From: Synechococcus sp. ROS8604
GTDB taxonomy: Bacteria; Cyanobacteriota; Cyanobacteriia; PCC-6307; Cyanobiaceae
DNA length: 64,000 nucleotides
Assembly (NCBI RefSeq): GCF_014279655.1
Contig: NZ_CP047946.1
Coordinates: 2,480,001-2,544,000, forward strand
Reading direction: 5' to 3'
A model generated the notes under the pieces. It had not been told where the DNA came from and made no database searches. It was given only the letters and a program-made list of their open reading frames with translations. The position numbers were made by a program, and so were the translations under genes. Positions 1 through 64,000 of the stretch are shown here, in pieces (the stretch's first letter is position 1; every line of letters begins with the position of its first letter).

Positions 1-807
1 ACCAATTCCGGAATCCATGGTGATGCTGGAGCCACACAAACTCGCGGCAATGTAAATCACCTGATCAACATTCAAAGTCCAGCTCTGGCATCTATTTTTA
101 AAGAAGAGTTTGCTCAGATGTGGGGAGATGGCCCTGGCGGCTCGAAAAATAGTCGCTTTGGACGCAATAAAACTTCCCAGCCTCTGCGGACCGTCAAGGT
201 GGGCTCCATGAACATCAAAGTGCTGTTTCCACCCCATGCAAAAACACATCCAGGACATGGCCTTGATCTGATTGCGGGTCAACTAGGCAGCGCCAAACAA
301 ACGATTGACCTTGCCTTATTCGTGTTCTCCGCGCAGCAGCTCACCAACAAACTTGCCGACAGGGTCTCCGCTGGCGTGAAGCTGCGGCTGCTTGCTGACC
401 CTGGATTTGCCAGCCGGTCCTTTTCAGAAGTGCTTGATCTTCTCGGAGTGGCCCTGCCCGATCGCTTCTGCAAATTAGAGGCAGGCAATCAACCCTTAAC
501 CAAACCACTCCAAGGCGTCGGCACCCCTGGCCTTGCCCGTGGCGACAAACTCCACCACAAGTTCGCGGTGATCGATAACAAAACCGTGATCACCGGCAGC
601 TTCAACTGGTCTCCATCTGCTGCCCATACCAATGACGAAACCTTGATAGTCATTCATTCACCCCTGCTCGCCAAACACTTCACGCGCGAGATGGATCGGA
701 TGTGGAGAGGTGCAGAACTTGGGATCACCGCTCGGATGCAGCGCAAGCTCGATCGACAAACAAGAAAATGCGGGAGCGGAATGGCTACGGGAGTGGCTTC
801 TGGGTAA
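1..807 (+). CDS. Phospholipase D-like (HKD) protein, 5' end outside window
   Basis: The frame is open from base 1, so the N-terminus is missing; 268 residues are visible. The first residues (SGIHGD, then RGNVNHL and MWGDGPGG) fit the stretch just after the first HKD motif of bacterial two-domain PLD proteins. The second HKD motif, HHKFAVIDNKTVITGSFNW, starts at base 553 with H, K and D in the expected HxKxxxxD spacing. The family cleaves phosphodiester bonds in lipids or nucleic acid; the substrate here is unknown. The last nine codons (MATGVASG and stop) lie beyond the 45-bp repeat at 736-780 and are probably supplied by the inserted island, so the native C-terminus may be the one at 9973-10017. 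Confidence 0.85.
   Translation, partial: TNSGIHGDAGATQTRGNVNHLINIQSPALASIFKEEFAQMWGDGPGGSKNSRFGRNKTSQPLRTVKVGSMNIKVLFPPHAKTHPGHGLDLIAGQLGSAKQTIDLALFVFSAQQLTNKLADRVSAGVKLRLLADPGFASRSFSEVLDLLGVALPDRFCKLEAGNQPLTKPLQGVGTPGLARGDKLHHKFAVIDNKTVITGSFNWSPSAAHTNDETLIVIHSPLLAKHFTREMDRMWRGAELGITARMQRKLDRQTRKCGSGMATGVASG
736..780 (+). repeat. Left 45-bp direct repeat, putative attL core
   Basis: These 45 bases are identical to 9928-9972. Upstream of the core the two copies are about 80% identical (differences mostly at third codon positions). Downstream they have nothing in common. Together with the tyrosine recombinase at 8501-9562 and the AT-rich DNA between the copies, this fits the left attachment site of an integrated element. 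The core encodes RMQRKLDRQTRKCGSG in the PLD frame. Confidence 0.75.
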
Positions 808-892
808 TTATCCACAAAATCTTGCAAACCTGGATGCCCGACTGCCTGAAGTGAATCACAACAAAAAGCGATACACACTCGAAGATGCGGTG

Positions 893-1828
893 ATGATAAA
901 ATTCCTAGAAAATAGAAATCAAAAGATGAACATCTCGCCTCAAATGCAAAAGAAGATAGACAAGATAAGCGAGTATCTCAAAGCGAACGAATGCACCCTT
1001 GAAAAGGGGGCCGGTGGTTTTATATACATAAAGAACAAGAATGACAGGAAACTAATAAGCAAGGTTTACTTGTGGACCGGAAAACTATCGGAAGTGTCGT
1101 GGGTGGCTTTCTTCTTTGCGCCAATCGTAGCCGCACAGATCAAGTGTTGGGCATACTTTTATGCCTGCACTATTGGGTATTTTATTATCTCATTAATTGG
1201 AGCAGTAATTAAATTAGCCCCAGAAGAAACTCGCATAACAGTCGTGTCATCCTTCAGCTTTCTGGACCTAGCAATTCCATTGATCTGGGCGCGATCCTTT
1301 CCCTTCTACCGCCTAAGTGCAATTAAAGAGGGCGTGAAGGAGAACTCTAGATTTTTGTCGATCCTTATCGGACTATTGCTGACATTAATAGCAGCCATTC
1401 CGTCATACGCAGTCAACTTTGCTTTCGATGAATACAGAATGCACTCCTCTGTAATATCTTGCGAACACAAGGCAAACAGTGAAGATGGTTGGACACTATT
1501 TTGCACAGACCATCAAAGTAATTCTTCGATGCAATGTGACCCTAATCCTGCCAGTGCAAAGCCAGGTATTTGCAAAGATGCACAAAAGCTCAATCTTCTG
1601 AAGCCTCATACATGGGGAGTGCTTATTGCACCATCTACGGATACTTTTGGCAAGACTCCCAATACACAAGAAACTTGCATTATCAAAAAAAATCAACCAA
1701 ATATTTACGTTACTGGGACATATATTGGCTTAAATTCAAAGACTTATGTCATGGGAACAAGCGCGGTAGGGGACCATTGCTCAGCGGATTGGGAGATAAG
1801 CAAAGTCAAACCTGATCCCTATCATTAA
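893..1828 (+). CDS. Unrecognised multi-pass membrane protein (island cargo)
   Basis: 311 residues from the ATG at 893; a later ATG at 926 is possible. The open frame runs back to 710 through the 45-bp repeat, but that part overlaps the PLD gene in another frame and is unlikely to be all coding. About three hydrophobic segments are seen (around WVAFFFAPIVAAQ, YFIISLIGAVI and FLSILIGLLLTLIA). They are followed by a 120-residue hydrophilic C-terminal domain with six cysteines (CEHK, LFCTD, MQCD, GICK, ETCI, DHCS), which suggests an exported, disulfide-bearing domain. I do not recognise a family. First gene of the island, right after the putative attL. Confidence 0.65.
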   Translation: MIKFLENRNQKMNISPQMQKKIDKISEYLKANECTLEKGAGGFIYIKNKNDRKLISKVYLWTGKLSEVSWVAFFFAPIVAAQIKCWAYFYACTIGYFIISLIGAVIKLAPEETRITVVSSFSFLDLAIPLIWARSFPFYRLSAIKEGVKENSRFLSILIGLLLTLIAAIPSYAVNFAFDEYRMHSSVISCEHKANSEDGWTLFCTDHQSNSSMQCDPNPASAKPGICKDAQKLNLLKPHTWGVLIAPSTDTFGKTPNTQETCIIKKNQPNIYVTGTYIGLNSKTYVMGTSAVGDHCSADWEISKVKPDPYH

Positions 1829-2001
1829 TTAAGGCCGTTTATATTTTTTTTGTATCTCAATGAAAGCGCTTTGACAGTCCAAGAGCGTCACCACCTGGGC
1901 TGAAAACGCTGCAAGAACGGATTAATCAGGTCCTGGAAAGCAGTTGAAAGTTCACTGATCAATCAGGGGCAACAGATCCCTTACAACGCTCCTATCGAAA
2001 A

Positions 2002-2643
2002 TCAGCGAATAACACTATCGTGGTCGAACAGTGAAATAAGCCTGACATAATTCGGAATCTGCAGCGTCACGACACGACCAGAGCAATATGCGCTTCTTTT
2101 TGACTGAGATTGAGAAGTATAGCTTTCAGGAGAATTATCATCCACACTTGAAATTTTTCCCGACAGATTAAAAAGGAACGGAGAGTCTTGTTTTCTTGGA
2201 GCGGTGTAAATCCAAAACTTGCGAACTAATTCAACACTAATATTATTCTTGATAGAGCTTATTTGCATAGCTCCTTTAGAAAGAAGCCGATCTAAGTCGC
2301 CCTCCAAAATCTCAGCGGGCTCATTATGATTTGCATTCATAAAGGCAACTTTATCCTCACAAGAGCTTTGTATGACAGCAGATTCGTCGCTACTTCCATC
2401 CTTAAAAGCATAGTGCTGACCAGCCTCAATGGTCTTATCAGCTTCGTACCACAAAACTTTTCCCGCTCCACCCATGAAGCCAAAAACACCCTCCATCTGT
2501 CTATCCAATTCACTCGCTCGGGACGGATGAATAAACTCAAGTATTATAAATCTTTTATGAAAACCAGAAAAGAGGAAACCCCCACAAGCAGCGACAAAAA
2601 GAATAGCTAAGAAAAGCCAAAATTTCTCCTTAAAGCGACCCAT
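2002..2643 (-). CDS. Unrecognised protein with one N-terminal membrane anchor
   Basis: 213 residues. The N-terminus has a basic start (MGRFKEK) and one hydrophobic stretch (FWLFLAILFVAACGGFLF), followed by a soluble domain predicted to face the periplasm. The sequence AACGG sits where a lipobox could be, but the spacing is not typical. No motif identifies a function. It is transcribed towards the gene at 893-1828 and away from the TPR gene at 2759; the roughly 115-bp AT-rich gap between 2643 and 2759 should hold divergent promoters. Codon use is AT-rich like its neighbours. Confidence 0.6.
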   Translation of the reverse strand: MGRFKEKFWLFLAILFVAACGGFLFSGFHKRFIILEFIHPSRASELDRQMEGVFGFMGGAGKVLWYEADKTIEAGQHYAFKDGSSDESAVIQSSCEDKVAFMNANHNEPAEILEGDLDRLLSKGAMQISSIKNNISVELVRKFWIYTAPRKQDSPFLFNLSGKISSVDDNSPESYTSQSQSKRSAYCSGRVVTLQIPNYVRLISLFDHDSVIR

Positions 2644-2758
2644 CTTTTATAAAAAAGAAAAACTCGAAATCGAAGCCTAACACCAAACAAGCCAAAATCC
2701 TGATTACGAGCATCACAGATGAAACAATCAACACAGAAAATACGTAGTAAATTCTTTC

Positions 2759-3910
2759 ATGCTGAATAAAGCTCTAACACTTGTCCTTGCTGCCTGTTAT
2801 TTATTTTCCCAAGAGGTCCATGCAAAAGAGGTATTATCTGATGATAACTTTGTGCAAAGCAATGCAAAGCTAGCAAGCGGCTTTCTAAGAAATAGTTTTG
2901 GCAACAAGGAAAAGCAAATCAAGAAAGATTGCCAATCGAAAAGTTGCGATATCATCAGCAAAAGGCTAACAATTCATATTGCATCGAACTTGGAATTGAA
3001 GGATACAATGTCTGAGCCAATGACTGAGAACGACCATACAATATTCAATAACGCTATAAAGCTGCTAAATAAAGGTAATCTCAAGGAAGTGCTCAGAATA
3101 GCCAATGAAGAAGGGAATGCATACACGAGAAGCAAACTTTACATGGCTTTGGTAATGAGGTCCTTCAAACAAAAAAAACTGGAAACAATCCTTCAACATT
3201 ATAGAAAAGATATTAGAGAGTAAAAACAAAAAAAAGGTCACCAACCAACTAAGGATTGAGGGGAATACTATTGCTACTATCAATTCACTTTGGGCAAAAG
3301 TGTACGCAATGCGCGTCGGAATAAACCTCAAATTAGGTAATAATATAGCATCTATGAATGACATCAATAAAGCAATCCGACTTGACCCAAATGACCATTG
3401 GTTCTATAATTTGCGAGGGGGTATACATATGGAATCAGGAAATTACAAAGAAGCGCTGAATGACATCAATAAAGCAATCCGACTTGACCCAAATGACTAT
3501 ACGTCCTATCATATCAGGCGAGGGATTATACATATAGACTCAGGAAATTACAAAGAAGCGCTGAATGATTTAAATGAAGCCATTCGCATCAACCCAAGCT
3601 TTTCCGCTAGATACGAAACACACCCTTTTTTTTAAACTACAAACTTGGCAATTACAAAGCGGAACTAAAAGACCTCAATAGATATATCCAGCTGAAACCA
3701 AATAACGGACTATCATATTCGAAAAGAGCAGAAATCAGAAAACAATTCAAAGACTTTAATGGAGCATGTGCAGACATTGAGATTGCTCAAAATCTTGGGG
3801 TCCAGATTAATACCAGAGAATTCAGCTCAAGATGGAAATTTCTACCGAGCAACCTTACCGGCAATAGTGGAGATGATTGGGCATGGTGCAAAAATATTAA
3901 CCGCAACTAA
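2759..3910 (+). pseudogene. Secreted TPR-repeat protein, split by two frameshifts
   Basis: The frame starting at 2759 has a clear signal peptide (LTLVLAACYLFSQEVHA). It would stop at 3223, but protein-like sequence continues in the +1 frame after the A8 run at 3171-3178. That frame carries TPR units (GNYKEALNDINKAIRLDP) up to a stop straight after the T8 run at 3626-3633. Downstream, the original frame resumes with another TPR unit (GNYKAELKDLNRYI) to the stop at 3908-3910. The 34-35-residue repeat units and shared composition show it was one gene of about 380 residues. Both breaks lie at 8-base homopolymers, so sequencing error, real decay or slippage switching are all possible. TPRs mediate protein-protein contacts; partner unknown. 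Confidence 0.75.
3355..3497 (+). repeat. Near-identical TPR-coding DNA repeats
   Basis: A 41-bp stretch at 3355-3395 recurs exactly at 3457-3497, an offset of 102 bp or 34 codons. A second exact repeat of 29 bp occurs at 3435-3463 and 3540-3568, offset by 105 bp. The identity is at DNA level, not only protein level. This indicates recent unit duplication within the TPR gene. Confidence 0.8.
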
Positions 3911-4254
3911 ACCAGGATAAGCCGAATAGAAAGAAAAAATATATTGGCACAATACACAAGATATGTTGCGCAACATCCATCCATAGGTCGTTATCCTAGT
4001 GCAAAACCTGCAATAAACAACACTTACAACCGTCTATTATGAAGTCGAAATGATTAAAAGACCGAATACATCGTAAAAGCGTGGAGACTTACATAATTGA
4101 TCAAGTCTTTGAATGATGTAAAAATGAAATGGAAAGAATTCAAGCTGTTAACAAAAAGAGTCGTCTAAGACACCTCAAATGACCTGCAGGAGAGTTGTGA
4201 TTGAATGCATACAAAGACTACCTAAGATGGAAACCTCATGGACCTTTTCTTTCC
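3911..4254. other. Intergenic AT-rich stretch with one 14-bp palindrome
   Basis: I see no credible gene here on either strand. A perfect 14-bp palindrome, ATGTTGCGCAACAT, lies at 3963-3976 and could be a protein-binding site. No terminator hairpin with a T-run is evident. Confidence 0.4.
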
Positions 4255-4662
4255 CTAATCAGGGGTAGCAGACTCCATCACCGCTTCCATCTGCTCTTGT
4301 GTGAACGGGGCGTCAGGAAGGTATTCGTTGATCAGACCTTGTACGTCATCCCATTTCGGATAGCAGACATCTCTTGCTGCCAGTACGTCATCCCAAGTGA
4401 AGGTCTCCTTCCCTTGATGCTCACGATATTCGCAAGAGCAGGTTGCCCTGGTTTGGAGTGCCAGCACCAAAGCAAATGTTTCTGGTTCCTTCGCTCGTTG
4501 TGGGTTCTGGCGGGTTTCGTTATCTAAAAACTTGCCAAGATAATATTCACAGTAACGGTTCCACTCATCACGATTGGGAACTGATTTAGGAACCAGTTCT
4601 TCTGCTGTTGAAGGAAGTGCTGCTGCCAGCAGAAGCGGGATCAGCAGGAGATGCCTGAACAC
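4255..4662 (-). CDS. Small secreted protein of unknown function
   Basis: 135 residues with a textbook signal peptide (MFRHLLLIPLLLAAALPSTAEE, cleavage probably after STA). The mature part is acidic and has four cysteines (YCEY, ATCSCEY, DVCYPKW) that could form disulfides. The open frame on the plus strand at 4201-4527 is its shadow. I do not recognise the family. Its base composition is nearer to the host than that of its AT-rich neighbours, which hints at a different origin from them. Confidence 0.65.
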   Translation of the reverse strand: MFRHLLLIPLLLAAALPSTAEELVPKSVPNRDEWNRYCEYYLGKFLDNETRQNPQRAKEPETFALVLALQTRATCSCEYREHQGKETFTWDDVLAARDVCYPKWDDVQGLINEYLPDAPFTQEQMEAVMESATPD

Positions 4663-4944
4663 TGGAGTGACGGTTGATTGATTGACCGATCAAAAACATT
4701 GCATAACGCAAAGAACATTTAATCAAATTTAGTTTAAAGACAAGCAAGACCACACAGCATTAAAATACACACGTTTAATCCTATGAAAAAACATTTAGCA
4801 CATGGAAGCAATATTGGACATTTAAATAAAATTCAGATCACCAAAATTAGTTTCCATGATTTACTCTCAAAACAACAGCACAGCAGAAATCCTTTGAATC
4901 GTGCAAAGACTTAATCAATCAGAAATATTTCCATGAAAACTGAT

Positions 4945-5610
4945 TTAAAATTCTGAAGAGTTGGTTCTTACATTATCAAGTATAGAAATTGTATAAGGTG
5001 TTGGCTTTGCCCATATACCGGCAAGAAAACTCCAACATGTGTATTTTGAACAATACTTAGTGTATGTATAGGGAGGAGATACATGATAGACAGTGTCCCC
5101 TTCTATCATCTCATATTTTTCTCGAATTGCCTCCAAAAATGCTCTTCTCTGAGAAGGATCTGGGATTGCAAAGTCAACACTGCTTGCCATATATCCGGAA
5201 GGAGAACGAGCATTTTCTCGAAATTGAACACTATCCGGATTCATTTTTATGCCTCCGACAGTATAATTGCAGTCTATATCACTTAACCTCTTCACTTCTC
5301 CTGAAACAAATGGTTCAGGATTTGAGTAATTAATACCATTTCCAAGGCAACTAAATCGTTCCCTCCACTCAGGAATGCTGGTCAATTCATCCCAGCGAAG
5401 ATCCCCAACAATTCGCATATATCCATCGCTTCTAGGTTTTGAAATTTGTCTCTTAGTACTAATAATTGGTTGATTCGATTTATCACTATTACTAGAGGAA
5501 CTAGATTTTACGTTGTCACCACTCAGGAATGCTTCAGCATAATCGTCTTGACTGCAACCAGCAGTCAAAGCGACAGAAATAAGTATCAAGAAGAACTTCG
5601 CTTTCATCTC
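4945..5610 (-). CDS. Putative lipoprotein, function unknown
   Basis: 221 residues from the ATG at 5610 (MKAKFFLILISVALTAGC); a longer version would begin at 5634, but the signal sequence makes the inner start more likely. The lipobox LTAGC predicts export and lipid attachment at Cys19. A low-complexity serine-rich linker (SSSSSNSDKSNQ) follows, then a globular domain with cysteines at FSCLGN, DCNYT and YCSKYTCW. No catalytic motif is recognisable. Strong AT bias marks it as island cargo. Confidence 0.65.
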   Translation of the reverse strand, partial: EMKAKFFLILISVALTAGCSQDDYAEAFLSGDNVKSSSSSNSDKSNQPIISTKRQISKPRSDGYMRIVGDLRWDELTSIPEWRERFSCLGNGINYSNPEPFVSGEVKRLSDIDCNYTVGGIKMNPDSVQFRENARSPSGYMASSVDFAIPDPSQRRAFLEAIREKYEMIEGDTVYHVSPPYTYTKYCSKYTCWSFLAGIWAKPTPYTISILDNVRTNSSEF

Positions 5611-5939
5611 ACCAGCGAAAATATTGATTACCATAACATGAATACCAAAGTATATCCAACCAAGAATGCTTGGAACCCAAGTGATGATCTCTCATCACAA
5701 TTGTCTTGAATATTGACCCTGCTTTTAGTGTGATCATGGAGTTCTTCTTTGTGTTAAGTCAGAGTAAAGATTGATCTATACACTGCTATGCGACGCCATA
5801 TCGACCACCTGGACTTTCATCAGAATGTCATTTAGACTACTATCAATGGTCCTGTCAAAACGTTCAAAAGCGAAATAGACGTGAATCTCCAATTATCTCT
5901 CTAAGAACAATGAAAACGAAAACTCATTGAAGTCAACAA
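5611..5939. other. Intergenic stretch, nothing recognised
   Basis: About 330 bases between the divergent lipoprotein gene and the gene at 5940. I see no hairpin with a T-run, no tRNA and no coding frame that looks real. It must contain the promoters of both flanking genes. Confidence 0.35.
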
Positions 5940-6404
5940 ATGTTTCTTATTCCTCTATTTATTTTAAATATAATGATATGGGATTTCATCCAAACCAATC
6001 CACTTGAAAATCTTTTTTCGAGTGTAGAGGCAAATAAACAAACACCTAGTATATCTCTGAGTCCATTTATTCCAGAAAGCAAATGGGATCAATGGCATGA
6101 GATTGGACATTATAAGAATATACGTGTCTATTCAACCAAGATAATGGCGAAACTAGTTTCTCGCAGTATCAATACCGAGGAAGATCCCGAAAAAGTTGTC
6201 TATCAGATTCAACTTGAAGGGACAGATGTTGGAACCTATGAAGTTCATCATTGGTGTAAGTCATCTGGTACCGAAACACTTATATCAATTGAACATCAAT
6301 TGTATTCAGAATCTCCTATAACCACCAACTATAGACATAACTACTTAGAACCAACAATCAACATTTTATCAAAAAGATTTTGTAGTTCTCATCTGACCCT
6401 TTGA
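5940..6404 (+). CDS. Hypothetical membrane-anchored protein
   Basis: 154 residues. One hydrophobic N-terminal segment (MFLIPLFILNIMIWDF) is probably an anchor or uncleaved signal, followed by a soluble domain of about 125 residues. No family is recognised. It stands alone between divergent and convergent neighbours inside the AT-rich island; codon usage and length make it a plausible but unproven gene. Confidence 0.55.
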   Translation: MFLIPLFILNIMIWDFIQTNPLENLFSSVEANKQTPSISLSPFIPESKWDQWHEIGHYKNIRVYSTKIMAKLVSRSINTEEDPEKVVYQIQLEGTDVGTYEVHHWCKSSGTETLISIEHQLYSESPITTNYRHNYLEPTINILSKRFCSSHLTL

Positions 6405-6473
6405 CTCATGCCAGGAGTCCAATTGAAGGGCACTGACGACTAGAAAAACGAAACTCTCCTGCTTCTAAGTGAA

Positions 6474-6614
6474 TCAATTAAGACCCTTCCAATGGGAGTC
6501 AATTGATATAAGTTTCTTGATCTTCTTTTCTCTTTGTTTTTTTTGATATGCCTTTTCCATTCGTTTGGCAGTATTCTCTTCTTCAATCTTACAAAACTCT
6601 TTAAAGGTCAACAT
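6474..6614 (-). CDS. 46-residue lysine/glutamate-rich small protein
   Basis: Starts at ATG 6614 with MLTFKEFCKIEEENTAKRME and ends at 6474. The start codon lies within the last codons of the upstream small gene (stop at 6601-6603), so the two overlap by 14 bases and are probably translationally coupled. The protein is highly charged and helical in appearance. Function unknown. Confidence 0.45.
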   Translation of the reverse strand: MLTFKEFCKIEEENTAKRMEKAYQKKQREKKIKKLISIDSHWKGLN

Positions 6615-6783
6615 GTCTCTTTAACTCCTTATTGGGATATTTAATAAACCATTCGTTTGCATTCTCTAACGACCACTCTAAAAACTTTTGAGCAGAACCA
6701 AACTGACTCACGAATACTTGCTTTCTCTCCAACTTCCAAATCAAATCTCTGACGCTTCTGTTGACGTCTACTCTTGGTTGCAT
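6601..6783 (-). CDS. 60-residue small protein, first of an overlapping pair
   Basis: Preceded by a good Shine-Dalgarno sequence: GGAGAG lies a few bases upstream of the start on the minus strand. The product is rich in aromatic and charged residues (LIWKLERKQVFVSQFGS, FLEWSLENANEWF) and lacks a signal peptide, so it is probably cytoplasmic. It overlaps the next small gene by 14 bases. I do not recognise either. A two-gene layout of this size could be a toxin-antitoxin or regulator pair, but nothing in the sequence proves that. Confidence 0.5.
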   Translation of the reverse strand: MQPRVDVNRSVRDLIWKLERKQVFVSQFGSAQKFLEWSLENANEWFIKYPNKELKRHVDL

Positions 6784-6816
6784 AGGAACTCTCCTAGGTA
6801 TGTGCTAAATAGTTTT

Positions 6817-6833
6817 GGGTTAACCGATAACCC
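6817..6833. repeat. Inverted repeat (6-bp stem) between small genes
   Basis: GGGTTA, five bases, then TAACCC. It lies between the end of the ribbon-helix-helix gene and the start of the 60-residue gene. There is no T-run, so it could be an operator or a weak attenuator hairpin rather than a terminator. Confidence 0.4.
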
Positions 6834-6858
6834 TAGTGGGTAATTGATAGTTGAATAC

Positions 6859-7017
6859 TCATCTATTGGTTTGGCGAGATGCATTGGCAATCAGACGTTT
6901 GATCAATTTGGATTTGCTCATTCCTGTTCTATCTTGTAAATCTTGTACTAAAGGCATCAACGAACAATATTCCTTGTAATTCAAGTAAACCTGTATAGAG
7001 AACCGTCTCTGCTTCAT
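6859..7017 (-). CDS. 52-residue ribbon-helix-helix-like DNA-binding protein
   Basis: ATG at 7017, preceded on the minus strand by AAGG about eight bases upstream. The product begins MKQRRFSIQVYLNY, a short basic beta strand. One helix follows, then RTGMSKSKLIKRLI, which fits the second helix of the MetJ/Arc/CopG fold. Such proteins are usually dimeric repressors, often of their own promoter or of a plasmid or phage function. It is a candidate regulator of the island, reading away from a strong promoter at 7213-7241 and upstream of the two overlapping small genes. The family call is by eye from the short pattern only. Confidence 0.6.
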   Translation of the reverse strand: MKQRRFSIQVYLNYKEYCSLMPLVQDLQDRTGMSKSKLIKRLIANASRQTNR

Positions 7018-7212
7018 GCTGACTGCCTTAAGAAACTGTTGATGTGCTTTATAGGTTAAATCGTTGATATCTCAAGAGAAGTCTGCTTTAAAGGGTTGAT
7101 TTCGCTACACTCAATCAACTGATCACTTCGTGATCAATCTCTTTAATGAATTCAATTAAACTATATAAAATATAAATTTGAATATAGTATTTTGCTTTCC
7201 CTTTGCAAAGTT

Positions 7213-7241
7213 ATCCTAGTCGATTTTAGAGTATTTGTCAA
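7213..7241 (-). promoter_or_regulatory. Sigma70-type promoter, minus strand
   Basis: Minus strand TTGACA (7236-7241), exactly 17 bases, then TAGGAT (7213-7218). It points to the ribbon-helix-helix gene at 7017. The -35 box lies in the 14-mer AAGGGGTTGACAAA, shared with the promoter at 7961-7989. Confidence 0.5.
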
Positions 7242-7307
7242 CCCCTTAGGTGATATGCATAGAGATAATCTGTCAAACCTTTCCAAGGTTATTTATACAT
7301 CTTGAGG

Positions 7308-7336
7308 TTTACAAAATTAGAAAATTGTGCTATGCT
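7308..7336 (+). promoter_or_regulatory. Sigma70-type promoter, plus strand
   Basis: TTTACA (7308-7313), 17 bases, TATGCT (7331-7336). Transcription would begin near 7343, downstream of the GTG at 7327. This supports the ATG at 7363 as the start of the zinc-ribbon gene. Confidence 0.5.
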
Positions 7337-7362
7337 TAGGAAGAAAGTTATTCAATATAGGA

Positions 7363-7944
7363 ATGAACATAGAACACAGGTATCTAAATAAAATTTCGGC
7401 GCACCTATACAACTTCAGAGATAAAGGCACCACCTACCAACTGCGCTGCCCTTACTGCCAATCAACAGGTAGAACCAAAAAAGGAAAATGCATCACCGAT
7501 GCCACAGCAAAGGGTTACTTCTACAGCAAGAACGGTTGCCTCAACTTCAAATGCCATAAATGCGGCACCGGTAGACAATTTCACAATTTCCTAAAAGATC
7601 ATTTTCCCAATGTCTATCTTGATTACGTCAAAGAAAGAGAACTTCATGGCACAACAGGTAAAGGGACCAACTGTCCAACATTTGCAAATGCTCTTGAAAG
7701 CATTGGAGGTTTGCAGTTTGAGAAACCAATTTTCAATAAAAACGAAAACGATGACAGCATTAGCACTACTGCAAGAGAGTCATCAGATTCTTCTAAAGAA
7801 GAAGGATGCGGCAAACCACCCAAAGTTCAGAAACTGCAACCCATGCGCTCACCTCAGCAGCAATCAGGACACCAGGGACCCATCAACCATCTGATCAAGC
7901 AGAAGCATGAGCGTGCTCGTAGACGCAGAGGTGATCTTTGGTGA
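7363..7944 (+). CDS. Phage-type zinc-ribbon protein
   Basis: 193 residues from ATG 7363; the GTG at 7327 would lie upstream of the predicted transcription start. The N-terminal half has CPYCQSTGR, GYFYSKNGCLNFKCHKCGTG and FHNFLKDHFPNVYLDYV. This two-CxxC arrangement resembles small zinc-ribbon proteins of T4-like cyanophages, as I remember them, and zinc-binding domains of replication proteins. The C-terminal half is low-complexity and basic, ending HERARRRRGDLW, which suits nucleic-acid binding. The role in the element is unknown; replication or transcription control are guesses. The stop is followed at once by a perfect 8-bp hairpin (7945-7964). Confidence 0.65.
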   Translation: MNIEHRYLNKISAHLYNFRDKGTTYQLRCPYCQSTGRTKKGKCITDATAKGYFYSKNGCLNFKCHKCGTGRQFHNFLKDHFPNVYLDYVKERELHGTTGKGTNCPTFANALESIGGLQFEKPIFNKNENDDSISTTARESSDSSKEEGCGKPPKVQKLQPMRSPQQQSGHQGPINHLIKQKHERARRRRGDLW

Positions 7945-7964
7945 TCAACCCCAGAAGGGGTTGA
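7945..7964 (+). terminator. Perfect 8-bp hairpin, also overlapping the next -35 box
   Basis: TCAACCCC-AGAA-GGGGTTGA directly after the stop codon of the zinc-ribbon gene. There is no T-run, so intrinsic termination would be weak. Its right arm contains the first bases of the TTGACA box at 7961-7966, so hairpin and promoter overlap. Confidence 0.45.
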
Positions 7965-7989
7965 CAAACTAGTAGTACAGGTGTACTGT
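7961..7989 (+). promoter_or_regulatory. Promoter with TTGACA-N17-TACTGT
   Basis: Perfect -35 box at 7961-7966, 17-base spacer, -10-like TACTGT at 7984-7989. The spacer and -10 box contain the LexA-type palindrome at 7974-7987. Predicted transcription start is near 7996, so the gene should begin at ATG 8042, not at the GTG at 7994. A perfect stem GCCGAC-AAG-GTCGGC (7996-8010) would lie at the very 5' end of the transcript. Confidence 0.6.
7974..7987. promoter_or_regulatory. LexA (SOS) box
   Basis: AGTACAGGTGTACT is a perfect palindrome in its outer five bases and fits the cyanobacterial LexA consensus RGTACNNNDGTWCB at every position. It lies between and over the -35 and -10 boxes of the promoter at 7961-7989, the classic position for repression. 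Confidence 0.65.
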
Positions 7990-8041
7990 ACGTGTGCCGA
8001 CAAGGTCGGCGGCAAATCACATAATCAAACGCATAAAAAAC

Positions 8042-8500
8042 ATGAGTGACACTTATTGCATTTTTGAGTCAGAAGTACCCCTTGCTCGCACCATAAGCAA
8101 GCAAAAATTAGACCAACATCTTCTAGCAGCACCGCACCAGGAGATCCTGACAGAGATCGCAGAAAACTTTCAAGGTGGAATAAACAACCCCAATACAGGA
8201 TATATTTTTTGCGCTAAAGAGCAACTTTTCTTTGACTCAAAGGAAATCCTGGAAAAAGCGGACGACGACCTTGATTGCTTCTACGAAGACATGTTGGATT
8301 TCACTGTAGACGAAAACAAAGTCATTTGGAACGTATGGATAGAAAATACAGAATGCACTATTCCGAAATATACTTCCTGGTTGATCAACAAAGAATTTGG
8401 TGCCAATGCCAATGTTTTAGTTGAAGAGCGTTATATGTCACTATACGATTGTTCTAAGAACTACTGCTCAGTGAAACCCTCTACAAAGATTATTTGGTAG
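8042..8500 (+). CDS. Acidic protein of unknown function, LexA-box promoter
   Basis: 152 residues from ATG 8042. No signal peptide or membrane segment; strongly acidic patches (EKADDDLDCFYEDMLDF) and seven cysteines. I do not recognise it. Its promoter overlaps a LexA box, so it is probably induced by DNA damage. Its stop codon (8498-8500) touches the stop of the convergent integrase gene (8501-8503) with no bases between, so read-through would make RNA antisense to int. Candidates by context are a recombination-directionality factor, an anti-repressor or a toxin, but nothing in the sequence decides. Confidence 0.65.
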   Translation: MSDTYCIFESEVPLARTISKQKLDQHLLAAPHQEILTEIAENFQGGINNPNTGYIFCAKEQLFFDSKEILEKADDDLDCFYEDMLDFTVDENKVIWNVWIENTECTIPKYTSWLINKEFGANANVLVEERYMSLYDCSKNYCSVKPSTKIIW

Positions 8501-9562
8501 TCACCAATTCGGAAGTAGCACTCTCCCGGTTGGTTTGGCATAAGTATTCAGTAATTGTTCAGTCCTATGTCCTGCTACTGCCGCCAAATCTGCAGGTGAA
8601 TTCCCTAATGCAAGGGCATGGGATAGAAATGTATGTCTTTGTGAATACAAGCGCCTTATAGGCAGTCCTAGACGTCTTAGAGAACGTTTCCATACGTGCT
8701 CTAGTCCAGAGTCATACAAATGCCGATGCGTTCTTGGTGTAATGAATACCAATCCACTCTTAGTATTCATTGCCAGTTCTTGCATTCTTAAACGATGCTG
8801 CCTCAGCATCTCAACCACCTGAGGATTGATCGGCACGACCCTGCTCTTACCTGTCTTGGTACTGCCCCAAATTCTTCTATGGGTTGCAGTGCCATCTCTC
8901 TTTAGTGTCTTACTAATCAAAACCTCACCCTCATCCAATCGAACGGCATCCCAAGTCAATCCAATCAGTTCTGAGTTCCTGAGACCTGTACTCATCCAAA
9001 AGAAAAAACAGGGATAGAACCATTCCTCATTTGACTTCAGATCCTCCAACACCTGTTGGATTTCCTTTTTACTGAGCACTTCTTGATGAACACAACGATG
9101 AGGCACCTTCACATGGACTTTATGTAGTGCCTTGTTCTTGGGTTGGACACTACGGATGGTGCTCAAAATCGTGGACTGTGTTGATGCTGCAAGTCCTCTC
9201 TGCTCCATCCACTCAATAAAAAAATCGACATCCTGCTTGCTCTTAATCGAACAACCAAACCTCAGGACCGTTCGATAGGTATGGGTCACCCTTGCCTGAT
9301 TCTTTTTTTCCATTAATTGCCTCAACGCCTCTAATAAATCAAGATCCTTTCCATCCACTAGCGGTCGGTAGCGATTCAACGTCGGATCAAGTCCACCTTG
9401 ATGAGCATCGCTCCAGATCTCTGCTGAAATAGATAGTGCCCTTGCCCTGGCAACAGGGTCATCGAACCTACCCAGACGATTAATGAAATGATCCTTCCCG
9501 TCCAGACGGACTCTCACTTGCAAGGCACCATTGTTATTCCTCAGGGTTGGTGCTTTCCTCAA
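8501..9562 (-). CDS. int: Tyrosine recombinase / integrase
   Basis: 353 residues. Catalytic residues of the family are visible: Arg in STGLRNSELIGL, Lys in STKTGKSRVVP, the RHTF box (YSQRHTFLSHA, with Tyr where many have His), His in AGHRTEQLL and the nucleophile Tyr in LLNTYAK. The N-terminal part (GALQVRVRLDGKDHFINRL) looks like an arm-type DNA-binding domain. The start is a TTG at 9562: an in-frame TGA lies a few codons upstream and no ATG is near. It sits about 365 bp from the right 45-bp repeat, the usual place for an integrase acting on that site. Known role of the family: site-specific integration and excision. Confidence 0.9.
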   Translation of the reverse strand: MRKAPTLRNNNGALQVRVRLDGKDHFINRLGRFDDPVARARALSISAEIWSDAHQGGLDPTLNRYRPLVDGKDLDLLEALRQLMEKKNQARVTHTYRTVLRFGCSIKSKQDVDFFIEWMEQRGLAASTQSTILSTIRSVQPKNKALHKVHVKVPHRCVHQEVLSKKEIQQVLEDLKSNEEWFYPCFFFWMSTGLRNSELIGLTWDAVRLDEGEVLISKTLKRDGTATHRRIWGSTKTGKSRVVPINPQVVEMLRQHRLRMQELAMNTKSGLVFITPRTHRHLYDSGLEHVWKRSLRRLGLPIRRLYSQRHTFLSHALALGNSPADLAAVAGHRTEQLLNTYAKPTGRVLLPNW

Positions 9563-9723
9563 GATCCAGATCCATCACTGAAAACTGGCTTAAAGCTGAC
9601 CCCTGCCAAAAGCCAATTTCACTTAGTGCTCTGTAGCTTTACTCGATCTCAACCAGTTCAATCAGTGAGACCGGCTTGAACTCTGGCTTTGAGTGCCTGA
9701 GCATCCCTGAGAAACCAAACTGA

Positions 9724-10017
9724 GAGGCACATCTCAAGGATGTCCATCACAAGTTCGCCGTGATCGACAACAAAACAGTGATCACAGGATCCTTCAACTG
9801 GTCACCCTCTGCCGCCCACATCAACGACGAAACCCTGCTGGTCATTGAGTCACCACAACTTGCAGCACATTTCACCCGTGAGATGGATCGAATGTGGCGA
9901 GGAGCTGAACTGGGGATCACAGCTCGAATGCAGCGCAAGCTCGATCGACAAACAAGAAAATGCGGGAGCGGAGTCCAGCGCAAGGAGACAAGCACCAGCA
10001 CTGGTGCAAAAGGATAA
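9724..10017 (+). pseudogene. C-terminal fragment of a phospholipase D-like gene
   Basis: Open only from 9724, after an in-frame stop at 9721. Homology to the left PLD gene begins at the second HKD motif (HHKFAVIDNKTVITGSFNW) and is about 80% at DNA level up to 9927, mostly synonymous changes. It is then identical for 45 bp and ends differently (VQRKETSTSTGAKG). A GTG at 9760 could start translation but would remove the catalytic His and Lys. It is a remnant: the part after 9972 is probably the displaced native 3' end of the gene at 1-807. Confidence 0.75.
9928..9972 (+). repeat. Right 45-bp direct repeat, putative attR core
   Basis: Exact copy of 736-780. It marks the right boundary of the AT-rich segment, close to the integrase gene; host-like base composition resumes after it. 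Confidence 0.75.
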
Positions 10018-10037
10018 AACTTGTTTGGCTTTGACGC

Positions 10038-11474
10038 TTAGTCCAGAGCACCTTGCATGACATCACCAACGCTGAACTGCACATTCTTGCGGAACCCAGC
10101 AACATCTAATCGGTGCATTAGCAAAGCCGCCGCGAGGAAGCCGATCATCTGCAAGCCAAAGACACCGCCATAGGCGGCGAACATATCGCCACCATTCCAT
10201 GTTTTAAACAGCGTAAGAAGCCCACCACCACTGATCGTGGCAATTCCCCGGGAGTAGGCATACAACGCCCCCCAGATCCCGAGCAATAAGCCCACCCTTC
10301 CTGGCTCCACAAAGCTAAACATCAACGTGAAGCTTGCATGAATGCAGATTCCAAGCGACACACCAAAAAGGGTTAATGAAAAATACAAACTTTCAAACGA
10401 CTGCCATGGCGCCGACAGCAACATCAGAGCGAGGGAAATCGAAGCAAAAACCGCCCCAAACTGGGCCGTACGAATGTTGCCAATCCTGTGGACTAACTGA
10501 AAACCACTGAGGCCAAGTCCAACAAAAAAGCCCACTGCCAAGAAGGCATTCAGTGCCGTTGTGGCACAGATACTCATGTCAAAGACCGCGGCGCCATAGG
10601 GCTCAAGCACCGCGTCATTGAGAAACATGCTGAAGGTGAAAAGGCACAAAGCACCCGTAAATCGTCCGAACTGAGGAATCGATCGCAAACGACCAAGCAA
10701 TTCAAGCAACGTCAGGGATTCACGCCCGTCCCTGGAGTTGTCTGCCACATCCTGATCGACCACATCTAGAGATTCGGTTTCCTGATTTGGCAGATCAAGT
10801 CGCTCCAAACCAAAGACTGACAACACACCAAGACCAAACAGCAGCAGGGGAGTCACCACAATCAGCTGTTCGAGTCCAGCGATGACGGCAGCTTGACCGG
10901 CCTCCCAACCACAAGCAGCACCAAAGATCCGATTCACAAGAGCGGTTCCTAACAGAACCCCAAGCAGCCGCATGCCCCAAACCACAGACAACACACGGGG
11001 ACGCTCGCGGTCCGTCGTGAGATCAACGATCAGAGCAGAGAAGGCCGTTCCCCCCGCCGCAACGGCTGTACCGATGGCGATGGAAATCAAGGTCAGAAGT
11101 CCCATCCAGGCAGCAAAGAAAGGCTGCTCTGCTGAGGGCATGGTTCTGGCGAGTTGCAGCACCACCCATCCCGCGCCTCCAAACAGCAACGACAAGGCAA
11201 GCGAACTCAACACGATGAAAGGGGTTCGCCGCAATCGCCCCGGAGGGATTCGATCCGAACGATCACCGAACCAAGCCCGGCTGAACCCCATCAGTTGCTG
11301 GGCCCCGAAGGCCAGAGCCGTCAATGCAGCAGAGACGCCAATCTCAGTAATCAGGAGACGATTCAGGAGCCCAAGAATGAGAACCCCGAGGATGCCAAGG
11401 CTGAGCTGAAACAAGCCCAGACGCAGACCTAGACGCACGACACGCACAACTGACAAGGGCTTGAGCCAATCCAT
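10038..11474 (-). CDS. PucC-family (LhaA-type) MFS transporter
   Basis: 478 residues from MDWLKPLSVVRVVRLGL; an upstream start at 11504 is less likely. About twelve hydrophobic segments, with GFSRAWFGDRSDR and RRTPFIVLSS matching the PucC branch of the major facilitator superfamily. The family is linked to assembly or pigment loading of light-harvesting complexes in phototrophs; in cyanobacteria it is often paired with HLIP or chlorophyll-binding genes. It is the first intact gene right of the island, transcribed towards it, and starts about 85 bp (or 55 bp) from a divergent secreted-protein gene. Confidence 0.85.
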   Translation of the reverse strand: MDWLKPLSVVRVVRLGLRLGLFQLSLGILGVLILGLLNRLLITEIGVSAALTALAFGAQQLMGFSRAWFGDRSDRIPPGRLRRTPFIVLSSLALSLLFGGAGWVVLQLARTMPSAEQPFFAAWMGLLTLISIAIGTAVAAGGTAFSALIVDLTTDRERPRVLSVVWGMRLLGVLLGTALVNRIFGAACGWEAGQAAVIAGLEQLIVVTPLLLFGLGVLSVFGLERLDLPNQETESLDVVDQDVADNSRDGRESLTLLELLGRLRSIPQFGRFTGALCLFTFSMFLNDAVLEPYGAAVFDMSICATTALNAFLAVGFFVGLGLSGFQLVHRIGNIRTAQFGAVFASISLALMLLSAPWQSFESLYFSLTLFGVSLGICIHASFTLMFSFVEPGRVGLLLGIWGALYAYSRGIATISGGGLLTLFKTWNGGDMFAAYGGVFGLQMIGFLAAALLMHRLDVAGFRKNVQFSVGDVMQGALD

Positions 11475-11558
11475 CCATTCACCGAGATGGTACGCACAGC
11501 GCAAAGGACGGCTTGGCAGCGTGCGTCCATGCGCTTGTTCTGGCGCCAGAATGCTCCT

Positions 11559-11969
11559 ATGACTTCCCTTATGCCCGCGCGACTCTCGCCACTCCTTGTT
11601 GGCTTAGCGATCCTGGCGCCTAGTGCGGTTCGCGCACAATTGAAATACGTAGCGTTTCCGACCAAGGATGAATTGAGGTCCCTGCAGCTACTGGCTTACG
11701 CCTGCTCACGGGAAAACACGGTGGACACCTGCACGCGCACGCGTGAAATCGCCAATCCACTGATGGACCATCCACGCCTTCCAGCAGCCTGTAAAGACAC
11801 GGTGTGGGAGCTGATGCAAGAAGCCAAGCCAGCCACAACCAACAGCTCTCAACGCCGCGACAGCATTGACAGCCCCGCACGCCGGCTCACCGTGGTCTGC
11901 GCTGATCCTGAAAAACCCAACAAACCAAGCAATCCATCTTCAGGAGGATCTCCAGCCAATCAAACCTGA
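11559..11969 (+). CDS. Small secreted protein, unknown function
   Basis: 136 residues from ATG 11559, or 146 from ATG 11529. A signal peptide (LSPLLVGLAILAPSAVRAQ) is followed by a domain with paired cysteines (LLAYACSRENTVDTCTR, AACKDTVW). The tail is rich in Ser, Pro and Asn. No family is recognised; the composition is host-like. Divergent from the PucC-like gene. Confidence 0.6.
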   Translation: MTSLMPARLSPLLVGLAILAPSAVRAQLKYVAFPTKDELRSLQLLAYACSRENTVDTCTRTREIANPLMDHPRLPAACKDTVWELMQEAKPATTNSSQRRDSIDSPARRLTVVCADPEKPNKPSNPSSGGSPANQT

Positions 11970-11988
11970 AGCAGGATTGGCGCCCTGA

Positions 11989-13803
<1,815 letters not shown>

Positions 13804-13811
13804 TTGAGATC

Positions 13812-13844
13812 AGGCGTGGGTTATTTCTTCAGTGACCCACGCCT
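13812..13844. terminator. 10-bp-stem inverted repeat between convergent genes
   Basis: AGGCGTGGGT and its exact complement ACCCACGCCT, separated by 13 bases. It lies just after pgm and over the last codons of the convergent 93-residue gene. It lacks a clear T-run, so termination would be partial or factor-assisted. Confidence 0.5.
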
Positions 13845-14102
13845 GCCTCGATGGGCATTGGGATGGCGATACACGGGATCAACAGCTTCTTCCTGGAGTT
13901 GACGGGTGGATTCAATGGCAAAACCAGCGAGTCCAGAGGATGCAATCACCATTAAGTAGAACAATCGCAGCCTGGTGAGATCAATCTCAGCCGGGGTGTT
14001 CTCAATTAAAACCTTCAAGAAATAGGCAATTGCACAGCCGATTGAGAGTCCAATCGCAATTGCCACCAACACTCTTGAACCACTAAATGTCTTTTTGTTC
14101 AT
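13821..14102 (-). CDS. Small two-TM membrane protein
   Basis: 93 residues with two hydrophobic segments (VLVAIAIGLSIGCAIAYFL and LRLFYLMVIASSGLAGFAI) and a basic C-terminus (HRGRRGSLKK). Its ATG overlaps the stop of the RND pump gene by four bases (14099-14102), so it is co-transcribed and translationally coupled with the efflux operon. No known domain is recognised; it may be an accessory subunit of the pump, or only a rider on its message. Confidence 0.75.
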   Translation of the reverse strand: MNKKTFSGSRVLVAIAIGLSIGCAIAYFLKVLIENTPAEIDLTRLRLFYLMVIASSGLAGFAIESTRQLQEEAVDPVYRHPNAHRGRRGSLKK

Positions 14103-17100
14103 GAGTTCAGCTGAGGATCAGAAGCAGGCTTGGCATCGGCCTGACCCAGAAGCGATTTCATCACCACATAAAACACAGGAACAACCAAAGTGGAAAGGAA
14201 GGTTGCCACCAAGAGACCACCAAACACCACCAAACCCAAGGAAGATTGACTTTGTGCTCCAGCTCCACTTGCCAACATCAATGGCAAAAATCCTGTGAGG
14301 GACGAAATCGCTGTCATCAAAATCGGTCTTAAACGGGATTGAGCAGCAAAGCGAGCAGCTTCAAGGGCCGAAGTGCCCTCTGCCATTTTTTGGTTTGCGA
14401 GATCTACAATCAAAATTGCATTACCGCCCGCCAAGCCGATGAGCATCACCAGACCAACTTGAGCATAAATATTGAGGACCTGACCAGCCGCGCCAAGGAA
14501 CACCAAGGCCCCAAGCAAAGCCGTTGGGACGGTCAACAAAATGATGATTGGATCTGAGTAACTCTCATACTGCGCTGAAAGCACCAAGAACACCGCCAAA
14601 ATCCCAAGCGCAAAAATCACCACGGCCAAGGACCCAGCCTTCACTTCTTCTCTTGAAATACCAGTCCAGTCAAATCCCAACCCCTGCAGATTGGCATCTT
14701 TGAAGATGGTCTTCATCGCTGTAATCGCCTGACCTGAGCTTTTGCCAACGGCAGGTGTTCCATCAATCTTGATCGAACGATAGAGATTGAAGTGAGGGAT
14801 CACACTTGGGCCATTGGTGGGCTTCACAGTGAAAAACTCTGACAAGGGAATTTGTTCCCCTTTCATGCTCTTCACATAAACAGCTGAAAGCTGCTCAGGA
14901 GAAGCCCGATTAACATCATCAGCCTGCACATAGACGCGTCGAACCTTTCCCTCTTGGAAGGTGTCATTGACATAGGCACCACCAAAATTAACGCTGAAAG
15001 ATTGCATAGCGGAGCCAAAATCAACCCCTAGAGACGCCATCTTCTCGCGATTCACCTTGATTTCGATCTGGGGTGATTCTGGCGAGAACAGTGTGTACAC
15101 ACGATTTAGGATTGGATTGGAATTACCGGCCTGCATGATCTGCCCCGCAGAGCCAAAGAATTGGTTCAATCCATAGGCGCCACTGCTTTGATCCAACAAT
15201 TGGAATTCAAAACCACCACCAGCGCCATAACCAGGAATCGAAGGAGGCTCCACCACAAACACCCGACCACCATCAATCGACATCAACAATTTTTTGTTCA
15301 AGCGTTCAACAATCGCCGCCACAGAGTGCTCACTTCCTTGGCGCTCATCCCAATGCTTCGTTCCAAAGAAGAACAGTCCCTTATTCGGAGCGTTTCCATC
15401 CAAACTGGCCCCACTAAACAAGGCGGCAGCAGAAATATCATCTTCAGATCGCAAAACCTCGGCCACCTTGCGGTTGATTGCAAGGGTCGTCTCATTCGAA
15501 ACACCATCAGGAGCCTGCACAAAACCGATCGCGTAACCCTGGTCTTCGATCGGAACAAATCCTCCTGGGATGCGCGTAAAAGCAAAGCCAGTCAGCAGGA
15601 TCCCAGCGGCAAGAGCCGTCATCACGATCGGGCGAGCCTTTAGAACCTGATCAAGAATTTTCGAATAGCGCTTTTCAAAACCCGCGTAAAAGCGATTGAA
15701 GTGAATAAAGATCTGAGGAATGAACCAGCCAACAACAAGACCAATCAGCGTGAACAAGATCACAGGAATGAGATTGGTCGCCCCCACGAGAATCAAACCC
15801 ACAACGGCTCCACCCGCAGCTCCAGGCATCCGCAAGGGAATCGATGTGAGCTTCATTGCAACGAAGCCAATCAAGGCACCAACAACCACTGGGATCAGAA
15901 CCAATCCGGCGCCATTGCCAGCGCTCAAAAGGCCGTAGGCAAAACCAAGAAACACACCAGCTGTGGCGTATTGCTGTTTGCTCAGCGGTTTTGTGTCCTT
16001 CTCCAGCAAAAGCGCCGCAAGCATTGGCGAGAACGTCAGGGCGTTGAAGGTTGAGATCCCAATCGAGAACAGGATCGTGGCAGCAAACTGCTTGTAGATC
16101 GTTCCTGTTGCTCCGGGAAAAAACAACACAGGAAGGAAAACAGCCATCTTCACCAATGACGTCGCAATCACAGCACTGAAGAGTTCATCCATGGTGGCCA
16201 TGGCCGCCTGCACAGATGTCATCCCTTCTGCTTTTTTTGCTGAAGTGTCTTCAACCACCGTGATCGCATCGTCAACGACCAAACCCGTTGCAAGAACAAG
16301 ACCAAACAAGGTGAGCTGATTGAGGGAGAAGCCGAAGGCCAGCACGAGCGCAAACGTACCAATCAAAGCCACAGGGATAGCGATTGCAGGAACGAGCGTT
16401 GCTTTCCAGTTCTGAAGGAATAAAAACAGAATCAAGACCACCAGAATCACAGCATCCCGCAGGGAATTGGTTACCCCTTTGATGGACTGGTTGATGAAGT
16501 CAGTGGTGTCATAAATCACCTGAGTGTTAAGACCAACAGGAAGCGTCTGTTCAAATGTCTCGATCACCTCCTTCACGCCGTTAGACACCTGAATGGCGTT
16601 ACTTCCTGAGAGCTGATAAACAGCCACACCAACAGAAGGCGTGCCTTTAAGGTCCATTGCGTCGATCCCGTAGGCCTCTCCGCCCAAGCTCACGCGACCA
16701 ACGTCTTTAAGCTTGATCAAACCACCAGCATCAGTCGTTTTTAAAATAATATTTTCGAATTCAGCTTCTGTCGTTAAACGTCCCTGCAACTGCACAGTAA
16801 ATGTGTATTGCTGACCTTCGGGAGCGGGAGAACCTCCGATCTTGCCCGCCGGGATTAACCGATTTTGACTTTGAAGTTGCTGAACAACATCAGTGGACGT
16901 AAGCCCATTGGCTGCAAGCTTTTCCGGGTCAAGCCACAACCTAAAGGCAACTTTACGGTTGCCAAAATAAGTAACTTCTCCAACACCAGGAACACGCTTG
17001 ATATTGTCCGTAAGATTTTTATCTAAATAGCCACTAATTGTTTCAACGCTGTATTCAGTCTTGGAAGGATCCGTATTGACGAAGTTATAAACAAGCAGAA

Positions 17101-17512
17101 TCGAATTTGAGGCTTTGTTTACGGTGACCCCAGCCTTACGAACCTCCTCAGGCAATTGGGGCTCAGCCAACGAAACTCTATTTTGGACATTAACTTGATT
17201 AATATTCCCGTCAGTTCCACTATTAAAAGAAACGGAGACAGAGCTCACTCCATCAGACGAGCTGTTGGAGGTAATGAAGTCCATATTCTCCACACCATTG
17301 ATCTGCTGCTCAAGAACAGTGGTCACACCCTGCTCAACAGAAACAGCGTCAGCTCCTACATAGGTGGCCTGTACCTTGACCGTTGGAGGAGCAATGTCAG
17401 GAAGATTCTCAATCGGGAGGATTGGAATTGCGATCAATCCCACAATCACAATCAAAAGACTGCAAACCGTACTAAGAACCGGTCGCGTAATAAAATTATT
17501 CGATGCAGACAT
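14099..17512 (-). CDS. RND efflux pump inner-membrane transporter (HAE1/AcrB type)
   Basis: 1137 residues. It begins with the usual N-terminal helix (FITRPVLSTVCSLLIVIVGL), has the porter domains, and the proton-relay pair in TM4 (GLVVDDAITVVED). The family exports hydrophobic compounds from inner membrane and periplasm through a TolC channel, driven by protons. It is about 90 residues longer than typical: between TM6 (LLLEKDTKPLS) and the second half (RPIVMTALAAG) there is a long hydrophobic insert that looks like three or four extra membrane helices. The adaptor gene lies 9 bp upstream; the TolC-like gene at 50221 could supply the outer-membrane channel. Confidence 0.93.
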   Translation of the reverse strand: MSASNNFITRPVLSTVCSLLIVIVGLIAIPILPIENLPDIAPPTVKVQATYVGADAVSVEQGVTTVLEQQINGVENMDFITSNSSSDGVSSVSVSFNSGTDGNINQVNVQNRVSLAEPQLPEEVRKAGVTVNKASNSILLVYNFVNTDPSKTEYSVETISGYLDKNLTDNIKRVPGVGEVTYFGNRKVAFRLWLDPEKLAANGLTSTDVVQQLQSQNRLIPAGKIGGSPAPEGQQYTFTVQLQGRLTTEAEFENIILKTTDAGGLIKLKDVGRVSLGGEAYGIDAMDLKGTPSVGVAVYQLSGSNAIQVSNGVKEVIETFEQTLPVGLNTQVIYDTTDFINQSIKGVTNSLRDAVILVVLILFLFLQNWKATLVPAIAIPVALIGTFALVLAFGFSLNQLTLFGLVLATGLVVDDAITVVEDTSAKKAEGMTSVQAAMATMDELFSAVIATSLVKMAVFLPVLFFPGATGTIYKQFAATILFSIGISTFNALTFSPMLAALLLEKDTKPLSKQQYATAGVFLGFAYGLLSAGNGAGLVLIPVVVGALIGFVAMKLTSIPLRMPGAAGGAVVGLILVGATNLIPVILFTLIGLVVGWFIPQIFIHFNRFYAGFEKRYSKILDQVLKARPIVMTALAAGILLTGFAFTRIPGGFVPIEDQGYAIGFVQAPDGVSNETTLAINRKVAEVLRSEDDISAAALFSGASLDGNAPNKGLFFFGTKHWDERQGSEHSVAAIVERLNKKLLMSIDGGRVFVVEPPSIPGYGAGGGFEFQLLDQSSGAYGLNQFFGSAGQIMQAGNSNPILNRVYTLFSPESPQIEIKVNREKMASLGVDFGSAMQSFSVNFGGAYVNDTFQEGKVRRVYVQADDVNRASPEQLSAVYVKSMKGEQIPLSEFFTVKPTNGPSVIPHFNLYRSIKIDGTPAVGKSSGQAITAMKTIFKDANLQGLGFDWTGISREEVKAGSLAVVIFALGILAVFLVLSAQYESYSDPIIILLTVPTALLGALVFLGAAGQVLNIYAQVGLVMLIGLAGGNAILIVDLANQKMAEGTSALEAARFAAQSRLRPILMTAISSLTGFLPLMLASGAGAQSQSSLGLVVFGGLLVATFLSTLVVPVFYVVMKSLLGQADAKPASDPQLNS

Positions 17513-17521
17513 GAATCAACC

Positions 17522-18661
17522 TCAGTTCGCAGCTGCAGCAGGTTGTGACCCCGCGCGCTGTGTTTTCACCTGAATCGGCATTCCATGCTTGAGATTGAGG
17601 AGATTGGTTGTAATCACCTTCTGATTGAGCTTCAGCCCTTTTGTAACCGGATAACGGTTGTTCTGAACCTCACCTATATTGACCGGTGTTTGAAGTGCAA
17701 ACATAGCATTTTCAGGCAATTTACCCTTTTCGATGCCTTTACTAATCCGCTCAATATCAGCCTTACCTGGATTCGCCTTTAAGTCGGAGAAGGTCCCTAC
17801 ACGAAAAACAAAACTTTGTCCTGACGTTTGTGTTACCGCCGCAAATGGAACTGAAATCTGTTGGCCTGATTTCAATTGAACCCTGGTCCGAAGACGCTGA
17901 CCACTCCGCAACTTGCCATCCGCGTTGTCAAACAAAGCCTTCACCAAAAGGCCCTGGGTTTGAGGATTCACTTGCGGATCAATCGACTCAATCTGACTCG
18001 TCGCTAAGGGCTTAACCGTGCCAGGCACGCTCAAAATGACGGGTTGACCGATGGCGAGACGATCGCCGTAAGCCGCCGGAACCTCAACCTTCGCCTCAAG
18101 AATATTGTTTTGAACAACACTCGTGAAGGGCTGGTTTTGTGACACCACATCCCCAACCTTCACCTGCACATTGGCCACGGTCCCTGCTGTTGGGGAGCGC
18201 AAATTGCTGTAGCTGAGCTCTGCTTCTAGAGCTTTAACTTTTTCAAGGGCCGCGATGTAGCGCGTGCGATATGAGTCTCGCTGACGAAGCGAAGCAGCCC
18301 CCGCTTTTGCGAGAAACTCTTCGCGTTCCCAATCAACTTTGGCTGTTTCCGCTTTCGCCCGTTGTTCTGCCAACGCTGCCCGTGCCTGAACCTGGTCCAA
18401 CACGACGAGCAACTGACCCGCTTCAATACGATCGCCCTGAGACACTTTGAGCTCAGTGACACGACCGGACGTTTGCGAGGCTAGCTCAACCAACTCATTG
18501 GCCTCGAGCGTGCTCACCGTATCGATATCGTCGGTAAAAAGTGCTTCAAGAACCGATGCTTGCTGGACCGGTAGGGCGGGTGTCTTTTCATCAGAGCCTC
18601 CACAAGCACTAACGGAAATGGCTGTTAGGAGCACAGGCAGCAGTGGACGAAAACGCAGCAC
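17522..18661 (-). CDS. RND efflux periplasmic adaptor (membrane fusion protein)
   Basis: 379 residues. A lipoprotein signal (LLPVLLTAISVSACGG) predicts anchoring in the inner membrane. The order is that of the family: lipoyl-half motif (GRVTELKVSQGDRIEAGQL), coiled-coil hairpin (QARAALAEQRAKAETAK), second lipoyl half (LRSPTAGTVANVQVKVGD) and a beta-barrel. First gene of a three-gene operon with the pump and the small two-TM protein. It bridges pump and outer-membrane channel. Divergent from rarA with about 105 bp between. Confidence 0.92.
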   Translation of the reverse strand: MLRFRPLLPVLLTAISVSACGGSDEKTPALPVQQASVLEALFTDDIDTVSTLEANELVELASQTSGRVTELKVSQGDRIEAGQLLVVLDQVQARAALAEQRAKAETAKVDWEREEFLAKAGAASLRQRDSYRTRYIAALEKVKALEAELSYSNLRSPTAGTVANVQVKVGDVVSQNQPFTSVVQNNILEAKVEVPAAYGDRLAIGQPVILSVPGTVKPLATSQIESIDPQVNPQTQGLLVKALFDNADGKLRSGQRLRTRVQLKSGQQISVPFAAVTQTSGQSFVFRVGTFSDLKANPGKADIERISKGIEKGKLPENAMFALQTPVNIGEVQNNRYPVTKGLKLNQKVITTNLLNLKHGMPIQVKTQRAGSQPAAAAN

Positions 18662-18765
18662 AAATCCTGTGACGAACGAGATGATTATGTACGAATATGC
18701 TCTCGGTTTTGGTTCGGATCAGGCAAGAATCCACACACGAAGACCATTGAGGGGAGATTGGTCGG

Positions 18766-20964
18766 TTGGTTGAAGATCTGTTCAGCCACCGCGGCAATGA
18801 GCTAAGGCGGCGTCAGGCGCCCTTAGCTGACCGTTTGAGGCCCACATCCCTCGAGGAATTTGCCGGCCAAAATGCGATCCTCGCCGAAGGCCGTTTGCTG
18901 CGCCGGGCGATCGCCGCAGACCGAGTGGGGAACCTGATCCTTCATGGACCACCTGGCGTCGGAAAGACCACCCTGGCCAGCATTATTGCAACCCACACCC
19001 GGGCACAGTTCAGCAGCCTGAATGCTGTTCTCGCCGGCGTTAAGGACCTACGTGAACAAGTGGATGCCGCCAAGGTGCGATTGGAAAAGCATGGTTTGCG
19101 AACCATCCTGTTCATCGATGAAGTGCATCGCTTCAACAGTGCTCAACAGGATGCGCTCCTCCCTTGGGTTGAGAACGGCACTCTCACCCTGATCGGGGCC
19201 ACCACGGAAAACCCTTATTTCGAAGTCAACAAAGCCCTCGTGAGTCGGTCGCGTCTGTTTCGACTTCAAAGCCTGGAAGCCAACGATCTACGTCAATTGC
19301 TCCATCGGGCCCTGCACGACAAAGAACGGGGCTATGGCAAGCGTTCGATCACGATCACTCCCGATGCCGAAGCCCACATGGTGGATGTGGCCAACGGTGA
19401 TGCGCGCAGCCTTCTTAACGCCCTCGAGCTGGCGGTGGAAAGCACAACGTCGAGCGATCCAGAGGCCACGATCGAGATTGATTTGACCATCGCCGAGGAG
19501 TCGATTCAAGAGCGAGCTGTGCTCTACGACAAACAGGGAGATGCCCACTTCGACACCATTAGCGCCTTCATCAAATCGCTGAGGGGCTCCGATGCGGACG
19601 CGGCCCTGTTTTGGCTGGCTCGAATGTTAGAGGCAGGGGAAAACCCAAGGTTCATCTTTCGACGGATGTTGATTTCAGCGGGAGAGGACATCGGTCTGGC
19701 CGATCCCCAAGCGGTGGTCGTTGTCGAAGCCTGCGCAGCCGCCTTCGAACGCATCGGCCTGCCAGAAGGGCTTTACCCGCTTGCCCAGGCAGCCCTTTAT
19801 CTGGCCTGCGCCGAAAAAAGCAACAGCACGATGGGACTGTTCGAAGCCATCCGGCTTGTGCGCAAAACTCAGAACCAGAACGTGCCAAGCCACCTCCGCG
19901 ATGCCCATCGCGATGGTGAAGCCTTCGGAGACGGAAAGGGGTATCGCTACCCCCACGCCTACCAAGAGCATTGGATCGCACAGAATTACCTTCCCGATGC
20001 GCTGCAGGGAGAGGTCTTTTGGACACCGAGCAAGCAGGGATGGGAGGGGGAACGGCGAGGAAGGATGCTCGAACGTCGGGCTGCTCAGCTCGCCGTCGCA
20101 GCAGAGGTGGCCCAAACCCACCCGCTGCTTCTTAGTAGTGGTCCTGACCTGCCTGAAATGGAGCGCTGGCTGCATCGACAGCTCGCCCAAAACGATGGGC
20201 GTTTGCAAGATCTGCAGCAGCGACTCTGGACCGCAGCAACCTTTCAACGCACCGACAGGGTGCTGGTCCTCGGGGGACGATCCCTGCTCTGGGCCCTCGG
20301 TCCACTCAATGCGGTGCAAGAAGGGAGCGTCACCATCCTGTGCAGCAGCGCTGAAGAGCAGACCCGACTTGAAGCACAGGTGGATCTGCTGGATCCGCTC
20401 CATCGCCCCCAACTCCTCACGGGAGGGGCCAAGGCGCTGGAGGAGCTTCCTCAAGAGTGGCAATTCGAAGTTGTGGGTGGGCGATTCAGCAGTGAAGATC
20501 GCGATTGGATCGAATCTCCAGAGTTTTGGCAGCAACTTAAATTGAAGCTCTCACCAACGGCGCAGCTGCACGTCCTTCTCAGCCAAACAGCGATCGGTCC
20601 AGCGGCAGCGCTCTCAGATCAATGCCCGGAATCCAGCGAAGCTCTATCGGAACTGATCGAAAAGGAGCAACAGTGGCTGGTCCACCAGCAGCTTGACCAG
20701 CTCGTACAAATGCAGCTCGAACAACTCTCTCAATCCGTCATCACGGAGCAATGGCAGGAATCCCTATCCCTCCCCATTGATGAACGCCTTCTGAAACGCT
20801 GGCTAGGAGAGGACCGTCCCTATCGATCTCTGCTCAATCGCTGCAGCCAGCCCGAGACCGTGCTCAGCACCCTTCAGCAGCTCCTACAAACAAAACGGGG
20901 CGGGACACTGCCACAACCCCTGATCCATCAGCGGTTGGCCTGCACGATGTCGTCATCCTCGTAA
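18766..20964 (+). CDS. rarA: RarA/MgsA-type AAA ATPase with C-terminal fusion domain
   Basis: 732 residues; bacterial RarA is about 440. The N-terminal 440 residues show Walker A LHGPPGVGKTT, Walker B ILFIDEVHRF, sensor IGATTENPYFEVN and the MgsA oligomerisation region (ISAGEDIGLADPQA). RarA acts at stalled replication forks. The extra 290 residues start after about WEGERRGRMLERR and contain a Rossmann-like stretch (RVLVLGGRSLLWALGPLNA) reminiscent of methyltransferases without their usual GxGxG. Such a RarA fusion is known from cyanobacteria; its role is not established. The ORF ends before a hairpin terminator. Confidence 0.9.
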   Translation: MVEDLFSHRGNELRRRQAPLADRLRPTSLEEFAGQNAILAEGRLLRRAIAADRVGNLILHGPPGVGKTTLASIIATHTRAQFSSLNAVLAGVKDLREQVDAAKVRLEKHGLRTILFIDEVHRFNSAQQDALLPWVENGTLTLIGATTENPYFEVNKALVSRSRLFRLQSLEANDLRQLLHRALHDKERGYGKRSITITPDAEAHMVDVANGDARSLLNALELAVESTTSSDPEATIEIDLTIAEESIQERAVLYDKQGDAHFDTISAFIKSLRGSDADAALFWLARMLEAGENPRFIFRRMLISAGEDIGLADPQAVVVVEACAAAFERIGLPEGLYPLAQAALYLACAEKSNSTMGLFEAIRLVRKTQNQNVPSHLRDAHRDGEAFGDGKGYRYPHAYQEHWIAQNYLPDALQGEVFWTPSKQGWEGERRGRMLERRAAQLAVAAEVAQTHPLLLSSGPDLPEMERWLHRQLAQNDGRLQDLQQRLWTAATFQRTDRVLVLGGRSLLWALGPLNAVQEGSVTILCSSAEEQTRLEAQVDLLDPLHRPQLLTGGAKALEELPQEWQFEVVGGRFSSEDRDWIESPEFWQQLKLKLSPTAQLHVLLSQTAIGPAAALSDQCPESSEALSELIEKEQQWLVHQQLDQLVQMQLEQLSQSVITEQWQESLSLPIDERLLKRWLGEDRPYRSLLNRCSQPETVLSTLQQLLQTKRGGTLPQPLIHQRLACTMSSSS

Positions 20965-20974
20965 CAACAAAAAA

Positions 20975-20998
20975 AAGCCCCGGCATTGCCGAGGCTTG
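20975..20998. terminator. Bidirectional hairpin terminator
   Basis: AAGCCCCGGC and GCCGAGGCTT pair around a short loop. An A-run lies to the left, so there is a T-run for transcripts from the right. It separates the convergent rarA and DUF1400 genes and best terminates the latter. Confidence 0.75.
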
Positions 20999-21018
20999 TA
21001 TTGGCCGAAGCCGTTCGA

Positions 21019-21672
21019 TCACCAGAGGCCGCGAACAGGAGCGTTGTAGGTAGCGCGAGGAGCGGGAGCAGCAGGAAGGATCTGCTTGGCTTGCACACAA
21101 GCGGGCAGGAAGACGTACCAAGACATCAGTGAAGTGGCCTGGGCGCCATCAAGACCGTCCTTACAGACCATCTGGGAACCATCAGAAGCACCGTTGTCAG
21201 CCAGAGCGAAGTCAACGGGGAGGGCATTCAGGATGCCGGCAGAAGAGATCTGGCCGTCAGCCGCGTCCATGATGATGGCGGAACGGAGAGCCACAACGGC
21301 TGTCTCCTGCTTCCTCCAGTAGGGGTAGTAGCTCTTGGTCTGTTCCTGCAGGAAGGCAACGCCGTCGCTGGAGTAGAGGAAACGGGAAACGCCCACGAGG
21401 TCAACCTCGTAAGAGCGGGTCATGCCTTCTTGGATTTCTTCTGCGGTCCAACCGGAATTGTTGATTCCACCTTGGAGGCCGCGATCGGTGATTTCACCGT
21501 CAGCAAAGAAGGTTTTGAAAGCTGAAGACTTGGTGGACCAGACAGCACCACCGGTTTTCCAGCGCACAGGGCGCTCAGCGGCTTCGGCGGCAACAGCCAG
21601 AGTTGTGAGAGAAGCGGCGGCGAGAACGCCAGCTGCAAGACGGGTAAACACGGACGATGAAAAATTAGACAT
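21019..21672 (-). CDS. DUF1400-domain secreted protein
   Basis: 217 residues from the second Met (MSNFSSSVFTRLAAGVL). A signal peptide ends near AAEAAE. The body (FADGEITDRGLQGGI, VDLVGVSRFLYSSDG, ALRSAIIMDAADGQ, GILNALPVDF) follows the pattern of DUF1400, which in other cyanobacteria precedes an alpha/beta-hydrolase domain; here it stands alone. A C-terminal tail with two cysteines follows. Function unknown; periplasmic location inferred. It is monocistronic, ending in a strong hairpin. Confidence 0.7.
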   Translation of the reverse strand: MSNFSSSVFTRLAAGVLAAASLTTLAVAAEAAERPVRWKTGGAVWSTKSSAFKTFFADGEITDRGLQGGINNSGWTAEEIQEGMTRSYEVDLVGVSRFLYSSDGVAFLQEQTKSYYPYWRKQETAVVALRSAIIMDAADGQISSAGILNALPVDFALADNGASDGSQMVCKDGLDGAQATSLMSWYVFLPACVQAKQILPAAPAPRATYNAPVRGLW

Positions 21673-21828
21673 CAATTAAACGCTAGTCACAGAAAAATAA
21701 ATTGCCAACAAAAACGATGCTCAACCCTGAGAAACATCCCAATCACGCACGAATGGGACCAAAGCCGCATACGCATCAAATCAAGACTCACGATTCTCGC
21801 CCTATTGGTGCTTTAAAGCGGTCAATAC

Positions 21829-22308
21829 TCAGACCTCTGGGATCTCAAACGCCCTCCATCCTTCGGGGCAGGCAGCAGATTTCTGCTCAGAAGAAACAGG
21901 CGACACACCTCGACATTGCAGTCGAACAAGCTTGGATCCATTGAAATGGACGATCGCAACGTAGCTTTCACGTCCACGCTTGGGGGTCAGCCATAGGCGC
22001 GTGCTGCGGCCTTTTGTCTCAACACGAACATCCAAGGCCTCATCGCTGCTCAACCCGAGATCAACGAGTGATGACGCAAATTGTCCCCAGTAAAAGCTGG
22101 CGAGCTGACCGCGAACGAAGGCTGTCAGCAAGGTTTCGGCTTGGCGACGTTGATTCAAGGTTGCTTCTTGATCATCCAGCAGCTGCACAACACGCGCATC
22201 CGATGGCAGGCCAGGGGCCCCGGGAGAAAACACCCGCTTTTGGCTGGTCGCGATCAAACCCAAACCAGCCAAAAGAAGGGCTGCCACCACGGTGGGAATC
22301 GATCGCAT
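21829..22308 (-). CDS. Hypothetical protein with N-terminal membrane anchor
   Basis: 159 residues from MRSIPTVVAALLLAGLGL (a start at 22323 is possible). One hydrophobic helix is followed by a soluble domain (FVRGQLASFYWGQFASSLV, GRESYVAIVHFNGSKLV, CRGVSP, CPEGWRAFEIPEV). The C-terminal part resembles the type IV pilin-like proteins common in cyanobacteria, but the pilin cleavage motif is absent, so this is tentative. Host-like codon use. Confidence 0.6.
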   Translation of the reverse strand: MRSIPTVVAALLLAGLGLIATSQKRVFSPGAPGLPSDARVVQLLDDQEATLNQRRQAETLLTAFVRGQLASFYWGQFASSLVDLGLSSDEALDVRVETKGRSTRLWLTPKRGRESYVAIVHFNGSKLVRLQCRGVSPVSSEQKSAACPEGWRAFEIPEV

Positions 22309-22354
22309 CCAAACTTGCGTCACGCCAAAGAGGATCCCGATCCCGATTGAGATT

Positions 22355-23011
22355 TCAACCTAGGCAGACCCTTGCGCCAATCAAATTCTGTTCGCAAGCT
22401 GACACGATCGCCAGGCCCCAGGGCCCCAGTTGGCGACAGTGCGCTGCGATCTGAAGACCACAGCCCCGATGGCTTGCACTCAACTCATCGGCCGCAACCA
22501 CCCAGTGCGACAGATCCTGAGCCAAAGATCCCTGTTGCCACTTAATCGCAGCTTCCTTGATCAACCAATACTTCAAAACAGTCTGGTGAAAGGCTTGGTG
22601 GGGAAGGCCTCTCAGACGACGCTGCTCGCTCGCTGCGTAGTAACGGCTCATCAGTGCTTCCGAAGCGAACGGACGATCCAATCGCTCTAAATCAACCCCA
22701 ACAGGGGCAGAAGACCAGGCCATCAACGCCGATCCCTTGCTGTGGCTGAGGCTGACAAATCCCCAACCGGAATGAAGCGATGGCGGCGCACCTGGAGGCG
22801 CATGCAAGGGGATCTCCTGCGGGGCAACTCCCCATAAATCACTTAGGCAAGAACGCATCCAGGCACGGGAGCCAAGAAAACGCTGCTGACGTGTCTTGCC
22901 CAAGTCGCAGGCCCAGGCTTGTTCCTGATCCGACATGCAAAGGCCCCTTGAGGAAGCCGGTCCAAGCCACAGCACGGTTACGCTTCCGCTCCGGTTGAGG
23001 CCTTCCTCCAT
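22355..23011 (-). CDS. 4'-phosphopantetheinyl transferase (Sfp/HetI type)
   Basis: 218 residues if started at ATG 23011; the segment SVTVLWLGPASS just after it suits the family, so a later start (Met at 22936) is less likely. It moves the phosphopantetheine arm of CoA onto carrier proteins. Motifs: VGVDLERLDRPF (Mg-binding Asp and Glu) and KYWLIKEAAIKW. The ATG overlaps the divergent bcp ATG by two bases, leaving no room for separate upstream regions. The coenzyme-A gene coaX lies close by, a plausible functional link. Confidence 0.88.
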   Translation of the reverse strand: MEEGLNRSGSVTVLWLGPASSRGLCMSDQEQAWACDLGKTRQQRFLGSRAWMRSCLSDLWGVAPQEIPLHAPPGAPPSLHSGWGFVSLSHSKGSALMAWSSAPVGVDLERLDRPFASEALMSRYYAASEQRRLRGLPHQAFHQTVLKYWLIKEAAIKWQQGSLAQDLSHWVVAADELSASHRGCGLQIAAHCRQLGPWGLAIVSACEQNLIGARVCLG

Positions 23012-23477
23012 GACTCTGCAGATCGGCGATCTCGCGCCTGATTTCACACTTCCTGACCAAAATGGAGAACCTGTGCAGCTGTCCTCCTTGCGGGGGCAGC
23101 GCGTGGTGATCTATTTCTATCCCAAAGACGCCACCCCTGGTTGCACGAAAGAAGCCTGTAACTTCCGAGATCGCTGGTCGTCCTTCAAGGACCATGGAAT
23201 TCACGTCTTAGGAATCAGCAAGGACAACGCGGCCTCCCATACGCGCTTCATCACCAAGCAGGAGTTGCCCTTCACGCTGTTGAGTGATGCAGAACCGTGC
23301 CCAGTGGCCAGCAGTTTTGAAAGTTATGGACTGAAAAAATTCATGGGTCGCGAATCCATGGGAATGATGCGACACACCTTCGTCATCGATGCCGAAGGAC
23401 GGTTGGAATTGATTTACAGAAAAGTGAAATCTGATTCCATGGCCGATCAAGTTCTCAGTGACCTCGGCATCAGCTGA
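23010..23477 (+). CDS. bcp: Thioredoxin-dependent peroxiredoxin (Bcp/PrxQ)
   Basis: 155 residues from ATG 23010; the frame is open further upstream, but the family starts here (MTLQIGDLAPDFTLPDQNG). The motif PKDATPGCTKEACNFRD holds the peroxidatic Cys and a resolving Cys five residues later, as in two-Cys PrxQ. It reduces peroxides using thioredoxin in the cytoplasm. Its last eight bases overlap the convergent coaX gene, and its start codon overlaps the divergent transferase gene. Confidence 0.93.
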   Translation: MTLQIGDLAPDFTLPDQNGEPVQLSSLRGQRVVIYFYPKDATPGCTKEACNFRDRWSSFKDHGIHVLGISKDNAASHTRFITKQELPFTLLSDAEPCPVASSFESYGLKKFMGRESMGMMRHTFVIDAEGRLELIYRKVKSDSMADQVLSDLGIS

Positions 23478-24168
23478 CCAGCTCGACCATCGTCTCCATC
23501 ACCAAGTTCGGTGCATGAAACACCTCCATCCCCAACTGCTCCTGAAGGTTCAGGAGCAGTTGGGGAGCATCTCCTCCACAAAGCCAAATCGGCCAAGGGC
23601 TTTGGGCATGAGCTTGACGGATGAGACCCACCAAACTTTGTTGCGCGCCAGAGCGCATCGCCGCTTGGGTCTCGAAAGGGAAAGGCTTCGCGTCTTCGGG
23701 ATCGAGGCCCACGGGCGAGGTCACGTTTAAACCTGCTGTGGCCTCAGCCATCGCGCGCAATTGCAAGCCATAACCAGCCGCTAATAGCCCACCAGAAAAC
23801 GATCCCGTCGCAGAGATTCTGGTGAGGCTGAGAACCGTGCCTGCATCCACCACAAGAACGCCGACACGCGTTTCATTGGCACGCCAAGCGCCCCATCCAG
23901 CGAGCGCTCGATCGATTCCTAACCAAGGGGGACTCCCCTGAAGAGGGATGTCAGCCAAGTTCAAGCGTCGGCTGGACTGCAAACAAGGATGGTCTGGGAT
24001 CGGCCCGACAGCTGCCCAGGCCATGAGATCGCTAGGAGAATCCAACGCCTCTGGGGCCGCAACCTCATGCTGATAGACCCAGCGAGACGTGCCGCTCTGC
24101 TCTGCCCAGTGCCAGCGGCTGTTTCCAATCAGCAGGCAGCGGGATGGGAAATCCTCGCTAGATGCCAT
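23470..24168 (-). CDS. coaX: Type III pantothenate kinase
   Basis: 232 residues from MASSEDFPSRCLLIGNSRW. It catalyses the first step of coenzyme A synthesis, phosphorylating pantothenate. The family features seen are IGNSRWHWA in place of the usual DIGNT, the catalytic region VLVVDAGTVLSLTRI, FSGGLLAAGYGLQL and a C-terminal LCGGDA. The start overlaps the end of cysH by 11 bases, so the two are co-transcribed. Short for the family, but all motifs are present. Confidence 0.85.
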   Translation of the reverse strand: MASSEDFPSRCLLIGNSRWHWAEQSGTSRWVYQHEVAAPEALDSPSDLMAWAAVGPIPDHPCLQSSRRLNLADIPLQGSPPWLGIDRALAGWGAWRANETRVGVLVVDAGTVLSLTRISATGSFSGGLLAAGYGLQLRAMAEATAGLNVTSPVGLDPEDAKPFPFETQAAMRSGAQQSLVGLIRQAHAQSPWPIWLCGGDAPQLLLNLQEQLGMEVFHAPNLVMETMVELVS

Positions 24169-24967
24169 CACCCATAACACCTGGCAAGTGGATGCCGCAT
24201 TCCTGCTTCAAACCAGCAAAGCGCGTGTCTCGCCCCGTCGCCTCCAGCCCATCAGGGCCACTGGAATGCCAATCTCCAACGGTCGAATACCCCTTTTCAA
24301 ACAAGGGATGCTGAGGAAGATCGTTCTCCTGCATGTAATAGAAGACATCTCGTGAGGTCCACTCCAAAAGGGGTCTCAGGGACAACCGACCGCGAATCGG
24401 ATCGAGCGCCGTCATTCCCCGGCGAATGTCCGTCTGTGGACGGCGCACACCACTGGCCCAACAAGACACCTGAAGACGATGCATCGCCTCTTCGAGGGGT
24501 TCAACCTTACGGATCTTGAGGTACAACTCCATGTCTTCAACAACGCCTGATTCCCAAAGGCGGCCATGAAGCGCCTCCATCCGAGCTGCGGAGGATGGGG
24601 ACTGCGCGATGTGGAGATTGAGATCGAAGCGTTGGCGCAGATCCTCGGCGTAGCGATAGGTCTCCGCAGGGAGATAGCCGGTATCCACCCAAATCACTGG
24701 AATGTCTCCGCCTCGATCCATCCCGCTCAACAAATGGAGCAACACAGAGGATTGGATGCCGAAGCTCGTAGTTAGGGCAAAACCCGAGCCAAATTGCTCA
24801 TGCGCCCAGAGCAATCTTGCGCGCGCATCCAACGGCTCAAGCTGCTGACGCGATTGTTGCAGTTCCCCCGCATCAGCCTTAGGGCCAGCGGCAACGACAG
24901 GCTGGTTCTCGGAGGTGGAGACATCCCTCATCTCTCCATCTTCCAACGCCGAGGGGCATGGTGTCAT
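24158..24967 (-). CDS. cysH: Phosphoadenylyl-sulfate reductase
   Basis: 269 residues from MTPCPSALEDGEM (alternatives at 24931 and 25021; the last would overlap the divergent gene). It reduces PAPS to sulfite with thioredoxin in assimilatory sulfate reduction. Motifs: TTSFGIQSSVLLHLL, WVDTGYLPAETYRYAE, SGVRRPQTDIRR, GYSTVGDWHSS and the C-terminal catalytic ECGIH. The Cys-Cys pairs of [4Fe-4S] APS reductases are absent, pointing to PAPS as substrate. Divergent from the NDH-2 gene with about 50 bp between. Confidence 0.92.
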   Translation of the reverse strand: MTPCPSALEDGEMRDVSTSENQPVVAAGPKADAGELQQSRQQLEPLDARARLLWAHEQFGSGFALTTSFGIQSSVLLHLLSGMDRGGDIPVIWVDTGYLPAETYRYAEDLRQRFDLNLHIAQSPSSAARMEALHGRLWESGVVEDMELYLKIRKVEPLEEAMHRLQVSCWASGVRRPQTDIRRGMTALDPIRGRLSLRPLLEWTSRDVFYYMQENDLPQHPLFEKGYSTVGDWHSSGPDGLEATGRDTRFAGLKQECGIHLPGVMGDGI

Positions 24968-25015
24968 GTCTATGGTTTCAAAAACCCTCCTGAAGTTCTG
25001 ACTTCTGACACCACC

Positions 25016-26164
25016 ATGCACAACGATCCAATCATTGTTGTGGGAGGTGGTTTTGCAGGTCTGACAACAGCTTTAGCGCTCAGTAACCAACGGCCTCGGC
25101 CTCCGTTATTGCTGATTGAACCGCGCCATCAATTTCTCTTTTTACCCCTTCTCTACGAACTCCTCAGCGGCGAAATGAAGAGCTGGGAGGTGGCTCCAAG
25201 CTACGAAAGCCTTCTCCAAGGGCGGCGCATACCCCACCTGGATGATCGGGTGACATCGATCAATACGGCCCACAAATCTCTACAAACGAGCCGCGGCCAA
25301 GTCCTTAAATACAGCCAGCTCGTGCTCGCCACTGGCTCTGAGCCAGACGACTTTGGAATTACAGGCGTCAAGGAGCATGCCCTGACCTTCCATTCTCTTG
25401 CGGATCTCCCTCTCCTTAAAGAACGCGTTCACAGCCTCCGCAACCGAGCCTCAAAAGACGGGGCACTGGTCATCGTTGGAGCGGGAGCAACAGGCGTTGA
25501 ATTGGCTTGCAAACTCAGCGACATGCTGGATGGATCAGCCAGCATTCATCTCGTTGAATTGGGGGACAGCGTTCTCGCAAGATCCCGAGCCTTCAATCGC
25601 GAACAAGCACGAAAGGCCCTGGATCAACGGGGTGTCCATCGTCACCTCAACACGCGCGTGACCTCCCTATCGGCCAATGCCGTCCAGCTACTGAAAAATG
25701 ATCGTCCTCAATCTCTCAACCACGACGGCTTGATCTGGACGGCAGGGACCAAACCGGTGCTGCCCCCCCTGACCCCCACCCCTCCCCGTGAGCGAGGACT
25801 GCTCTGTGTTGATGAAGGGTTGCAGCTAACGACGGACCCGAATGTGCTGGTCCTCGGGGATGTCGCTTGTCATCACGATGCAGAGACCCCTTGGCCCCGC
25901 TCTGCGCAAGCAGCACTTCAGCAAGGAACGGCGGCAGCCAGGACGCTTCAGGCGATTCGAATGGACAAGCCTGTCCCCGGTTTTCACTTTCAGGATCTTG
26001 GAGAGATGCTCAGTCTTGGCATCGGGGGTGCTTCGATTACGGGGATGGGACTCACCCTCGCCGGTCCTCTTGCCTACCGGATGCGGCGACTCACATACCT
26101 TGCCCGAATGCCTGGACTCTCCTTGGGCTTGAGGTCAGCAGGCGCCTGGCTGGTTCATTCTTGA
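25016..26164 (+). CDS. ndb: Type II NAD(P)H:quinone oxidoreductase (NDH-2)
   Basis: 382 residues from MHNDPIIVVGGGFAG. Two Rossmann folds: FAD-binding VVGGGFAGLTTALAL and NAD-binding VIVGAGATGVELACKL, then FAD motif VLVLGDVACHH. Non-pumping enzymes of this family pass electrons from NAD(P)H to membrane quinones; some cyanobacterial members reduce demethylphylloquinone in vitamin K1 synthesis, and the sequence alone does not separate these roles. The stop TGA shares bases with the TTG start of hflX, so the two are coupled. Confidence 0.88.
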   Translation: MHNDPIIVVGGGFAGLTTALALSNQRPRPPLLLIEPRHQFLFLPLLYELLSGEMKSWEVAPSYESLLQGRRIPHLDDRVTSINTAHKSLQTSRGQVLKYSQLVLATGSEPDDFGITGVKEHALTFHSLADLPLLKERVHSLRNRASKDGALVIVGAGATGVELACKLSDMLDGSASIHLVELGDSVLARSRAFNREQARKALDQRGVHRHLNTRVTSLSANAVQLLKNDRPQSLNHDGLIWTAGTKPVLPPLTPTPPRERGLLCVDEGLQLTTDPNVLVLGDVACHHDAETPWPRSAQAALQQGTAAARTLQAIRMDKPVPGFHFQDLGEMLSLGIGGASITGMGLTLAGPLAYRMRRLTYLARMPGLSLGLRSAGAWLVHS

Positions 26165-27861
26165 AGCAGGCTCACCTAGCAGGCCGAACCAATGGCCTAC
26201 GCCCATCACTGCATCGACAGCTTGAGCGTCTCAGTCAGAGGAGGCACCCCGGCCTGAGCGGCGCCGATCCGCTCACATTGGAGCGACTGTCTGAGCTGGT
26301 GCTGGAGTTCAAACAGCCCTTGCACTTGATCGTCGATGAGCGGGGACTCTGCCGACTTCTCTGGGTTGGGCCCCTCAGCGAATCGGATCAACTGCGCAGC
26401 CATCTACCTGGAGGGCCACGACGGATCAAGCGACGCTGGAGGTTGATCAGCAGCCTGCAAGGCAAGGCGGGGACGGACCTGAAGCCCGATGGCAGAGATG
26501 CCGTCGTCGCCCTTGACCTCAAGCCCGACACCTGGCTTCGCTTTCAGGCATCGCCCTCCACAGGGGGAGGGCATCTGGCTTCGCTTTGGCAACCAGATCC
26601 AGGAGATCGTTCCGGCTGGCATCAAGCGGCCCTTGGCACGCTCAAAGAGCTATGCGACCGTCCAGCCCCAGCCACTGCAAAGGGCCTTGATTCCCCTGGA
26701 CCAACAACGGCTCCCGCGGACGTGCAAGAGCGGGTCTTGCTGCTCATCCTCACCGGTGCTGACGCCCAGCGGAGCGAAAGGGATCTGGCTGAATTGGAGG
26801 GGCTCGTTCGTAGTGCAGGTGCACTGCCCGTTGCTTTCTGCCGGCAGCGGCAGGGACAACCCAACCCTCAAACCCTCTGGGGCACGGGGAAACTACAAGA
26901 GGCGGCGCTCGAAGCGAGACGCCATCAAGCCACCCTCGTGATCACAGATCGGGAACTCTCTCCCGTTCAAGCCAGGAATCTGGAGTTACTCATCGACTGC
27001 CCAGTCATGGATCGCAGTGAGTTGATCCTGGACATTTTTGCCCAGCGAGCGGCGAGCGCGGCTGGACGCCTTCAAGTGGAGCTCGCTCAATTGCGCTACC
27101 GACTCCCAAGGTTGAAGGGCCGCGGCCTCAGCCTCTCGCGTCAAGGGGGAGGCATTGGCACGCGCGGACCTGGTGAAACCCAATTGGAAAAGGATCGGCG
27201 AGCCATCAGCCGTCGCATTGAACATCTCGGGCGTTCCCTACTCCAGCTAGGCGCCCATCGCGCCCGCTTGCGCGACCGCAGGGACGGCGTCCCTCGCGTC
27301 GCCCTTGTTGGTTATACGAATGCTGGCAAATCATCTCTTTTAAATGCGCTGTGCTGCCGCAATCCAGGGCTTGAGGTGTTAGCGGAGAACAAGTTATTCG
27401 CCACCCTTGACCCCACCACGCGAAGACTCAGCCTTCCCCAAACATCAGCGGCCCCGAAGGAGGTGCTGATCACCGACACCGTGGGGTTCATTCGTGAACT
27501 TCCCAAACCACTGCTGGAAGCTTTCCGAGCCACGTTGGAAGAAACACGCGAGGCCGATCTTTTACTGCTGGTCGTGGATCTCGCAGACCCCGACTGGCAA
27601 TCACAACTGGAGGCCGTCCAGCAACTGTTGGATGGCCTCAGCTGTGACCAACTGCGCAAAGTGGTGGCCAATCAAATCGACCGTTGCGAGGCTTCAGCAA
27701 TCGAGGCAATTCGCACTCTCGAGCCAGATGTGATCTACCTATCAGCCAGGGAGGGTACGGGATTGAAAGGTCTGCGAAACTGGCTGGAAAAGCAGTTCTG
27801 GGACGACGCAACTACCCCTGAACCCTTCACCCAACAGACGGCATTACCCGACCATGGCTGA
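26161..27861 (+). CDS. hflX: Ribosome-associated GTPase HflX
   Basis: 566 residues if begun at TTG 26161, which overlaps the preceding stop; the open frame upstream is the shadow of the NDH-2 gene. The middle has the HflX domain (RGPGETQLEKDRR) and a coiled region. The G domain has VGYTNAGKSSLLN, DTVGFI and NQID. HflX splits stalled or idle ribosomes. It carries about 200 extra N-terminal residues compared with E. coli HflX (LSQRRHPGLSGADPLTLERL onwards), as in other cyanobacteria. Followed by a 16-bp triple repeat and a tiny gene. Confidence 0.92.
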   Translation: MKQAHLAGRTNGLRPSLHRQLERLSQRRHPGLSGADPLTLERLSELVLEFKQPLHLIVDERGLCRLLWVGPLSESDQLRSHLPGGPRRIKRRWRLISSLQGKAGTDLKPDGRDAVVALDLKPDTWLRFQASPSTGGGHLASLWQPDPGDRSGWHQAALGTLKELCDRPAPATAKGLDSPGPTTAPADVQERVLLLILTGADAQRSERDLAELEGLVRSAGALPVAFCRQRQGQPNPQTLWGTGKLQEAALEARRHQATLVITDRELSPVQARNLELLIDCPVMDRSELILDIFAQRAASAAGRLQVELAQLRYRLPRLKGRGLSLSRQGGGIGTRGPGETQLEKDRRAISRRIEHLGRSLLQLGAHRARLRDRRDGVPRVALVGYTNAGKSSLLNALCCRNPGLEVLAENKLFATLDPTTRRLSLPQTSAAPKEVLITDTVGFIRELPKPLLEAFRATLEETREADLLLLVVDLADPDWQSQLEAVQQLLDGLSCDQLRKVVANQIDRCEASAIEAIRTLEPDVIYLSAREGTGLKGLRNWLEKQFWDDATTPEPFTQQTALPDHG

Positions 27862-27897
27862 TCTAAACCATGGCTGATCTCAATCATGGCTGAGCTC
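27853..27897. repeat. Three imperfect 16-bp tandem units
   Basis: CATGGCTGATCT, CATGGCTGATCT and CATGGCTGAGCT occur with their ATGs at 27854, 27870 and 27886. The array covers the hflX stop codon and ends in the start of the next small gene, so three equivalent ATGs compete; only the third opens the 46-residue frame. Confidence 0.7.
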
Positions 27898-28026
27898 ATC
27901 GATCGTCATCAGCAGGCCAAACCCCTCCTCCCCCTGGCCCCTCGGCGCTTGGCCGTACGACGCCCTGGCCAAATGCTGATGCTCAAGAGTCCTGCCTGGA
28001 TGGTCCTGCCACCGGGAGGCAGTTGA
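27886..28026 (+). CDS. 46-residue basic small protein upstream of ktrB
   Basis: ATG at 27886 to TGA at 28024-28026, ending PAWMVLPPGGS. Proline- and arginine-rich (PLAPRRLAVRRPGQM), no membrane segment. The stop is five bases before the ktrB ATG, which suggests coupling, for example as a leader gene. I do not recognise the protein; conservation in relatives would decide whether it is real. Confidence 0.5.
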   Translation: MAELIDRHQQAKPLLPLAPRRLAVRRPGQMLMLKSPAWMVLPPGGS

Positions 28027-28031
28027 ACGCC

Positions 28032-29435
28032 ATGCCAATTCCTTACGCCATTCACCGCACTCAGGCCTGGTACCGCCGCCTCACGATCCCCCAATTCACC
28101 GTTGTGACAGGGCTGCTTGTGATCGCAGCCGGCACCTTGCTTCTCGATACCCCACTCTGTTCAAGTCCGAGAGTGGGCTTGTGGGAAGCCTTCTTCACTG
28201 CCTCATCAGCCGTCACCGTGACGGGGCTTTCGGTCATCGACATCCGCGAAGATCTGACCCGCCCCGGCCAGATCGTGCTGGCGATGATGATCATGGTTGG
28301 GGGCCTGGGATTGATGGCGGTCACCACGTTCCTGCAAGGCTTTGTGGTTCGCGGTACCGCTCTTCGGCGGCGCCTCGATCGTGGTCAAACCCTCGATGAG
28401 TTTGGGGTAGGGGGCGTAGGCAGCACCTTTCGAGGAATTGCGCTCACTGCTGTGGTGCTGATCTTGGGTGGAGCATTCCTGCTCTATGTCTTTGGCTTCA
28501 CAGACATTGCTCCTGGAGGCGAACGGCTTTGGGCAGCTCTCTTTCACAGCATTTCGGCCTACAACAACGCCGGTTTTGGCCTCTGGAGCGACAGTCTTGA
28601 GACCTACCGAACCAACAGCACGGTGAACGCCGTGATCATGGTGTTGGTGGTTCTGGGCGGTCTGGGATGGCGTGTCACCAATGACCTATGGAGCAATCGC
28701 CAACGGCTTAGACGGCGTCATCTCAGCCTGCACACGCGCCTCGTGCTGCGCACCTCTGGTCTTCTCATCCTGATCGGGACCTTGGGATTAATGCTGACGG
28801 AATCACTCTCGAGGGGCCATGCGCTCACAGGGATGGGGTTGGGCGAACGCTTAATGAGCGCCCTTTTTGAATCGGTGAGTTCAAGAACCGCTGGATTCAC
28901 GACGGTGCCCCTGTCTTTGAACAGCATTTCCGATTCAGGCCTGTTGTTGGTGATGACCCTGATGTTCATCGGTGCGAGTCCAGGCGGAACCGGTGGTGGG
29001 ATCAAAACCACAACGGTGGCAGCCCTCATGGCCGCTACCCGTTCCACCCTGCGCGGTCACAACGATGTGGTGATTCGCCATCGACAGATCTCCGACAAAG
29101 TCGTGTTGCGCGCTTTGAGCATCACCGTTGCCTCCCTGCTGTTTGTGCTGGGGATGGCTCTGTTGTTGGCATTAAGCAGCAATCTCAGTGGAGAAGAACC
29201 CTTCACCTTCCTTGAGCTGGTTTTCACCTGCATCTCCGCCTTTGCCACCGTTGGTTTGGATCTAGGCGTCACGCGCCAACTGGCGCCTTTTGGTCAGTTT
29301 GTGCTTGTGATGGGCATGTTTGTGGGACGGCTGGGCATCCTTTTGCTTTTAAGCGCCATTTGGGAGAGTTTTAACCGAGGGCATCTGCAGCGCGAGAATC
29401 GCGTTGGTTATCCCCGCGAGGATCTCTATGTCTGA
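28032..29435 (+). CDS. ktrB: Potassium transporter membrane subunit KtrB
   Basis: 467 residues from ATG 28032 (a TTG at 28023 is possible). Ten or so hydrophobic segments in four M1-P-M2 units; the selectivity-filter regions are TVTGLSVIDI, YNNAGFGLW, SSRTAGFTTV and FATVGLDLG, each with the conserved glycine. With KtrA it forms a Na-dependent K uptake system in the plasma membrane, important for osmotic adjustment. Followed 24 bp later by ktrA. Confidence 0.92.
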   Translation: MPIPYAIHRTQAWYRRLTIPQFTVVTGLLVIAAGTLLLDTPLCSSPRVGLWEAFFTASSAVTVTGLSVIDIREDLTRPGQIVLAMMIMVGGLGLMAVTTFLQGFVVRGTALRRRLDRGQTLDEFGVGGVGSTFRGIALTAVVLILGGAFLLYVFGFTDIAPGGERLWAALFHSISAYNNAGFGLWSDSLETYRTNSTVNAVIMVLVVLGGLGWRVTNDLWSNRQRLRRRHLSLHTRLVLRTSGLLILIGTLGLMLTESLSRGHALTGMGLGERLMSALFESVSSRTAGFTTVPLSLNSISDSGLLLVMTLMFIGASPGGTGGGIKTTTVAALMAATRSTLRGHNDVVIRHRQISDKVVLRALSITVASLLFVLGMALLLALSSNLSGEEPFTFLELVFTCISAFATVGLDLGVTRQLAPFGQFVLVMGMFVGRLGILLLLSAIWESFNRGHLQRENRVGYPREDLYV

Positions 29436-29459
29436 TCACCGATCCCAGGGAGCAGTGCA

Positions 29460-30164
29460 GTGAGGGAGTGGTGGCATTGGTCCCAGGCCAACCAGGCAGA
29501 GCCTTCAAGCTTCGGAATTGTGGGGTTGGGGCGTTTTGGGAGTGCTGTCTGCAAAGAACTGATGCAAAACGGTGCTGAAGTTCTTGCTGTCGACCGCTCC
29601 TCAAAGGCCATCGAGGAACTCCGCCAACTCGAGCCATCGATCGAAGCTCGCATTGTGGACTGCACCGATGAAGAAGCGCTTCGTGAGGCGGGGATCCTCG
29701 ATATGGAGACCGTGGTCGTGGCCATCAGCGAACCCATCGAAGCCAGCATCACGGCCACCCTGATTGCCAAAGACAGTGAAGGAAGCAAGGTTCGTCGCGT
29801 GATTGCACGAGCCACCAGCGACTTGCACGAAAAAATGCTGAAGCGCGTGGGAGCCGATCGGGTGGTGTTCCCCTCCCGAATGCAGGGAGAACGCCTGGGC
29901 GTGGAATTGGTACGACCCAATCTGATGGAGCGACTGGAGCTCGATAAGCATCATTCGATTGAAGAGATCAAGGTGCCAGGCCGATTTGTGGGGCGCTCGC
30001 TTCGAGACCTCAACCTGCGCAAGAATTTTCGGGTGAACGTTCTTGCGGCAGGTCCCGCAAAAGAGCTCATGGTCAACCCACCGGCATCCCATGTCCTTCA
30101 AGACGGGCATGTCCTCGTGGTGATGGGTTTAACCGACGATCTCCAAGAGCTGCCAAAAACCTGA
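29460..30164 (+). CDS. ktrA: Potassium transporter regulatory subunit KtrA
   Basis: 234 residues from a GTG at 29460 (REWWHWSQANQ). RCK_N Rossmann domain with GIVGLGRFGSAVCKEL and acidic strand end VLAVDRS; C-terminal TrkA_C domain (SIEEIKVPGRFVGRSLRDL). Binds nucleotides and gates KtrB from the cytoplasmic face. In one operon with ktrB; anmK starts four bases after its stop. Confidence 0.92.
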   Translation: MREWWHWSQANQAEPSSFGIVGLGRFGSAVCKELMQNGAEVLAVDRSSKAIEELRQLEPSIEARIVDCTDEEALREAGILDMETVVVAISEPIEASITATLIAKDSEGSKVRRVIARATSDLHEKMLKRVGADRVVFPSRMQGERLGVELVRPNLMERLELDKHHSIEEIKVPGRFVGRSLRDLNLRKNFRVNVLAAGPAKELMVNPPASHVLQDGHVLVVMGLTDDLQELPKT

Positions 30165-30167
30165 ACC

Positions 30168-31322
30168 ATGCGTGTTCTCGGTCTGATGAGCGGCACAAGC
30201 GCCGATGGCGTGGATGCTGTCCTGGTCGAGCTCTCGGGGGCCGCCGACCATCCCCATTGGACCCTGCTGCGGTCAGCATCGCTGGACTACCCAACCTCCA
30301 TGCGTCAACGGATCTTGGCCGTAGGGCAAGGCGAAGCCACCACCGCGTCCTCTCTCCTCGATCTTTCCGAAGCCATCACCAAGATTCAGGCCGCAGCAGC
30401 TCATCAGTGCGATCCAGAAGGGCAAGCAGAGCTGGTGGGTTGTCATGGCCAAACCCTTTGGCATCGTCCGCCAGAAAGCAGCGAAACGGGCGAACGTCTG
30501 CACGGAACGAGCTGGCAAATGTTGCAAGGCCCCCTGCTGGCACAGCTGCTGAATCGCCCTGTGATCTTCGACTTTCGGGCTGCTGATCTGGCCCTCGGAG
30601 GTCAAGGAGCACCCCTGGTTCCCAAAGCGGATGCAGCCCTTTTGGGACGAACCAATGGCTGGAGAGCCTTGCTCAATCTGGGTGGCATCGCCAATCTCAC
30701 TCTCATTCCACCTGGCACAGGCCCTGATCGGCTCCAACCCGTTAGGGGCTGGGATTGCGGGCCCGCCAATAGCTTGATCGACCTGGGGATGGAGCAATTC
30801 AGCCAAGGGAAGCAAAGCTGCGACCAGGGCGGCCGCCTTGCGGCGGAGGGTCACTGCGATGAAGCGTTGATTCTCCGCTGGCTCGCTGAGCCTTACTTCC
30901 AGCTCAGTCCTCCCAAGTCCACGGGACGTGAATTGTTTGGGCGCGCTGACCTAACGAGACGCCTTCAGGACATGCAGGGACAAGCCATTGCCAATCAAAT
31001 CGCAACGCTCACAGCCTTCTCAGCCGCTGTCGTAGCGCAGGACTTACACAAGCTCTCCGACCAGAACCATCCCCTCCCCATCGAGCTTTTGGTCGCTGGC
31101 GGTGGCAGCAAAAACCGCACCTTGATGCGAGAACTCAACAGACGCTGCCGGGGACTGAGACTTCGTCGTAGCGACGAGCTAAAACTTCCCAGCCAAAGCC
31201 GAGAAGCCATGGTGTTTGCTCTTTTGGCGTGGTGGCATCACTTGGGATTCCCAGGAAATGCGCCAGCGATTACGGGTGCACAGCATGAGGCCGTCCTCGG
31301 AGTACGGGTCAATCCAGCATGA
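30168..31322 (+). CDS. anmK: Anhydro-N-acetylmuramic acid kinase
   Basis: 384 residues. Starts MRVLGLMSGTSADGVDAV, the ATP-binding signature of the family. Also CHGQTLWHRPP, FDFRAADLALGGQGAPLVP and LNLGGIANLTLI. It phosphorylates and opens anhydroMurNAc released from peptidoglycan, returning it to metabolism. Only three bases separate it from ktrA, so it is probably in the same transcript. Confidence 0.93.
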   Translation: MRVLGLMSGTSADGVDAVLVELSGAADHPHWTLLRSASLDYPTSMRQRILAVGQGEATTASSLLDLSEAITKIQAAAAHQCDPEGQAELVGCHGQTLWHRPPESSETGERLHGTSWQMLQGPLLAQLLNRPVIFDFRAADLALGGQGAPLVPKADAALLGRTNGWRALLNLGGIANLTLIPPGTGPDRLQPVRGWDCGPANSLIDLGMEQFSQGKQSCDQGGRLAAEGHCDEALILRWLAEPYFQLSPPKSTGRELFGRADLTRRLQDMQGQAIANQIATLTAFSAAVVAQDLHKLSDQNHPLPIELLVAGGGSKNRTLMRELNRRCRGLRLRRSDELKLPSQSREAMVFALLAWWHHLGFPGNAPAITGAQHEAVLGVRVNPA

Positions 31323-31489
31323 GTTCGTAGCCGCCCAGCCAGGACAGCAGACCAATCAAGAGAGCAGACCAATCAAAAGCAGCCCTACACAAGCCGTAGC
31401 CGCAAACGGCCTGGGCGTTTGGATGAAGTGATTCAGGCTTAAAAATTCGGGCCTGAATTGATTCAGACCTGAGTTAATTCGGACCTGAG
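31323..31489. other. Intergenic stretch with short direct repeats
   Basis: The sequence AGCAGACCAATCAA occurs twice, 17 bp apart, at about 31347-31378. The 16-bp tandem array follows from 31445. No convincing gene on either strand. Confidence 0.4.
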
Positions 31490-31500
31490 TTAATTCGGAC
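31445..31500. repeat. 16-bp tandem repeat, 3.5 units
   Basis: Units ATTCGGGCCTGAATTG, ATTCAGACCTGAGTTA, ATTCGGACCTGAGTTA and half of a fourth. The stop codon of the minus-strand RHH gene (31490-31492) lies within it. Confidence 0.75.
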
Positions 31501-31801
31501 GGTGAAGCCTGACCCGACGCGGTGCGCCCCGTAGCCGACCGGTTTGCTTCGACTCAAGAGCGTTGCGCAATTGCTCTGTTGACGACTGATGCGCGTCCGC
31601 ACGAGGCGCTGCAACCTGCCTGTCACCTCCCTGCTCGTATCGCTGAACCCCTTGCTGAATTAACACCTTGGCCATGTTGCTGACCGTGCGCGATTCATCC
31701 TCAGCCAAGGCCGTCAAGCGGAGGCAAAGTTCTTCGGGGAGCACCACCTGAATGCGCGGTGACTTTGGCTTCCCACTGGATGAATTTTGGCGAGTGGCCA
31801 C
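31490..31801 (-). CDS. CopG/RHH-type protein
   Basis: 103 residues from a GTG at 31801 (ATRQNSSSGKPKSPRIQVV). The core PRIQVVLPEELCLRLTALAEDESRTVSNMAKVLI fits a ribbon-helix-helix domain: a short strand, a helix, then a turn and helix. Flanked by a Lys/Ser-rich N-terminus and a basic C-terminus (RLRGAPRRVRLHRPN). Probably a small DNA-binding regulator; target unknown. An upstream start at 31864 would add a hydrophobic stretch with no obvious role. Confidence 0.65.
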   Translation of the reverse strand: MATRQNSSSGKPKSPRIQVVLPEELCLRLTALAEDESRTVSNMAKVLIQQGVQRYEQGGDRQVAAPRADAHQSSTEQLRNALESKQTGRLRGAPRRVRLHRPN

Positions 31802-31938
31802 GACCCAGAAAGAGGCAGAGCTACTTAAAAGTGTACAGAGATGCGCAAGGGTAGTATCCAGCACTATGCTGCTGTCATTGATCAGATCCCTGATCCAACT
31901 TCAGGCCAGGCCCTCGGCCGCCCCATCCCAGGAGTGCC

Positions 31939-32286
31939 ATGACCCATTCCAAAAGCCCAGACGTCAGCCCCCCCCAGCTACCAAGCCGTGGCAAGCCGGT
32001 CACGCGTAAAACAAACCGTCAAGGAGACGAGCGTCGCAAGAAACGGCGCCCAAGCCGAACCCCTGAGAACAGCGAAGTGCTGGTCTCAGCTGTCATCAGC
32101 ACCTACCTGCTCACGCACCTCCATCACGTGCTCCAACGCGCTGAATACGGCGCCGTTCAAGATGGACGCCGCTCACAAGCTGCCAACTACGCCCAGCTAC
32201 GCAAAGTGCTTTGCATGGATGCCCGCAGCATGGAAGACGCTTCAGCCTCAGGCCTGAAGGCAACGGAGCTCGACCAAGCTGCCTAG
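31939..32286 (+). CDS. Hypothetical basic protein
   Basis: 115 residues with a good Shine-Dalgarno sequence (AGGAG six bases before ATG 31939). The N-terminal 45 residues are rich in Lys, Arg, Ser and Pro and look disordered; the rest (VLVSAVISTYLLTHLHHVLQ) appears helical. No family is recognised. Codon use is host-like. Confidence 0.6.
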   Translation: MTHSKSPDVSPPQLPSRGKPVTRKTNRQGDERRKKRRPSRTPENSEVLVSAVISTYLLTHLHHVLQRAEYGAVQDGRRSQAANYAQLRKVLCMDARSMEDASASGLKATELDQAA

Positions 32287-32355
32287 GCAGCGGCTTCGCA
32301 ATGGGATGGCAGTTCGCGATGGTGTGAATAAGGTTTCGTCAGAAGCATCACGATC

Positions 32356-32583
32356 ATGTCCAACGCAGCGGCTCTCTACGCACGCATTGAGAATGATCGA
32401 GACCTGAGCAAGGGGTTATTCAGACAGGCGCTTCAAAATCCCTCAGGAGCCCTCGACTCCATCTGCGAAATCGGCAATCAACTCAACTTGCCTGTCACGC
32501 TTCAAGAGGTGAAGGATCACCTCAATAGCCTCGATGACGAGATCACAAAGCAATGGCTGATCAAGGCGAGGGGAGGGCTTTGA
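32356..32583 (+). CDS. Nif11-domain leader-like peptide
   Basis: 75 residues. The body (LYARIENDRDLSKGLFRQAL, ICEIGNQLNLPVTLQEVKDHL) follows the Nif11 pattern, known from leader regions of ribosomally made peptide natural products, including those of marine picocyanobacteria. It ends KARGGL: a GG site of the sort cut by leader peptidases, but with almost no core after it. No modifying enzyme or peptidase-ABC exporter is near. It overlaps the 3' end of a convergent small membrane gene by 23 bases. Confidence 0.7.
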   Translation: MSNAAALYARIENDRDLSKGLFRQALQNPSGALDSICEIGNQLNLPVTLQEVKDHLNSLDDEITKQWLIKARGGL

Positions 32584-32764
32584 GCGCAGCGGCTTCCGTC
32601 GCGTTGTTGGACGGCATGGATTGACCAGAGGGCGCTAACGCTGGCTTAGGAGCCGAGCGTTCGCGCACCCCTCCGCCTCCGGCCCAACTGAAAAACAACC
32701 AATAACTAATCACGGCCAGACCGGCTGCCACCACAAGGGCCGTGACCTGCTCCAGTCGTCGCAT
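32561..32764 (-). CDS. Small single-TM protein
   Basis: 67 residues. An N-terminal membrane helix (VTALVVAAGLAVISYWLFF) is followed by a Gly-, Pro- and Ser-rich tail. No family is recognised. Overlaps the Nif11 gene tail to tail. It diverges from the ABC-F gene. Confidence 0.55.
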   Translation of the reverse strand: MRRLEQVTALVVAAGLAVISYWLFFSWAGGGGVRERSAPKPALAPSGQSMPSNNATEAAALKALPSP

Positions 32765-32839
32765 TGAGCCTGCTCCCAGCTCGAGCAGTCTGCCTGGAAA
32801 CCCCGACGCGGGATGATGGGTTTTCCCTGCCTCCCCTCC

Positions 32840-34564
32840 GTGCTGCGACTTGAGCGAGTCGGCAAGATTTATCCCACCGGAGAAGTTCTACGGGATGTGA
32901 CCTGGGAGGTCAAACCCGGAGACCGGATCGGCCTCGTTGGAGTGAATGGGGCAGGGAAGTCAACCCAGCTTCGGCTGATCGCTGGCATGGAAGAGGCCAG
33001 CAGTGGCCAAATCGTGAAGCAGGGCGAGCCAAGGATCGCTTACCTGCAGCAGGAATTCGATGTAGACCCCAGCCGCACGGTGCGAGAAGAGCTGTTTCAA
33101 GCCTTTGGTGAGGCCGCCATCGTGCTGGGCAAACAAAAAAAAGTTGAATTGGAGATGGGCTCAGACCGAGCTGCGGCAGACCCCGATCACCTCGATGAGC
33201 TCATTCACGAACTAGGGCGACTGCAGACCCGATTTGAAGGCCTGCATGGCTACGAACTCGATGCACGCATCGACAAACTTCTCCCCACCATCGGGTTCAA
33301 GCTCGAGGAGGCAGACCGGCTGGTTTCGGACTACTCCGGCGGCTGGCAAATGCGCTTGGCTCTGGGAAAAATCCTCCTGCAAGACCCTGATCTGCTGCTT
33401 TTAGACGAGCCAACGAACCATCTCGACGTCGAAACGATTCAGTGGCTCGAGGGGTATCTCATCGAACAAAAGGCGGCCCTGGTCGTCATCAGTCATGACC
33501 GGACATTTCTGGATCGTGTGTGTAATCAAATTGTGAGCACAGAGCGAGGCGTATCAAGGGCTTACTGGGGAAATTACACTTCACACCTGGAGCAAAAAGC
33601 ACTCGAGCAAGAAGCCTCACAAGCCGCTTTTGAACGGCAGCAAAAAGAGATCGCAACCCAACAGGCCTACATCGATCGCTTCCGCGCGAGTGCGACGCGC
33701 AGCACCCAGGCAAAAAGCCGGGAGAAGCAGCTGGACAAGGTGGAGCGGGTTGAGGCCCCGATTGAGTCAGTGAGTGGTCCCAGCTTCCGCTTCCCTCCAG
33801 CACCACGATCCGGTGCTCAGGTGGCTGTCATCGAGAACATGACGCACAGCTACGGGGAAAACATTCTTTTCATGGATGCTGAGCTCGAAATCGAGAGAGG
33901 GGATCGGATCGCCTTTGTCGGTCCCAACGGAGCCGGGAAATCCACCCTGCTGCGCTTGATCATGGGGGTCGAAACGCCTGATGAAGGGTCAGCAAAGCTC
34001 GGGGAACACAACATCGTCGCTAGCTATTTCGAACAAAACCAGGCAGAAGCCCTTGATCTCAGCAAGACGGTGATCGAGACCATGTTCGAAGCCGTTCCTG
34101 ATTGGACGCAAACACAGGTGCGTTCATTGCTTGGGAGTTTCTGTTTCAGCAACGACAGTGTTTTTAAAGATGTCGGCCAGCTGAGTGGTGGGGAGAAAGC
34201 ACGCCTGGCTCTTGCACTGATGTTGCTGAGCCCTTGCAATTTGCTAGTGCTCGATGAGCCCACAAACCATCTCGACATCCCTGCCAAACAGATGCTTGAA
34301 GACGCACTATGCGCCTACGAAGGAGCCGCTTTATTGGTATCGCATGACCGTTACTTCATCTCACGTGTGGCCAACCGGATCGTGGAGATTCGCGATGGCG
34401 AACTCGTGATTTATCGCGGAAATTATGCTTACTACCAAGATAAAAAGGCCGAAGAAAAAGCCGAAGTAGAGGCAAAACAGCTGATCGCAGAGAAAGAAGC
34501 CAAACGAAAAGCAAACAACGAAAAGCAAAAACAGCGCGCTTCCCGTAAAAAGAACGCGGAATAG
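32840..34564 (+). CDS. ABC-F family ATPase
   Basis: 574 residues from a GTG at 32840 (LRLERVGKIYPTGEVL); ATG 32813 adds nine residues unlike the family. Two ATP-binding cassettes without membrane segments: VGVNGAGKST, SGGWQMRLALG, LLLDEPTNHLD; then VGPNGAGKSTLL, SGGEKARLALA, LVLDEPTNHLD. Between them is the charged ABC-F linker (QQAYIDRFRASATRS). ABC-F proteins act on ribosomes, relieving stalling or protecting from drugs. The C-terminal tail is Lys/Glu-rich. Which subfamily is not decidable here. Confidence 0.92.
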   Translation: MLRLERVGKIYPTGEVLRDVTWEVKPGDRIGLVGVNGAGKSTQLRLIAGMEEASSGQIVKQGEPRIAYLQQEFDVDPSRTVREELFQAFGEAAIVLGKQKKVELEMGSDRAAADPDHLDELIHELGRLQTRFEGLHGYELDARIDKLLPTIGFKLEEADRLVSDYSGGWQMRLALGKILLQDPDLLLLDEPTNHLDVETIQWLEGYLIEQKAALVVISHDRTFLDRVCNQIVSTERGVSRAYWGNYTSHLEQKALEQEASQAAFERQQKEIATQQAYIDRFRASATRSTQAKSREKQLDKVERVEAPIESVSGPSFRFPPAPRSGAQVAVIENMTHSYGENILFMDAELEIERGDRIAFVGPNGAGKSTLLRLIMGVETPDEGSAKLGEHNIVASYFEQNQAEALDLSKTVIETMFEAVPDWTQTQVRSLLGSFCFSNDSVFKDVGQLSGGEKARLALALMLLSPCNLLVLDEPTNHLDIPAKQMLEDALCAYEGAALLVSHDRYFISRVANRIVEIRDGELVIYRGNYAYYQDKKAEEKAEVEAKQLIAEKEAKRKANNEKQKQRASRKKNAE

Positions 34565-34732
34565 CAAGGCTTCTCGGCAATCGCAAGACGAAACTTCACA
34601 CTTGGTTAGGCAGGAAGACTCATTTCCCTTTACCAGTCCAAACGGTGTGGATAGGCTGACATCACTGATCCCCGGTCGGCCATGAACAGCACCCATTCAC
34701 TTCATGTCACTGCCGCAGGAACACCTTTAGCC

Positions 34733-34867
34733 ATGGCTGAAAACACTGAGCATGGGCAGACGTGGGATGCGGTTGAGACCTACTTCGAGTGCATCACAAC
34801 ATGCTCCCTCGACGATGGGGAATGCATCACACGCTGCGTAGAACAGCTCAAAGACACAGATAGCTAA
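34733..34867 (+). CDS. Small cysteine-containing protein
   Basis: 44 residues from ATG 34733 (AGGAA about 11 bases upstream), or 61 from ATG 34682. Four cysteines in a CxxxC-x7-CxxxC arrangement (ECITTCSLDDGECITRCVE), which could bind a metal or form two disulfides like a helical hairpin. No signal peptide. I know no name for it; it appears real from its regular cysteine spacing. Confidence 0.6.
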   Translation: MAENTEHGQTWDAVETYFECITTCSLDDGECITRCVEQLKDTDS

Positions 34868-34886
34868 GTTTCAAACGAAGAGATGA

Positions 34887-36008
34887 TTATTGACGCAAAG
34901 ATGTCATCTCAACAGGTGTAATTGAAAGCGTAATCCGTTCACCAGAACGCATCACGTCAAGTTTTAGAGGTCGATCAACCCCGTGGCGATCAATCGCCGA
35001 AACAACCTCAGCAGGATTGCTAATCGATTGACCTCCGATCGACACGATCACATCATCGACGCGCAGGTTTCCCCGATCGGCGGGGCCACCAGGTACGACG
35101 GATCGGATCACGGCTCCAGGAGGAGCCGTCATTCCTGGCCTGGGGGCAGGAACCGTTGAAAGGCCCACACCGACCATCGGATGGCTGGCCCTTCCCTGCT
35201 TGACGAGCTGACTGGCAATCGACCGTGCCCTGTTGATGGGGATTGCAAAACCGAGGCCGGCCCCTGGTCCTGAACGGATAAGGGTATTGATTCCAATCAC
35301 TTCGCCACGGGCGTTCAACAACGGGCCACCCGAATTACCAGGGTTAATCGCAGCGTCTGTCTGGATGAGATCAAGACGCTTTCCAGAAATTCCCAATTGC
35401 GACATGTTGCGATTGAGATTGCTGACGATGCCCATCGTCACAGTGTTTTCAAGACCAAAGGGATTTCCCACAGCGATCGCCCAATCCCCCACTTGAAGAC
35501 GATCGGAGTTGCCCAAGGGAGCCGTGGGCCATGGCCCCTTTGTTTCCAACTGCACAACGGCCAAGTCGGTCAGCGAGTCTTGACCAATCACCCGACCAGC
35601 AACGCGCCTGCCATCAGGCAGTCCCACCATCACCCGATCCGCATTCTCCACCACATGCGCGTTGGTCAAAACCAAACCTTGTTCATCAAAGATCACTCCG
35701 CTGCCCTGCCCACGCTCGACCCTTGAACGCGGAGCCGCTTGAGCTTGCAGCCCAAAGAAACGACGCAGGAATGGATCCGCCACCAAGCTCCGCGGAAGCC
35801 CACTCCCACCTGCCGTCCGGACAGTTCGCTGCGTGTCAAGCGTGACCACAGCCGGTCCACTGCGGGCGACAGCTTGGGCAACAAACGACGTAGGAGCGAC
35901 GGCCGGCAAGGCAGCGGAGGCAACGGCTCGCGGCGGCTGGACCAACATCCCTGGGAATGCCAACGCACCAGCACAAACCAATGGGAGCAAAGGATTAGAC
36001 ACCGCCAT
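34887..36008 (-). CDS. HtrA/Deg-family serine protease
   Basis: 373 residues. N-terminal signal sequence or anchor ([17 protein letters not shown]), trypsin-like domain with catalytic His in [10 protein letters not shown], Asp in SLTDLAVVQ and Ser in NPGNSGGPL, then one PDZ domain ([17 protein letters not shown]). Degrades damaged or misfolded proteins in periplasm or thylakoid lumen. One of the HhoA/HhoB/HtrA paralogues of cyanobacteria; which one cannot be told from this. Convergent with the small cysteine gene. Confidence 0.92.
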
Positions 36009-36196
36009 GGACGCGATTTCTTAATTAAATTCAGTCACCGTGACCGTAGGCATTGAATCCCTAGAAAGACAGACCCATTTCCAACGATTTCATGACTGGA
36101 TGCGACCAGGGTTCTGCCAATCAGCATCCGTTCATCCAAAAAGAGCGATGATGGATGGGATGGTTCGGCCCATCTCCGATTTCCGCGGTGATTGCC

Positions 36197-36454
36197 ATGC
36201 TCAGCAGCCTATTTCCCCTGATCTATGGACTGATCTTCATCGTCCTCCTCTGGCAAGCCTTTCGCGTGATGGGACGCGGGTTCAGTGCTGCTGGCAAACC
36301 GCTGGTCGCTGAGAACGTCGACCGAACAGGACGCCTCACGATTCATCCAGAACTCCTGGACGGAGAGGGACGCCTCACTGAAGAGGATCTTTTGACTGTG
36401 CGTTTTGGCGGCGATAGTGAATCACCCAATCCCACTTCGAAGCCCGGTGAATAG
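36197..36454 (+). CDS. DUF2973-type small membrane protein
   Basis: 85 residues from ATG 36197 (a start at 36155 is possible). One N-terminal helix (FPLIYGLIFIVLLWQAF), then a cytoplasmic tail with RTGRLTIHPELLDGEGRLTE, a pattern I associate with the cyanobacterial DUF2973 family. Function unknown. Confidence 0.65.
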   Translation: MLSSLFPLIYGLIFIVLLWQAFRVMGRGFSAAGKPLVAENVDRTGRLTIHPELLDGEGRLTEEDLLTVRFGGDSESPNPTSKPGE

Positions 36455-36512
36455 GTTGGGTTAATGGCAACTGCTTGAGTTGTCCGATTGACTCGTAGAG
36501 AGGGACTCCTAG

Positions 36513-36896
36513 GTGGACCAACGAACACGGATTGTGGCTGCGGTAATCAAATCCGTGAAACTGCCGCCCCGCTTTCGCTTAAGGCTTTTGAAAGAAGATC
36601 CTGTTCGGCTCGAGCTCAGCCTGACTCCTGCCTACGGGAAAGACCCCATTCAGGTGGGACTGGTGGAATCGTTGGATTTGGTAGCGCGCCGCGATCGGGA
36701 AGGGCGCATTCCACGCGACCTACAAGGCACCTGGGACTGGACCGTGCGTCATGGCGATGTCAGCACGGGCGGCTGGAACCCTTATCTCAAGGAGGCACTT
36801 CAAACCATGTTCGAGACAGGACTTCCCGCCATCGTTTACGAAGAGCTCACGGGGGAGGAATACCACCCGGTTGACGGTGCACGGCACATTCGCTGA
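36513..36896 (+). CDS. Conserved cyanobacterial hypothetical protein
   Basis: 127 residues from a GTG at 36513 (DQRTRIVAAVIKSVKLPPRF). Soluble, no signal. The sequence is well balanced and has WDWTVRHGDVSTGGWNPYLKE; I believe it occurs widely in cyanobacteria but cannot name a function. About 110 bp before a 34-residue membrane peptide. Confidence 0.7.
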   Translation: MDQRTRIVAAVIKSVKLPPRFRLRLLKEDPVRLELSLTPAYGKDPIQVGLVESLDLVARRDREGRIPRDLQGTWDWTVRHGDVSTGGWNPYLKEALQTMFETGLPAIVYEELTGEEYHPVDGARHIR

Positions 36897-37006
36897 CCGC
36901 CGCTGACCGCTGGCTTGGAGAAGTTGTGAAGCACTGCAACCAGGGGGCGAGATTCCTTCCGGAGCTCCGCTAAAACTGGATTGCATTCGGCCTTAAGGTT
37001 TTCTTC

Positions 37007-37111
37007 ATGGCCTCGATTCCCGTTCGCTTTGGTCCTTTTGTGCGCCTCTTGGCTGCCTTCGGGGCCCTCAGCAGCATTTTGCTCCTTGGGATGATCAATT
37101 TCTTCAGCTGA
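37007..37111 (+). CDS. 34-residue single-TM peptide
   Basis: ATG 37007 (MASIPVRFGPFV) to TGA 37109-37111. One hydrophobic helix (LLAAFGALSSILLLGMINFF). The size and shape are those of small photosystem or cytochrome b6f subunits, but it matches none I know (PsbM, PsbX, PetG, PetN, Psb30). Fourteen bases separate it from the TTG start of hrpB. Confidence 0.5.
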   Translation: MASIPVRFGPFVRLLAAFGALSSILLLGMINFFS

Positions 37112-37124
37112 AGGTCGAAATTCA

Positions 37125-39683
37125 TTGGGCGAGTTCCCGATTGATCCCTTACTGCCAAGACTGCGAGCCAGTCTTGTTCCAGGTGCCACGGTTTTATTGC
37201 AATCACCACCGGGTGCCGGCAAGACAACCCGGGTACCCTTGGCACTGCTTGGAGAGATTGCCGGGACGCAGCCTCTGAGCGGACGCACCTTGATGCTTGA
37301 GCCCAGGCGGCTAGCGGCAAGGGCCGCTGCCACCAGGATTGCGATCAGCCTGCAGGAACCACTTGGGGAGCGTGTGGGGTATTCCGTGCGCCACGAGCAA
37401 AAGCGCTCCTCACGGACGCGAATTGAAGCGATGACGGACGGACTCTTCCTCCGTCGACTCCAAAACGATCCCGAGCTCACAGGGATCAACTGCGTGATCT
37501 TTGATGAATTCCATGAGCGCAGCCGAAACAGTGAGTTAGCGCTTGCCTTGGTTCGGGAAGCCCAGGAGCTACTCAGGCCAGATCTTTGCCTGCTGCTGAT
37601 GTCGGCAACGCTCGATCTCACCAACCTGCGCGCCCAATTGCCCCATGCCCAAGTCCTCACGAGCGAAGGGAAGGCCTTCCCTGTGGAGACGCAACACCTC
37701 TCGCCTCGACCAAATGAACGGCTCGAGGGACATGTCTTGCGTGCGATTGAGCAGGAGATGAGCCTCTTGGTCAGCGCACAAGGCGGTGGCAATCATCCAC
37801 CCTCTGTCTTGGTTTTCCTGCCTGGAGTCCGAGAGATCGAACGTTGCCGGCAGCGTTTACTCACATCAAGCCTGCTGAGCCAGTGGGAGGTGATCGCCCT
37901 GCATAGCAGGCAATCACTGGCTGAGCAGGGGCGGGCCCTGAAGCCTTGCGACCGCACACAGGCAGGACGCGTGATCTTGGCAACGTCCATCGCTGAAAGT
38001 TCCCTCACCCTGGATGGTGTGCGCCTCGTGATCGATTGCGGACTGACGCGTCACACCCAATTTGACCCTGGAAGCGGAATGGAGGGACTGATCACCGTGC
38101 CAGCGAGTCAGGCCAGTGCTGATCAGCGACGCGGCCGTGCTGGACGCCAAAGCGCCGGTCGTTGCATCAGGCTTTGGTCCCCTGCGGAACAGCAACGACG
38201 GCCCGCTCACGACATTCCTGAATTGCAGCGCGCTGATCCCCAACCCACCGTGCTGGATCTCGCACTCTGGGGGGCTGGTTTAGGCGAATCCTTGCCTTGG
38301 ATCGAGCCCCCTCCGAGAGCCGCGCTTCAGGAAGGCCAACGGCAACTGCTTGCGCTTGGAGCGCTGAATCCAGACGGACGCCCCACGGACACCGGGCAGC
38401 AATTGGCTCGGTTTGGTGCCCATCCACGCCTTGGATTGCTCCTTCTGCAAGCGCGGGCCTTGGAGCGACCACAAGTTGGAGCCGATCTCGCCGCCATCCT
38501 CAGTGAGCGAGATCTGCTCAGCCAGCACAATCACGGCAGCGATCTTTGGGCTCGCATGCTGTTGCTTCGCGATCAGAGGAGCTCATCGCGGGTTTCAGGG
38601 GATCGTGCAGCAGCCGATCGCCTCAGAACAGTCCTCGATCAGAGCCGACGATGGCTCCAACAACTCGGTCAATTTGACCAGGAGCAAGACCCCCAAGGTA
38701 TGGAGGCCACAGACGAGCAACTTGCAGCGCAGCTGGTTGCAACAGCTTTTCCAGAATGGGTTGCCATGGCTCGTCCAGGTCAACGGGGACAATTTTTACT
38801 TCGCCAAGGCCGCGGTGCGGTTCTGCAGGTCAGCGATCCGCTCGATGGCGCTGAAGCCCTCGCGATTGCCCAGCTTGACCTAGGCGACACGCGGGCCAAG
38901 ATCCGACTAGCACTCCCGCTGACACTCCAATGGGTTAAGGAGCTTGCAGATCAGAACGGTCACTGGCAAGAACGGGTGCTTTGGGATGAGCAAACCAAAC
39001 GGGTCAGAGCGGAACGGGTCTTGCAGCTTGGTGCGCTGGAGCTCGAGAGACAGGTCCAACAACAGGCCTCTTGCGAGCAAAGTCGTGAAGTCTTGGTCAA
39101 GCAACTCAGCAAGGAAGGCCTGTCGGCACTGCCCTGGAGCCAACGTACGGAGCAACTTCGTAGTCGTCTCGCTTTAGCCCACCAACAGTTAGGAGCCCCA
39201 TGGCCACAACGCAGTCTCCAATATCTGGAAAAGAATCCCAACGTCTGGATTGGAGACATCCTGATGGGGTGCAGGGGCTGGGACGACGTCAAGGAAGAGC
39301 AACTGATCGAAGCCCTCTGGGGTGATCTCGCCTGGTCGAACCGGCAGCAACTCGATCAGCTCCTACCAACCCACATCAACATCCCCTCGGGGCGCCATGC
39401 AGCCCTGCGCTATCAAAATGACGACATTGTCCTGTCGGTCAAGCTGCAAGAAATGTTTGGCTGCCTGGAGGGACCTGCTGTTTTGAATGGCCAACTCCCC
39501 GTGACGATTGAATTGTTATCGCCAGCAGGCCGTCCACTCCAACGCACGCGAGACCTGGCTGGGTTTTGGCATGGGAGCTATCAACAAGTGCGCAAAGAAA
39601 TGCGCGGCCGCTACCCAAAGCATCCCTGGCCAGAGGATCCAGCCAAAGCCGAGCCCACGGCCAAAAGGAAAGCCCGATCCTGA
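37125..39683 (+). CDS. hrpB: ATP-dependent helicase HrpB
   Basis: 852 residues from a TTG at 37125. DEAH-box motor: LLQSPPGAGKTTRVPLAL (motif I), FDEFHERSRN (motif II), MSATLD (motif III), QRRGRAGRQSAGRC (motif VI), then helicase-associated domains and the HrpB C-terminal domain ending in WHGSYQQVRKEMRGRYPKHPW. The length fits. Role in bacteria poorly known. Confidence 0.92.
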   Translation: MGEFPIDPLLPRLRASLVPGATVLLQSPPGAGKTTRVPLALLGEIAGTQPLSGRTLMLEPRRLAARAAATRIAISLQEPLGERVGYSVRHEQKRSSRTRIEAMTDGLFLRRLQNDPELTGINCVIFDEFHERSRNSELALALVREAQELLRPDLCLLLMSATLDLTNLRAQLPHAQVLTSEGKAFPVETQHLSPRPNERLEGHVLRAIEQEMSLLVSAQGGGNHPPSVLVFLPGVREIERCRQRLLTSSLLSQWEVIALHSRQSLAEQGRALKPCDRTQAGRVILATSIAESSLTLDGVRLVIDCGLTRHTQFDPGSGMEGLITVPASQASADQRRGRAGRQSAGRCIRLWSPAEQQRRPAHDIPELQRADPQPTVLDLALWGAGLGESLPWIEPPPRAALQEGQRQLLALGALNPDGRPTDTGQQLARFGAHPRLGLLLLQARALERPQVGADLAAILSERDLLSQHNHGSDLWARMLLLRDQRSSSRVSGDRAAADRLRTVLDQSRRWLQQLGQFDQEQDPQGMEATDEQLAAQLVATAFPEWVAMARPGQRGQFLLRQGRGAVLQVSDPLDGAEALAIAQLDLGDTRAKIRLALPLTLQWVKELADQNGHWQERVLWDEQTKRVRAERVLQLGALELERQVQQQASCEQSREVLVKQLSKEGLSALPWSQRTEQLRSRLALAHQQLGAPWPQRSLQYLEKNPNVWIGDILMGCRGWDDVKEEQLIEALWGDLAWSNRQQLDQLLPTHINIPSGRHAALRYQNDDIVLSVKLQEMFGCLEGPAVLNGQLPVTIELLSPAGRPLQRTRDLAGFWHGSYQQVRKEMRGRYPKHPWPEDPAKAEPTAKRKARS

Positions 39684-39772
39684 AGCGCTTCTCCGACCCC
39701 GATAAACGTATCCGATGAAACAGTCAAGAGAACGCTACGGTTTGTTACGATGGAGAGGTATCGGAGTTTCAC

Positions 39773-39916
39773 ATGTCTGACAACGCACCTCGCTTTGGTT
39801 TTGTAAATTTCGCTGAAACATGGAATGGCCGCCTGGCCATGCTCGGTTTCGTCATCGGTCTGGGCACCGAGCTTCTCACCGGTCAGGGCATTTTGACCCA
39901 AGTCGGCCTCGGCTGA
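39773..39916 (+). CDS. hli: High-light-inducible protein (HLIP)
   Basis: 47 residues. ATG 39773 preceded by GGAG. One chlorophyll-binding helix with the signature AETWNGRLAMLGFVIGLGTE (Glu and Asn/Arg ligands). HLIPs bind chlorophyll and carotenoid in thylakoids and protect photosystems under strong light or starvation. Followed by a strong terminator at 39950-39980. Confidence 0.93.
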   Translation: MSDNAPRFGFVNFAETWNGRLAMLGFVIGLGTELLTGQGILTQVGLG

Positions 39917-39949
39917 TTCAGCTAAGGCTGGACTTTGTTTCTAGTGATC

Positions 39950-39980
39950 AGCCCCATCAAATAATTGGTGGGGCTTTTTT
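39950..39980 (+). terminator. Rho-independent terminator after hli
   Basis: AGCCCCATCAA and TTGGTGGGGCT pair around a loop of about four bases, followed by six T. Confidence 0.9.
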
Positions 39981-40028
39981 GTGGCAAGCACCCTTTAGGC
40001 CAGACTGATCGGATTCGCGTCGTTGGCA

Positions 40029-40205
40029 ATGCTTCCCTTCTTTGCTAGCAATCGCCGTGAGGGAGCCAGGCTGTTGAGCAGCATGCTGGTGTTCCTCGCT
40101 ATCGGATTGACACAGGTTCAGCAGATGTGGGGCATCATCCTGACCATCGTCTCTGGCATCGTGAGCATTTACTGGGGATTGGCATACCAACGTCTTGAGC
40201 GCTGA
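40029..40205 (+). CDS. Small two-TM membrane protein upstream of xseA
   Basis: 58 residues from ATG 40029. Two hydrophobic stretches (LLSSMLVFLAIGLTQV and WGIILTIVSGIVSIYWGL). Its last 11 bases overlap xseA, which starts at TTG 40195, so it leads the xse operon. Unrecognised; probably conserved in relatives. Confidence 0.65.
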   Translation: MLPFFASNRREGARLLSSMLVFLAIGLTQVQQMWGIILTIVSGIVSIYWGLAYQRLER

Positions 40206-41367
40206 ATCGATTCCCACCTATTCCGTTCGCGAACTCAACAACGCGATCGGGGTTTTATTGGAACGGGGGTTTGCCCCTCGGTTTGTGATCCAAGCAACAG
40301 CGTCTAGGCCTCAAGTTAAAAAAGGCCATCTCTGGCTCACATTGAGCGATGGTGAGGCGAGCATCACGGCTGTGGCCTGGGCCTCAAAATTAAAGCAATT
40401 GGACTTTGTCCCCGCCGACGGTGACGGAGTCACCGTGATTGGCAAGCTGAATTTCTGGTCTGCACGAGCAAGCCTGGCTGTGCAGGTTCTCGATATCAGG
40501 CCCAGCCTGACCACTGTGCTGAGGCGGTTTGAGACGGTCAAGGCACAATTGCTCGAAGAGGGCATCATTGATCCCAGCCGGCGACGCACGTTGCCGCCGT
40601 ACCCCAAGCGGATCGCCGTTCTAACTAGCGTTCCGAGCTCAGCCCTCGCAGACATGTTGCGTACAGCAGAAGAGCGCTGGCCCTTAAGTGAGCTTGTTGT
40701 TGTGCCGATTCCCGTCCAGGGGGATGTGGCGCCGATCATTTGCGGAGTGCTCAGTCGCCTCGCGCAACAGCATCAGCAGCTCGGATTGGACGCGATCGTG
40801 ATCGCCCGTGGAGGGGGGAGTCGAGAAGATTTGATGGTCTTCGATGATGCGGACGTTTGCCGCAGTTTGGCCACCTTCCCACTTCCCGTCGTCACAGGAA
40901 TCGGGCATGAAGATGACCTCACCGTTGCAGATCTCGTAGCAGACCATCGAACGGCAACGCCGACAGCTGCCATGGTCACCCTGATGCCGAGCAAGGAGTC
41001 TGCACGACAAACAATCATTCAAAGACGCAACCGCCTGAGCGAATCCAAACGCTGGCGGTTAGAGCAAGCCAGCGCACGACTGAAAGACCGACAACTGCTG
41101 CTCCAGGCCCTGAGGCCTGCTGTCGGCGTCCAACGTCGCCGAGATCAGTGGCAACAGCGCCAGCAATTGTTATGGGCACTCTCCCCCCAAAGATGGCTCA
41201 ATAGGGGCTTTGCAATGCTCAACACAACGAAGGGGCACCCCCTGCAAAGCGTTTATGACATCAGCCCCAATGAACAGGTACAAATCCGCCTCAAGGATGG
41301 TGTGATTCAGGCCGTCGCCAAAACCATCCAAGCGGATGCAACCTCTGACGCAAAAGCATCTCTTTAA
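40195..41367 (+). CDS. xseA: Exodeoxyribonuclease VII large subunit
   Basis: 390 residues from a TTG at 40195. N-terminal OB fold (GHLWLTLSDGEASITAVAW), then the catalytic domain with RIAVLTSVPSSALADML, VIARGGGSREDLMVFDD and GIGHEDDLTVADLVADHRTATP, and a coiled-coil C-terminus. With XseB degrades single-stranded DNA in repair. Five bases before xseB. Confidence 0.93.
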   Translation: MSAESIPTYSVRELNNAIGVLLERGFAPRFVIQATASRPQVKKGHLWLTLSDGEASITAVAWASKLKQLDFVPADGDGVTVIGKLNFWSARASLAVQVLDIRPSLTTVLRRFETVKAQLLEEGIIDPSRRRTLPPYPKRIAVLTSVPSSALADMLRTAEERWPLSELVVVPIPVQGDVAPIICGVLSRLAQQHQQLGLDAIVIARGGGSREDLMVFDDADVCRSLATFPLPVVTGIGHEDDLTVADLVADHRTATPTAAMVTLMPSKESARQTIIQRRNRLSESKRWRLEQASARLKDRQLLLQALRPAVGVQRRRDQWQQRQQLLWALSPQRWLNRGFAMLNTTKGHPLQSVYDISPNEQVQIRLKDGVIQAVAKTIQADATSDAKASL

Positions 41368-41372
41368 CTGCC

Positions 41373-41654
41373 ATGCCACGCAAAAAATCTGAGCCCTCAA
41401 CCACATCGGAACAAGACACTTGGAGAGAGGATGCTTCGAAGCTCAGCTATGAAGAAGCTCTGCAGGCTCTTGATGTGCTGCTTGGGCAATTACAAGACGA
41501 TTCCATTCCCCTAGCCGAGCTACAGAGAAATCACGCTCGGGCTTCGATTTACCTAGATCGCTGTGACTTGCTTCTCAGCCAAGTGGAGCAATCAGTAAGG
41601 CAACTCGATCCAAATACCATGGAAGAACGAATTCTCGACCCGAGCCAACCATGA
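41373..41654 (+). CDS. xseB: Exodeoxyribonuclease VII small subunit
   Basis: 93 residues. LSYEEALQALDVLLGQLQDD is the family signature. A charged N-terminal tail precedes it. Same operon as xseA; its stop overlaps the next ATG by four bases. Confidence 0.92.
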   Translation: MPRKKSEPSTTSEQDTWREDASKLSYEEALQALDVLLGQLQDDSIPLAELQRNHARASIYLDRCDLLLSQVEQSVRQLDPNTMEERILDPSQP

Positions 41655-42007
41655 ATAAATCTCTTCCATGGGTTTACCTATTGCTGGCCATCCTTGGAGC
41701 CATCCTCCCTTGGCAAGCAAATCTCGAATTTATGCAAATGAATCCTGGTGGTGGATTTAATCTTCAGGCATTTATCCAAGATGCCAATATCAATGCTGCA
41801 TCCCGCTCGTTAAATAGGGACCTTTTAATTGCTGCATCAGCCTTTAGCATCTGGATCATTAGCGAAGGCAGAAAGCTACAGATCAAGGGCTGGTGGATTG
41901 CTTTGATTGTAAGCGTCAGTATTTCCTTTGCTTGCGGTGGTCCACTCTTCCTCTATTTACGGGAACGCAAGCTAATAGAGATCAATTCTGAACAAGATAA
42001 TAATTGA
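41651..42007 (+). CDS. DUF2834-type membrane protein
   Basis: 118 residues, three hydrophobic segments (WVYLLLAILGAILPW, LLIAASAFSIWIIS, WWIALIVSVSISFACGGPLFLYL). The pattern fits the DUF2834 family. Coupled by ATGA overlap to xseB. Function unknown. Confidence 0.75.
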   Translation: MNKSLPWVYLLLAILGAILPWQANLEFMQMNPGGGFNLQAFIQDANINAASRSLNRDLLIAASAFSIWIISEGRKLQIKGWWIALIVSVSISFACGGPLFLYLRERKLIEINSEQDNN

Positions 42008-42010
42008 ACG

Positions 42011-42361
42011 TTAAGGATCTACATCCTCAGCTTTGACATCGATCGTCACATCGCTCGCAGGCAAGGAATCATCAACCGCTTTCGAAGAGGAGGCTCCAGA
42101 TTTCTGGGAAGGGAGCGGAGATCCGCAAGCAGGGCATTGAGCATCGAGTGTCATAGTGCTCAAACCACAGGCCTCACATGTTCTGACCCGGCTCTGCAAC
42201 ACCTTCCAACCGATCCAGCCCAAACCACCTAAGAGCACGGGTAGAGCAAGCAGGGTGATGAGGAGGCCTCCTGCCAAATCCAGCAAAACACGACCTGCTG
42301 CCGTAGGCAGCAGCAGCAGAGCCAACAGAAGCAACCAAAGGAGTGGAGGGAAACGTCTCAT
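42011..42361 (-). CDS. Membrane protein with zinc-ribbon tail
   Basis: 116 residues. Two N-terminal hydrophobic helices, then CEACGLSTMTLDAQCPACGSPLP, a CxxC-CxxC zinc ribbon, then a Ser/Asp-rich acidic tail. Cytoplasmic zinc ribbon predicted. Function unknown. Convergent with the DUF2834 gene (three bases between). Confidence 0.7.
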   Translation of the reverse strand: MRRFPPLLWLLLLALLLLPTAAGRVLLDLAGGLLITLLALPVLLGGLGWIGWKVLQSRVRTCEACGLSTMTLDAQCPACGSPLPSQKSGASSSKAVDDSLPASDVTIDVKAEDVDP

Positions 42362-42411
42362 GAATCAACACTCCAAACGAACGATGCATTCATAATCGCT
42401 CCTTTTTGCCT

Positions 42412-43344
42412 TCAAGCATGACTCGATCTGTTCGGATCCCTGCCATGCCTGACAGAAGCCTTCGCAAGTTCAACACTCCAACATTGTCCAAAATAAATCA
42501 CAACACCCACCATCCAAACCCATAAGGTAAGAACAAGAACACTCCCGATCACGCCATAGGCCTGAAAACGAGCGCCTAGAGAAAGAATGCTTCGGCTGAC
42601 GGCAAGATTAAGAACGGTAAGACAAAAACCAATCAATAATGCGCCTGGTATGAGCGGCTTAAAAGGAACTCGACGACTCGGGAGCAAAAATTGAAGCAAT
42701 AAAGCTGCAGCAGAGAATCCCAGGAATGGAACCATCAACCGACCAAATTGCAGGACCGGGATACGAGAAAGGAATCCACCAAGCCAAGGGATCGCCAGCG
42801 ATAGCTCAGTTAAAGCAGCCGTTGGAATCATTCGCACATTGGCGCTGAGCTGATCAAGAACAATTAAAAGTCCTATTAATATCACCACAAAGAAGGCTTC
42901 AAGCCGATTACGAATAAACTGAGCCGCTTGAAGCTTGAAAGGCAAGTTTCGTTGTTGCGAAGCGATTACACCATCCCATAGCCGTTCAGATCCACGTTGC
43001 AAGGTGAGATAAACATTGCCAGCAGTCAGTAACAACACTCCAGCACCTAACAAACCAGCACCAAAGCCCTGACGGACTAACTGCATCAGCGTATTTTGCA
43101 CAATCACCACTGCCGATGGAGGCAAAACCCCGCTTGCATAAGCAATAATCTGCCTCTCTAATACCTCTTGACGACCAAGAAACCATGAGGCAATCGATAA
43201 CGAAATCAGCAGAATAGGGAAGATCGACTGCAGTGTGTAATAAGCAAAAGCAGCACTCAAGTCAACGCAATCACATTTCGCCCAACGAAGGCAGGCAAAC
43301 CAAAGGGTACGAATCAACCGCCGCAGCGGCCTATGTTTAGCCAT
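42412..43344 (-). CDS. YihY/BrkB-family inner membrane protein
   Basis: 310 residues from MAKHRPLRRLIRTL. Six or so hydrophobic segments; the family features are DLSAAFAYYTLQSIFPILLISLS and LTLWVWMVGVVIYFGQCWSVEL. Once annotated as ribonuclease BN, now seen as a membrane protein of unknown function. Follows the rRNA operon on the same strand, after its terminator. Confidence 0.88.
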   Translation of the reverse strand: MAKHRPLRRLIRTLWFACLRWAKCDCVDLSAAFAYYTLQSIFPILLISLSIASWFLGRQEVLERQIIAYASGVLPPSAVVIVQNTLMQLVRQGFGAGLLGAGVLLLTAGNVYLTLQRGSERLWDGVIASQQRNLPFKLQAAQFIRNRLEAFFVVILIGLLIVLDQLSANVRMIPTAALTELSLAIPWLGGFLSRIPVLQFGRLMVPFLGFSAAALLLQFLLPSRRVPFKPLIPGALLIGFCLTVLNLAVSRSILSLGARFQAYGVIGSVLVLTLWVWMVGVVIYFGQCWSVELAKASVRHGRDPNRSSHA

Positions 43345-43397
43345 GGCAATTGAGTGAACCAATCAGGACCAAAGTAACGCGAAAATGGGCACAAAAA

Positions 43398-43424
43398 AAG
43401 CCACCCCTTCAAGGGATGGCTTTC
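43398..43424 (-). terminator. rRNA operon terminator
   Basis: On the minus strand AAGCCATCCCT and AGGGGTGGCTT pair (one G-U) around a three-base loop, followed by a T-run. It lies about 20 bases downstream of 5S rRNA. Confidence 0.88.
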
Positions 43425-43441
43425 TTCGTTTGAATGTTTTT

Positions 43442-43559
43442 ACCTGGCATCGAGCTATTTTCTCAGGGGGCTACCCCCCAAATATCGTCGCCGCTGCTGC
43501 GTTTCACAACCGAGTTCGAGATGGATCGGAGTGGGACCACAGCGCTATGGACACCAGGA
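43442..43559 (-). rRNA. rrf: 5S ribosomal RNA
   Basis: Minus strand begins TCCTGGTGTCCATAGCGC and contains CCGATCCATCTCGAACTCGG, as in bacterial 5S. Length about 118. Ends have one- or two-base uncertainty. Confidence 0.92.
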
Positions 43560-43676
43560 TAGAAACATTGCCAAGGGTTGAACCCTGAGAACTGCATAGT
43601 TTCATCATCTCTACTTTCGTTTTGATGATGACATCTGGATTGAATAAAGTCTTTTTCAGGCAAGAACCAAGTGTTG

Positions 43677-46540
<2,864 letters not shown>

Positions 46541-46983
46541 ATGTATCTCCAGCACGCTTGCTGTTGTTGAAACAGATTTTTCTAATTTCTAAAGTCAGAC
46601 ACTAAAAATAGCACCTAAAACTAGAAATTAAAATCAAACTCTCAAATGCTCGACACATTTGAAAGAACATACTGGAGTCTCGGCTCTTGCTTTAGAATTA
46701 ACATCACTCCTTCATGCGTTAACACAAAAAATGATGCATCCATAAAGATGCTTTATTCTTTCCAGACTTAAACTATGCAGTTGTCAAGGTTCGGCTAGAC
46801 ATCAAAACAATGCATTGATCTCTCAATACATTGCATCGAGCCCAGCATCCTATCAATCAAATCATGGAATTATTTCCATGCCTTAAAATGACAAGAAGCT
46901 AGGGTCATCTAGCGGACAAATCTAAATCACAATCCATACGAGTTCATACTCCAGGTTTTGGAGATGGGGATTTTGGTAGTCAG
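46541..46983 (-). other. Spacer between tRNA-Ala and 23S rRNA
   Basis: About 440 AT-rich bases of the internal transcribed spacer. I see no gene. It should hold the processing stem and antitermination boxes of the rRNA precursor, which I have not mapped. Confidence 0.6.
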
Positions 46984-47056
46984 TGGAGGTTAGGAGACTC
47001 GAACTCCTGACATCCTGCTTGCAAAGCAGGCGCTCTACCAACTGAGCTAAACCCCC
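46984..47056 (-). tRNA. tRNA-Ala (TGC)
   Basis: 73 bases. The acceptor stem GGGGGTT pairs with AACCTCC, D-arm TAGCTCAGTTGGTAGAGC, anticodon loop CTTTGCAAG with TGC, T-loop GGAGTTCGAGTCTCC. CCA not fully encoded. Located in the rRNA spacer as usual. Confidence 0.95.
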
Positions 47057-47065
47057 TACACCGAA

Positions 47066-47139
<74 letters not shown>

Positions 47140-47325
47140 AGGAGTCTCATCCCTAATGGGTTGTGAACTAGACAAAGTTTAGGAACTAAAAATCTCCACT
47201 AAGCAGACAACCATTGCTGGAACTCTCTTAGCTTCAAAGTTGAGGTACCGATCGACCTAAGGTGACAGGATTTTGGCCTAAGAATAAATAACTCAGACAT
47301 CAAAATCGTTGTTTGTCTCCCTGTT

Positions 47326-48806
<1,481 letters not shown>

Positions 48807-49414
48807 GTAGATCAATCCCTTTTGGCTTTCACCTCAGATTGACTTGCTTCACCCACATCCCAGCACTGGCGTACTGGTTGCAGTTGTCGCCCCCTTCCTC
48901 TGACAGAAGGATTCACAAGAGTGCAAATTTAGAATTTCTTCCTCGTTTGACTTTCCGGGATCTCAGATCCGGTCGTTGCTCCACATTGCGCACACCGACA
49001 ACTCAAAAGTTCGTGAAAACTTTCAAGTTGTAAGCACAATGCTTCTCTGCAACTAAAATTTTGTTGACGGGACCTCACACCTTTATCGCACTATCATTTA
49101 GCCAGACTAAAAACCTTGCGGCCTTCAGTTCAAACTAAACGCGATAAAAGCGTCAGTTCCTAAACTTTTAAATTGTCCAGGTTCTGGCTTTGCGTCCCCT
49201 TTCAGAGACGTGCCGCCTGCGGTCTCGCGACCGCTTGTGAAACCTACAACATCGTGGGATCGCTCCCTCAATCTCGTAAGCACCCGCTGAACACTTCAAG
49301 CTTTCGCTCTTCGCGTCCCTCGGCTGCGCTTCGGAGCAGTGCTCCCCTGCGCAGTCCAAAACCATAACCCATTCACTGCCCTTTCTGCAAGACTTGAGCC
49401 AAAAGGAACAAAGC
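48807..49414 (-). promoter_or_regulatory. rRNA operon leader and promoter region
   Basis: About 600 bases without a credible gene. The part near 16S is AT-rich and should hold the rrn promoter and leader; I could not single out one -35/-10 pair with confidence. A long imperfect hairpin lies at 48998-49031. The part from about 49190 to 49414 is GC-richer and shows short open frames that look non-coding. Confidence 0.5.
48998..49031 (-). repeat. Inverted repeat in the rRNA leader
   Basis: ACAACT-CA-AAAGTT and AACTTT-CA-AGTTGT pair as two 6-bp helices around a small internal loop, with six bases in the hairpin loop. It is about 190 bases upstream of 16S. It could be a processing or antitermination structure. 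Confidence 0.5.
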
Positions 49415-50215
49415 TCACCCTTTCAGCAGAGACTGTCCCCAAGGCGCCAAGCGCTCCAGCTGCTTCTGAGAGCCAGCCGCGACGACAGGGAAGCCCATCT
49501 CCGAGAGATCGCATCCTGGTTGCAAATGAGCTGGCTGAGGGCCTAGCCAAATCAGTGGGCAGCCCAGTTCGGTCAGCACGAGCCAAGCTGCTGCTAGATC
49601 CCAAATTTTGGGAGTGGCCTCGAGCGCACCGGCGGTTTGCCCCATCGCCACACTCACCAAATTGAGGCTTGCAACACCCAAGAGACGAATTTTTCCAGGG
49701 AAGGACTGGTCAGGTCTTTTCTGAAGAACGCGAATGGATCGACTGCAAAGCGAGACGCAAGCACTACCAGCCGCAACCCTGCTCTCAGGAGTCAAACGTT
49801 TGTTATTCCGCCAAGCCCCCTTCCCTCGAATCGCCACGATCCTCTGACGCAAGGAAGGAATGTCGAGAAACGCCTCCGATGGCTCACCATCCACAAAGCG
49901 TGCGATCGAGATAGCCCAGTAGGGAATCCCAGCCGCAAAATTGGTGGTTCCATCCAATGGATCAACCACCCAGTAAGCCCTGGACGACGGACACTCCTGG
50001 CTTCCCTCTTCGCTGAGCACCCCCTCACCAGGAGCAATCTCTTCTAATCCCTGAACAAAGGCAGCATCGCTCCAGCGATCACAGGCGGTGATCAAACTTC
50101 CATCAGGTTTGATGTCGGACACGATGTGTCCAAAATCATTGCGCTGACGTTCAGCAACTTGATCGATCAACCGATGCACTCGATCAAGTTGCTGAGATGT
50201 AAGCGGGTTAGACAC
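49415..50215 (-). CDS. Inositol monophosphatase-family protein
   Basis: 266 residues. Metal-binding motifs EEGSQECP, WVVDPLDGTTNFAAG and KIWDLAAAWLVL match the Li-sensitive phosphatase family. Substrates include inositol phosphates, fructose-1,6-bisphosphate or PAP; not decidable here. Five bases after the TolC-like gene's stop, so one operon with it. Confidence 0.9.
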   Translation of the reverse strand: MSNPLTSQQLDRVHRLIDQVAERQRNDFGHIVSDIKPDGSLITACDRWSDAAFVQGLEEIAPGEGVLSEEGSQECPSSRAYWVVDPLDGTTNFAAGIPYWAISIARFVDGEPSEAFLDIPSLRQRIVAIRGKGAWRNNKRLTPESRVAAGSACVSLCSRSIRVLQKRPDQSFPGKIRLLGVASLNLVSVAMGQTAGALEATPKIWDLAAAWLVLTELGCPLIWLGPQPAHLQPGCDLSEMGFPVVAAGSQKQLERLAPWGQSLLKG

Positions 50216-50220
50216 CCCGT

Positions 50221-51936
50221 TTAACCCTGAACGATAGGAACAGGCGCTTCACAAGGAGGACGATTGGGTTGCGACTCAATCGGAATATCAAGATCGACCT
50301 GATTTGGCTTCGTAGCCGGCAAATTCAGAGCTGGGCAAGCAAGAACTTGATCAAGCCCAGTACGACGGCGCAGTTGAGCAATACTGATGTTGTAGTCCGT
50401 GATCGCGTTGGCGTATCGGACCTCGGCATTTGTGAGATCACGCTGAGTATCCACAACTTCTCTTTGAGTAGTTACACCAGCTTGAAAGCGGAGGCGCGCT
50501 AGTCGCAGCGACTCAGCCGATGAGAGTACCTCAGTGGAAGTGGTATGAATGTTTTGGGAAGATTCACGAAGGTTATAAAAACTATCTTCTACTTCAGAAC
50601 GAATGCGATCGCGCTCAGACGCAAAGTTAAATTTGCTCTCTTCTGCACGCTGCTTATTTCGGCGGTATTGGGCACGGGCACGCCCACCATCAAAAATGGC
50701 CCATGTTGCATTGAGTCCGACTGCGTTGCTGTAATTCCAGTTGTAATCAGCCATATCGATGGAGCCAGTTCGGTTGGCTTGGCCTTGATTCTTGCTCGTA
50801 TTGAAATTATTAAAAATGCTCAATACCGGTTGAACAGCAGCTAAAGCAGCATTAGCGTTGCTGTTATTAATTGAGATATCGAGGATGAATTGATCCAGTT
50901 CTTCCCGAAACGCATAGGCCGCGATAATGCTTTCTTGAAGGGATGGTTGCCAAATCCCGATTACTCGAGAGGGATTCGCCGCGGTAGGGGTGACATCTTG
51001 TGGAAGATCGAGAAGAGCCGCCAAGGATCTACGAGCTCGGGCCTGCCCCCCAAGACCGTCTGTAAGGACCTGGCGGTCTCTAGACAATTGTGTTTGAGCT
51101 TCTAAGACTTCTAATTTAGTTGCGACTCCAGCCTGATAACGCGCACGAGCATCGCGCAAGCTCAAAAGCGAAGCACGCACTGACTCCTGGCCAATTCGTA
51201 CTTGTTCATCCTGACGCTGGAGCTGGAAATAACTTGTTGAGGATTGCAGCCTCAGCTCTCTCAACGCAATCAGATAGGCGTCACTGGCCTTCTCAAAATT
51301 GTCTCGTGCAGCTGAAATTTGTGGAACCCTCACAGGATCGATCAAGTTCCACTGCACCTGGGCAGAAAAACTGGCTGACCAGCGACTTGTGTAGGTGTTG
51401 GGTTGTCGTATCGGATCCCCGGTTTCGGGGATAACAGAATTTGCACCAATAAAATCTGGATTTCGATATTGCTCACCCTCCAGATATTGAGGCAGTCCAT
51501 TTGCTGTGAGGTTTACAGTGGGATACCACGCTGAAATTGCAGCGAGCACTGCGGATTTGGCCTGTTCAACCTGACTTGCAGCAGCCTTCAAACTGGGATT
51601 ATTGACTTCAACAAGTCGCTCAACCTCCGCGAGAGTTAGTGGGCGTAATTCGCGAATCGTGACCTGGGAAGGAAGATCGGGTAGAGCAAGACTGTCAGGT
51701 GATTTCAGCGCATCCAAGTCCTCAGGAAGCGTTGTCGCAGCGGGCGCCATGACCGATGGATCTGCCTTGGGACGTGATCCTTTGAGGTCGATGGCATTTG
51801 GAAGCGTCGACTGATCCATCAATGAGGATTCAGCTGTTGCGAATTCATCTTCCGCAACCTGAGCGAGGGCAGTGGATGCAGCCAAGGCAGGCAAACAACC
51901 TGCAACGAAGACGATATGAGCAGCTATCCGGAACAC
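50221..51936 (-). CDS. TolC-family outer membrane efflux protein
   Basis: 571 residues. Signal peptide (FVAGCLPALAASTALA), acidic N-terminal linker, then two outer-membrane-efflux repeats (LTLAEVERLVEVNNPSLKAA; LRLARLRFQAGVTTQREVVD). The family forms trimeric channels through outer membrane and periplasm, used by RND and ABC exporters and type I secretion. A natural partner would be the RND pump at 14-18 kb, though they are not adjacent. C-terminal tail with two Cys (ACPALNLP, RPPCEAPVP). Confidence 0.92.
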   Translation of the reverse strand: MFRIAAHIVFVAGCLPALAASTALAQVAEDEFATAESSLMDQSTLPNAIDLKGSRPKADPSVMAPAATTLPEDLDALKSPDSLALPDLPSQVTIRELRPLTLAEVERLVEVNNPSLKAAASQVEQAKSAVLAAISAWYPTVNLTANGLPQYLEGEQYRNPDFIGANSVIPETGDPIRQPNTYTSRWSASFSAQVQWNLIDPVRVPQISAARDNFEKASDAYLIALRELRLQSSTSYFQLQRQDEQVRIGQESVRASLLSLRDARARYQAGVATKLEVLEAQTQLSRDRQVLTDGLGGQARARRSLAALLDLPQDVTPTAANPSRVIGIWQPSLQESIIAAYAFREELDQFILDISINNSNANAALAAVQPVLSIFNNFNTSKNQGQANRTGSIDMADYNWNYSNAVGLNATWAIFDGGRARAQYRRNKQRAEESKFNFASERDRIRSEVEDSFYNLRESSQNIHTTSTEVLSSAESLRLARLRFQAGVTTQREVVDTQRDLTNAEVRYANAITDYNISIAQLRRRTGLDQVLACPALNLPATKPNQVDLDIPIESQPNRPPCEAPVPIVQG

Positions 51937-51960
51937 AACAAAACCATTATTTTCTGGATT

Positions 51961-53358
51961 TTATATGCTTTTTTCTAGTGAGCCGAGTGTGTAGGCCACG
52001 ATCTCAGCTGCTCCATGCACGATTCGGATCGGAACCGGCAAGGTCGCTCGTAATTGATCCAAGGTCATGTCGTCCAAGAACACCGGATCGCCTTGGCGGA
52101 GCATGACGGAAGGCAGCAAAAGCTGATCACCAAGGTCCTGATCCAACAGGCCATCAAGGAGGTCTTGTCCAGTTAGCAAACCAGTAACAACCTGATCTTG
52201 CCCCCAGTAGGGGCTTGGGAGGCCATGCAAGCTGAGCTGAACTCCCTCCACCGCATTGAGCCTCTGCAAGACAGGCTCCAGGGCATTGGCAACCAAGCGT
52301 CCCACCACCCAGCTGCTTCTCACTGGTGTCTCAACAGACTGGGGAAGATTGTTGGTGGCCTCATCCAGCGAAGCGAGAAACGCCCGGATACTGCCAACCC
52401 CATTTTCCTGCTGCGGAAAGTCTTCGTAGCTCGCGCGTGAGGGCAACGACAACCCCGCAATCAAGTACCACTCGTCTGAAAGCCAAGCAAAATTGCTCTC
52501 AAATTTGAGCTGAAACTCCTTCTGAAGAGGTTCCACCGCGGCAATCACCTTCCTGGCATCCACTGGAGTGACCGCACGTAAGCCATCAGATGCCGGCCGG
52601 AACCGAGTCAGGCCAACCGGAACAACGGCGACAGAGAGCACTGCAGGCCAGTCACCGCTGGCAAATTGTGCCAAGTCCTGAATGGTGCGCAGCAGAGCCT
52701 CTCCATCGTTTTGATCGGGGCACACCACCACTTGCGCGTGGATCTGCAAATCGCGTTCGGAGAACCAAGTCAGTTGCTGCATCAGCTGACCGGCGCGTGG
52801 ATTCTGCAAAAGGCTCGAGCGCAGGTCAGGGTCCGTGGCATGGACAGAAACGAATAACGGCGACAGACGCTGTTGTTCAATCCTTTGCCAATCGGAATCA
52901 CTGAGATTCGTCAGGGTGAGGTATGAGCCATAGAGAAAACTCAAGCGATAGTCGTCGTCCTTGAGATAAAGGCTGCTGCGATGGCCAGGTGGCTGCTGAT
53001 CGATGAAGCAAAAGGCACAGGCGTTGCTGCACTGACGCAATCCATCGAACAAGGCTTCTGTAAATGCCAGCCCTAGGCCGTCGTCCTCATCCTTTTCCAG
53101 ATCCACCTGATGGAGCGCCCCTGCTGCATCGCGAATCTCTAAATGCAACTCTTCTTCAACAATCAAATAGCGGTAATCGATCAGATCGCGAGGGCGAACA
53201 CCATTGATGCTCAACAGCTGATCGCCCGGCTCAAAGCCAAGGTCCTCTCCGATCGATCCCGGCTCGACCGATGCCACCACAGCCGGTGAGGGCTGGCGAG
53301 AGGCACGATCCGGATCAAGAGCCGCAACAGCAACACCGGCAGAAGGTTCATTCCACAC
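51961..53358 (-). CDS. DUF512/TIGR03279-type radical SAM protein with PDZ domain
   Basis: 465 residues. An N-terminal PDZ-like domain (GSIGEDLGFEPGDQLLSING) is followed by a cluster motif CSNACAFCFIDQQP (CxxxCxxC) and a C-terminal DUF512 domain. Known widely in cyanobacteria; reaction unknown. A PDZ domain joined to a radical SAM core is unusual and might bind a peptide tail. Start at ATG 53358. Confidence 0.88.
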   Translation of the reverse strand: MWNEPSAGVAVAALDPDRASRQPSPAVVASVEPGSIGEDLGFEPGDQLLSINGVRPRDLIDYRYLIVEEELHLEIRDAAGALHQVDLEKDEDDGLGLAFTEALFDGLRQCSNACAFCFIDQQPPGHRSSLYLKDDDYRLSFLYGSYLTLTNLSDSDWQRIEQQRLSPLFVSVHATDPDLRSSLLQNPRAGQLMQQLTWFSERDLQIHAQVVVCPDQNDGEALLRTIQDLAQFASGDWPAVLSVAVVPVGLTRFRPASDGLRAVTPVDARKVIAAVEPLQKEFQLKFESNFAWLSDEWYLIAGLSLPSRASYEDFPQQENGVGSIRAFLASLDEATNNLPQSVETPVRSSWVVGRLVANALEPVLQRLNAVEGVQLSLHGLPSPYWGQDQVVTGLLTGQDLLDGLLDQDLGDQLLLPSVMLRQGDPVFLDDMTLDQLRATLPVPIRIVHGAAEIVAYTLGSLEKSI

Positions 53359-53380
53359 GGGGGGGCACGGTCAACTTCGT

Positions 53381-54232
53381 TCAGTTTGATGCCGAACCAG
53401 ACCACCAGACCAGAAGAAGCACACCAAACAGCAACCGGTACACCACAAAAACCCAGGTGCTGTGGCTCTGGAGATACTTAATGAGCCAGTCGATGGCAAG
53501 CCAGGACACCACTGCCGCAGAGCAGATCCCCACGAAAACAGGCAATACCCCCCCCGCGCTGGGCTCTGAGAAGGCGTCTTTCAGTTCCACCAATCCTGCA
53601 ATCGTGATGGCAGGAATCCCTAACAGAAAGGAGAAGCGCGCTGCATCTGCGCGCTTCCATCCATCAAAAAGGGATGCCGTGAGCGTGCTTCCCGAACGAG
53701 AAACGCCAGGGATCAGCGCCAGAACCTGGGCTAAGCCCACCACCAATCCATCGCGTCCTTCCACCTGAGTGAGCTGCTTCAGGCGTGGCCCCAGCCGTTC
53801 AGCGAGACCCAAGAGAAGCGCCATCACAATCGACACCACGGCAATGGCCGGGACACTTCGCAATGGAGAACTTGCGTAGCCAGGCCAAAACAACTTGATG
53901 CACAAGCCTGCAATCAAAATGGGCACGGTGCCGATCGCCATCGCAATCCCAAGCCGCGCCTCAGGCTCACGCCATTGACCGCGGCGAAACGCTCCACTGA
54001 TGCCTTTCAGCACTCCGGCCAAATCCTCTCGGAAGTAGGCAATGACAGCCACGATGCTGCCCAGCTGAATCACAGCAGTCACCGAAACGCCAGGGTCACC
54101 CCATCCGGCAAGAACAGGGACCACCTTGAGGTGGGCCGTACTGCTAATCGGCAAAAATTCCGTTAGCCCCTGGACGACACCAAGCACAAAATCACGCCAG
54201 CAAGCTTCAAGCAGTCCTGGATCTGTCGTCAA
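53381..54232 (-). CDS. uppP: Undecaprenyl-diphosphatase UppP (BacA)
   Basis: 283 residues if begun at the TTG at 54232 (TTDPGLLEACWRDFVLG); an ATG at 54310 gives 309 but an atypical N-terminus. Membrane protein with the two signatures GLTEFLPISSTAHL and PGVSRSGST. Recycles undecaprenyl pyrophosphate for peptidoglycan and polysaccharide synthesis; resistance to bacitracin when abundant. Confidence 0.9.
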   Translation of the reverse strand: MTTDPGLLEACWRDFVLGVVQGLTEFLPISSTAHLKVVPVLAGWGDPGVSVTAVIQLGSIVAVIAYFREDLAGVLKGISGAFRRGQWREPEARLGIAMAIGTVPILIAGLCIKLFWPGYASSPLRSVPAIAVVSIVMALLLGLAERLGPRLKQLTQVEGRDGLVVGLAQVLALIPGVSRSGSTLTASLFDGWKRADAARFSFLLGIPAITIAGLVELKDAFSEPSAGGVLPVFVGICSAAVVSWLAIDWLIKYLQSHSTWVFVVYRLLFGVLLLVWWSGSASN

Positions 54233-54358
54233 AGCGCTCTTTTCGATGAAGGCAATACGACTATGTATGAGCAACCGGCCTTCGGACCTAGATCCCGAAG
54301 ATGGGTTCAAATCTTCTAATCTTCGAATTCTTTCACTGCCTTATCCGGGAGAGCCCTT

Positions 54359-55105
54359 TTGCTGAGTGGTCTGATTCAGACGCCAACAACGGAGAAGAAG
54401 ACCCTGGTTATTTCCCAGGTTCCATCGGTTTCGTTTCCTCGCTCGTTGTCCATTTGGGCATCGGCGTTGGTTGTTCTGCCAGTCTTCCTCCAGGCACCCT
54501 GGGTTCGCTTTCATCCCTTTAGCTCCTGCCTCTTCACCGCAGTCCTACTGACAACGGGGATCGTGGCCGTGCAGGTTGGCAATCCTGCTTGGAAGCGAGC
54601 GGGAACCCTGCTGGTGGGGTTCAGCGGCAGTTGGCTGGCTGGCACCCTGTTCTGGGGATGGCTGCGCATGCATCCGGTGTGGCATTTACCCATAGAGGCC
54701 ATTGCTCTACCGCTCGCCATTGGCGGGCTGAAGAGTCGTTGGAAACTGAGCTGTTCCTTTTATTTAGCCTCACTCCTGGGCACCGCCTTCACCGATATCA
54801 CCATGGCACTGACTGGGGTCATGTCGTTTTGGCCAGAGGTTGTTCAAGCCACATCGAGCGAAGCCCCCTATCTACTTAGCGAAGCAGCAAAGCTGGTTTT
54901 GCAGCCTGTTTCTCTCTTGGTCCTGTTTGCAGCCGCAGGGCTGATCCTCTGGTTGTCAAAACAGTTTTGGAAGCAATCAGCCAGGCCTTCAGAGCAACAA
55001 GAGGCTTGGAGAGTGGCCGCTGCTGTCCTTTCCACCACTTTATTTATCGATGCTTTGTTTCTTTTGCTCTCCCTCTCAGTCCCAAGCCTGAGCGGTCTGA
55101 TCTGA
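54359..55105 (+). CDS. DUF3120-type membrane protein
   Basis: 248 residues from a TTG at 54359 (start uncertain). About six hydrophobic segments (LFTAVLLTTGIVAVQV, GTLLVGFSGSWLAGTLFWGWL, LLVLFAAAGLILWL). The pattern agrees with the cyanobacterial DUF3120 family; function unknown. Precedes psbU by about 110 bp. Confidence 0.75.
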   Translation: MLSGLIQTPTTEKKTLVISQVPSVSFPRSLSIWASALVVLPVFLQAPWVRFHPFSSCLFTAVLLTTGIVAVQVGNPAWKRAGTLLVGFSGSWLAGTLFWGWLRMHPVWHLPIEAIALPLAIGGLKSRWKLSCSFYLASLLGTAFTDITMALTGVMSFWPEVVQATSSEAPYLLSEAAKLVLQPVSLLVLFAAAGLILWLSKQFWKQSARPSEQQEAWRVAAAVLSTTLFIDALFLLLSLSVPSLSGLI

Positions 55106-55217
55106 AACGAACTGCGAACGCCTGACTGCCCTGAGGCAGTAAAAGGGTTCTGCACTTGTATGGTTTCCGTACCGGCGCTGCCGGAAGTTATATTCCGAAT
55201 CCCGACGGAGAGTTCAG

Positions 55218-55595
55218 ATGAAGCGCCTGTTGTCCTGGCTGACGGGCTTGGTTGTGATCGCTGGCCTACTGATAGGCCTTCTCGTTCCCCCCAGTGTTTC
55301 TGCCGCTGAGATCAGAAATGTCGCAGACGACAAACTCGCCGAACGTGGCGACAAGGTTGATCTAAACAATTCTTCTGTGCGCCGCTTTCAGCAATTTCCT
55401 GGGATGTACCCCACCTTCGCGGGAAAAATTGTTCTCGGAGGTCCCTACGAAAACGTCGATGACGTTTTAGAGCTCGACCTTTCAGAACGTCAAAAAGAAT
55501 TGTTCGAGAAATACCGCGACAATTTTGTGGTCACAGCTCCATCGATTGCTCTCAACGAGGGCTTCGATCGCATCAACGACGGTCAGTACCGTTAA
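55218..55595 (+). CDS. psbU: Photosystem II 12-kDa extrinsic protein PsbU
   Basis: 125 residues. GGAGAG precedes ATG 55218. A signal peptide ends near SVSAAEI; the mature protein starts IRNVADDKLAERGDKVDLNN and contains the helix-hairpin-helix-like region RRFQQFPGMYPTFAGKIVLG. It stabilises the oxygen-evolving cluster on the lumen side. Monocistronic, with a strong terminator. Confidence 0.95.
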   Translation: MKRLLSWLTGLVVIAGLLIGLLVPPSVSAAEIRNVADDKLAERGDKVDLNNSSVRRFQQFPGMYPTFAGKIVLGGPYENVDDVLELDLSERQKELFEKYRDNFVVTAPSIALNEGFDRINDGQYR

Positions 55596-55611
55596 CGCTG
55601 ATCCAAGCTTG

Positions 55612-55637
55612 AACCGCCAGGTGCACTGGCGGTTTTT
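55612..55637 (+). terminator. Rho-independent terminator after psbU
   Basis: AACCGCCAG and CTGGCGGTT pair perfectly around GTGCA, then a T-run. It lies just before the nadB start. Confidence 0.9.
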
Positions 55638-55643
55638 GCTCCC

Positions 55644-57323
55644 ATGAGCAGCCACTCAACCTCTATCGATCAGATTGCGCCTGGGCCCTGGGATGTGATC
55701 GTGATTGGCGCCGGTGCTGCCGGACTGATGACATGTTTGGAGCTTCCAGCGGGGCTTCGGGTCCTGCTCCTCAATCGAAACACGAGTAGGCGATCGTCGA
55801 GTCGCTGGGCTCAAGGAGGAATCGCGGCCGTCACCCGTTCCAACGACAACGCTGGAAGCCACGGCGAAGACACCGTGAGAGCAGGAGCTGGGCTATGTGA
55901 TGGCGATGCAGTGCGCCTGTTGGTTGATGAGGCCCCGCAAAGCGTGCTCAGACTTCAAGAGCTCGGCATGGAGTTTGATCGCAACCCGGATGGATCCCTC
56001 GCGACCACCCTGGAGGCGGCCCACAGTCATCGAAGGGTTCTGCATGTGCAGGACCGTACGGGCAAAGCCTTGGTCGATGTCTTGCGAGAACGCGTGGATG
56101 CTCGTCCTGGCTTGCAGCATCGCCGAGGAGTACGGGTCACCCAGCTGTGGGTGCAAGACAATCGCTGCTGTGGCGTCCAGGTACTCGAAGGCCCCAGGCT
56201 TCACTGGATTCCTGCCCGTGCTGTGGTCTTAGCCACCGGCGGTGGCGGGCACCTTTACACCAATACGACCAACCCAGCACAGGCCTGCGGCGAAGGTGTT
56301 GCGCTGGCCTGGCAAGCGGGAGCGGCCATCGAAGATCTGGAATTCATTCAGTTCCATCCCACAGCCCTCAAGCTTGAACATGCACCCTGCTTCTTGATCT
56401 CTGAGGCCGTCCGCGGAGAGGGGGCTCTCCTTGTCGACGCCCTGGGACAAAGCCCCGTCCAAGAACTACCTGGAAAAGACTTAGCCCCAAGAGATCAGGT
56501 CAGTCGCGCTCTGGTTCGTCGCATGCAGGCCCAGGGCGTCGCTCATATGGGCCTGGACCTCACCCCCATCGACGCTGAAACGTTGCAACGGCGGTTCCCC
56601 AACATCCTTGAACGCTGCCACAACTTTGGAATCAACCCAGAACAACAGCCCATTCCAGTGGCTCCAGCAGCCCACTATTGGATGGGAGGTGTCGCCACCG
56701 ATTTGAAAGCGACAACCAGCCTTCAAGGCCTTTATGCCGTTGGCGAAGTGGCCTGCACTGGTCTGCATGGAGCCAATCGCCTCGCCAGCAACTCTTTAAT
56801 GGAATGCCTTGTCTTCGCAAGGCAATTGCGTGACATCGACCTTAGCGATCCACTCTCAAAAGCCACCACCGAGGAACGACGCAAGGAAACACCATCAGAC
56901 AACGTTCAGGATCATCAAGCGTTCAGCGAACAAGAGCTAAGCCAATCCATCCAGTGGCTGAGATCAGAGTGCTGGCGTGTGGCCGGCGTTGACCGATCAG
57001 CTCATGGCATGAGGGACGTGTTGACAACGCTGCAGAAAGCAACGCCAATCTTGGAAGCGATGACTCCCCTCAAGTTGATGCAGCAACAACATCCTGAGCG
57101 GAGCACCCTTCTCGATGAAAGCAGGCGGGCAGAGCTGAACCTGATGTTGGATCTGCTTCATCGCCAGCAAGCGAGTTCTTTGCTGTTGGAGGCTTGCTTG
57201 TTCCGAAAGGAAAGCAGGGGCGGACACTTCCGTAATGACACCCCAGCCCCCTTACCTCAATGGTGCCGGCATAGCCGCCAAATAAAAGGCCAAGCCATCG
57301 GAACGAGAGCAGTGACCTCTTAG
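55644..57323 (+). CDS. nadB: L-aspartate oxidase
   Basis: 559 residues. FAD-binding VIGAGAAGLMTCLEL; SSRWAQGGIAAVT; ATGGGGHLYTNTTNP; HYWMGGVATDL; C-terminal helical domain. Oxidises aspartate to iminoaspartate, the first step of NAD synthesis. The start ATG lies only seven bases after the T-run of the psbU terminator, so its promoter must overlap psbU or its terminator, or it depends on read-through. Confidence 0.93.
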   Translation: MSSHSTSIDQIAPGPWDVIVIGAGAAGLMTCLELPAGLRVLLLNRNTSRRSSSRWAQGGIAAVTRSNDNAGSHGEDTVRAGAGLCDGDAVRLLVDEAPQSVLRLQELGMEFDRNPDGSLATTLEAAHSHRRVLHVQDRTGKALVDVLRERVDARPGLQHRRGVRVTQLWVQDNRCCGVQVLEGPRLHWIPARAVVLATGGGGHLYTNTTNPAQACGEGVALAWQAGAAIEDLEFIQFHPTALKLEHAPCFLISEAVRGEGALLVDALGQSPVQELPGKDLAPRDQVSRALVRRMQAQGVAHMGLDLTPIDAETLQRRFPNILERCHNFGINPEQQPIPVAPAAHYWMGGVATDLKATTSLQGLYAVGEVACTGLHGANRLASNSLMECLVFARQLRDIDLSDPLSKATTEERRKETPSDNVQDHQAFSEQELSQSIQWLRSECWRVAGVDRSAHGMRDVLTTLQKATPILEAMTPLKLMQQQHPERSTLLDESRRAELNLMLDLLHRQQASSLLLEACLFRKESRGGHFRNDTPAPLPQWCRHSRQIKGQAIGTRAVTS

Positions 57324-57339
57324 GGGTTGGTTCTTGTGT

Positions 57340-58281
57340 TTAGAAGTCTTTGGGGCCCTGATATCCAGACAGACGAGCGAGATCTGGAAGCTTTTTCACA
57401 CCAGAGTCCAGCTCTCCGTTGATCTCCCAGGTTGGGAATCCCTCAATGCCCTTGCTCTGGCAAAGCTTGGCTTCGTTGTTTTGACCTGTTGGGGCACATT
57501 CAACAACTTTGAGGGTTTTTGCAGCTTCCTTCCCAAACATCTCCTTCTGTTCGTGGCAATGGGGGCACCAATAGGCGCTGTACATGACTGCTCCAGAGGC
57601 CGTGAGGTGTTCTGCAAGAGAGATTTTGGCTGGGTTGCTCTCCGAAACAACCGCTGGAGCTGCACCAGGGCCTGTTGCGGCGGCATCCGGACGGGCAGGA
57701 TCCAGCACGGAAGCCCAAATCAGGCCACCAAGCAACACGGCAAGAGCGAGAAGGAAACCTCGAAACAACAGTTGGGAGGGGTCGTCCCATCCACCTCCAA
57801 CCAATGACAACACCAACAAGCAGAGGGAGAGCAGAGCCGAAAGAACGCAGAAAAAACAGAAGGCCTGGATCTTGATCACCATCAGACCCACGAGCACCAG
57901 GCTGAACACAGCCATCACAAGGGAGACCGTGAACAAGCCCCACCAGGTGCGACGAGACAAGTCAGCTTTGTTCTCCGACAAACCTGGGAGCAAAGGCACA
58001 ACCGCCATGACCAGGACTGCGAGATACCCGATCAAGCCTGCAAAAGAGAGGGGAATGCTGAACCCATCTCCCTGAAACAACGTGCCCCAGGGACTATTCA
58101 GGACCTTGTCGCAACCACCCGCGCCCATCGGGCAGGTGAGATCCCCCAGCACTCCCCAAAACTTCAGGGTGATCGAACCCGTATCGATCACGCCGACCGT
58201 GGCCAAAACGGCCATCACAATTCGGACCCATTTCGAACCTTGGTCCTGCCGGCGTCGGCTGGTGAGACGCTGAGTTGCCAT
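57340..58281 (-). CDS. VKOR-thioredoxin fusion (disulfide-forming)
   Basis: 313 residues from ATG 58281. Five or so membrane helices with cysteines in DLTCPMGAGGCDKVL and the redox pair CFFC, then a linker and a C-terminal thioredoxin-like domain with YWCPHCHEQKEMFG. The family oxidises cysteines of exported proteins using quinones. Convergent with nadB. Confidence 0.92.
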   Translation of the reverse strand: MATQRLTSRRRQDQGSKWVRIVMAVLATVGVIDTGSITLKFWGVLGDLTCPMGAGGCDKVLNSPWGTLFQGDGFSIPLSFAGLIGYLAVLVMAVVPLLPGLSENKADLSRRTWWGLFTVSLVMAVFSLVLVGLMVIKIQAFCFFCVLSALLSLCLLVLSLVGGGWDDPSQLLFRGFLLALAVLLGGLIWASVLDPARPDAAATGPGAAPAVVSESNPAKISLAEHLTASGAVMYSAYWCPHCHEQKEMFGKEAAKTLKVVECAPTGQNNEAKLCQSKGIEGFPTWEINGELDSGVKKLPDLARLSGYQGPKDF

Positions 58282-58394
58282 CAAAGGCGATCAATTACAC
58301 CTAATTTTGGCAGCAAAGCGTGAGCAATTCAGCGTTGAAGCATGGGTGTCATCCGTTCATCCGCTCCTAAAGTGAGGGATTGCAGGGTCATGCC

Positions 58395-59792
58395 ATGGCC
58401 GGGGACGCCAAAACAGGCAACAGCCTTTCGGAACGGCCCACCGTGGCCTTCGCCCATCTGGGCTGCGAGAAAAATCGCGTGGATACAGAGCACATGCTCG
58501 GACTTCTCGCTGAGGCCGGCTATGGGGTGAGCAGCGATGAAAACGACGCCAACCTGGTGGTGGTGAATACCTGCAGCTTCATTCAAGACGCCCGCGAAGA
58601 ATCCGTACGGACCCTTGTGGGACTTGCAGAGCAAGGCAAGAAGCTGATCATTGCCGGATGCTTGGCCCAGCATTTTCAGGACGAGCTTCTGGAGTCGATA
58701 CCAGAGGCAAAAGCGATCGTGGGCACCGGTGACTATCAGCACATTGTGGAGGTGCTGCAGCAGGTAGAAGCCGGTGAGCGGGTGAACCGCGTCAGTGAGA
58801 CGCCAACGTTTGTGGCCGACGAAAACCTGCCTCGTTACCGCACCACTGGTGAAGCCGTTGCCTACTTGAAAGTTGCTGAGGGCTGCGACTACCGCTGCGC
58901 GTTTTGCATCATTCCCCATCTGCGCGGAAATCAACGCTCAAGAACGATCGAATCAATCGTGGCTGAAGCCCATCAGCTGGCAGCACAAGGGGTTCAAGAA
59001 TTGATCCTGATCAGTCAGATCACCACCAATTACGGATTGGACCTCTACGGCAAACCCCGCCTTGCCGACCTTCTCAAGGCACTCGGCGACGTGGAGATCC
59101 CCTGGATTCGCGTGCACTACGCCTATCCCACGGGCCTCACGCCTGAGGTTCTTGCGGCCTATCGCGATGTTCCCAATGTGCTGCCCTATCTGGATTTACC
59201 GCTTCAGCACAGCCATCCTGAGGTGTTGAGAGCGATGAATCGCCCTTGGCAAGCCGATGTCAATGAACGATTGCTGGATCAGATTCGTGAACAACTGCCT
59301 GAGGCCATTCTTCGCACCACATTGATTGTGGGATTTCCCGGCGAAACAGAGGAACAATTCGAACATTTGGCCGGATTTTTAGAACGTCAACGCTTTGATC
59401 ACGTTGGCATCTTCACCTTCTCGCCAGAAGACGGCACGGCGGCTGCAACCCTCCCAAATTCAGTCCCTGAGGAGATTGCCATCGCGCGCAAGGACAAGTT
59501 GATGACCTTGCAACAGCCCATTTCCGCTGCTCGCAATGCCTCTTGGATTGGCAAAACCGTGGATGTTTTAGTGGAGCAACACAATCCCTCCACCGGGGAA
59601 ATGATTGGCCGATGTTCCCGATTCGCGCCGGAAGTGGACGGAGAAGTGCTGGTGCAGCCAGGGGATAACGGACTGCAAGTCCATCCCGGAACCATGGTGC
59701 CGGTTCAGATCACAGGCGCAGACATCTATGACCTCACAGGCCGAGTGGTCGGTGCTGCTCACATGGTCGCCGCAGCTCGCGGTGCGACGTGA
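58395..59792 (+). CDS. rimO: Ribosomal protein S12 methylthiotransferase RimO
   Basis: 465 residues from ATG 58395 (TTG 58380 is a weaker option). N-terminal UPF0004 domain with [14 protein letters not shown], radical SAM cluster [17 protein letters not shown], and a TRAM domain at the C-terminus. Adds a methylthio group to an aspartate of S12. Its stop overlaps the GTG of the next gene by four bases. Confidence 0.94.
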
Positions 59793-61018
59793 ACAGAAGC
59801 CCCAGCTGGCATGAACGGCAACGCACCATTTTTCTCATTGCCTCAGGGTTAAGCACAGCTGGTTCTTTCGCAGGTCTCACCGCCAAAGGTTGGATCTTGA
59901 TGAGCGGCACCGACAACGCCATGTTGCTCGCCCTGCATTTTGCAGCTCTCTCACTCCCGACCCTGATCGTGAGTGGAGCCGCGGGTGTTCGCACCGATCG
60001 AATCGGCTGCGAGCAGGTGCTCATTCAGGCGCAGTGGGCGCTCCTCGGAGCAGGGCTCCTTGGGGCCCTATCGATTCCTCTTTTGGAGGGAACAGCCCAG
60101 GTTGCTGTGCTGCTCGCCAGCACCCTGCTCATGGGGATTGCCAGTGCCTACGAACTCACTGCCCGCAACAAATACTGCGCCTTGCTGGTGGATGACCCAC
60201 GCACATTGGCGCCGTACCTCACCAGTTTTTCGGTGGTTTTCAATGTTGGGAAATTAGTCGGACCTCCGATCGGGGGGTGGCTTGTGGCTTTGACGGGACC
60301 AGCCACAGCCCTCAGCCTCGATGCCCTCACCTATTTATTACCCATTGCCAGCGTGATCTGGCTGCTGAAGCCAAACCGATCGATTGAACAACTCAGCAGC
60401 ACGACAAGCTCCACCACTTTGAAGGCTGCCTGGAAAGAATGCGGACCCGTTTTACGGCACGTGCTCAAGTTCACAGGCTTGATCTGCATCGTGGGGTTCT
60501 TTCACCCAGGCCTGGCACCCCTGATTGCCGCCGACACCCTCGGTCCAAGCCCTCAAGACCTCGGTTTATTCACAAGTGTGCTGGCCGCAGGAAGCATCAC
60601 CGGTGGGATTGTCTTGCAACGCAACAGCCACAAATTCAGCAGCCGTCCCGGCCTCACGCTCGGTTGTTTCGGCTTGATTACAGCGATCGCTCAACTTGGA
60701 ATGGCCAGCAGCAAATTTGTTCCCATCGTGCTGTTGATGGTTTGGCTGATTGGCGCTGGAACCGCTGGACTTCTCAGTAGCGCCAATTTGATCACCCAGG
60801 TTGGCTCAAAGCAGGTGCTCAGAGGACGGATGGCCGGATTAAGCCAAATCGCTTTTCTGGGTGGTGGAGGGTTAAGTGGCCTGATCGCAGCTCAACTCAC
60901 AATCAGTCTTGGACTGCAAACAACATTCGCGATTGCAGGAGGAATTGGCCTGATTCTCTCCTTAGGTGAGATCTGGCGTCGCGGTGGAATGCCGATGAAC
61001 GAAATCAAATCAGCTTGA
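59789..61018 (+). CDS. MFS transporter (EntS-like branch)
   Basis: 409 residues from a GTG at 59789. About twelve hydrophobic segments; LGKSTVVF-like features are replaced by [17 protein letters not shown] and [20 protein letters not shown], as in the MFS_3/enterobactin-exporter branch. Substrate unknown. Coupled to rimO. Its last 14 bases overlap the PetL-like gene on the other strand. Confidence 0.85.
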
Positions 61019-61097
61019 TGCCGCGCAGAATCGTGCTGAGAACAAAAGCTGCGACCAAACCGGCAGCCACAAGACCCAAATAGATGGCGACGCCCAT
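61005..61097 (-). CDS. PetL-like small subunit of cytochrome b6f
   Basis: 30 residues: ATG 61097 to TGA 61005. One helix (YLGLVAAGLVAAFVLSTIL), ending RGIKLI. Size, topology and the Lys-Leu-Ile end resemble PetL, a peripheral subunit of the b6f complex. The similarity is short, so another photosynthetic peptide is possible. Overlaps the convergent MFS gene. Confidence 0.6.
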   Translation of the reverse strand: MGVAIYLGLVAAGLVAAFVLSTILRGIKLI

Positions 61098-61253
61098 AAC
61101 AGACACAGATTGCAGTAACCATTAGATCAGAAACCTTGCCGAGATGCTTGCAAACACGCTTAAGCTTGTACGCATCGAAATCTACGGATTAATATCCGGT
61201 CTGCATTGAGGGTTGGCCGGCTTCCCAGAACGCTTAGCTCTCCCGATACCACC

Positions 61254-62828
61254 ATGCGCACCCTTTTCGTCTATCCCCAATTTCCCAAGACGTTCTGGAG
61301 TTACGAAAAAATTCTGGAACTGGTCAACAGAAAGGTGTTGCTACCGCCTTTAGGCCTCGTCACGGTTGCAGCCCTCCTTCCCCAGGAATGGGAGATGAAG
61401 TTGGTGGATCGCAACGTGCGCGAAGTGACCTCTGCCGAATGGGATTGGGCCGAGCTGGTGGTGATCTCAGGAATGATCGTCCAGAAGGACGACATGCAAC
61501 AACAGATCAACGAAGCAAGGAGTCGTGGGATTCCAGTAGCGGTTGGAGGCCCCTACGCCAGCTCCACCCCTGATGCGCCAGAAATTGCGGACGCCGATTT
61601 CAAAATCTTGGATGAGGGGGAAATCACCCTGCCCCTGTTTATCGAAGCCATCCAGAGGGGGGATCGCAGCGGTCGGTTCAGCGCAGAAGGAGAAAAGCCT
61701 GATGTGACCTCCACCCCAATCCCCCGCTTTGACCTGCTGCAGCTCGAGGCCTATGACTCCATGAGCGTCCAGTTCTCGCGGGGCTGTCCATTCAATTGCG
61801 AATTTTGCGACATCATCGTTCTCTACGGACGCAAACCACGCACCAAAACACCTGAGCAGTTGGTTGCTGAATTGCAATCGCTTTATGACCTTGGATGGAG
61901 GCGTTCGATCTTCCTGGTCGATGACAATTTCATCGGCAACAAGCGCAACGCGAAGCTTTTGCTGCCGCAAATCAAAGCCTGGCAAGAAGACCGTGGCTAC
62001 CCATTCAGTTTTGCAACTGAGGCATCCGTCGATCTAGCCGATGACGACGAAATGATGCGAATGATGCACGAAGCTCGTTTTGAAAGCGTGTTCCTTGGCA
62101 TTGAAACCCCCGATGAAGCCAGCCTAGAAACCGCGAGAAAAGTTCAAAACACTCGCAATCCACTTGATGCCGCTGTTGACCGCATTACGGCCAATGGCAT
62201 TCGGGTGATGGCTGGATTCATCATTGGTTTCGACGGAGAAAAAGATGGTGCTGGCTTACGTATCGTTGATTTCGTAACCCGTACAGGAATTCCTGCAGCC
62301 ATGATGGGAATGCTGCAAGCCCTTCCCAACACAGCCCTATGGCATCGTCTTGAAAAAGAAGGTCGCTTGATTCAAGACGAATCGGCTGCCAAGGGTGTTA
62401 ACCAAACGAATTTGCTTAATTTTAAACCAACCCGACCCATTCGTGACATTGCCAACGAATATGTCGAAGCATTTTGCACGCTTTACGAACCCAATGCCTA
62501 CATGGATCGGGTTTATTCCTACTACTTAAAAATGGGAGCGCCACGCTGGAAAGGAACCAGCAAGTTGCCTACCTGGACTGATATCAAAGCACTATCGATC
62601 GTGATCTGGCGTCAAGGCCTAAAACGCGATACTCGCGGGCGCTTTTGGCGCTATCTGTTTGGAATGGCTCGCCAGAATCCAGCCATGCTTGAGCAGTTCA
62701 TCGTTGTCCTTGCACACAACGAACATTTCATGGAGTACAGAGCAATTGTGCAACAGGAAATCCGTGAGCAGCTGGAATCATTGCCACCAGAAGAACCCAG
62801 CAACTCTCGCGAGCTTCAGCCTGTTTGA
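61254..62828 (+). CDS. B12-binding-domain radical SAM protein (DUF4070)
   Basis: 524 residues from ATG 61254 (the frame opens at 61206). N-terminal cobalamin-like domain (LFVYPQFPKTFWSYEKIL, VVISGMIVQKDDM, VGGPYASSTPD), cluster motif SRGCPFNCEFCDII, and a C-terminal DUF4070 region. Members include enzymes acting on hopanoids and other lipids, but the substrate here is not known. Stands alone. Confidence 0.88.
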   Translation: MRTLFVYPQFPKTFWSYEKILELVNRKVLLPPLGLVTVAALLPQEWEMKLVDRNVREVTSAEWDWAELVVISGMIVQKDDMQQQINEARSRGIPVAVGGPYASSTPDAPEIADADFKILDEGEITLPLFIEAIQRGDRSGRFSAEGEKPDVTSTPIPRFDLLQLEAYDSMSVQFSRGCPFNCEFCDIIVLYGRKPRTKTPEQLVAELQSLYDLGWRRSIFLVDDNFIGNKRNAKLLLPQIKAWQEDRGYPFSFATEASVDLADDDEMMRMMHEARFESVFLGIETPDEASLETARKVQNTRNPLDAAVDRITANGIRVMAGFIIGFDGEKDGAGLRIVDFVTRTGIPAAMMGMLQALPNTALWHRLEKEGRLIQDESAAKGVNQTNLLNFKPTRPIRDIANEYVEAFCTLYEPNAYMDRVYSYYLKMGAPRWKGTSKLPTWTDIKALSIVIWRQGLKRDTRGRFWRYLFGMARQNPAMLEQFIVVLAHNEHFMEYRAIVQQEIREQLESLPPEEPSNSRELQPV

Positions 62829-62832
62829 GGGA

Positions 62833-63231
62833 TTAATCCTGAACGTAAGGACTTCCTTCGCGCAAACACTGTTCTGCCTTCTGAAGTTCCCGACCCAAAT
62901 ACATCGCATGATCCAAACGGCTTAGGGGATGGTTTCCGTCCCCTTCGCACAAGGCAATCCCCAATTCTTTTGCCGTACGCCCACGCAACACGGCCGTGGG
63001 CGTTCTAGGACCACCCTTCCGGCAAGCAATCACTTCCCCGGAATCTGGATCCCGCGCAAGGCCTTGCTCATCAATCGTGTTGCCGTAGTGCTCAACAACC
63101 AATTCAGCGGCAGCAACATCCACGCGAATCAAGAAATAACCCAACGGATCTAAGGCTATAAATCGCTGCGACAACTGATCATCCAGCTGAGCACAGGCGT
63201 TGAGGTCTATGGCACTGTTGGTCTGGTTCAA
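62833..63231 (-). CDS. DUF4346-type protein
   Basis: 132 residues. DPLGYFLIRVDVAAAELVVEHY, GRTAKELGIALCEGD and LDHAMYLGRELQKAE follow the cyanobacterial DUF4346 family. Soluble; function unknown. 24 bases from the next gene on the same strand, so in one operon. Confidence 0.75.
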   Translation of the reverse strand: MNQTNSAIDLNACAQLDDQLSQRFIALDPLGYFLIRVDVAAAELVVEHYGNTIDEQGLARDPDSGEVIACRKGGPRTPTAVLRGRTAKELGIALCEGDGNHPLSRLDHAMYLGRELQKAEQCLREGSPYVQD

Positions 63232-63255
63232 TCTGGCTGCAAGGCTCTTCTCAAC

Positions 63256-64000
63256 TTACAGAGCAAGGGATGGCGTCTCTTTTCGAAAAGGGAGCTCAGC
63301 ATTGATCGCCTCAATCTCCTCGAGCATCAGTGGATTGACCTTGCCGAGCCAGCCACGAATCAATCCTTCCATCTGGGGCTCATACCAGCGATGGAGGCTG
63401 GTATGAGGTCGAGCCACAAACCCACGCCGACGTTTGTGGCTCCCCCCTGCTCCTGGATCAAAACTCTTCAGTCCCTGCTTCAAAGCCCACTCAATCGGAG
63501 CGTAATAGCAAACCTCAAAATGCAAACAATCAATCTCTTCATGGCTCCCCCAGTACCGCCCCCAGAGCGATGCATCGTCATGCACGCAAAGTGACATAGC
63601 CACTGGCTCATGGGGGTTGCCACGATGCGCACTAAAGAGAACAATCCGCTCACGCAATGCATTCGTAGCCAAGGCATCGAAAAACGATGCTTCGAGATAC
63701 TTGCTACCCCACATCCCCCAACGAGCACAGTGCTGTTCATAAAATTGATGCATGCATTGCATCAATGAAGGATCGAGATCCTCACCACAAAGGGGGGTAA
63801 TCTCGATGCCTGCTGCACGAACCGCCTTCCGCTCTCGTTTGATATTACGGCGCTGATTGGCATTAAACCCTGCCAAATAGTCGTCAAAATTGGCCTGCCC
63901 ATCTGATGTCCAGAGACTCTGCTGATTCAACCAAGCAGCACAACCTGCAGCTTCTGCTAAAGGACGCCAGAGCGGATCAACGTAGAGAAAATTACAGCTG
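63256..64000 (-). CDS. FemAB/GNAT-like acyltransferase, 5' end outside window
   Basis: 248 residues are visible; the frame stays open to the right edge. ANQRRNIKRERKAVRAAGIE, HQFYEQHCARWGMWGSKYL, CVHDDASLWGRYWGS and FDPGAGGSHKRRRGF are typical of the DUF482 branch of FemAB-like proteins, seen as peptidoglycan or lipid aminoacyl/acyl transferases. The substrate is unknown. Upstream gene of the DUF4346 protein. Confidence 0.8.
   Translation of the reverse strand, partial: SCNFLYVDPLWRPLAEAAGCAAWLNQQSLWTSDGQANFDDYLAGFNANQRRNIKRERKAVRAAGIEITPLCGEDLDPSLMQCMHQFYEQHCARWGMWGSKYLEASFFDALATNALRERIVLFSAHRGNPHEPVAMSLCVHDDASLWGRYWGSHEEIDCLHFEVCYYAPIEWALKQGLKSFDPGAGGSHKRRRGFVARPHTSLHRWYEPQMEGLIRGWLGKVNPLMLEEIEAINAELPFRKETPSLAL

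Follow-up and report, generated by a model that had tools for sequence, protein, structure and literature searches.

Some genes of mobile elements such as prophages, ICEs and integrons are controlled by the LexA protein of their host. For cyanobacteria a LexA regulon has been described, with a 14-bp palindrome of the consensus AGTACWNWTGTACT as the LexA box (Li et al. 2010, PMC3091678). The main text of this paper gives GGTACAAATGTATT for lexA of marine Synechococcus CC9605 and CC9902 and of Prochlorococcus MED4, and AGTACAGATGTACT for recA of four Prochlorococcus strains; the words "integrase", "phage" and "dprA" do not occur in this main text, the full regulon tables being placed in the supplements. 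According to a report on WH7803, dprA is a suggested member of the LexA regulon and is strongly induced by UV (PMC7393227). In two marine Synechococcus strains, mitomycin C was reported to induce recA, lexA and umuC as well as 15 of the 27 genes with a predicted LexA box in CC9311 and 10 of the 46 in WH8102 (PMC3744912). In the same report island genes were over-represented among those genes that mitomycin C raised more than 2-fold (44/93 in WH8102, 26/211 in CC9311); the section on this over-representation gives no regulatory cause.

Here we analysed a window of 64 kb, by which we mean the whole stretch of DNA from position 2480001 to 2544000 of a single-contig genome of 2.88 Mb. At 7974-7987 of the window the same 14-bp palindrome as in the published regulon (PMC3091678) is found in the form AGTACAGGTGTACT, one spacer base away from AGTACAGATGTACT. 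The difference from the regulon as described there lies in the target, which here would be a gene of a mobile element.

An integrative element at the 3' end of a PLD-like gene

A PLD-like gene has, by sequence comparison, an integrative element of about 9.2 kb at its 3' end. The limits of the element and the genes discussed below are as follows (window positions, strand in brackets).

551 to 780 (+): left repeat, formed by the 3' end of the PLD-like gene, whose ORF was read as 118 to 807; from a repeat search
6859 to 7017 (-): probable ribbon-helix-helix (RHH) regulator, 52 aa; RHH_1 E 0.027, below the Pfam cut-off
7366 to 7944 (+): 192-aa zinc-ribbon protein, N-terminal gp61 relative; phrog_451 4e-16, phrog_47 (DNA primase) 3e-12
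8042 to 8500 (+): ORF of 152 aa with the LexA-type box upstream, pI 4.4, no known family, homologue in the related genome G231
8501 to 9562 (-): tyrosine recombinase (integrase), 353 aa; PF00589 3e-18, phrog_1 2.8e-41
9743 to 9972 (+): right repeat, where the PLD-gene 3' end occurs a second time, with 84% identity to the left copy

The two 230-bp repeats lie 9192 bp apart and have an identical block of 45 bp (736-780 = 9928-9972). In the relative G101, window positions 1-780 and 9745-11969 meet in one repeat copy; judged from this alignment, G101 is an empty site from which the element is absent. The first 185 bases of the right repeat are 99% identical to G101. With an integrase, flanking repeats and an empty site in a relative, the features expected of an integrative element are present, the exact crossover being approximate. 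The clues to its position conflict, since the 45-bp block suggests one core, whereas judging from the sequence left of the block the right copy would be the native one. In G231, unlike in the window, the gene's own PLD copy is the native-like one. In this genome (L053:6590-13503) the PLD 3' end is present three times, apparently from two elements stacked at the same site. The G+C content inside the element is mostly 0.35-0.46, compared with 0.51-0.60 to the right of it. The target of the element is the PLD-like gene, and the only two tRNAs of the window lie at 47 kb.

When 16 ORFs of the element were compared with Pfam, no family was found above cut-off besides the integrase and a TPR protein (3300-3635, 111 aa; TPR_2 9e-21). 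Within 2759-3635 there is also an ORF of 154 aa with an apparent signal sequence, as judged by eye, and 80-nt direct repeats occupy 3311-3597. The 192-aa protein matches the N-terminal part of the T4-like cyanophage DNA primase gp61, the remainder being missing. It found 507 phage records at E <= 1e-3, the best-ranked of which was S-H25 (39% over 85% of the query); the S-H25 frame comprises 335 residues from the start of the match, of which roughly 150 at the N-terminal end are covered by the element protein; the primase gene as deposited for S-H25 has a start that lies further inside this frame. With its integrase, its primase zinc-ribbon relative and few other recognisable genes the element looks like a phage-satellite-like island.

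Compared with G231, dS is 0.31 for the integrase, and 0.06 and 0.10 for two genes of the host that lie right of the element. For the zinc-ribbon gene the dS of the 3' part is 0.24 and the pS of the 5' part 0.77, so that a conserved block, consisting of the 3' part of this gene and the promoter, lies between the saturated 5' part and the gene of the 152-aa protein. In this alignment the element looks like a mosaic made by recombination.

A LexA-type palindrome over the spacer and -10 of a promoter

7213 to 7245 (-): promoter-like site before the RHH ORF, TTGACA-N17-TAGGAT (10/12), from the promoter scan; GGGGTTGACAAA at 7245-7234
7957 to 7968 (+): 12-mer GGGGTTGACAAA spanning the -35, common to the RHH-operon promoter, from an exact pattern search
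7961 to 7989 (+): promoter TTGACA-N17-TACTGT, read directly
7974 to 7987 (either strand): candidate LexA operator, from exact pattern, matrix score, G231 identity and genus-wide recurrence

In the initial annotation a TTGACA-N17-TACTGT promoter had been proposed, carrying a perfect LexA consensus across spacer and -10. Direct reading of the + strand confirmed this arrangement: TTGACA (7961-7966) and TACTGT (7984-7989) are separated by 17 nt, and the box is a perfect AGTAC-N4-GTACT palindrome covering part of the spacer and the -10. The promoter is absent from the list of a consensus promoter scan of the window because its -10 is poor and agrees with TATAAT at 3 of 6 positions only. The statement that the window has no second perfect match also held in both exact pattern searches. 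RGTACNNNDGTWCB gave a single exact palindrome, matched on both strands (mean of shuffled windows 0.23; 2 of 100 shuffles reached 2), and AGTACN4GTACT was found at 7974-7987 only. With a LexA matrix made from 48 sites of Li et al. (2010), which has a maximum of 21.5, the box scored 19.8 and the runner-up in the window 11.65.

In the promoter of G231 the box is kept at 14/14 and the -35 at 6/6 positions, and the -10 reads TACTAT. Of the flanking intergenic bases (7945-8010 minus the box) 6/52 differ, and at this local rate the chance of 14 unchanged bases is 0.18. Conservation of the box in this single relative is supportive, weak alone and not decisive.

The 12-mer over the -35 lies partly within an inverted repeat, TCAACCCC-AGAA-GGGGTTGA, at 7945-7964. 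Exact copies of it occur at two places in the window only, the RHH site and the promoter of the 152-aa gene; when up to one mismatch is allowed, 9 of 100 shuffles likewise give two matches. For the same pair of sites G231 has one copy exact and the other with one change. The RHH ORF is the first of a leftward group of ORFs, lies left of and divergent from the zinc-ribbon gene, and has a homologue in the same place in G231 (51%). Because the -35 block recurs at the promoter-like site of the RHH ORF, a second, element-encoded control appears plausible, by which the element may regulate this ORF and the 152-aa promoter in common.

LexA of the host and the positions of LexA-type palindromes

The LexA protein of the host (205 aa) matches TIGR00498 of NCBIfam with 175.4 bits, the cut-off being 110.95. 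The Ala-Gly and Ser/Lys residues expected of a LexA were recognised in it by eye. On the matrix, the sites upstream of lexA (GGTACAAATGTATT) and recA (CGTACATGTGTACT) score 17.5 and 16.4, and the site upstream of umuDC, genes assigned by Pfam, is weak (AGAACGCTTGTACC, 11.0). The type of box, the genome size and the cyanophage relatives of the zinc-ribbon gene suggest that the host is a marine picocyanobacterium. The objection foreseen at the outset, that the host might lack LexA or use a different box, therefore does not apply: its LexA is a typical one and related boxes precede lexA and recA. Two S24-family matches were found in the genome, at 953 kb and 1.66 Mb, neither of them inside the element. 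The S24-family protein other than LexA is an ORF of 151 aa and most likely UmuD, since it lies directly 5' of a umuC-type (IMS) gene.

Exact AGTACN4GTACT palindromes occur at three places in the 2.88-Mb genome, namely before dprA, before the gene of a 76-aa Cys-rich protein and at 7974-7987. A looser pattern, VGTACNNNNGTAYT, gave 11 distinct places, including these three as well as lexA and recA. Such looser matches weigh little, because the reversed control pattern gave 8 places on either strand of the same genome. At up to one mismatch 24 places were found in the host genome versus 68 for the reversed control.

We then searched 31 genomes of the genus for the exact palindrome; 27 of them have at least one. 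The sum of the table totals is 52 palindromes versus 38 for the reversed control pattern. The bulk counts are not clearly enriched, and the evidence comes from the positions. All 52 sites were classed by the gene lying 3' of the site within 250 nt. This classing is descriptive, as the seeds for the gene families were taken from the same loci, and the family names were tested on one member each, the other members being assigned by similarity to it.

76-aa Cys-rich protein: 21 sites
dprA: 10 sites
DUF3104-type: 6 sites
DUF1651-type: 4 sites
152-aa protein: 2 sites
recA: 1 site
none: 8 sites

Four recurrent gene families thus lie at most 250 nt behind 41 of the 52 palindromes, and recA behind one. 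The distance from site to matched start is short and varies little, being 8-13 nt at dprA and 10-28 nt at the 76-aa gene. That the same families recur in many genomes is not explained by the seeds sharing loci with the classed sites. Some four fifths of the exact palindromes of the genus therefore seem to be placed like operators, and since 42 of 52 precede dprA, recA or one of three small genes, the box at 7974-7987 is very probably a LexA operator.

In the host a perfect palindrome (L003:1501-1514) lies directly upstream of the dprA ORF (L003:1527-2630), which would link DNA uptake or repair to SOS; the host DprA matches PF02481 at 3e-55, yet falls just below the NCBIfam dprA cut-off. The 76-aa Cys-rich protein (L004:1259-1486, - strand), which has no Pfam or NCBIfam family, is the commonest target of the exact palindrome, and its gene also stands behind a palindrome in L147, L154, L157, L160, L170, L173 and others. 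DUF3104-type targets are found in L133, L146, L148, L156, L162 and L175 and DUF1651-type targets in L149, L158, L169 and L177, the Pfam names having been tested on L133 and L177, respectively. Their position suggests that these two types of gene may have a role in the damage response. If the operators are real, the set would provide a short and precise list of likely SOS targets in the genus, dprA and three small gene families among them.

The gene behind the promoter

The ATG at 8042 is a more likely start of the 152-aa ORF than the GTG at 7994, because coding similarity with G231 begins at 8042. Its stop included, the ORF reaches to 8500, and the integrase gene, which lies on the opposite strand, has its end at 8501; with stops adjacent on opposite strands, the two genes are convergent and not co-transcribed. 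The earlier description of an acidic protein that abuts the integrase thus stands as far as the calculated pI (4.43; 4.4-4.5 across both homologues), the lack of a family in Pfam, PHROGs, PADLOC or NCBIfam and the adjoining ends are concerned, with the arrangement being a convergent one.

A single homologue was found, 56% identical, in G231, a member of the same genus. Counting the window's own genome, the gene is present in 2 of 400 family genomes and 2 of 31 genus genomes, and a profile made from the two sequences found 2 of 299 order genomes. No homologue was found in phages, plasmids or GTDB genome contigs, among which the closest genomes are possibly missing, and the two-sequence profile gave no match in viral contigs. 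Since synonymous sites between the window and G231 are saturated (pS 0.76) at a dN of 0.29, the ORF is a real protein under purifying selection; from this comparison it is also fast-diverging.

Some matches were discarded. The single 152-aa sequence had a local match of 20 residues in a 548-aa frame (L020:7995-9641), both having the run DDLDCFYEDM. This frame, on a cyanophage-like contig, seems on reading to encode a virion protein of a cyanophage that includes a protease domain, and the match was judged to be chance because the G231 homologue does not have that stretch. PDB profile matches at E 0.38-1.1 were regarded as noise. The promoter pattern had one match in viral contigs, L102, whose contig appears to be from a tailed phage and unrelated. 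A structure prediction from the two sequences reached a pLDDT of 39 and was unusable; with no usable structure and no family, any role given to the protein is a guess.

Relatives of the integrase

Integrase matches at E <= 0.001 were found in 57 of 400 family genomes, the own genome included, many of them being weak or partial. From the better matches 19 loci (L053-L071) were fetched. PLD 3' fragments lie beside the integrase in 9 of these, and in 9 of 19 the zinc-ribbon protein was matched (E <= 1e-4), in several cases weakly. The 152-aa gene is absent from the 18 loci other than that of G231 (L054-L071), and none of these, of which L066 comprises 3.9 kb only, has a site above 13.6 on the matrix, compared with 19.8 in the window. 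The search for the same box before homologues elsewhere was therefore successful in G231, where it is identical, and not in the 18 other integrase loci.

In G177 the integrase and the zinc-ribbon gene converge directly, with 6 nt between them. G134 has two such pairs, one with the integrase in two pieces and one pair being about 130 nt apart. None of these pairs is accompanied by a 152-aa gene; the best box scores 11.05 in L063, and none reaches 10 in L061. Because the other integrase relatives examined lack both, gene and box were apparently added in the lineage of the window's genome (G000) and G231.

Stand-alone zinc-ribbon relatives of gp61 convergent with integrases are thus found at 7366-7944 of the window, at L061:9030-9593 and at L063:3041-3598 and 8618-9178. 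Islands with a zinc-ribbon gene and an integrase occur in more than one picocyanobacterial genus, where the zinc-ribbon protein is possibly a phage decoy or a replication part.

Proposed mechanism and alternatives

We propose that an operator of the host LexA covers the spacer and -10 of a promoter of the element and that this promoter is released by damage and drives the 152-aa gene; our rough probability for this reading is 0.77. In undamaged cells host LexA over the -10 would exclude RNA polymerase and thereby block the promoter. Upon DNA damage, RecA-stimulated cleavage of LexA would release the promoter and the acidic protein would be made. The RHH regulator encoded by the element would add a second control at the -35 block, and any transcript not stopping at 8500 would run antisense into the integrase. 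As a role for the acidic protein we would tentatively put first an accessory function in excision or replication, by which the activity of the element would be tied to damage of the host. The sequence itself shows the box, the promoter hexamers, the gene, the element, a host LexA and the recurrence of the box before dprA, recA and some small genes; LexA binding, damage induction, RHH control and the function of the protein are what we infer from it.

The idea of a LexA-controlled gene on a mobile element agrees with the host LexA, its boxes and the integrative element, but, judging from the 18 other integrase loci, gene and box do not characterise the family of elements. The broader suggestion that the whole element is SOS-inducible was not borne out: the integrase is on the other strand and absent from the SOS transcript, so that "SOS-inducible element" exceeds the evidence. 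"Element with an SOS-controlled gene" is the wording that the sequence supports.

A first alternative departs from the proposed explanation solely in the role of the 152-aa protein, which might be an effector acting on host or phage, whether by mimicking DNA through its acidic nature, by modulating the damage response of the host or by countering phages. The pI of 4.4-4.5 in both homologues fits such a role. There is also a precedent, as ICEBs1, an ICE, is said to modulate how its host responds to DNA damage. The protein offers no match in PADLOC, NCBIfam or Pfam and no structure that would point to it, and we regard an effector as possible but tentative. It is unlikely that a family of cyanophage-satellite-like elements of marine picocyanobacteria, which took over a stand-alone zinc-ribbon from the primase of T4-like phages infecting them, has in one lineage acquired a promoter with RHH control at the -35 and LexA control at the -10, which makes an acidic protein for escape or against phages. 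If this were true, it would be a two-signal promoter by which the island answers DNA damage, caused by UV or phage attack, via a new acidic protein.

Second, the site could be functional with an antisense RNA into the 3' half of the integrase as main output, lowering integrase expression. The adjacent stops at 8500/8501 would allow this, and no terminator-like site on the + strand was found in 8500-9044, the first one being at 9045-9060 within the integrase. However, the 152-aa ORF is conserved as a protein, and in G177 and G134 the zinc-ribbon gene is convergent with the integrase with no such box between them, which makes this reading improbable.

Third, the palindrome could be a chance match with no regulatory role. 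Eight of the 52 genus palindromes have no recurrent neighbour, and the bulk counts do not clearly exceed the reversed control. Yet the box lies exactly over promoter spacer and -10, G231 has retained it next to a gene whose synonymous sites are saturated, and 42 of the 52 palindromes are upstream of the same few genes; we consider chance quite improbable.

Finally, it is very improbable that not host LexA but a different regulator recognising the same half-site, such as a LexA-like repressor encoded by the element, binds the operator: Li et al. suggest, in the main text, other factors for LexA-like boxes where lexA is absent (PMC3091678), and the genome has the second S24-family protein, most likely UmuD, but there is no S24 repressor within the element and host lexA and recA have the same type of box.

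Comparison with known systems

Compared with the SOS-controlled genes of prophages, ICEs and integrons, the target of the proposed operator is neither an integrase nor a known anti-repressor, and the host is apparently a picocyanobacterium. The PICMI satellites of Vibrionaceae, as described in the main text of PMC10803314, are alike in being small islands with an integrase, a primase-type gene and a small regulator. In PICMI iolg touches the integrase and is needed for excision, and the 152-aa gene likewise adjoins the integrase; iolg overlaps int by ATGA (PMC10803314), whereas the 152-aa gene is convergent with int. AlpA, a DUF3987-type primase and Fis, which belong to PICMI, were not found with Pfam among the 16 element ORFs compared; the element has a primase zinc-ribbon relative only. 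Neither LexA nor SOS is mentioned in the main text on PICMI (PMC10803314). Tycheposons of Prochlorococcus are, as described, islands with a tyrosine recombinase in the range of 4-200 kb, into which the size of the element falls; they insert at tRNAs, in contrast to the element, which is located at a protein gene (PMC10872708).

A LexA-controlled gene in a picocyanobacterial, satellite-like island seems to be new, as none was found in the open-licence literature searched, where the nearest finding is the over-representation of island genes among mitomycin-induced genes of WH8102 and CC9311 (PMC3744912). A LexA operator in an integrative element would provide a testable link from DNA damage by sunlight or phages to the activity of an island in an abundant phototroph.
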